Of a DNA stretch of 32,443 nucleotides, positions 1 through 32,443 are shown piece by piece. A program made the translations under genes and the position numbers. The first letter of the stretch is position 1; each line of letters opens with the position of its first letter. The stretch is from Buttiauxella sp. A111 (GTDB taxonomy: Bacteria > Pseudomonadota > Gammaproteobacteria > Enterobacterales > Enterobacteriaceae). The DNA is taken from the NCBI RefSeq assembly GCF_014189855.1, contig NZ_BJFN01000013.1, forward strand, positions 1 to 32,443. Direction: 5' to 3'. The notes below the pieces were generated by a model. It was not told where the DNA came from. It made no database searches and saw only the letters and a program-made list of their open reading frames with translations.

Positions 1-374
<374 letters not shown>

Positions 375-404
375 TCGCTGATAACATTTGACGCAACGCG
401 CAAG

Positions 405-431
405 AAAAGGGCATCATTTGATGCCCTTTTT
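405..431 (+). terminator. Rho-independent terminator after tufB
   Basis: An 11-bp perfect stem (AAAAGGGCATC / GATGCCCTTTT) with a 4-nt loop begins 30 bases after the tufB stop and ends in a T-run. It closes the upstream tRNA-tufB transcription unit. The A-run on the 5' side means it could also work in the opposite direction. Confidence 0.9.
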
Positions 432-488
432 GTACGCTCTCTGCCCAGAACCTGGCTCATCAGTGATTTTTTACTCATAATCATTGCT

Positions 489-517
489 GAGACAGGCTCT
501 GAAGATGGCGTTATACC
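489..517 (+). promoter_or_regulatory. Candidate secE-nusG promoter
   Basis: In the tufB-secE gap GAGACA (489-494) and TATACC (512-517) are separated by 17 bases; each matches the sigma70 -35 or -10 consensus at 4 of 6 positions. A promoter is expected here because the tufB terminator lies just upstream and secE-nusG form their own unit in E. coli. The exact boxes are a guess. Confidence 0.4.
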
Positions 518-550
518 GAATAGTACCTGAGAAAGAGCCATTCGGTTTGG

Positions 551-576
551 TTTTGCCTCGCACATGCGGGGCAAAA
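551..576 (+). other. Stem-loop in the secE leader
   Basis: TTTTGCCTCGC and GCGGGGCAAAA form an 11-bp stem (one T-G pair) with an ACAT loop, ending 33 bases before the secE start. It is symmetric and terminator-like, but no T-run follows on the plus strand. It may be a processing or stability element in the secE-nusG mRNA; the function is not known from sequence. Confidence 0.5.
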
Positions 577-609
577 ATGTTTGTCTGAATTACTGTGACG
601 GGTTGGTTT

Positions 610-993
610 ATGAGTGCGAATACCGAAGCTCAAGGAAGCGGGCGCGGCCTGGAAGCGATGAAATGGCTGGCAGTTGCTGCTCTGCTTATTGTGGCGATCG
701 TGGGCAACTACATTTATCGAGATGTGAGTTTACCTCTGCGTGCCCTGGCCGTGGTTGTGCTGATTGCTGCAGCGGGTGGTGTCGCGCTGTTAACGACGAA
801 AGGCAAAGCTACAGTTGCTTTCGCCCGCGAAGCGAGAACCGAAGTTCGTAAAGTGATTTGGCCAACTCGCCAGGAGACTTTACACACCACCTTAATCGTG
901 GCAGCAGTTACAGCTGTAATGTCACTGATTTTGTGGGGGCTGGATGGTATTCTTGTCCGCCTGGTTTCTTTTATTACTGGCCTGAGGTTCTGA
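610..993 (+). CDS. secE: Preprotein translocase subunit SecE
   Basis: SecE is the essential small subunit of the SecYEG channel in the inner membrane, where it clamps the two halves of SecY. The product is 127 residues, the same length as in E. coli. Three membrane segments are visible (about residues 19-36, 43-62 and 92-120). Between TM2 and TM3 is the conserved amphipathic cytoplasmic helix and hinge ([19 protein letters not shown]). The start was set at MSANTEAQ; an in-frame ATG five codons upstream (MTGWF) is not part of the family. The nusG ATG begins one base after the secE stop, so the pair is translationally coupled and co-transcribed. Confidence 0.97.
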
Positions 994-994
994 G

Positions 995-1540
995 ATGTCT
1001 GAAGCCCCTAAAATGCGCTGGTACGTCGTTCAGGCGTTTTCCGGTTTTGAAGGCCGCGTAGCAACATCGCTGCGTGAGCATATCAAATTGCACAACATGG
1101 AAGAGTTGTTTGGTGAAGTCATGGTTCCGACTGAAGAAGTGGTCGAAATCCGTGGTGGCCAACGTCGCAAAAGCGAACGTAAATTCTTCCCGGGCTATGT
1201 TCTGGTCCAGATGGTAATGAACGACGCGAGCTGGCACTTGGTGCGCAGCGTACCGCGAGTGATGGGTTTCATCGGCGGTACTTCTGACCGTCCTGCACCA
1301 ATCAGCGATAAAGAAGTTGATGCGATTATGAACCGCCTGCAGCAGGTTGGTGATAAGCCGCGTCCTAAAACGCTGTTTGAGCCAGGCGAGATGGTACGCG
1401 TCAGTGATGGTCCGTTTGCCGACTTTAACGGTGTGGTTGAAGAAGTAGATTACGAAAAGAGCCGCTTGAAGGTTTCTGTATCTATCTTTGGTCGTGCTAC
1501 GCCGGTTGAGCTGGATTTTGCTCAGGTAGAGAAAGCTTAA
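995..1540 (+). CDS. nusG: Transcription termination/antitermination factor NusG
   Basis: NusG binds the RNA polymerase clamp through its NGN domain. Through its KOW domain it contacts Rho (termination) or ribosomal S10 (transcription-translation coupling, rrn and lambda antitermination). The product has 181 residues, the E. coli length. The NGN domain (about 1-115) contains [11 protein letters not shown] and the FFPGYVLV strand; the C-terminal KOW domain contains the motif around [15 protein letters not shown]. It follows secE with a 1-base gap and is followed by a terminator, so secE-nusG is a complete operon. Several of its partners (beta' subunit, rrn antitermination signals) are encoded in the same window. 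Confidence 0.98.
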
Positions 1541-1576
1541 AAGTTAGCTTGTAAAAGCAGCGATTATTCGTTGCAC

Positions 1577-1609
1577 AAGGCGCGAGATTGAACTACAATT
1601 TCGCGCCTT

Positions 1610-1616
<7 letters not shown>
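1577..1616 (+). terminator. Rho-independent terminator after nusG
   Basis: A 13-bp stem with one G-T pair (AAGGCGCGAGATT / AATTTCGCGCCTT), a 7-nt loop and the tail TTGTTTTT end the secE-nusG unit. The T-rich tail overlaps the proposed -35 region of the next promoter. Confidence 0.88.
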
Positions 1617-2836
<1,220 letters not shown>

Positions 2837-2846
2837 GATTCACTGC

Positions 2847-2875
2847 TTTACGCGGGCGTTCGATTAGTCTAAAAT
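2847..2875 (+). promoter_or_regulatory. Candidate P-L10 promoter (rplJL-rpoBC)
   Basis: TTTACG (2847-2852) and TAAAAT (2870-2875; 5 of 6 to the -10 consensus) are separated by 17 bases just after rplA. E. coli has the L10 promoter in this gap. The same segment can form a stem (CGGGCGT / ACGCCCG, about 2853-2885) around the -10 box. Confidence 0.5.
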
Positions 2876-2921
2876 CTTACGCCCGTTGCCTTACTATGTA
2901 AGGCACACAGAATTTTCGGTT

Positions 2922-3050
2922 GGAGCCTGGCCTTATCCAGGCCTCCGTCCAAGACCGCAGGAGTTTCGCAAGAAACTTAATTCCCTGCGTAGACGGTGAC
3001 AGAACCTGAAGAATATTTTTGATAGTCTTTGGCTTGTTTCTGCTCACCGT
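2922..3050 (+). ncRNA. L10 (rplJL) leader, ribosomal autoregulatory element
   Basis: This matches the well-known L10 leader, to which the L10-(L7/L12) complex binds to repress translation of rplJ and, by coupling, rplL. A helix CGCAGG / CCTGCG (2956-2961 / 2984-2989) encloses AGTTTC-GCAA-GAAACT, with an asymmetric bulge TAATTC on one side; this is the kink-turn that binds L10. Downstream, ACGGTGA (2993-2999) pairs perfectly with TCACCGT (3044-3050), the long-range switch helix. The remaining ~80 bases to rplJ hold the ribosome-binding site AGGAGC. Confidence 0.87.
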
Positions 3051-3131
3051 ATGTCGACGTTCATTATCGTTTTGGTAATGAATGAAGTGAGTTCCGGGGG
3101 AAACCTCGGCTAATATCCAGGAGCAAAGCTA

Positions 3132-3629
3132 ATGGCTTTAAATCTTCAAGACAAACAAGCGATTGTTGCTGAAGTCAGCGAAGTAGCCAAAGGTGCGCTG
3201 TCTGCGGTTGTTGCGGATTCCCGTGGCGTTACCGTAGGTAAAATGACTGAACTGCGTAAAGCAGGTCGTGAAGCTGGCGTTTACATGCGTGTTGTTCGTA
3301 ACACCTTGCTGCGCCGCGTTGTTGAAGGTACTCAGTTCGAGTGCCTGAAAGACACGTTTGTTGGTCCAACCTTGATTGCATATTCTATGGAACACCCGGG
3401 CGCTGCTGCTCGTCTGTTCAAAGATTTCGCTAAAGCGAATGCAAAATTTGAGGTTAAAGCTGCAGCCTTTGAAGGTGAATTGATCCCTGCATCGCAAATC
3501 GATCGCCTGGCAACTCTGCCAACCTACGAAGAAGCAATCGCACGCCTGATGGCAACCATGAAAGAAGCCTCTGCAGGCAAATTGGTTCGCACTCTGGCTG
3601 CTGTACGCGATCAGAAAGAAGCTGCTTAA
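3132..3629 (+). CDS. rplJ: 50S ribosomal protein L10
   Basis: L10 is the base of the ribosomal stalk: it binds 23S rRNA next to L11, and its C-terminal helix carries the L7/L12 dimers. The product has 165 residues, the usual enterobacterial length. The rRNA-binding globular part (about 1-135) contains [17 protein letters not shown] and [14 protein letters not shown]; the C-terminal helix (about 140-165) is the L12 docking platform. The start has a good ribosome-binding site (AGGAGCAAAGCT before ATG). It sits behind the L10 leader and is coupled to rplL, allowing the 1:4 protein ratio. Confidence 0.98.
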
Positions 3630-3677
3630 TAGCACTTTTCTCTCTAACGCATTTGCTTACGTATAAACTTATTCTGA

Positions 3678-4061
<384 letters not shown>

Positions 4062-4100
4062 GCCAACCTTTCCGGTTGCAGCCTGAGAAATTAGGCTGAT

Positions 4101-4131
4101 GGCTGGTGACTTTTTAGTCACCAGCCTTTTT
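4101..4131 (+). terminator. Attenuator (partial terminator) between rplL and rpoB
   Basis: A perfect 11-bp stem (GGCTGGTGACT / AGTCACCAGCC) with a TTTT loop and a 5-T tail stands 40 bases after rplL. In E. coli the terminator at this position lets only a minority of polymerases through to rpoBC, setting the ratio of polymerase to ribosomal proteins. As no strong new promoter is evident before rpoB, read-through is presumably required here too. Confidence 0.88.
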
Positions 4132-4385
4132 GCGCTGTAGGGTACCAGTAGCATTTCACACTGTTTGACTGCTGGTTACCTTTCAATGCTTGTCTCTATC
4201 TACGACTTAATATACTACGACTTTCTATGCCGGGAGTTCCGGGATAAAGCGTAGCGAAATGGTTTAAGAGTGATAGAAACAGGTATTGCGGAAAGTGTTC
4301 CACTTTCCGGTCCACAAAATAGTGTTGCACAAACTGTCCCCTTGTCGGGCAGATGGGTCGACTTGTCAGCGAGCTGAGGAACCCT
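4132..4385 (+). promoter_or_regulatory. rpoB 5' leader with processing-type hairpins
   Basis: This 254-base stretch between the attenuator and rpoB has no gene. It contains a stem CTATGC / GCGTAG around CCGG-GAGTT-CCGG (about 4225-4255) and a perfect 9-bp hairpin CGGAAAGTG-TTC-CACTTTCCG (4289-4309). E. coli cuts this intergenic RNA with RNase III and regulates rpoBC translation from it. The hairpins are seen; their role is by analogy. The ribosome-binding site GAGGA stands just before the rpoB ATG. Confidence 0.45.
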
Positions 4386-7300
4386 ATGGTTTACTCCTAT
4401 ACCGAGAAAAAACGTATTCGTAAGGATTTTGGAAAACGTCCACAAGTTTTGGACATTCCTTATCTCCTTTCTATCCAGCTTGACTCGTTCCAGAAGTTCA
4501 TCGAGCAAGATCCTGAAGGCCAGTATGGTCTGGAAGCGGCTTTCCGTTCCGTGTTCCCTATTGCAAGCTACAGCGGTAACTCTGAGCTGCAATATGTGAG
4601 CTATCGTCTGGGCGAGCCGGTATTTGACGTGAAAGAATGTCAAATCCGCGGCGTGACGTATTCCGCTCCCCTGCGCGTAAAACTGCGTCTGGTGATCTAC
4701 GAGCGTGAAGCGCCGGAAGGCACCGTTAAAGATATTAAAGAACAAGAAGTCTACATGGGTGAAATTCCACTCATGACTGATAACGGCACCTTCGTTATCA
4801 ACGGTACTGAGCGTGTTATCGTTTCTCAGTTACACCGTAGCCCAGGCGTGTTCTTCGATAGTGACAAAGGTAAAACCCACTCTTCTGGGAAGGTGCTGTA
4901 TAACGCACGTATCATCCCTTACCGTGGTTCCTGGCTGGATTTCGAATTCGACCCGAAAGACAACCTGTTCGTGCGTATCGACCGTCGCCGTAAACTCCCT
5001 GCGACTATCATCCTGCGCGCATTGCAGTACACCACTGAGCAGATTCTTGATCTGTTCTTTGAGAAAGTTAATTTCGAAATCCGTGACAACAAGCTGCAGA
5101 TGGAATTGGTGCCAGAACGCCTTCGTGGTGAGACTGCATCCTTTGACATCGAAGCTGACGGCAAAATCTATGTCGAAAAAGGCCGCCGTATTACTGCGCG
5201 CCATATTCGTCAGCTGGAAAAAGACGATATTAAGCTTATCGAAGTTCCGGTTGAATATATTGCTGGTAAAGTCGCGGCTAAAGACTACGTTGATGCATCG
5301 ACTGGCGAACTGATTTGCCCGGCGAACATGGAACTGTCTTTGGATCTGTTGGCTAAGCTGAGCCAGTGTGGTCATAAGCGTATCGAAACGCTGTTTACCA
5401 ACGACCTGGATCACGGTGCATACATTTCTGAAACCATCCGTGTCGACCCAACCAACGATCGCCTGAGCGCGCTGGTTGAAATCTATCGCATGATGCGTCC
5501 TGGCGAGCCACCAACTCGCGAAGCGGCTGAAAATCTGTTCGAGAACCTGTTCTTCTCCGAAGACCGTTATGACTTGTCAGCGGTTGGTCGTATGAAGTTC
5601 AACCGTTCCCTGCTGCGTGATGAGATCGAAGGTTCAGGTATCCTGAGCAAAGACGACATCATCCAGGTAATGCGTAAGCTGATCGGTATTCGTAACGGCC
5701 AGGGCGAAGTGGATGATATCGACCACCTCGGCAACCGTCGTATCCGTTCCGTAGGCGAAATGGCGGAAAACCAATTCCGCGTTGGCCTGGTACGTGTAGA
5801 GCGTGCGGTTAAAGAGCGTCTGTCTCTGGGCGATCTCGATACCCTGATGCCTCAGGATATGATCAACGCTAAGCCTATCTCTGCTGCGGTTAAAGAGTTC
5901 TTCGGTTCCAGCCAGCTGTCTCAGTTCATGGACCAGAACAACCCGTTGTCTGAGATTACGCACAAACGTCGTATCTCCGCACTCGGCCCGGGTGGTTTGA
6001 CCCGTGAGCGTGCAGGCTTCGAAGTACGTGACGTACACCCAACCCACTACGGTCGTGTATGTCCAATCGAAACCCCTGAAGGTCCGAACATCGGTCTGAT
6101 CAACTCCCTGTCTGTATATGCACAGACTAACGAATACGGTTTCTTAGAAACTCCGTATCGTCGCGTTGTTGAAGGTGTTGTGACTGACGAGATTCATTAC
6201 CTTTCTGCTATTGAAGAAGGTAACTACGTTATCGCTCAGGCGAACACCAACCTGGACGAAGAAGGCCGTTTCGTAGACGACCTCGTAACTTGCCGTAGCA
6301 AAGGCGAATCAAGCTTGTTCAGCAACGACCAGGTTGACTACATGGACGTTTCCACCCAACAGGTGGTTTCCGTCGGTGCATCCCTGATCCCGTTCCTGGA
6401 ACACGATGACGCCAACCGTGCATTGATGGGTGCGAACATGCAACGTCAGGCCGTTCCAACTCTGCGCGCTGATAAGCCGCTGGTTGGTACTGGTATGGAA
6501 CGTGCTGTTGCCGTTGACTCCGGTGTTACTGCGGTTGCTAAACGTGGCGGTACTGTTCAGTACGTTGATGCGTCTCGTATCGTTATCAAAGTTAACGAAG
6601 ACGAAATGCTGGCTGGTGAAGCTGGTATCGACATCTACAACCTGACCAAATACACCCGTTCTAACCAGAACACCTGTATCAACCAGATGCCTTGTGTGTC
6701 TCTGGGTGAGCCAGTTGAACGTGGCGACGTGTTGGCAGACGGTCCGTCTACTGACCTCGGTGAACTGGCTCTTGGCCAGAACATGCGCGTAGCGTTCATG
6801 CCGTGGAACGGTTACAACTTCGAAGACTCCATCCTCGTATCCGAGCGTGTTGTTCAGGAAGATCGTTTCACAACTATTCACATCCAGGAACTGGCATGTG
6901 TGTCTCGTGACACCAAGCTGGGGCCTGAAGAGATAACCGCTGATATCCCTAACGTGGGTGAAGCAGCTCTCTCCAAACTGGATGAATCCGGTATCGTTTA
7001 TATCGGTGCTGAAGTGACCGGTGGTGACATTCTGGTTGGTAAGGTAACGCCTAAAGGCGAAACCCAGCTGACTCCAGAAGAGAAACTGCTGCGTGCAATC
7101 TTCGGTGAGAAAGCGTCTGACGTTAAAGACTCTTCTCTGCGCGTACCAAACGGCGTTTCCGGTACCGTTATCGATGTGCAAGTCTTTACCCGTGATGGCG
7201 TGGAAAAAGACAAGCGCGCGCTGGAAATCGAAGAGATGCAACTGAAGCAGGCTAAGAAAGACCTGACTGAAGAACTGCAAATCTTTGAAGCTGGTCTGTT

Positions 7301-8414
7301 TGCTCGTATCCATGCTGTGTTGGTTGCTGGCGGTGTTGAAGCTGAGAAGCTCGACAAATTGCCACGCGATCGCTGGTTGGAACTGGGTCTGACTGACGAA
7401 GAGAAGCAAAACCAGCTGGAACAGCTGGCAGAGCAGTACGACGAGCTGAAGCACGAGTTTGAGAAGAAACTTGAAGCTAAGCGCCGCAAAATCACTCAGG
7501 GCGATGACCTGGCACCTGGCGTGCTGAAAATCGTTAAAGTGTATCTGGCCGTTAAACGTCAGATCCAACCTGGTGACAAGATGGCAGGTCGTCACGGGAA
7601 CAAAGGTGTTATCTCCAAGATCAACCCGATCGAAGATATGCCTTACGATGAAAACGGCACGCCGGTTGACATCGTACTGAACCCGCTGGGCGTACCATCT
7701 CGTATGAACATCGGTCAGATTCTGGAAACCCACTTGGGTATGGCTGCTAAAGGCATCGGCGAGAAAATCAACGCTATGCTGAAGAAGCAGGAAGAAGTTT
7801 CCAAGCTGCGTGAATTTATCCAGAAAGCATACGATTTGGGTTCAGATGTTCGTCAGAAAGTTGACCTGAACACCTTCACCGACGATGAAGTTCTGCGTCT
7901 GGCTGAGAACCTGAAAAAAGGTATGCCGATTGCTACTCCTGTCTTCGACGGTGCAAAAGAGTCGGAAATCAAAGAGCTGTTGAAACTGGGTGACCTGCCG
8001 ACTTCCGGTCAGATCACACTGTTTGACGGCCGTAGCGGTGAGCAGTTTGAGCGTCCAGTAACCGTAGGTTACATGTACATGCTGAAACTGAACCACTTGG
8101 TTGATGACAAAATGCACGCGCGTTCTACCGGTTCTTACAGCCTGGTTACTCAGCAACCGCTGGGTGGTAAGGCTCAGTTCGGTGGTCAGCGCTTCGGTGA
8201 GATGGAAGTGTGGGCGCTGGAAGCTTACGGTGCTGCTTATACCCTGCAGGAAATGCTGACTGTTAAGTCTGATGACGTTAATGGCCGTACCAAGATGTAT
8301 AAAAACATCGTGGACGGTAACCATCAGATGGAACCAGGCATGCCGGAATCCTTCAACGTATTGTTGAAAGAAATCCGTTCGCTGGGTATCAACATCGAGC
8401 TGGAAGACGAGTAA
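4386..8414 (+). CDS. rpoB: DNA-directed RNA polymerase beta subunit
   Basis: Beta is one of the two large catalytic subunits of RNA polymerase and is the target of rifampicin. The start was set at [16 protein letters not shown], giving 1342 residues, exactly the E. coli length; an in-frame ATG 11 codons upstream ([11 protein letters not shown]) lies in the leader and lacks support. The rifampicin region (about 507-533) reads [20 protein letters not shown] then [10 protein letters not shown], i.e. wild type with Q513, D516, H526, R529 and S531. Also visible are the [20 protein letters not shown] block, [13 protein letters not shown], and the C-terminal clamp-binding part [18 protein letters not shown]. 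It is co-transcribed with rpoC, 85 bases apart. Confidence 0.98.
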
Positions 8415-8442
8415 TCACTCGTATCTGCTGTACTGGTTACAG

Positions 8443-8466
8443 GATGTCCGGGTCACACCGGACGTC
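8443..8466 (+). other. Stem-loop in the rpoB-rpoC gap
   Basis: GATGTCCGG and CCGGACGTC form a 9-bp stem (one T-G pair) with a 6-nt loop in the 85-base gap before rpoC. There is no T-run, so it is not a terminator; it may stabilise or separate the two cistrons. The rpoC ribosome-binding site GGGAGC follows. Confidence 0.5.
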
Positions 8467-8499
8467 TCTGAGAAGTCTCACTCCGACGGGAGCTAATCC

Positions 8500-11400
8500 G
8501 TGAAAGACTTACTTAAGTTTCTGAAAGCGCAAACTAAGACCGAAGAGTTTGATGCGATCAAAATTGCTCTGGCATCGCCAGACATGATTCGTTCATGGTC
8601 GTTCGGCGAAGTTAAAAAGCCGGAAACCATTAACTACCGTACGTTCAAACCAGAACGTGACGGTCTGTTCTGTGCTCGTATTTTCGGGCCAGTAAAAGAC
8701 TATGAGTGCCTGTGCGGTAAGTACAAGCGCCTGAAACACCGTGGTGTAATTTGTGAGAAGTGCGGCGTTGAAGTCACCCAAACTAAAGTGCGCCGTGAGC
8801 GCATGGGTCACATCGAACTGGCTTCCCCAACTGCACACATTTGGTTCCTGAAGTCTCTGCCGTCTCGTATCGGCTTGCTGCTGGATATGCCACTGCGTGA
8901 TATCGAACGTGTTCTTTACTTCGAATCTTATGTGGTAATCGAAGGCGGTATGACCAACCTCGAGCGTCGTCAGATCCTGACTGAAGAGCAGTATCTGGAT
9001 GCGCTGGAAGAGTTCGGTGACGAATTCGACGCGAAGATGGGTGCGGAAGCTATTCAGGCCTTGTTGAAAAACATGGATCTGGAGCAAGAGTGTGAAACTC
9101 TGCGTGAAGAGCTGAACGAAACCAACTCCGAAACCAAACGTAAAAAGCTGACCAAGCGTATCAAACTGCTGGAAGCGTTCGTTCAATCTGGTAACAAACC
9201 AGAGTGGATGATCCTGACAGTTCTGCCGGTTCTGCCGCCAGATCTGCGTCCATTGGTACCGCTGGATGGTGGTCGTTTCGCAACCTCAGATCTGAACGAT
9301 CTGTATCGTCGCGTTATCAACCGTAACAACCGTCTGAAACGTCTGCTGGATCTTGCTGCGCCTGACATCATCGTACGTAACGAAAAACGTATGCTGCAGG
9401 AAGCGGTAGATGCCCTGCTGGATAACGGCCGTCGCGGTCGTGCGATCACGGGTTCTAACAAGCGTCCTCTGAAATCTTTGGCCGATATGATCAAAGGTAA
9501 GCAGGGTCGTTTCCGTCAGAACTTGTTGGGTAAACGTGTTGACTACTCCGGTCGTTCTGTAATCACCGTAGGTCCATACCTGCGTCTGCATCAGTGCGGT
9601 CTGCCTAAGAAAATGGCACTGGAGCTGTTCAAGCCGTTCATCTACGGCAAGCTGGAATTGCGTGGTCTTGCTACCACCATTAAAGCTGCGAAGAAAATGG
9701 TTGAGCGCGAAGAAGCTGTCGTTTGGGATATCCTGGACGAAGTTATCCGCGAACACCCGGTACTGCTGAACCGTGCACCAACTCTGCACCGTTTGGGTAT
9801 CCAGGCATTTGAACCTGTACTGATCGAAGGTAAAGCTATCCAGCTGCACCCGCTGGTTTGTGCGGCATATAACGCCGACTTCGATGGTGACCAGATGGCA
9901 GTACACGTTCCACTGACGCTTGAAGCTCAGTTGGAAGCGCGTGCGCTGATGATGTCTACCAACAACATCCTGTCACCTGCGAACGGCGAGCCAATCATCG
10001 TTCCTTCTCAGGACGTTGTATTGGGTCTGTACTACATGACCCGTGACTGTGTTAACGCCAAAGGCGAAGGCATGGTGCTGACTGGCCCTAAAGAAGCTGA
10101 GCGTATCTATCGCGCAGGTCTGGCCTCTCTGCATGCGCGCGTAAAAGTGCGTATCACTGAGTACGAAAAAGACGAAAACGAAGAGTTCGTTGCGAAAACC
10201 AGCTTAATCGACACCACCGTTGGTCGTGCGATTCTGTGGATGATCGTACCGAAAGGTCTGCCTTACTCCATCATCAACCAGGCGTTGGGTAAGAAAGCCA
10301 TCTCCAAAATGCTGAACACTTGTTACCGCATTCTGGGTCTGAAACCGACAGTAATCTTTGCTGACCAAACAATGTACACCGGCTTTGCATATGCAGCGCG
10401 TTCAGGTGTTTCTGTTGGTATTGATGACATGGTCATCCCAGCGAAGAAAACTGAAATCATCTCTGAAGCGGAAGCTGAAGTTGCTGAGATTCAGGAACAG
10501 TTTCAGTCCGGTCTGGTTACAGCGGGCGAACGCTATAACAAAGTTATCGATATCTGGGCTGCGGCGAACGATCGTGTATCCAAAGCGATGATGGACAACC
10601 TGCAAACTGAATCCGTTATTAACCGTGACGGCGTCGAAGAGCAGCAAGTTTCCTTCAACAGCATTTACATGATGGCCGACTCCGGTGCTCGTGGTTCTGC
10701 GGCACAGATTCGTCAGTTGGCAGGTATGCGTGGTCTGATGGCTAAGCCAGATGGCTCCATCATCGAAACGCCAATCACCGCGAACTTCCGTGAAGGTCTG
10801 AACGTACTCCAGTACTTCATCTCCACGCACGGTGCTCGTAAAGGTCTGGCGGATACCGCACTGAAAACTGCGAACTCCGGTTATCTGACGCGTCGTCTGG
10901 TTGACGTTGCGCAGGATCTGGTTGTTACCGAAGACGATTGTGGCACCCTCGAAGGTATCACGATGACTCCGGTTATCGAAGGCGGCGACGTTAAAGAACC
11001 ACTGCGCGATCGCGTATTGGGTCGTGTAACGGCTGAAGACGTACTGAAACCTGGCACTGCTGATATTCTGGTAACACGTAACACCCTGCTGAACGAGCAA
11101 TGGTGTGACCTGTTAGAAGCAAACTCTGTTGATAGCGTGAAAGTACGTTCCGTTGTGGGTTGCGAAACTGACTTCGGCGTATGTGCTCACTGCTATGGTC
11201 GTGACCTGGCTCGTGGCCACATCATCAACAAAGGTGAAGCTATCGGGGTTATCGCGGCACAGTCCATCGGTGAACCCGGTACTCAGCTGACGATGCGTAC
11301 GTTCCACATCGGTGGTGCTGCATCTCGTTCTGCTGCTGAATCCAGCATTCAGGTTAAGAACAAAGGTAGCATCAAGCTCAGCAACGCGAAGTCTGTTGTG

Positions 11401-12726
11401 AACTCTGCCGGTAAACTGGTAGTGACTTCTCGTAACACTGAACTGAAACTGATTGACGAATTCGGTCGTACTAAAGAGAGCTATAAAGTTCCTTACGGTG
11501 CGGTAATGGGCAAAGGTGATGGCGAGCAGGTTGCAGCGGGCGAAACCGTAGCAAACTGGGATCCGCACACCATGCCAGTCATCTCTGAAGTAAGTGGTTT
11601 CATCCGCTTTACTGACATGATCGACGGCCAGTCCATTACTCGTCAGACCGACGAACTGACAGGTCTGTCATCTCTGGTTGTTCTGGATTCTGCAGAACGT
11701 ACCGCGGGTGGTAAAGACTTGCGTCCTGCTCTGAAAATTGTTGATGCTCAAGGCAATGACGTACTGATCCCTGGTACCGATATGCCAGCGCAGTACTTCC
11801 TGCCGGGTAAAGCAATTGTTCAGTTGGAAGACGGCATTCAGATCAGTGCGGGTGATGCCCTGGCGCGTATTCCTCAGGAATCCAGCGGTACCAAGGATAT
11901 TACCGGTGGTCTGCCACGCGTTGCGGACTTGTTCGAAGCACGTCGTCCGAAAGAGCCAGCTATCCTTGCTGAAATCAGCGGGATCATCTCCTTCGGTAAA
12001 GAAACCAAAGGCAAGCGCCGTCTGGTAATTTCTCCACTCGATGGCAGCGATGCTTACGAAGAGATGATTCCTAAGTGGCGTCAGCTGAACGTGTTCGAAG
12101 GCGAAGTGGTAGAACGCGGTGACGTTGTTTCCGATGGTCCAGAATCTCCGCATGACATTCTGCGTCTGCGTGGCGTGTATGCTGTGACTCGTTACATCAC
12201 CAACGAAGTGCAGGACGTTTACCGTCTGCAAGGCGTTAAGATTAACGATAAACACATCGAAGTCATCGTGCGTCAGATGTTGCGTAAAGCAACTATCGTT
12301 AGCGCTGGTGGTTCTGACTTCCTGGAAGGTGAGCAGGCTGAATACTCTCGCGTCAAGATCGCTAACCGCGAACTGGAAGCGAACGGCAAGATTAACGTGT
12401 CCTTCACACGTGATCTGCTGGGTATCACCAAAGCCTCTCTGGCAACCGAGTCCTTCATCTCCGCGGCATCGTTCCAGGAGACAACTCGTGTGCTTACCGA
12501 AGCAGCTGTTGCGGGTAAACGTGACGAACTGCGCGGCCTGAAAGAGAACGTAATCGTGGGTCGCTTGATCCCAGCTGGTACCGGTTATGCGTATCACCAG
12601 GATCGTATGCGCCGTCGTGCAGCGGGCGAAGCGCCTGTTGTACCTCAGGTTACTGCTGAAGATGCAACTGCCAGCCTGGCAGAGCTTCTGAATGCCGGTG
12701 GTCTGGGCGGCAACAACAACGATTAA
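8500..12726 (+). CDS. rpoC: DNA-directed RNA polymerase beta' subunit
   Basis: Beta' holds the active-site magnesium and the clamp of RNA polymerase. Translation starts at a GTG ([11 protein letters not shown]), as in E. coli, behind GGGAGC. The product has 1408 residues (E. coli about 1407), the difference lying in the Asn-rich tail GGLGGNNND. Motifs in order: the N-terminal zinc finger [19 protein letters not shown]; the bridge region [19 protein letters not shown]; the absolutely conserved catalytic [22 protein letters not shown]; the trigger-loop region; and the second zinc site with [13 protein letters not shown] strong terminator 20 bases after the stop ends the long rplK-rpoC transcription unit. 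Confidence 0.98.
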
Positions 12727-12746
12727 TCGTTAGAGTCGCTAAAAAC

Positions 12747-12775
12747 AAAAACCGCTCGAAAGAGCGGTTTTTTTT
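12747..12775. terminator. Bidirectional terminator between rpoC and the PTS IIA gene
   Basis: The stem AAAAACCGCTC / GAGCGGTTTTT with a GAAA loop is followed by eight T on the plus strand, and on the minus strand by TTTTTGTTTTT. It ends rpoC and, from the other side, the minus-strand IIB-IIA unit. It is the conserved edge against which the accessory locus is placed. Confidence 0.92.
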
Positions 12776-12784
12776 CGCCTGAAA

Positions 12785-12815
12785 AAATTGAAATATAACC
12801 AACATAATTCAATTT
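12785..12815 (-). terminator. Weak AT-rich hairpin after the IIA gene
   Basis: AAATTGAA / TTCAATTT (8 bp, with a further TAT/ATA inside) lies 17 bases past the IIA stop. On the minus strand it is followed by a run of T. The stem is all A/T apart from one pair, so it would be a poor terminator alone; the rpoC terminator behind it may do the work. Confidence 0.35.
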
Positions 12816-12831
12816 AAAGAATGACGATTAA

Positions 12832-13149
12832 TCAGTTAGCTAATGGCAGGCGGCGATACAATTCAATCATATCTTCGGCTAAATCCTGAATCACCATCGC
12901 ATTCATCAGGTGATCCTGCGAATGTACGGTAATCAAGTTAACTGGAAGTTTACCGGTGCCTTCATCTAACCCGATAAGCTGGGTCTGAATTTTGTGCGCA
13001 TGTTTCACAAACTCACGAGATTCTTCCATCGCTTGTTGAGCCGCTGCGAAATCACCTTTACGCGCCATTTGCAGTGCTGTCAGTGCCTGGCTGCGTGCGC
13101 TACCCGCATTGACCAACAATTCCATGATAATCGTTTCTAAATCTTCCAC
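12832..13149 (-). CDS. PTS lactose/cellobiose-type IIA component
   Basis: The product is a cytoplasmic phosphocarrier that takes a phosphate from HPr and passes it to IIB. It has 105 residues, the size of the ChbA/LacF family (all-helical trimer). The family motif VHSQDHLMNAM places the phosphorylated histidine at His76 and the metal-binding aspartate at Asp79. The N-terminal helix LETIIMELLVNAGSARS and the KAHAHKIQT-like helix (VKHAHKIQTQLIG) are also typical. It follows the IIB gene with a 3-base gap on the minus strand, so IIB-IIA are one transcript, facing away from IIC. The substrate is not decided by this subunit. Confidence 0.92.
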   Translation of the reverse strand: MEDLETIIMELLVNAGSARSQALTALQMARKGDFAAAQQAMEESREFVKHAHKIQTQLIGLDEGTGKLPVNLITVHSQDHLMNAMVIQDLAEDMIELYRRLPLAN

Positions 13150-13152
13150 GTT

Positions 13153-13461
13153 TTACGACTCCATCATTTTCAAAGCTTTATCCAGAACGACATCACCTTT
13201 CATCATTCCGTAATCCATCATATCGATAACTGCCACGGTTTTACCCATCGGCTCTGCGATAGCCTGAAGCTTGGCGTGCTCATATTTAACTTGTGGGCCT
13301 AACAGCACAATATCGGCGGTGTCGATATTGTCTTTGAATTCGGCAACCGGCACTGCCTTGATAGAGACTTCAATACCCTTCTTCTGAGCGGCGTCCTTCA
13401 TGCGTTGGACCAAAATGCTAGTCGACATACCCGCTGCACAACACAAAACGATATTCTTCAT
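13153..13461 (-). CDS. PTS lactose/cellobiose-type IIB component
   Basis: IIB accepts phosphate from IIA on a cysteine and transfers it to the sugar bound to IIC. The product has 102 residues when started at MKNIVLCCAAGMSTS. The active-site loop C-A-A-G-M-S-T-S makes Cys8 the phosphorylated residue (C10 in E. coli ChbB). I chose this ATG because GAGAG stands 7 bases upstream and the family begins here. An in-frame GTG ten codons earlier (MYRTDTESRS) overlaps the predicted promoter. The rest (ADIVLLGPQVKYE, KTVAVIDMMDYGMMKGD) is typical of the ChbB/LicB fold. First gene of the IIB-IIA unit. Confidence 0.92.
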   Translation of the reverse strand: MKNIVLCCAAGMSTSILVQRMKDAAQKKGIEVSIKAVPVAEFKDNIDTADIVLLGPQVKYEHAKLQAIAEPMGKTVAVIDMMDYGMMKGDVVLDKALKMMES

Positions 13462-13472
13462 AGATCTGCTCT

Positions 13473-13493
13473 CAGTGTCCGTTCGATACACTG
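13473..13493. promoter_or_regulatory. Inverted repeat over the predicted IIB start site
   Basis: CAGTGT and ACACTG flank 9 bases around the point where IIB transcription is predicted to begin. It shares the CAGTG half with the palindrome before IIC but has different spacing. It may be a second, weaker regulator site or chance. Confidence 0.25.
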
Positions 13494-13496
13494 ATA

Positions 13497-13525
13497 ATTA
13501 TCCGTGACGCCTCGCTACAACAACC
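13497..13525 (-). promoter_or_regulatory. Candidate promoter of the IIB-IIA unit
   Basis: On the minus strand GATAAT (13502 to 13497; 5 of 6) lies 17 bases after GGTTGT (13525 to 13520), a weak -35. A good -10 with a poor -35 fits an activator-dependent promoter. The CRP-like site upstream is centred about 59 bases before the expected start near 13490, close to the usual -61.5. Confidence 0.42.
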
Positions 13526-13537
13526 GCTTTACGATGA

Positions 13538-13559
13538 TTGTGTGTGAGGTATCACAAAA
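13538..13559 (-). promoter_or_regulatory. CRP-like site 1 (IIB-IIA side)
   Basis: TGTGT-GAGGTA-TCACA at 13541-13556 matches the CRP consensus TGTGA-N6-TCACA at 9 of 10 bases. It lies about 88 bases from the IIB start codon. This predicts catabolite control of the PTS genes through cAMP-CRP. Confidence 0.6.
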
Positions 13560-13612
13560 GAAACTTATCAGGGCTGAAACCGGTTACATTTTTTAGTTTC
13601 CTTGACCACTTT

Positions 13613-13634
13613 GAGTGTGTCGCTGCTCACAAAA
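13613..13634 (+). promoter_or_regulatory. CRP-like site 2 (IIC side)
   Basis: TGTGT-CGCTGC-TCACA at 13616-13631 shows the same 9-of-10 pattern as site 1, 75 bases away. It lies about 80 bases upstream of the expected IIC start site. Two sites with identical half-sites in one divergent gap suggest one activator site per promoter. Confidence 0.6.
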
Positions 13635-13668
13635 TCCGCATATTCCAGACAAACACGTTTGCACTCCA

Positions 13669-13697
13669 TTGACACAAAACGGTGAACTACATAGTCT
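13669..13697 (+). promoter_or_regulatory. Candidate promoter of the IIC-GH4 unit
   Basis: A perfect -35 TTGACA (13669-13674) is followed after 17 bases by TAGTCT (3 of 6). The expected start, about 13704, is the first base of the palindrome described next, so a repressor bound there would block initiation. Confidence 0.5.
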
Positions 13698-13704
13698 TCA
13701 TTCC

Positions 13705-13720
13705 AGTGGTATATACCACT
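13705..13720. promoter_or_regulatory. Probable GntR/HutC-type operator
   Basis: AGTGGTATATACCACT is a perfect 16-bp palindrome 30 bases before the IIC start codon. Its core GTATATAC fits the HutC-subfamily operator pattern GT-N-TA-N-AC. The regulator encoded nearby belongs to that subfamily by its UTRA-type C-terminus. Overlap with the predicted transcription start suggests repression. Binding itself is inferred. Confidence 0.6.
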
Positions 13721-13750
13721 AACACAAAAACCAGCACAGTGAGTGACAAC

Positions 13751-15103
13751 ATGAATAATTTCACTGCATTTATGGAAAGGAAAATATTGCCTCTGGCAAT
13801 GAAGATTGAAGGGAATGATTATCTCTCGGCCATTAAAGATGGCTTTATTCGGATCATGCCATTTCTGATTATTGGTTCTTTCTTTTTGCTGATAGCTAAT
13901 TTGCCTATTCCGGGATATAGCGAATTTATTATTCGAATTTTCGGTGAGCATTTTATTGGGCAATTAAACTATATTCTTGATGCCACTTACTCTGTGATGG
14001 CATTGCTGGTGGTGGTCAGTACCAGTATAAGCCTTGCAAAGCGCTGGCAGTTAAATGAAATATCCTGTGTATTAATTTCACTGGTGGCTTTTTTAATTGT
14101 CACGCCGTTCAGAATACCGCAAGAAAATGGCGGTGCAATTACGGATGTTATTCCGACCTTTTCTCTTGGTGCGCAGGGGCTATTCCTGTCTTTAATTGTC
14201 ACACTAGTGGCGGTTCGGCTCTACAGATTGTTCAACCATCCACGGCTGATGATTTCAATGCCGGATAGCGTCCCGCCAGCGGTAGCCAATAGCTTCAGCT
14301 CGCTCATTCCGTCATTTTTGATTGTTGTTATCTTCTGGCTGCTTCGCCTGGTTTTTGAAATCACGCCGTTTGGTACGGCCCAGGAGATGATTTTCAAAGT
14401 GCTACAAGCTCCGATGATGCACCTTGGCAACACACTACCGTCGCAGATGGTGGCGGAGTTTTTTGTCAGCTTCTTCTGGTTTTTCGGCCTGCATGGCGAC
14501 TCTATCGTGACTGCCATCATGGGGCCAATCTGGCGTTCATTAACACTTGAAAACATGCAGGCAATGAAACAAGGTCTGCCGCCAGTAAACATCATTACCC
14601 AGCAGTTCCGCGATGTATTCTTAATCTGCGGCGGGACTGGTTTTACTCTAGCTATGCTCCTGGTGATGTTGTTCCGCGCGAAGAGCAAACGCATGCGTGA
14701 AATCGCCAAACTTGCCTCTCCAGCCGCTATTTTTAATATTAATGAGCCAATTATATTTGGCGTTCCCATTGCACTAAACCCACTGTTGTTTATCCCATTC
14801 ATCATCGTTCCGGTTGTACTTTGCGTAATAACCTATAGCGCTATGGCATTTGGCTGGCTGCCATTGACATCGGGTCTGGAAATTCCCTGGACTACACCTA
14901 TTTTTATCAGTGGTTTTTTAATCTGCGGTTGGAAAGGCATGTTGTTCCAGGCCATTAACCTCGCGGTCGCGATGACAATTTATTATCCGTTCGTTATGAC
15001 GCTGGATAAACAGTATCTGCGAGAAGAAAACGAGCTGGAAGAAAGTATCGTTAATCAGGATGAAATAATCCTGGGATATAAAGAAGGATTACGTAATGAA
15101 TAA
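13751..15103 (+). CDS. PTS lactose/cellobiose-type IIC permease
   Basis: IIC is the inner-membrane channel of the PTS that binds the sugar and presents it for phosphorylation by IIB. Started at MNNFTAFMERKILP it has 450 residues, like ChbC (about 452). Many membrane helices are visible. Two family motifs are intact: FWFFGLHGD (His248) and FNINEPIIFGVP (Glu332), the counterparts of the conserved sugar-binding His and Glu known from the ChbC structure. An in-frame ATG 23 codons upstream lies before the operator and promoter, so it is rejected. The last 8 bases overlap the GH4 gene (ATGAATAA), showing tight coupling. The gene looks more AT-rich than the core genes around it, in line with an accessory origin. 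Confidence 0.92.
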   Translation: MNNFTAFMERKILPLAMKIEGNDYLSAIKDGFIRIMPFLIIGSFFLLIANLPIPGYSEFIIRIFGEHFIGQLNYILDATYSVMALLVVVSTSISLAKRWQLNEISCVLISLVAFLIVTPFRIPQENGGAITDVIPTFSLGAQGLFLSLIVTLVAVRLYRLFNHPRLMISMPDSVPPAVANSFSSLIPSFLIVVIFWLLRLVFEITPFGTAQEMIFKVLQAPMMHLGNTLPSQMVAEFFVSFFWFFGLHGDSIVTAIMGPIWRSLTLENMQAMKQGLPPVNIITQQFRDVFLICGGTGFTLAMLLVMLFRAKSKRMREIAKLASPAAIFNINEPIIFGVPIALNPLLFIPFIIVPVVLCVITYSAMAFGWLPLTSGLEIPWTTPIFISGFLICGWKGMLFQAINLAVAMTIYYPFVMTLDKQYLREENELEESIVNQDEIILGYKEGLRNE

Positions 15104-16409
15104 TAAATTAAAGATAGTGACTATCGGTGGAGGCAGTTCATATACGCCAGAGATCATCGAAGGCTTTATCCAGCGCTATGCAGAAATGCCAATTAAAGAA
15201 ATCTGGCTCGTGGACGTAGAGGCGGGGCGTGAAAAACTTGAGATCGTTGGCAATCTGGCCAAACGCATGGTTGAAGCAGCGGGCATTGATTGCCAGGTTC
15301 ATCTAACGCTCGACAGGCGCGAAGCGCTCAAAGATGCCGACTTTGTCACTACCCAGTTGCGTGTTGGGCAACTCGATGCACGCATTAAAGACGAACGTAT
15401 CCCTTTGTCGCACGGGCTAATCGGTCAGGAAACAAATGGAGCGGGTGGCCTGGCAAAAGCCCTGCGCACCATTCCAGTTATTCTGGATATCTGTCGTGAT
15501 ATGGAGGAGTTATGCCCTGATGCCTGGCTGATTAACTTCACCAATCCAAGCGGCATCGTGACCGAAGCTGTTATCAAGCACAGCAAAATCAAATGCGTTG
15601 GCTTATGTAATCTTTCACAATCAATGCAGCGCATGGTGGCAGAAATTCTCGGCGTGGATAAATCTCGCTTCCTCCTTCAACTCGTAGGATTAAACCATTT
15701 TCTTTACGGTACCCATGTCTACATGGATGGTAAGGATGTCATGCCTGAGGTGCTGAAAAACCTCAAGTACGACAGCGAACATAAGCCAAAAAACATTCCC
15801 GATATTCCCTGGCTCCAGGAACAAATCCAGCATCTTGGCGTAATCCCTTGTCCGTACCATCAGTATTACTACGCCACCAGTGATGTGTTGGAAAAGCAGC
15901 TTCAGGAATTCGAAGAGCATGGAACGCGCGGGGAAGTGGTGCAGGCGGTAGAGCATGAATTATTCGAACTCTATCGAAACCCACATTTGCATGAAAAACC
16001 AAAACAGCTAGAGCAGCGCGGTGGGGCCTATTACTCAGAAGCAGCCTGCGAGCTAATCAGCGCAATCTATAACGACAAAAATCTCCTGATGACGGTCAAC
16101 GTACGCAACAACGGGGCGATTCGTTCACTCCCGGATAACGTCGCCATTGAAACGACCTGTGTTATTGGGCGCTATGGTGCCATTCCTCTTAATAACGATC
16201 CGTTGCCAGCCACCGTTTCTGGGTTGGTGTCATTAATGAAGTCGTGGGAAGAAATGGCAGTAGAGGCCGCGGTTACAGGTGATTACGGTGCAGCTTTGCA
16301 GGCATTGACGCTGAACCCACTTGTGCCGTCAGGCAAGGTAGCAAAAGTCGTGCTTGATGAATTGCTCGAAGCGCACCGTGAATATCTACCGCAATTCTTT
16401 AAGGAATAA
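15096..16409 (+). CDS. GH4 family 6-phospho-beta-glucosidase
   Basis: GH4 enzymes split sugar-6-phosphate glycosides in the cytoplasm by an unusual oxidation-elimination route needing NAD+, a divalent metal and reducing conditions. The product has 437 residues. The Rossmann start KIVTIGGGSSYTPEI binds NAD. Metal ligands are Cys171 (GLCNLSQ) and His201 (GLNHF). Other family segments are QETNGAGG, NFTNPSG and CPYHQYYY, which probably includes the catalytic tyrosine. The closest known types are CelF/ChbF/LicH, so a beta-linked disaccharide phosphate is likely. It overlaps IIC by 8 bases at the start and the convergent regulator gene by 11 bases at the end. Which sugar it cleaves cannot be told from sequence. 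Confidence 0.92.
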   Translation: MNNKLKIVTIGGGSSYTPEIIEGFIQRYAEMPIKEIWLVDVEAGREKLEIVGNLAKRMVEAAGIDCQVHLTLDRREALKDADFVTTQLRVGQLDARIKDERIPLSHGLIGQETNGAGGLAKALRTIPVILDICRDMEELCPDAWLINFTNPSGIVTEAVIKHSKIKCVGLCNLSQSMQRMVAEILGVDKSRFLLQLVGLNHFLYGTHVYMDGKDVMPEVLKNLKYDSEHKPKNIPDIPWLQEQIQHLGVIPCPYHQYYYATSDVLEKQLQEFEEHGTRGEVVQAVEHELFELYRNPHLHEKPKQLEQRGGAYYSEAACELISAIYNDKNLLMTVNVRNNGAIRSLPDNVAIETTCVIGRYGAIPLNNDPLPATVSGLVSLMKSWEEMAVEAAVTGDYGAALQALTLNPLVPSGKVAKVVLDELLEAHREYLPQFFKE

Positions 16410-17130
16410 GGATTTTTCGGCTGCGCATTCTGAAGAGGTCGCCACGGTTGTAGCTCCAGGAGTAGTTAAAAACCGTGCCGTCCTCAAGCCAGGTGCTTTC
16501 TTTAATGTGCAGCATTGGTGAGTTTACGGGAATTTCGAGCAGTGCCGCCATTACGTCATCAAACAGGCTGGCCCCGACAACGGAGTCCGTGCCGCCGATT
16601 TTTTGCTGGCACTTATCTTCGATAAACGCATACAGAGAGTGGTTTTGCAGTACGTCGTCGTCAATGACATCGACAATCGCCCGCGGAATGTAGCTGTCTT
16701 CGACTAACACCGGCACGCCATCAAACAGGCGAACACGGCGGATGGCGTGAACGGGTTCGGTAGCCGAAACACTAAATTGGTTTGCGAGGTAGTCCCCCGC
16801 AGGTTGCTGGACATGGTAAATCAGGCGGCTGGTGATGGTGACTTTACCACTCAATTCTTTTGTGACGCCCAGCGCGCTGCTTTCCCCGTCAGGGTTGAGT
16901 AGATAAACCGGCGGGGCAAAGGCTCGGTTTACATAAGTGCCTTTGCCAACCACTTTTTTGACCAGGCCTTCCTGCTCCATTTGAGCAATGGCTTTTTGCA
17001 CCGTAGCACGCGTGACCTGGTAGGTTTCCGCCAGTTCGCGCTCAGAAGGGATCAGGGAGCCAACCGGGTACTTTTGGTTCTGAATATCGCTTTTCAGCGT
17101 ATCGCGAATAAGGATGTACACCGGTTTCAT
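16399..17130 (-). CDS. GntR family (HutC/UTRA type) transcriptional regulator
   Basis: This is a DNA-binding repressor with a small-molecule sensing domain. Started at MKPVYILIRDTLKSDI behind GGGGGA it has 243 residues; an ATG 16 codons upstream lacks a ribosome-binding site. The N-terminal winged helix-turn-helix (about 1-68) shows PVGSLIPSERELAETYQVTR and KKVVGKGTYV. The rest (about 85-243) is a UTRA domain, with VHAIRRVRLFDGVPVLVEDS and MLHIKESTWLEDG. UTRA domains usually bind phosphorylated sugars or amino sugars. It is convergent with and overlaps the GH4 gene, and divergent from the SIS gene. The likely target is the palindrome before IIC; no second copy was found in its own 101-base upstream gap. 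Confidence 0.9.
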   Translation of the reverse strand: MKPVYILIRDTLKSDIQNQKYPVGSLIPSERELAETYQVTRATVQKAIAQMEQEGLVKKVVGKGTYVNRAFAPPVYLLNPDGESSALGVTKELSGKVTITSRLIYHVQQPAGDYLANQFSVSATEPVHAIRRVRLFDGVPVLVEDSYIPRAIVDVIDDDVLQNHSLYAFIEDKCQQKIGGTDSVVGASLFDDVMAALLEIPVNSPMLHIKESTWLEDGTVFNYSWSYNRGDLFRMRSRKILIP

Positions 17131-17231
17131 GGTTCCCCCGATAGGGTTGTTAACGAATAAAAGTGCGAGTGTCGGCATGCTAAAGCAATTTTCCGGCGCG
17201 GCGCAAGTTCCATAAGAGGTGGAAAATAAAC
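17131..17231. promoter_or_regulatory. Divergent gap between regulator and SIS gene
   Basis: These 101 bases must hold the start signals of both genes. Ribosome-binding sites are visible (GGGGGA for the regulator; GAGGTGG, a little distant, for the SIS gene). A GTTAAC at about 17149-17154 is symmetric, but I see no convincing -35/-10 pair and no copy of the GTATATAC operator. Confidence 0.3.
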
Positions 17232-18377
17232 ATGTTAAATCATAATGAAGCGTACTGGCAGCAAAAGGGAGCCAGTTTAACCGTTGAAGCCATCGTGGCT
17301 CAGCCGCGTTTATGGCAAGAAGGGCTGGAGCAGATAAAAGCTCAGCAGCCCATTATTGAAGCGTTCTGGAGCAAAAGCGATTCCCACACACGCATTCTCA
17401 TCACCGGAGCGGGTTCCTCGTTGTTGGCCGCACAAGCGAGCGTGAATTGGTTACGTAGTGTCGTACCCAATCACATCGATGTGGTGCCGGCAACGGATCT
17501 GGTACTCATGCCTGAAAGCTTGCAAGAAAATACCGTATTGGTTTCCGTGAGTAGCTCGGGTAACACACCAGAGACAGTTAAGGTTGTGGAGCATGCACTC
17601 GCCGCCAACCCGAAATTGCGCCATCTGGCGGTGACTAACAACGCCAGTAGCCGCCTTGCACAGCTCGCACAGCAGCATACCGAAGGGCTGTTTATCCCGG
17701 TACCAGAAGGCACTTCTAACGGTAGTTTTGCCGCCACTTCTGAATTCACCGTTCCACTTTGGTACCTGATGCTGCTGGTGGCTCCGGCGGGTTGGGCGGA
17801 AGCCGAAAAAGTGCTTCCCGTTTTGCAGCGTGGCATGAACCACTTTTTGACTCACTATGCCGCTGATATCGAACAATGGGCGACGCAGTCACGTAATAAT
17901 GTTGTTGCTGTCGGCTCGTTATCTTTAAAAGCCATTGCCTGTGAAACCAGCCTCAAACTGCTGGAAATGGGCAACGGCAATGTGATGACGGCCTGGCATT
18001 CGATGCTGGAATTCCGCCATGGCCCGAAACTGATTATTAACCGTGATGCTACGATTATTGGTTATCTTGCCGCGCGTCCGGAAATCCACCGTTATGACAT
18101 CGACATGATGACTGAGTTGACACGTGAGCGTAGCGCAGGGGCGCAGGTTATCGCAATCGGCCATGATGCTCTCCCTACGGACGTTAAAGCGGGGGATCGT
18201 TATTTTCATTTTGCCGCTCCGGAACTGGTGGATTACCACGAATCCTTCACGGCATTAATTTATGTGGTGTTCGCGCAACTCGCCGGGCTTTATAGCGCGA
18301 TTGAATTAGGCGTGACGCCAGATACCCCTTCCAGCGACGGTAAAGTGGCTAAGGTAGCCAAAGTGACTGTCTATTAA
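17232..18377 (+). CDS. AgaS-like SIS-domain sugar-phosphate isomerase/deaminase
   Basis: The product has 381 residues with two SIS domains. The first contains RILITGAGSSLLAAQ (about 54-68), VPATDLV and VSVSSSGNTPETV (about 104-116); the second contains ETSLKLLEMG and the EFRHGPK motif (260-266), shared with the isomerase half of GlmS. Length and C-terminus (LGVTPDTPSSDGKV) match AgaS (about 384), which converts galactosamine-6-phosphate to tagatose-6-phosphate and ammonia. Substrate specificity within this family varies (glucosamine, galactosamine, glycated amines), so the exact reaction is open. Its place beside the PTS and GH4 genes suggests it processes the monosaccharide phosphate they release. 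Confidence 0.85.
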   Translation: MLNHNEAYWQQKGASLTVEAIVAQPRLWQEGLEQIKAQQPIIEAFWSKSDSHTRILITGAGSSLLAAQASVNWLRSVVPNHIDVVPATDLVLMPESLQENTVLVSVSSSGNTPETVKVVEHALAANPKLRHLAVTNNASSRLAQLAQQHTEGLFIPVPEGTSNGSFAATSEFTVPLWYLMLLVAPAGWAEAEKVLPVLQRGMNHFLTHYAADIEQWATQSRNNVVAVGSLSLKAIACETSLKLLEMGNGNVMTAWHSMLEFRHGPKLIINRDATIIGYLAARPEIHRYDIDMMTELTRERSAGAQVIAIGHDALPTDVKAGDRYFHFAAPELVDYHESFTALIYVVFAQLAGLYSAIELGVTPDTPSSDGKVAKVAKVTVY

Positions 18378-18385
18378 TTCAAAGG

Positions 18386-18406
18386 TGGGGCGGCGTTACC
18401 GCCCCA
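18386..18406. terminator. Shared hairpin between SIS gene and thiH
   Basis: TGGGGCGG and CCGCCCCA form a perfect 8-bp stem with a 5-nt loop CGTTA. The thiH stop codon lies in the loop, so the stem covers the last thiH codons. The tail is only weakly T-rich on either strand (CCTTTGAATT on the minus), so it may be a modest terminator for both convergent units. Confidence 0.6.
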
Positions 18407-19517
18407 GAAAACTATCCCAATCCTTCCAGACAGGTTGCAAGCCCGAACGTGTTAGGGCAGCTGCGACCTCATTTGGTGTACGCCCGTCGTGCGGTGCAAA
18501 CTGTTCAAGCTCTGGATGATTATCGGCATAGCCTCCCGGCTGAGTTTTGGAAAAGGCGCTGACGTTATTAATCGCGAGCGGAATCATATGATCCCGGAAC
18601 CAGGGGGATTCGCGCGTAGAAAGCGAAAGTTCTACGTCTGGTGACAGTAGACGAAAGGCACATATCACCTGCACCAGTTGGCTTTCCGTCATGATTGATG
18701 CGGGCTCAACACCGCCTGTACAGGGACGTAAACGCGGAAACGAAATCGAATAACGGCTTTGCCAGTAGTTTTGTTGCAGCCACAGCAAATGCTCCGCCAC
18801 CATAAAACAGTCAGTACGCCAGCTATCCGATAAACCAATTAACGCGCCGAGCCCGATTTTATCGATCCCCGCGCGGCCTAGTCTGTCTGGTGTTTCCAGA
18901 CGCCAGAAGAAATCCCGCTTGTTGCCGCGCAAATGATGCTGCGCGTAAACCGCCTGATGATAGGTTTCCTGATAAACCATCACGCCATCCAGCCCCAGCG
19001 TTTTGAGTTCGGCATATTCCTGTTCATCCAGCGGCTGCACTTCCATTTGCAGAGAGCTGAACTGGCGGCGAATGGCGGGGAGGTGCTGACAGAAATAATC
19101 CATGCCCACTTTGGTCTGGTGTTCGCCGGTCACCAACAGCAAATGCTCAAAACCCAGTTTGCGAATTGCCTCGCACTCTCGTTCAATTTCTTGTTCATCC
19201 AGTGTTTTACGTTTGAGCTTGTTACTCATCGAAAAACCACAGTATGTACAATCATTAGCGCAGAGGTTGGAGAGATACAACGGTACGTAAAAACTCACCG
19301 TGTTGCCAAAACGCTGGCGAGTTAATTGCTGTGCCTGCTGTGCGAGAGGTTCAAGATACTGGCTGGCAGCCGGAGAAAGCAGCGCCATAAGATGGTCGCG
19401 GGTGATTTTGTGGGCGCTCAATGCATGCTCCACATCAAGGGCTGTTTTGCTGTTGATGCGTAAAGTGATGTCATCCCAGTCGAGTTCACGCCAGCGATCT
19501 GTGAAGGTTCCGGCCAT
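18396..19517 (-). CDS. thiH: 2-iminoacetate synthase ThiH
   Basis: ThiH is a radical-SAM enzyme that splits tyrosine to give dehydroglycine (2-iminoacetate) for the thiazole ring of thiamine, acting in complex with ThiG. The product has 373 residues (E. coli 377). The [4Fe-4S]/SAM motif CANDCTYC has Cys86, Cys90 and Cys93. Further family features are LLLVTGEHQTKVG, VYQETYH and the C-terminal BATS-like part with SFPRLRPCTGG. Its ATG shares one base with the thiG stop (TAATG). It is the last gene of the minus-strand thiCEFSGH operon, controlled by the TPP riboswitch. Confidence 0.96.
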   Translation of the reverse strand: MAGTFTDRWRELDWDDITLRINSKTALDVEHALSAHKITRDHLMALLSPAASQYLEPLAQQAQQLTRQRFGNTVSFYVPLYLSNLCANDCTYCGFSMSNKLKRKTLDEQEIERECEAIRKLGFEHLLLVTGEHQTKVGMDYFCQHLPAIRRQFSSLQMEVQPLDEQEYAELKTLGLDGVMVYQETYHQAVYAQHHLRGNKRDFFWRLETPDRLGRAGIDKIGLGALIGLSDSWRTDCFMVAEHLLWLQQNYWQSRYSISFPRLRPCTGGVEPASIMTESQLVQVICAFRLLSPDVELSLSTRESPWFRDHMIPLAINNVSAFSKTQPGGYADNHPELEQFAPHDGRTPNEVAAALTRSGLQPVWKDWDSFLGR

Positions 19518-20296
19518 TACGCCCCCTCCTGGCTGGATTGCAGGAACTGTGTCAAAGGGCTGGACGCCTGAGCCCGCTGGTGGCGAGCTCCCAAACCAGA
19601 CTGTGCGGCTATCGAACCGGCTTCAACGGCTAGGCGGAAAGCGTGCGCCATCTGCACGGGATCTCGTGCTACGGCAATGGCGGTATTCACCAGTACAGCG
19701 GAAGCGCCCATTTCCAGTGCTCGTGCTGCATGGCTCGGTGCACCGATTCCCGCATCAACCACTACCGGCACCTGAGCCTGCTCAATAATAATTTCCAAAA
19801 ATGCGCGGGTTTGTAAGCCCTGATTGGACCCAATCGGTGCGCCAAGTGGCATGACCGCGGCGCATCCTGCTTCCTCAAGCCGTTTGCACAAAACGGGATC
19901 GGCGCCGCAATAAGGCAAAACAACAAAGCCTAATTTGACGAGTTTCTCGGCCGCTTTCAGTGTTTCAATCGGATCAGGTAAGAGATAGCGAGCATCCGGG
20001 TGAATTTCCAGTTTTACCCAGTGCGTGCCTAGCGCTTCACGTGCGAGTTGTGCAGCAAAAATCGCCTCCTCAGCATTTTTCGCTCCAGAAGTGTTTGGTA
20101 GCAGTTGCACACCGGCTTCGAGCAGAGGAGTGAGAATCGCATCGTTATGATTACGCAAATCGACGCGCTTCATCGCCATGGTCACTAATTGCGAACCCGA
20201 GGCGCGAATCGCTTCGATCATAACTTGTGGTGAGGCGAATTTTCCCGTGCCAGTGAACAGGCGCGAAGAGAAAGTTTTATCCGCAATCTTGAGCAT
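19517..20296 (-). CDS. thiG: Thiazole synthase ThiG
   Basis: ThiG is a TIM-barrel enzyme that condenses 1-deoxy-D-xylulose-5-phosphate, 2-iminoacetate and the sulfur of ThiS-thiocarboxylate into the thiazole phosphate. Started at [16 protein letters not shown] it has 259 residues (E. coli about 256); 16 further in-frame codons upstream lie inside thiS and are rejected. Lys95 in WVKLEIHPD is the Schiff-base lysine. The phosphate-binding part is visible as [18 protein letters not shown] and VLVNTAIA. The start lies 1 base after the thiS stop and the stop overlaps thiH, so translation is coupled throughout. Confidence 0.96.
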
Positions 20297-20297
20297 G

Positions 20298-20498
20298 TTA
20301 ACCCCCAGCAATGGCCTGAAAAAGTAAGATCTGGTCACCATCATTCAGTAAATGAGTCTCCCATTGCTCGCGTGGAACGATGGTGTGGTTAATGGCTAGC
20401 GCAATTCCGGGCTTCATCAGGTGCTGTTGCTTGAGCAGTGTTGCCAGCGTCAGGCTGTCCGGGCACTCCATCGGTTCATCATTAAAATGAATGCGCAT
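20298..20498 (-). CDS. thiS: Sulfur carrier protein ThiS
   Basis: ThiS is a ubiquitin-fold protein that carries sulfur as a C-terminal thiocarboxylate to thiazole synthase. Started at [15 protein letters not shown] it has 66 residues, the E. coli length. It ends in the obligatory Gly-Gly (QAIAGG) that ThiF adenylates. VPREQWETH and GDQILLFQ are conserved. The start is 17 bases inside the end of thiF, so the two are translated together, as expected for partner proteins. Confidence 0.95.
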
Positions 20499-21237
20499 TG
20501 TGCCCTCCGCATACCAGGCACTCTTTGGCCTTTTGCATGGTGAGGGAGCGCCAGCTATGTTGGCGGGCGTCAAACAGGCGTAAAGAACCCGCCGCCGGAG
20601 CCATACCGCTGAGTAGTTTTATCGCTTCAAGCGCCTGCAATGTGCCCATCACACCGACCACGGGGCCGATAATCCCTGCGGTGCGGCAGTTGCGTTCCGG
20701 TTCGTGTTCATCCGGCCAGACACAGCGATAACACCCATTTTCCCATGGGGGAGTGAGAACCATGAGTTGCCCGCCAAATCCTACCGCGCTGGCGGAAATC
20801 AGCGGTTTGCTGTGTGCGACGCAGGCGGCGTTTACTGCGTGGCGCGTCGCCATATTGTCGCTACAATCGAGAACCAAATCGACGCCGCGTACTGCCTGAA
20901 TCAGCAAATTTCCTTCAAGGCGTTCACTGATAATGTGCAGATCGATATCAGGATTGAGTTGCTGAAGATGGCGCTGGGCGATCCGAGATTTAGGCTGATC
21001 GAGATCCTTTGAAGTAAACAAAATCTGGCGTTGTAAGTTACTGATATGCACGCAGTCATCGTCTGCAAGAATCAGTGTGCCAACACCTGCCGCAGCAAGA
21101 TACAGCGCCGCTGGTGAACCTAACCCTCCGAGCCCGACAATTAACACTTTGCTGGCGAGTAGCTTTTGCTGTCCTTCAAGTGCGATGTCTTCGAGCAGTA
21201 ACTGGCGGCTGTAACGCATGAAATCGCTATCATTCAT
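20482..21237 (-). CDS. thiF: ThiS adenylyltransferase ThiF
   Basis: ThiF (E1-like) adenylates the C-terminus of ThiS and helps load it with sulfur. Started at [20 protein letters not shown] it has 251 residues, exactly as in E. coli; the 28 codons upstream overlap thiE and are not family sequence. The ATP-binding GLGGLGSP is at about 35-42. Zinc ligands are Cys169, Cys172, Cys240 and Cys243. Cys184 (ERNCRTAG) corresponds to the E. coli residue that forms the acyl-disulfide with ThiS. The gene overlaps thiE by 8 bases and thiS by 17. Confidence 0.96.
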
Positions 21238-21864
21238 CGCCAGCCCCCACCAGTGACAGTAATTGCGCGGTGGCGGCTTGCCAGTCTGGAGCCTGAGTAA
21301 TCGCGCTAACCACGGCAACACTTCCTACGCCTGTTGCGAGCACTGAAGGAACGCGTTCAATGCTAATCCCGCCAATGGCTACGGTAGGGTAATCACCCAG
21401 CGTTTTGATGTGTTTCGCAAGTTGCGTAATCCCTTGCGGAGATGAAGGCATTTGCTTGGTATTGGTGGGGAAAACATGGCCCAGCGCGATGTAAGAAGGG
21501 CGCGCCTCGAGGGCGCGGTCCATTTCCATGTTGTCATGCGTGGAGAGTCCGAGGCGCAAACCCGCATCACGAATAGCATCAAGATTTGCGACATCCATAT
21601 CTTCCTGGCCCAAATGCACGCCGTAAGCATGGTGCTTTACTGCCAGTTTCCAGTAATCATTGATAAACAGACGTGCTTCGTATTGCTGACCAAGTTTAAT
21701 GGCCGCCACAATGTCAGCCTCAACGTCTTCGTCTTGCTTATCTTTGATGCGCAGTTGAATAGTACGTACGCCAGCGTCCAGTAAACGGGCAATCCATTCC
21801 ACGCTATCCACCACCGGATACAAGCCCAAGCGCCGCGGAACAGGGGGAAATGCAGAGTGTTTCA

Positions 21865-21865
<1 letters not shown>
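21230..21865 (-). CDS. thiE: Thiamine-phosphate synthase ThiE
   Basis: ThiE joins HMP-pyrophosphate and thiazole phosphate to give thiamine phosphate. The product is a TIM barrel of 211 residues when started at the ATG that shares one base with the thiC stop (TGATG). A GTG one codon earlier is also possible. Conserved parts are [53 protein letters not shown] and AIGGIS near the C-terminus (phosphate and pyrophosphate binding). Second gene of the operon, between thiC and thiF. Confidence 0.95.
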
Positions 21866-23769
<1,904 letters not shown>

Positions 23770-23864
23770 TCATTCCAGTAATTATCAGGAAGTGGCTTGT
23801 CAGAACAACGGAGGAGTAATGAATGTGGACCGCCCGCGCACGGGTGAGCCCAAAAGCAGAATTA

Positions 23865-23961
23865 CTCTTGTTCCCTTCGCAGGTATTAGCCTGATCAGGT
23901 TCCGCGGATCCCGAATTAACGGTCTCAGCCGGTGCTTGCGCACTCGGCACTCCGACAAGAA
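23865..23961 (-). ncRNA. TPP riboswitch (THI element) upstream of thiC
   Basis: Reading the minus strand, the aptamer shows the hallmark segments GGCTGAGACC (pyrimidine pocket) and CCTGATCAGGCTAATACC followed by GCGAAGGGAACAAG. Helix P1 can be formed by TTCTTGT (23961 to 23955) and ACAAGAG (23871 to 23865). Binding of thiamine pyrophosphate is expected to switch off thiC. The expression platform (23767-23864) contains AUUACUC, able to pair with GAGUAAU just after the aptamer, and a GC-rich CCCG-TGCG-CGGG hairpin between them. Confidence 0.95.
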
Positions 23962-23964
23962 GAA

Positions 23965-23982
23965 ACCCGTATTGCTACGGGT
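23965..23982 (-). terminator. Terminator after rsd, immediately before the TPP aptamer
   Basis: On the minus strand ACCCGTA and TACGGGT form a 7-bp stem with a GCAA loop, followed by TTTCTTCTT. It stands 34 bases past the rsd stop. Its T-rich tail is also the 5' strand of riboswitch helix P1. Confidence 0.7.
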
Positions 23983-23990
23983 CGGGTTGT

Positions 23991-24019
23991 AAACTACTCG
24001 TTAACAGGGCAGAACTCAA
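23991..24019 (-). promoter_or_regulatory. Candidate thiC promoter overlapping the rsd end
   Basis: On the minus strand TTGAGT (24019 to 24014) and TAGTTT (23996 to 23991) are 17 bases apart, across the rsd stop codon. A promoter must lie upstream of the aptamer, and this is the best pair in the short gap, though the -10 match is only 3 of 6. Confidence 0.3.
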
Positions 24020-24519
24020 GCCGGGCGTGCAAGACCGCGGGTATCGTTAGCACTGTCATCTAAATCGTGGTCGTACGCCAACTGAATGAGTTTATCTTCC
24101 AGCGAAAAACGTGATTCCAGTGCTTCGCCGATGCCGGACAAGGCTTTCTGGAATTCAATGTAGTTATCGTCATCGATAGCGCTTTCAAGATGCGTATCGT
24201 AGAAATCCATGATTTGCTGGGTATTGGCTTCAAGCTGTGGGTAAAGATGGGTGGCAGCAAAAAGTGGGCTGTTGCCTTCCATTTCGCTGATAATACGTTC
24301 ATAAATATTAAAATGGCCGGCAGACAGATAATCCACCAAATTGTGGCAAAAATTATCCAGAGCCTTTTCATTGAGCGCGGTATGGGAATCCTTGTTAGGC
24401 TTGATCCCAACCATATTGTAATAAGCCACCAATAAATGTTTGCGGGCATGAAGCCATTGGTCGATTAACTCATTACTACCACCAACGCGCTCAGTCAGAT
24501 TCTCTAACTGGTTAAGCAT
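24016..24519 (-). CDS. rsd: Regulator of sigma D (anti-sigma70 factor Rsd)
   Basis: Rsd binds the housekeeping sigma factor RpoD in stationary phase and so favours alternative sigma factors; with HPr it also affects SpoT in E. coli. The product has 167 residues, somewhat longer than the about 158 of E. coli, the extra lying in the C-terminal tail ([16 protein letters not shown]). The all-helical family sequence is clear: [48 protein letters not shown] and [15 protein letters not shown]. It lies between thiC and the divergent nudC. A tract TACTCT/TAAACA in the 120-base gap upstream may be its -10. Confidence 0.94.
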
Positions 24520-24537
24520 GATTGACTCCGTGAGTTA

Positions 24538-24561
24538 TTTACTCGAACTGTTTAGAGTAAA
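24538..24561. repeat. Inverted repeat in the rsd-nudC divergent gap
   Basis: TTTACTC and GAGTAAA (7 bp) flank 10 bases in the gap between rsd and nudC, over the likely rsd promoter region. It could be an operator or the base of a hairpin; no known regulator is suggested. Confidence 0.35.
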
Positions 24562-24638
24562 AAGATGTAACGCAAACGTACCCAAAATTGTTACGACCAT
24601 TTGTTTATACCAGCGAACTCGGGGATGTGCACCAGGTT

Positions 24639-25412
24639 ATGGAACGTGTAATTCAAAAGTTAGATCAGGGCTGGTTTATCGTCAGTCATGAACAAAAACT
24701 GTGGTTGCCAAAAGGTGAGCTGCCTCACGGAGTGGCACAAGATTTTCAGCTCGATGGTGCCGTTGGGATGCCCATCGGTGAGTGGGAAAATGAACCGGTA
24801 TGGCTTGTGCGACAAAATCGCCGGGTGGATATGGGTTCTGTGCGTCAGGTGATCGACCAGGATGTGGGATTGTTCCAGCTTGCCGGTCGCGGTGTGCAAT
24901 TAGCGGAGTTCTACCGCTCGCATAAATTCTGCGGCTACTGTGGGCATGAAATGCACGTCAGCAAAACTGAATGGGCCATGTTATGTAGCCACTGCCGTGA
25001 ACGTTACTATCCGCAAATCTCACCGTGCATCATTGTGGCTATTCGGCGTGACGACCATATTCTGCTTGCCCAACATACGCGTCATCGCAACGGGATTTAC
25101 ACCGTACTGGCGGGGTTTGTCGAAGTCGGGGAAACCCTCGAACAAGCCGTGGCTAGGGAAGTCATGGAAGAAAGCAGCATTCGCGTGAAGAACTTACGCT
25201 ACGTCACTTCCCAGCCCTGGCCGTTCCCGCAGTCTTTGATGACCGCATTTATGGCGGAATATCATAGCGGTGAGATTGAAATCGACCCGAAAGAGTTACT
25301 GGATGCAGGCTGGTATCGCTACGATCAATTGCCGTTATTGCCACCACCGGGTACGGTTGCACGCCGCCTGATTGAAGACACCGTCGCCCTGTGTCGGGCA
25401 GAGTACGAATGA
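24639..25412 (+). CDS. nudC: NAD(H) pyrophosphatase / NAD-RNA decapping hydrolase NudC
   Basis: NudC removes NAD caps from RNA and hydrolyses NADH. Started at [20 protein letters not shown] it has 257 residues, the E. coli length; 17 more in-frame codons upstream have no family support. Zinc ligands are Cys98, Cys101, Cys116 and Cys119. The Nudix box runs from Gly159 to Ile181 and keeps the catalytic glutamates Glu174, Glu177 and Glu178. The usual glycine near its end is Ser180 (REVMEESSI instead of EESGI). The family SQPWPFPQS motif (NAD specificity) is present. hemE follows 39 bases downstream on the same strand. Confidence 0.95.
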
Positions 25413-25451
25413 CGTGGTAAACTGCCGGGATACAGCCAAAGGAAATTAAAA

Positions 25452-26516
25452 ATGACTGAACTCAAGAACGATCGTTACCTGCGGGCGTTGCAACGCCAGC
25501 CTGTAGATACCACGCCAGTATGGATGATGAGGCAGGCAGGTCGTTACTTGCCAGAATACAAAGCGACGCGTGCGCAGGCCGGTGATTTTATGTCACTGTG
25601 CAAGAATGCTGAGTTGGCTTGCGAAGTGACTCTGCAACCGCTGCGTCGGTATCCGCTGGATGCGGCAATCCTCTTTTCCGACATTCTGACGGTTCCAGAT
25701 GCGATGGGGCTTGGCCTTTATTTTGAAACTGGCGAAGGCCCACGTTTTCGCTCACCTGTAACCTGCCGTGCCGATGTCGAAAAACTGCCTGTTCCTGATC
25801 CAGAAGATGAACTGGGTTACGTGATGAATGCGGTGCGTACCATTCGCCGTGAGCTAAAAGGCGAAGTGCCTTTAATTGGTTTTACTGGCAGCCCGTGGAC
25901 GCTGGCGACGTACATGGTCGAAGGCGGCAGCAGCAAAGCCTTCACCGTTATCAAAAAGATGATGTATGCCGATCCTCAAGCGCTGCATCTTTTGCTCGAT
26001 AAGCTGGCGCAAAGCGTCACGCTGTATCTGAATGCGCAAATCAAAGCAGGTGCGCAATCGGTGATGATTTTCGATACCTGGGGCGGCGTGCTGACCGGAC
26101 GTGATTATCAGCAATTCTCGCTCTATTACATGCACAAAATCATTGATGGCCTGCTGCGTGAAAACGAAGGTCGCCGAGTGCCGGTGACGATGTTTACCAA
26201 AGGTGGCGGTCAGTGGCTGGAAGCGATGGCTGAAACGGGCTGTGATGCGCTGGGATTAGACTGGACAACCGATATTGCCGACGCTCGCCGTCGTGTCGGT
26301 CATAAAGTTGCGCTACAGGGCAACATGGACCCTTCCATGCTGTATGCGCAGCCTGCACGTATCGAAGAGGAAGTAGCAACGATTCTGGCAGGATTTGGTA
26401 AAGGTGAAGGCCACGTGTTTAACCTGGGCCACGGTATTCACCAGGATGTTCCGCCAGAGCATGCCGGTGCGTTTGTGGAAGCGGTGCATCGTTTGTCAAA
26501 ACCGTATCACCAATAA
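25452..26516 (+). CDS. hemE: Uroporphyrinogen decarboxylase HemE
   Basis: HemE removes four carboxyl groups from uroporphyrinogen III to give coproporphyrinogen III in haem synthesis, without a cofactor. The product has 354 residues, as in E. coli. Signature segments are [15 protein letters not shown] (with the substrate-binding arginines), [19 protein letters not shown] with the catalytic aspartate, [18 protein letters not shown], and [15 protein letters not shown] at the C-terminus. A clear AAGGA stands before the ATG. It is followed 30 bases later by nfi; nudC-hemE-nfi-yjaG probably form one transcript. Confidence 0.97.
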
Positions 26517-26546
26517 CGCTATTTTCAGTAAAGAACAGGAGAGGGA

Positions 26547-27218
26547 ATGGATCTCGCAAGCCTACGTGAACAGCAGATCGAATTGGCTTCGCAGGTCTGT
26601 CGTGAGGATCGCTTTGATCACAACCCTCCCCGGTTAATCGCTGGAGCTGACGTTGGTTTTGAGCAGGGCGGTGACATTACGCGTGCCGCCATCGTATTGC
26701 TGACGTATCCTTCCCTCGAAATGGTTGAATATCAGGTGGCGCGTGCCACCACCACCATGCCTTACATCCCCGGATTCCTTTCCTTCCGTGAATATCCCGC
26801 GCTGTTAGCTGCATGGAAATTGCTGTCGCAAAAACCTGATTTGTTGTTCGTGGATGGTCACGGTATTTCACATCCGCGACGTTTGGGGGTTGCCAGCCAT
26901 TTTGGCTTGCTGGTGGACGTGCCAACGATTGGCGTTGCCAAAAAACGGTTGTGTGGGCGTTTTGATCCCTTGTCTGAAGAACCCGGCGCATGCCAGTTGC
27001 TGATTGATAAAGGTGAATCCCTTGCGTCGGTGTTGCGTAGCAAGAGGCGCTGTAATCCGCTATTTGTCTCTACAGGTCACCGTGTGAGCCTGGAGAGCGC
27101 ATTGCTATGGGTAAATCGTTGTCTGAGGGGTTACCGTTTACCGGAGCCGACTCGCATGGCAGATGCTGTGGCTTCGGGTCGTCCTGCTTTCACGCGGTGG
27201 CAAGCAATTCAGGGGTGA
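26547..27218 (+). CDS. nfi: Endonuclease V (deoxyinosine 3'-endonuclease)
   Basis: Endonuclease V starts repair of deaminated adenine (deoxyinosine) by cutting at the second phosphodiester bond 3' of the lesion. The product has 223 residues, the E. coli length. Motifs are AGADVGF with catalytic Asp35; [11 protein letters not shown], which holds the wedge tyrosine of the PYIP motif and catalytic Glu82; [13 protein letters not shown] with the third acidic residue; and [11 protein letters not shown]. It starts behind AGGAGAGGGA, 30 bases after hemE. Nothing unusual is seen. Confidence 0.96.
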
Positions 27219-27261
27219 TTAAGGTAAACTGCCGCTAATATTCCGTCTTTGAGACATCGCT

Positions 27262-27852
27262 ATGTTACAAAACCCAATCCATCTGCGCCTTGAGAAACTG
27301 GAAAGCTGGCAGCATGTCACTTTCATGGCTTCTTTATGCGAACGTATGTACCCGAATTACGCCATGTTCTGCCAGCAGACTGAATTTGGCGATCCTCAAC
27401 TGTATCGCCGTATTCTCGATTTGATTTGGGAAACATTAACGGTCAAAGATGCGAAAGTTAACTTTGATAGCCAACTTGAGAAATTCGAAGAAGGCATTCC
27501 TGTTGCTGACGACTATGATATTTACGGTGTCTACCCGGCTATCGATGCTTGCGTTGCATTAAGCGAATTACTTCATTCACGTCTTTCAGGGGAAACGCTG
27601 GAACACGCCATTGAAGTCAGCAAGGCATCCATTACCACTGTTGCCATGTTAGAAATGACTCAGGCTGGTCGTGAAATGACCGATGAAGAGCTGAGAGAAA
27701 ACCCTGCTGTTGAAGAAGAATGGGACATTCAGTGGGAGATTTTCCGTCTGTTAGCTGACTGCGAAGAACGTGATATTGAGTTGATCAAAGGTCTCCGCGC
27801 GGACTTGCGCGAGGCGGGTAGCAGCAACATTGGTATAATTTTTCAGCAGTAA
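27262..27852 (+). CDS. yjaG: YjaG, DUF416 family protein
   Basis: A conserved enterobacterial protein of unknown function, 196 residues as in E. coli. It is predicted soluble and mainly helical, with a strongly acidic C-terminal half (TDEELRENPAVEEEWDIQWE). No signal peptide, membrane segment or catalytic motif is evident. It lies 43 bases after nfi and before the hupA promoter region, the same place as in E. coli. The neighbourhood does not reveal its role. Confidence 0.93.
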   Translation: MLQNPIHLRLEKLESWQHVTFMASLCERMYPNYAMFCQQTEFGDPQLYRRILDLIWETLTVKDAKVNFDSQLEKFEEGIPVADDYDIYGVYPAIDACVALSELLHSRLSGETLEHAIEVSKASITTVAMLEMTQAGREMTDEELRENPAVEEEWDIQWEIFRLLADCEERDIELIKGLRADLREAGSSNIGIIFQQ

Positions 27853-28038
27853 GACAGCAAAACGTGACTTACAGTCCGAATTGTCACCCCTGAAGGCTTC
27901 CAATTAGCCCCCCGTCTGGTCTACATTTGTGGGGCGAAAAATAGTGGCTATCGGTGCGTGTATGCAGGAGAGTGCTTTTTTGGCATTTCCGTCGCACTCG
28001 ATGCTTAGCAAGCGATAAACACATTGTAAGGATAACTT
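27853..28038 (+). promoter_or_regulatory. hupA upstream region
   Basis: This 186-base gap must hold the hupA promoter; in E. coli hupA is controlled by CRP and Fis. A GCCCC ... GGGGC inverted repeat spans about 27908-27936 with a long loop. TTGGCA near 27977 followed by GCTTAG is a possible but weak promoter. The ribosome-binding site AAGGA is clear. No small gene is seen. Confidence 0.35.
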
Positions 28039-28311
28039 ATGAACAAGACTCAACTGATTGATGTAATTGCTGACAAGGCTGACCTGTCTAAAGTACAGGC
28101 TAAAGCTGCTCTGGAATCCACTCTGGCTGCAATTACTGAGTCTCTGAAAGAAGGTGATGCTGTACAACTGGTTGGTTTCGGTACCTTCAAGGTAAACCAC
28201 CGTGCTGAGCGCACTGGCCGCAACCCACAAACCGGTAATGAAATCAAAATCGCCGCAGCTAACGTGCCGGCATTTGTTTCAGGTAAAGCACTGAAAGACG
28301 CTGTTAAGTAA
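28039..28311 (+). CDS. hupA: DNA-binding protein HU, alpha subunit
   Basis: HU is an abundant nucleoid protein that bends DNA and acts in replication, recombination and gene control as an alpha/alpha or alpha/beta dimer. The product has 90 residues. It begins [18 protein letters not shown] and contains the HU signature [20 protein letters not shown], with the DNA-inserting prolines of the beta-arms (NPQTG), and the C-terminal helix [12 protein letters not shown]. Only a few positions differ from E. coli HU-alpha (as I recall it). It is followed by a terminator overlapping the start of yjaH. Confidence 0.98.
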
Positions 28312-28319
28312 TTTAACAA

Positions 28320-29024
28320 GTGTCAGTGAACAGTTTTAGCAGGGGGGCGTTTTCGCCCCTTTTGTTTGTCTGGCGTCCTCTTGCCGTTCTGACAGGCACA
28401 TTGCTGGTAATGGCATGCAGCAGCAAGCCTCCTATCCCGCCATTTACCGCGAGCGGTTATATTGCCGATCAGGGTGTCGTGCGCATTTGGCGTAAAGACA
28501 ATAGCGATGACGACAGTATTCACATGCTTACGGCGTTCAGCCCGAGACAGAAGGGTGCAACGACCACAAGTGATTACCGTTGGCAGGGTGAGCAACTCAT
28601 ATCTATTGAAATGACGATTTTGAGTGAACCATCAGAGCACATAAAAGTGCGTTTTGACGATCACGGCGAACTGAGCTTTATGCAGCGCGAAGTCGACGGT
28701 CAAAAACAGCAACTCTCCAATGACCAAATCAACTTGTATCAATATCAGGCGAGCCAGACGAAAGCCATAAGCGAAGTATTGCGCATTGGTCGTGTTGTTT
28801 TGCGGCAAGGGCGCTGGCACAGCAACGGTACAGTGACGACTTGCGAAGGTGAGACGTTCGAACCCAAACTCGACAGCGTGGCGCTAAGCCATATCACGAA
28901 TCGACAACGCCACTCATCGATGGATGTCAGCATTGCCTGGCTGGAAGCACCGGAAGGTTCACAACTATTACTGGTCGCGAACCAGGACTTCTGCAGCTGG
29001 CAACCGAAGCCTGCGACTTTCTAG
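28320..29024 (+). CDS. yjaH: YjaH, DUF1481 family probable lipoprotein
   Basis: A conserved enterobacterial protein of unknown function. From the GTG used here it has 234 residues. A hydrophobic stretch (PLAVLTGTLLVMA) runs into a lipobox-like LVMA-Cys33, followed by SSKPPIPPF, so it is probably a lipoprotein exported by Sec and anchored by lipid. Family blocks are ASGYIADQGVVRIWRKD, LSFMQREVDGQKQQLS and VAWLEAPEGSQLLLVANQDFC-like sequence. The start is uncertain: the hupA terminator covers codons 8-14 of this reading frame, and an in-frame TTG at 28362 would give an 18-residue signal peptide. Convergent with purD. Confidence 0.88.
   Translation: MSVNSFSRGAFSPLLFVWRPLAVLTGTLLVMACSSKPPIPPFTASGYIADQGVVRIWRKDNSDDDSIHMLTAFSPRQKGATTTSDYRWQGEQLISIEMTILSEPSEHIKVRFDDHGELSFMQREVDGQKQQLSNDQINLYQYQASQTKAISEVLRIGRVVLRQGRWHSNGTVTTCEGETFEPKLDSVALSHITNRQRHSSMDVSIAWLEAPEGSQLLLVANQDFCSWQPKPATF
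28343..28367 (+). terminator. hupA terminator, inside the 5' end of yjaH
   Basis: GGGGCG-TTTT-CGCCCC followed by TTTTGTTT, 32 bases after the hupA stop, is a clear intrinsic terminator. It overlaps the first codons of the longest yjaH frame, which argues for a later yjaH start or for yjaH translation from read-through transcripts. Confidence 0.85.
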
Positions 29025-29026
29025 AT

Positions 29027-29049
29027 AAAAAAACCGCCACGCGGGCGGT
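29027..29049. terminator. Convergent terminator between yjaH and purD
   Basis: ACCGCC-ACGCG-GGCGGT lies between the two stop codons. On the minus strand it is followed by seven T, a strong terminator for purHD. On the plus strand the tail is CTTTC, weaker, but preceded by an A-run. Confidence 0.88.
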
Positions 29050-29069
29050 CTTTCAGAGTACTTCAGGTA

Positions 29070-30362
29070 TTACTTCGCGTTTTCACGCTCAATGGCGCGA
29101 TAGCCAATGTCTGAGCGGCTAAAACTGCCATCCCAGCGGATATCCTTCATCAACTCATAAGCACGCTGCTGTGCAAGCGCTACGGTATCGCCTAATGCGG
29201 TGACACATAATACGCGCCCGCCGTTAGTCACTACCATATCGTCTTCACGCAGACGGGTTCCAGCGTGGAACACTTTGCCATCCGCCACTTCTTCCAACGG
29301 CAGGCCATGAATGACATCACCGTTACGGTAATCCGCAGGATAACCGCCAGCAGCCATCACGACGCCCAGTGACGGACGCTCGTCCCACTTTGAGGTCGTC
29401 TCATTCAACTTGCCGTCACATGCGGCGAGGCACAATTCGACCAGGTCCGATTGCAGGCGCAGCATAATAGGCTGGGTTTCAGGGTCGCCAAAACGGCAGT
29501 TAAATTCGATAACCTTTGGATTGCCAAGTTTATCAATCATCAGACCCGCATACAGAAAACCGGTGTAGGTATTCCCTTCAGCAGCCATGCCACGCACGGT
29601 TGGCCAGATAACTAAATCCATTGCGCGCTGATGCACTTCATCAGTGACAACGGGAGCCGGAGAGTAAGCGCCCATACCGCCAGTGTTCGGGCCGCTATCG
29701 CCATCCCCAACACGTTTATGATCCTGGCTGGTGGCCATTGGCAGCACGTTCTCTCCGTCGACCATGACGATGAAGCTGGCTTCTTCGCCATCAAGGAACT
29801 CTTCCACCACGATGCGATGACCCGCGTCGCCGAATGCGTTGCCCGCCAGCATATCGTTCACTGCGGCTTCCGCTTCTTCGAGCGTCATCGCAACAATGAC
29901 GCCTTTACCTGCGGCCAGACCATCGGCCTTAATCACAATCGGCGCGCCTTTTTCACGGACGTACGCCAGCGCTGGCTCCACCTCGGTGAAGTTTTGGTAT
30001 TCGGCGGTTGGGATTTTATGGCGAGCCAGGAAATCCTTAGTGAAGGCTTTGGAGCCTTCTAATTGTGCTGCACCCTGAGTTGGGCCAAATATTTTCAGAC
30101 CAGCCGCGCGGAAGGCATCCACGACGCCAATCACCAGCGGCGCTTCTGGCCCAACAATCGTCAGGTCGATCTTCTCATTTTGCGCAAAGCTTAACAGAGC
30201 CGGGATATCGGTTGGGCTAATCGCCACGTTCTGCAAAGCCGGTTCCAGAGCTGTGCCGGCATTGCCTGGCGCGACAAATACAGTGCGTACTAATGGTGAC
30301 TGCGACGCTTTCCAGGCCAGCGCGTGTTCGCGCCCGCCATTACCAATCACTAATACTTTCAT
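29070..30362 (-). CDS. purD: Phosphoribosylamine-glycine ligase (GAR synthetase) PurD
   Basis: PurD joins phosphoribosylamine and glycine with ATP, the second step of purine synthesis. The product has 430 residues (E. coli 429). It begins MKVLVIGNGGREHALAWK (N-domain). The ATP-grasp core shows PIVIKADGLAAGKGVIVA, HRIVVEEFLDGEEAS, TGGMGAYSPAPV and FNCRFGDPETQP. The gene lies 17 bases behind purH on the minus strand and shares its PurR-controlled promoter. The zraP-zraS-zraR genes that E. coli K-12 carries between yjaH and purD are missing here. Confidence 0.97.
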   Translation of the reverse strand: MKVLVIGNGGREHALAWKASQSPLVRTVFVAPGNAGTALEPALQNVAISPTDIPALLSFAQNEKIDLTIVGPEAPLVIGVVDAFRAAGLKIFGPTQGAAQLEGSKAFTKDFLARHKIPTAEYQNFTEVEPALAYVREKGAPIVIKADGLAAGKGVIVAMTLEEAEAAVNDMLAGNAFGDAGHRIVVEEFLDGEEASFIVMVDGENVLPMATSQDHKRVGDGDSGPNTGGMGAYSPAPVVTDEVHQRAMDLVIWPTVRGMAAEGNTYTGFLYAGLMIDKLGNPKVIEFNCRFGDPETQPIMLRLQSDLVELCLAACDGKLNETTSKWDERPSLGVVMAAGGYPADYRNGDVIHGLPLEEVADGKVFHAGTRLREDDMVVTNGGRVLCVTALGDTVALAQQRAYELMKDIRWDGSFSRSDIGYRAIERENAK

Positions 30363-30379
30363 ATATAGAGGCTCCAGGA

Positions 30380-31969
30380 TTAATGGCGGAAGTGGCGCAT
30401 GTCAGTAAAGATCATTGCGATCCCATGTTCGTCAGCGGCGGCGATCACTTCGTCATCACGGATCGAACCGCCAGGCTGGATAACACAACTCACGCCGACT
30501 GCTGCTGCTGCATCAATACCATCGCGGAACGGGAAGAACGCATCGGATGCCATTGCAGAGCCTTTCACTTCCAGACCTTCATCGGCGGCTTTAATACCGG
30601 CAATCTTGGCAGAGTAAACACGGCTCATTTGACCGGCGCCTATGCCGATAGTCATATTCTCGCGGGCATAAACAATCGCATTGGACTTCACGAACTTCGC
30701 GACTTTCCAACAGAACAGTGCATCACGCAGTTCTTGCTCGGAAGGCTGGCGTTTGCTGACCACTCGCAGGTCGGCGGCAGTCACCATTCCCAAATCGCGA
30801 TCTTGTACTAACAGACCACCGTTGACGCGTTTGAAATCCAGACCCGGAACGCGCTGCTGCCACTGGCCACAAGTTAGTACGCGAACATTTTGTTTCGCTG
30901 CCGTTATCTTCAATGCTTCTTCGCTTGCCGATGGGGCAATAATCACTTCGACAAACTGGCGAGAGATAATGGCTTGCGCAGTCTCGGCATCCAGTTCACG
31001 GTTAAACGCGATGATGCCGCCGAATGCTGAAGTCGGATCGGTTTTGTAAGCGCGATCATAAGCATCTAATAAGGAGTTGCTGACAGCCACGCCGCAAGGG
31101 TTGGCATGCTTCACGATAACGCAGGCAGGTTCGCTAAACTCTTTTACGCATTCCAGTGCCGCATCGGTATCGGCAATGTTGTTATAAGAAAGCGCTTTGC
31201 CCTGAACTTGCGTTGCAGTAGCGACGGATGCTTCTTTAATTTCTTCTTCTATATAGAAGGCAGCTTGCTGGTGGCTGTTTTCACCGTAACGCATATCCTG
31301 CTTCTTAATGAAGTTCAGGTTGAGCGTACGAGGGAAACGACCGGAAGGTGCGTTGCTCTCACCATGATAAGCAGGAACCAGGCTACCGAAATAGTTGGCG
31401 ATCATGCTGTCGTAAGCGGCGGTGTGTTCGAATGCCTTAATCGCTAAATCGAAACGCGTCTCCAGGGTAAGAGAACCTTCGTTAGCATCCAGCTCATTAA
31501 TAATCGCCTGGTAGTCGCTGCTCTTAACCACGATCGCGACATCTTTATGGTTCTTCGCCGCGGAGCGCACCATGGTTGGACCGCCGATATCAATATTCTC
31601 TACCGCATCTTCCAGAGAGCAGCCTTCGCGGGCAACAGTCTGAGCAAACGGATAGAGATTGACGACAACCATATCAATTGGGGAGATTGCGTGTTGTTCC
31701 ATGATGGCATCATCCTGGCCGCGACGACCCAGAATGCCGCCGTGGACTTTTGGATGCAGGGTTTTGACGCGTCCATCCATCATCTCCGGAAAACCGGTGT
31801 AGTCAGAGACTTCGGTTACCGGCAGGCCAGCATCAGCCAGCAGACGAGCGGTTCCGCCTGTAGAGAGCAGCACTACACCACGTTGGGAAAGTGCCTGGGC
31901 GAATTCGACGATACCGGCTTTGTCAGAAACACTGAGCAGAGCGCGGCGTACAGGACGACGTTGTTGCAT
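30380..31969 (-). CDS. purH: Bifunctional AICAR formyltransferase / IMP cyclohydrolase PurH
   Basis: PurH carries out the last two steps of IMP synthesis: formylation of AICAR with 10-formyl-tetrahydrofolate, then ring closure. The product has 529 residues, the E. coli length. The N-terminal IMP cyclohydrolase domain (MGS-like) has [31 protein letters not shown] and [14 protein letters not shown]-like sequence. The C-terminal transferase domain has [12 protein letters not shown], the catalytic [24 protein letters not shown] and [10 protein letters not shown]. It is the first gene of the purHD unit; AAGGG precedes the ATG. The leader carries a long hairpin and the promoter a PurR box. Confidence 0.97.
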
Positions 31970-32005
31970 GGTTTGATCCCTTAGCTTTGGTTCGCATATA
32001 GAAGA

Positions 32006-32065
32006 GCGTTAGCTGAATTTTAGTTATTTCCCCTAAAACTCAGCTAACGCCCCAAAACGGGGCGT
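32006..32065 (-). other. purH leader: long hairpin and a neighbouring competing hairpin
   Basis: On the minus strand 18 bases (32050 to 32033) pair with 32023 to 32006 (one G-U pair), with a 9-nt loop. They are followed by TCTTCTATAT, a terminator-like form. Just before it, ACGCCCC and GGGGCGT (32065 to 32047) form a 7-bp stem that shares four bases with the base of the long stem. On the plus strand this shorter stem is followed by CCTTTT and could stop transcription coming from that side. Confidence 0.6.
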
Positions 32066-32082
32066 CCTTTTAATGCGGGTGC

Positions 32083-32104
32083 ATTGTAGCGAAAACGTTT
32101 GCGT
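32083..32104 (-). promoter_or_regulatory. purHD promoter -10 with PurR box
   Basis: On the minus strand ACGCAAACGTTTTCGC (32104 to 32089) matches the PurR operator consensus. It is followed directly by TACAAT (32088 to 32083; 5 of 6), the -10 box. PurR with hypoxanthine or guanine bound should therefore block polymerase. No good -35 was found at the standard distance (TTGCGA lies 21 bases upstream of the -10). Confidence 0.85.
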
Positions 32105-32136
32105 CGCGCTCGCAAAATTTGGGTCTTCATCACGAT

Positions 32137-32157
32137 TGTGGATAACTTTGTGCACAA
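32137..32157. promoter_or_regulatory. DnaA-box-like pair between purH and the rRNA promoters
   Basis: TGTGGATAA (32137-32145) is the exact complement of the consensus DnaA box TTATCCACA. It is followed by the perfect palindrome TTGTGCACAA (32148-32157), itself close to a DnaA box on either strand. The role is unknown. Confidence 0.4.
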
Positions 32158-32221
32158 CTGCGTATAAGGCGGGGTTTTGCTGGGGATTGCAGCAGTCAGT
32201 AAAATTAGTGCAAATTTAGGG

Positions 32222-32258
32222 TTGCAGCCTCAGGAGAACTCCCTATAATGCGCCTCCA
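32222..32258 (+). promoter_or_regulatory. rRNA operon promoter P1
   Basis: TTGCAG (32222-32227), a 16-base spacer, and TATAAT (32244-32249) are followed by a GC-rich discriminator GCGCCTCC and an A at 32258 as the probable start. These are the rrn P1 hallmarks: the 16-base spacer and GC discriminator underlie ppGpp/DksA and growth-rate control. The AT-rich stretch just upstream (about 32200-32219) fits an UP element. Confidence 0.93.
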
Positions 32259-32304
32259 TCGACACGGAACATGTGAACAACATCACAGAGTAACGGCGGC
32301 GATG

Positions 32305-32338
32305 AGAGTCAAATACCCTGAAATTAAGGGTTGACTCT
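32305..32338 (+). repeat. Inverted repeat overlapping the P2 -35 box
   Basis: AGAGTCA-AAT-ACCCT and AGGGT-TGACTCT form a 12-bp interrupted repeat with a 7-nt loop. The 3' arm contains TTGACT, the -35 of P2. In transcripts from P1 this would be a hairpin. Confidence 0.6.
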
Positions 32339-32358
32339 GAAAGAGGAAAGCGTAATAT
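32331..32358 (+). promoter_or_regulatory. rRNA operon promoter P2
   Basis: TTGACT (32331-32336) and TAATAT (32353-32358) with a 16-base spacer, about 105 bases after P1, followed by ACGCCACC. This is the standard tandem arrangement of enterobacterial rRNA operons. Confidence 0.93.
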
Positions 32359-32364
32359 ACGCCA

Positions 32365-32443
32365 CCTCGAGTTAGCAAGCGAAAGCGCGTAACTCACTGC
32401 TCTTTAACAATTTATCAGACAATCTGTGTGGGCACTCGCAGGA
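32365..32443 (+). ncRNA. rRNA operon leader (5' external part; boxB and boxA), partial
   Basis: The leader shows a boxB-like stem GAGTTA / TAACTC with a GAAA-containing loop (32369-32395). The boxA sequence TGCTCTTTAACAA (32398-32410) follows, where NusB-S10 and other factors bind for antitermination, and then the conserved ATTTATCAGACAATCTGTGTGG-type sequence. The position next to purH corresponds to E. coli rrnE. The 16S gene begins beyond the window. Confidence 0.92.

Follow-up and report, generated by a model that had tools for sequence, protein, structure and literature searches.

The window, a 32,443-nucleotide stretch of DNA from Buttiauxella sp. A111, carries six intact open reading frames (ORFs) in the gap between rpoC, which ends at position 12726, and thiH (18396-19517, minus strand), where an initial annotation had placed six genes. 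Two of them form a IIB-IIA pair of the lactose/chitobiose family. IIA (PF02255; 12832..13149, minus strand) contains the region NLITVHSQDHLMNA, identical in 52/52 loci, whose His we take to be the phospho-acceptor, and IIB (PF02302; 13153..13461, minus strand) contains the P-loop CCAAGMSTS. Transcribed divergently from this pair are a lactose/cellobiose-family IIC permease (13751..15103, plus strand) and a GH4 hydrolase resembling 6-phospho-beta-glucosidases (15096..16409, plus strand), which overlap by 8 bp. Beyond them lie a GntR/HutC (UTRA) regulator (16399..17130, minus strand) and, divergent from it, a SIS protein distantly related to AgaS (17232..18377, plus strand); both divergences agree with the initial annotation. 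A perfect 16-bp palindrome, AGTGGTATATACCACT (13705..13720, no strand), is a candidate operator for the GntR/UTRA regulator. IIB probably starts at ATG 13461 rather than at GTG 13491, where the mechanical ORF opens, because this ATG gives the 101-aa length at which orthologues are annotated or read. The mechanical IIC ORF begins at GTG 13682; the in-frame ATG 13751 is the better fit, since orthologues align from there and the longer ORF would contain the conserved palindrome. The probable start of the regulator is ATG 17130, its mechanical ORF beginning at 17178.

The family calls made earlier are firm, all lying above Pfam cut-offs: PTS_IIA 107.6 bits (cut-off 27), PTS_IIB 82.6 (23.6), PTS_EIIC 207.8, GntR 59.1 (27), UTRA 115.6 (23.8), SIS 67.8, and the N and C domains of GH4 230.3 and 209.7. 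With IIC also above the TIGR00410 cut-off (427.1 bits vs 236), the PTS proteins belong to the lactose/chitobiose family. None of the Chb, Cel and Lac NCBIfam equivalog cut-offs is reached, the nearest being cello_pts_IIC (427.1 vs 434.45), and IIA and IIC fall below the chitobiose model cut-offs. The IIA His and IIB Cys, presumably the phospho-accepting residues of the pair, are present in the window and in 52/52 loci, and the IIB motif CCAAGMSTS[M/I]LVQRM is kept in the same 52/52. The nearest solved relatives of the GH4 protein, 5c3m and 1s6y, are both named 6-phospho-beta-glucosidases (E < 1e-170). The motif CN[V/I]P is a specificity mark in GH4. Residues 171-174 of the window protein read CNLS, a form confined in the motif alignment to the window, the module GH4s and Sebaldella locus L014; the other rows, in which some genes are repeated, show CNVP or CNIP in 70/103 cases and P at the fourth place in 93/103. 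The SIS protein scores 229.7 bits against the AgaS family model TIGR02815, short of the curated cut-off of 529.2, and is 31% identical to the AgaS-type copy of the same genome. Aligned with the GlmS of that genome, it matches at both the Glu (within EFRHGP) and the C-terminal Lys positions, which we take to be catalytic in GlmS.

The six genes recur with unchanged order and orientation at 15 loci, so that the annotated module is a real conserved set, known from Buttiauxella, Atlantibacter, Superficieibacter, Citrobacter amalonaticus and a rare Escherichia coli lineage. The possibility that the SIS gene usually occurs here without the PTS genes finds no support: a SIS orthologue (at least 70% identity) is present in 5/198 family genomes, every one with PTS genes at rpoC-thiH. 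An order-wide SIS search, with at most five candidates scored in each listed genome, returned the window genome alone (1/345). In E. coli, 3/5426 genomes gave a match covering 80% or more of the IIB-IIA query, all three with the six genes at rpoC-thiH and a GH4 gene annotated as a pseudogene; common protein accessions suggest that these carriers are one lineage. Megablast of the 5.5 kb stretch against E. coli genomes and plasmids gave no match, while more distant and protein modes did detect it. Read from start 13751, IIC is 81-99% identical to its orthologues, and permease swapping through fast IIC divergence was dropped on these values. The block tree, which took in the E. coli GH4 unaltered with its internal stop, agrees with the flank tree on 10/12 splits; the two discordant splits have support below 80 in the block tree, and the flank tree supports them at 80 and 85. 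In view of these trees, a recent horizontal gain of the block was discounted. The palindrome core TGGTATATACCA is identical in 15/15 module loci, where it lies at -37 to -47 relative to IIC. It is absent between IIB and thiH from 40/40 pair-only loci, and in 15/15 module loci the interval from regulator to SIS gene carries no palindrome copy. The 14-mer has one exact site in the window genome, where looser matches are no commoner than in the control.

The IIB-IIA pair resides at this locus in its own right and is far more widespread than the block of the other four genes. It is present in 41/198 sampled family genomes, always adjoining at least one of rpoC and thiH. The block is missing from 36 of the 41, and likewise from 6/12 Buttiauxella genomes searched in a separate count. 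Calling the module self-contained was therefore too strong. The co-occurrence is asymmetric: the block stands without the pair in 0/5 sampled genomes and the pair is present at all 15 block loci, so the proposed linkage of the six genes holds in one direction, the pair commonly doing without the block. A search of 42 pair-only stretches for the four block genes (with the IIC query from 13751) gave no match. The 43rd stretch, Sebaldella L014, has a GH4 gene only; its product is 83% identical to that of the window and gives no clue to the substrate.

The pair goes together with a surplus of lactose-family permeases over IIA genes. Among 18 genomes, all picked as pair carriers and eight of them Buttiauxella, 71/101 full lactose-family IICs stand more than 5 kb from any IIA gene. 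No IIC adjoins the rpoC-thiH IIA in 16/18 of these genomes; of the other IIAs, 1/28 is isolated in this way and 27/28 adjoin a full IIC. The window genome has seven full IICs and two IIA genes; besides the chb and rpoC-thiH permeases, two have IIB only and three have neither arm (IIC locus L234 has an IIB nearby). In the family sample, where IICs were counted among at most eight scored candidates per genome, IICs outnumber other IIAs in 40/41 pair genomes, vs 14/55 pair-less genomes having any IIC or IIA; with the IIA of the pair counted in, the figures are 34/41 and 14/55. With collapse to genera as the only correction for kinship, the surplus occurs in 27/28 with the pair and 9/44 without. 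Four of the 14 pair-less surplus genomes (G035, G103, G141, G173) exceed by two or more IICs. Such genomes imply that some IICs can be served by a different IIA, such as ChbA. This bears on the reading in which the general donor is ChbA/ChbB or some other complete system and the rpoC-thiH pair serves only one or two specific IICs. The window genome does have a chb-type operon, named by gene order, and a Bacillus subtilis study documents EIIA cross-talk (PMC6148471), but the surplus tracks presence of the pair, and this reading is unlikely.

The gene content is better read as two layers in the rpoC-thiH gap, a communal IIB-IIA phosphorelay and a separate beta-glycoside block, and from the sequence this is probably the case. 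Phosphate would pass from HPr to the His of IIA and on to the Cys of IIB, and IIB would dock with several lactose-family IICs whose genes lie elsewhere and come with no IIA, and in some cases with no IIB either. This communal role would be the reason why the pair is kept, with or without a local IIC. The local IIC would rely on the adjacent IIB-IIA for uptake and 6-phosphorylation of a beta-linked disaccharide or glycoside, and GH4 would cleave the 6-phosphate product. The IIC-GH4, regulator and SIS block resembles a pathway for beta-glycoside 6-phosphates whose last step may be an amino-sugar deaminase, with SIS converting released hexosamine-6-phosphate into ketose-6-phosphate and ammonia. 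This deaminase activity is a guess because of the missed AgaS-family cut-off. An amino sugar in the substrate is proposed tentatively, as somewhat less than an even chance. If right, the model gives a first substrate hypothesis for the six-gene locus; an N-acetylated substrate is left unexplained by it, since the block has no deacetylase gene. We infer that the UTRA regulator binds the putative operator, occupying the palindrome upstream of IIC until a sugar phosphate releases it. If the communal relay is real, it explains many enterobacterial beta-glucoside permeases without an adjoining IIA gene, one knock-out is expected to disable several sugar systems together, and PTS operons should be annotated as self-contained with caution.

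Known systems offer partial parallels. In Lactococcus lactis, the IIA and IIB proteins PtcA and PtcB are encoded apart from the partner IIC CelB and the phospho-glycosidase BglS, with a separate regulator (PMC4286628). We infer that the IIB-IIA pair likewise supplies IIA-less permeases in trans. The likeness extends to an arm-encoding region apart from IICs and phospho-glycosidase and to a separate regulator; unlike Gram-positive PtcAB, the pair has a constant place at rpoC-thiH across many Enterobacteriaceae, with many IICs lacking IIA. B. subtilis also has EIIA-deficient permeases, served in trans mainly by glucose-family IIAs (PMC6148471), whereas the rpoC-thiH type is a lactose-family pair without an adjoining permease. 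The chbBCARFG operon encodes a GH4 hydrolase and PTS proteins of the same families for IIA, IIB and IIC, but the window locus differs in its UTRA regulator, its extra SIS gene and the lack of a deacetylase; compared with the chb copy of the window genome (L236, by gene order), IIA, IIB and IIC are 45%, 42% and 34% identical. E. coli agaS has been proposed to encode a Gam-6-P deaminase/isomerase (PMC3668189). The window SIS belongs to the same superfamily, and a 48% relative is part of a run of same-strand genes that also includes a HutC-type regulator and a galactosamine-type PTS, although aga/gam has a mannose-family PTS in place of the lactose-family PTS and GH4. The locus is indeed unlike the chb and aga loci compared. 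Klebsiella pneumoniae EtcABC was ruled out as the rpoC-thiH pair, its EIIA being of the fructose-mannitol type (PMC6629953), and passages of the GapMind paper (PMC9007349) matching four terms have nothing on the pair. Among the literature matches listed, judged by title and start of abstract and largely outside subscription journals, none describes the pair or the six-gene system, in keeping with its annotation as a candidate for an undescribed system.

It is rather improbable that all six genes are instead one regulon for one beta-disaccharide, with lone IIB-IIA pairs elsewhere as remnants before loss. The six do stand together in 15/15 module loci, and the agreement of block and flank trees makes the set old. 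The stand-alone pairs are nevertheless unlike decay, because their motifs are kept, they make up 36/41 of the pair genomes, and dN is very low in the two module-less Buttiauxella genomes compared with the window (IIB, dN 0.008 and dS 0.43-0.51; IIA, dN 0.004-0.008 and dS 0.50-0.61). In C. amalonaticus, moreover, a 513-aa GGDEF gene lies between IIC and IIB and parts the pair from the palindrome. The initial annotation put the system under one UTRA regulator; its GntR and UTRA domains are confirmed, but given this intervening gene the six need not all answer to a single regulator.

It is similarly improbable that the pair, where module-less, is mainly a PTS signal relay to a target such as a dCache-GGDEF diguanylate cyclase or IIC-EAL fusions rather than a transport component: a same-strand dCache-GGDEF gene lies 150-201 bp upstream of IIB in 16/52 loci, with one further broken copy, its domains are Pfam-confirmed in four loci and the K. 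pneumoniae upstream gene is annotated as a diguanylate cyclase, but 35/52 stretches (L194 covered without its thiH side) have none, including the 11 from Buttiauxella, the window has none either, and the surplus of ordinary IIA-less IICs already accounts for the pair. A wider version of the communal relay is speculative to about the same degree. The pair would then act as a family-wide integrator, powering IIA-less beta-glycoside permeases while its phosphorylation state reports combined flux to c-di-GMP through dCache-GGDEF proteins in several genera and IIC-EAL phosphodiesterases in Buttiauxella. IIC-EAL proteins (PF02378 with PF00563), which also speak for the signal relay, occur in two Buttiauxella genomes.

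The gap between rpoC, which ends at position 12726, and thiH (18396-19517, minus strand) contains six intact ORFs. Adjoining rpoC on the minus strand are a IIA (12832-13149) and a IIB (13153-13461), followed by a block comprising a IIC (13751-15103, plus), a GH4 hydrolase (15096-16409, plus), a GntR-UTRA regulator (16399-17130, minus) and a SIS protein (17232-18377, plus). Pfam and NCBIfam confirm these families, all three PTS components being of the lactose family, and with them the six-gene PTS set reported here by the initial annotation. All six proteins score below the NCBIfam equivalog cut-offs of the named families they match (e.g., chitobiose, cellobiose, lactose, trehalose regulators), the SIS protein falling below the cut-off of the AgaS family, and thus none earns a precise name. 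Upstream of rpoC lies an Rfam match to P26, a family named for Pseudomonas (4066-4127, plus; 72.7 bits against a gathering score of 36), and an ordinary TPP riboswitch, presumably that of the thi operon, occupies 23855-23964 (minus).

The identical six-gene order between rpoC and thiH is found in 15 loci: six from Buttiauxella (including the window), four of Superficieibacter type (two by name, two by tree placement), three from Atlantibacter, and those of Citrobacter amalonaticus and E. coli Ec1120. However, the resident IIB-IIA pair is the more general finding. The IIB query matched 41 of 198 Enterobacteriaceae genomes at 82% or higher, the next match reaching only 68%, and all 41, the window among them, were inspected at the locus. 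The other four genes are present in five and absent from 36, so the earlier interpretation as one module is partly supported, for the conserved gene set but not for the pair. The proposed linkage of the SIS gene to PTS genes at this locus stood: its orthologue occurs in five of the 198 genomes, each with the pair. Both rpoC and thiH flank the pair in 38 of the 41 genomes (in L215 both flanks are broken up), and one flank lies within the stretch for the remaining three (L194, L204, L205). Six of 12 Buttiauxella genomes lack the block and still carry IIB-IIA at 95-100% identity. Some of the 36 pair-only gaps hold nothing else; by a domain scan covering ten ORFs, others contain a GGDEF gene, a DcuA/DcuB transporter, ABC transporter genes, a UlaA-type EIIC with a cupin, or an alpha/beta hydrolase with an AraC-type regulator. 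Named examples of the pair without the block are Klebsiella pneumoniae (thiH, diguanylate cyclase, IIB, IIA, dcuB, rpoC) and Citrobacter freundii (thiH, cspG, IIB, IIA, rpoC), whose records are filed as plasmids yet carry chromosomal genes. In L189 (4028-5684, scanned), and similarly in L190, the EIIC-GAT (UlaA-type) permease and cupin protein sit between rpoC and IIB-IIA. Three E. coli genomes (L242, L244, L245) have the entire six-gene locus in this gap; in each, GH4 carries an internal stop and is annotated as a pseudogene.

The pair appears functional from its conserved motifs and low dN. The IIB P-loop CCAAGMSTS[M/I]LVQRM and the IIA region NLITVHSQDHLMNA are kept in 52/52 loci. Comparing the window with two Buttiauxella genomes that lack the block gives a dN of 0.008 for IIB and 0.004-0.008 for IIA, against a dS of 0.43-0.61 for both. 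The block is old at this site, 10 of the 12 splits in its tree also occurring in a tree of ThiH, IIB and IIA from the same 15 loci. On the 55-locus tree, built without L194 and L215 (no usable ThiH), block presence requires nine changes, seven forced by well supported branches; this count fits gain or loss, and it is the congruence of the two 15-locus trees that favors loss.

The simplest reading of the pair is that of a putative communal IIA/IIB. The window genome encodes seven full lactose-family IICs above the cut-off versus two IIAs, one in a chb-type operon and the other that of the window; of the other five IICs, two have a IIB without IIA and three have neither arm within the stretch fetched. 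Module-less G019 has nine full IICs, two with their own IIA, three with IIB only and four with neither. Across 18 hand-picked genomes, all with the pair and eight of them Buttiauxella, 28 of 101 full IICs have another IIA within 5 kb, two are beside the pair and 71 lack any IIA within that distance. Among the 28 other IIAs, 27 are near a full IIC and the last has a sub-cut-off IIC-like match ~2 kb away, whereas the rpoC-thiH IIA has no nearby IIC in 16 of 18 genomes. In the 198-genome sample, counting up to eight scored IIC candidates per genome, IICs exceed other IIAs in 40/41 pair genomes versus 14/55 non-pair genomes having any IIC or IIA (median difference 3 versus 0; by genus, 27/28 versus 9/44), a comparison that favors the pair group by one through omission of its own IIA. 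With that IIA counted, the figures are 34/41 versus 14/55 (medians 2 versus 0). The one pair genome outside the 40/41 has a completeness of 49%. Four non-pair genomes also have a surplus of at least two, so donors other than the pair are possible. Precedents for PTS arms that have separate loci or work in trans are Lactococcus lactis PtcAB with CelB (PMC4286628) and Bacillus subtilis EIIA cross-talk (PMC6148471).

G019 harbors another UTRA regulator-IIC-GH4 unit (L225:3094-6521) with no IIA or IIB nearby. In the window genome (L230:3801-7875, domains scanned) and G019 (L221), genes for an Asparaginase_2 (PF01112) enzyme and an M17 aminopeptidase lie between those of a lactose-family IIC and IIB, adjoined by apparent TRAP transporter genes; this cluster could be a PTS for glycosyl-asparagine or a glycopeptide.

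A palindrome, TGGTATATACCA, which resembles NagR/DasR-type operators, lies 37-47 bp before IIC in 15/15 module loci and is absent between IIB and thiH from all 40 pair-only loci, one of which has a different match to a looser pattern. The regulator's nearest solved relative is YvoA. A single exact copy of the 14-mer occurs in the window genome, and allowing up to three mismatches yields no more matches than for the control pattern (175 versus 217). No such palindrome lies between the regulator and SIS genes in the 15 module loci, so control of SIS through the palindrome is not supported.

The nearest solved relatives of the window GH4 are named 6-phospho-beta-glucosidases. Its motif CNLS is common only to module GH4s and one Sebaldella MAG, while 70 of 103 other GH4 rows have CNVP or CNIP. 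The GH4s of L225, L117, L118 and L123-L125 carry CSGA instead of the CN.P of most relatives and may differ in chemistry. The SIS protein lines up with GlmS at two residues catalytic in the latter, a Glu and a Lys. It is 31% identical to its own genome's AgaS-type copy, and a relative at 48% in one family genome belongs to a series of same-strand genes that includes a HutC-type regulator and a galactosamine-type PTS. Knock-outs led to the proposal that E. coli agaS encodes the Gam-6-P deaminase/isomerase (PMC3668189). SIS proteins are capable of other reactions as well, as in the NagS dehydratase. Because of the GH4 relatives, the GlmS alignment, the PTS context of the 48% relative and the agaS proposal, we guess, at somewhat under even confidence, that the substrate is beta-linked with an unacetylated amino sugar.

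A link of the IIB-IIA locus to c-di-GMP is suggestive only. A gene like that of the dCache-GGDEF protein of L196 lies upstream of IIB on the same strand in 17 of 52 loci (domains confirmed in four of the 17), at 150-201 bp in 16 and at 339 in one broken copy. The window lacks such a cyclase. C. amalonaticus has both this gene and the block. Two Buttiauxella genomes also encode IIC-EAL fusions (PF02378 and PF00563; L235:2379-4508, L227:1757-3955, L228:1790-3856), in which a permease-like domain is joined to a c-di-GMP phosphodiesterase domain.
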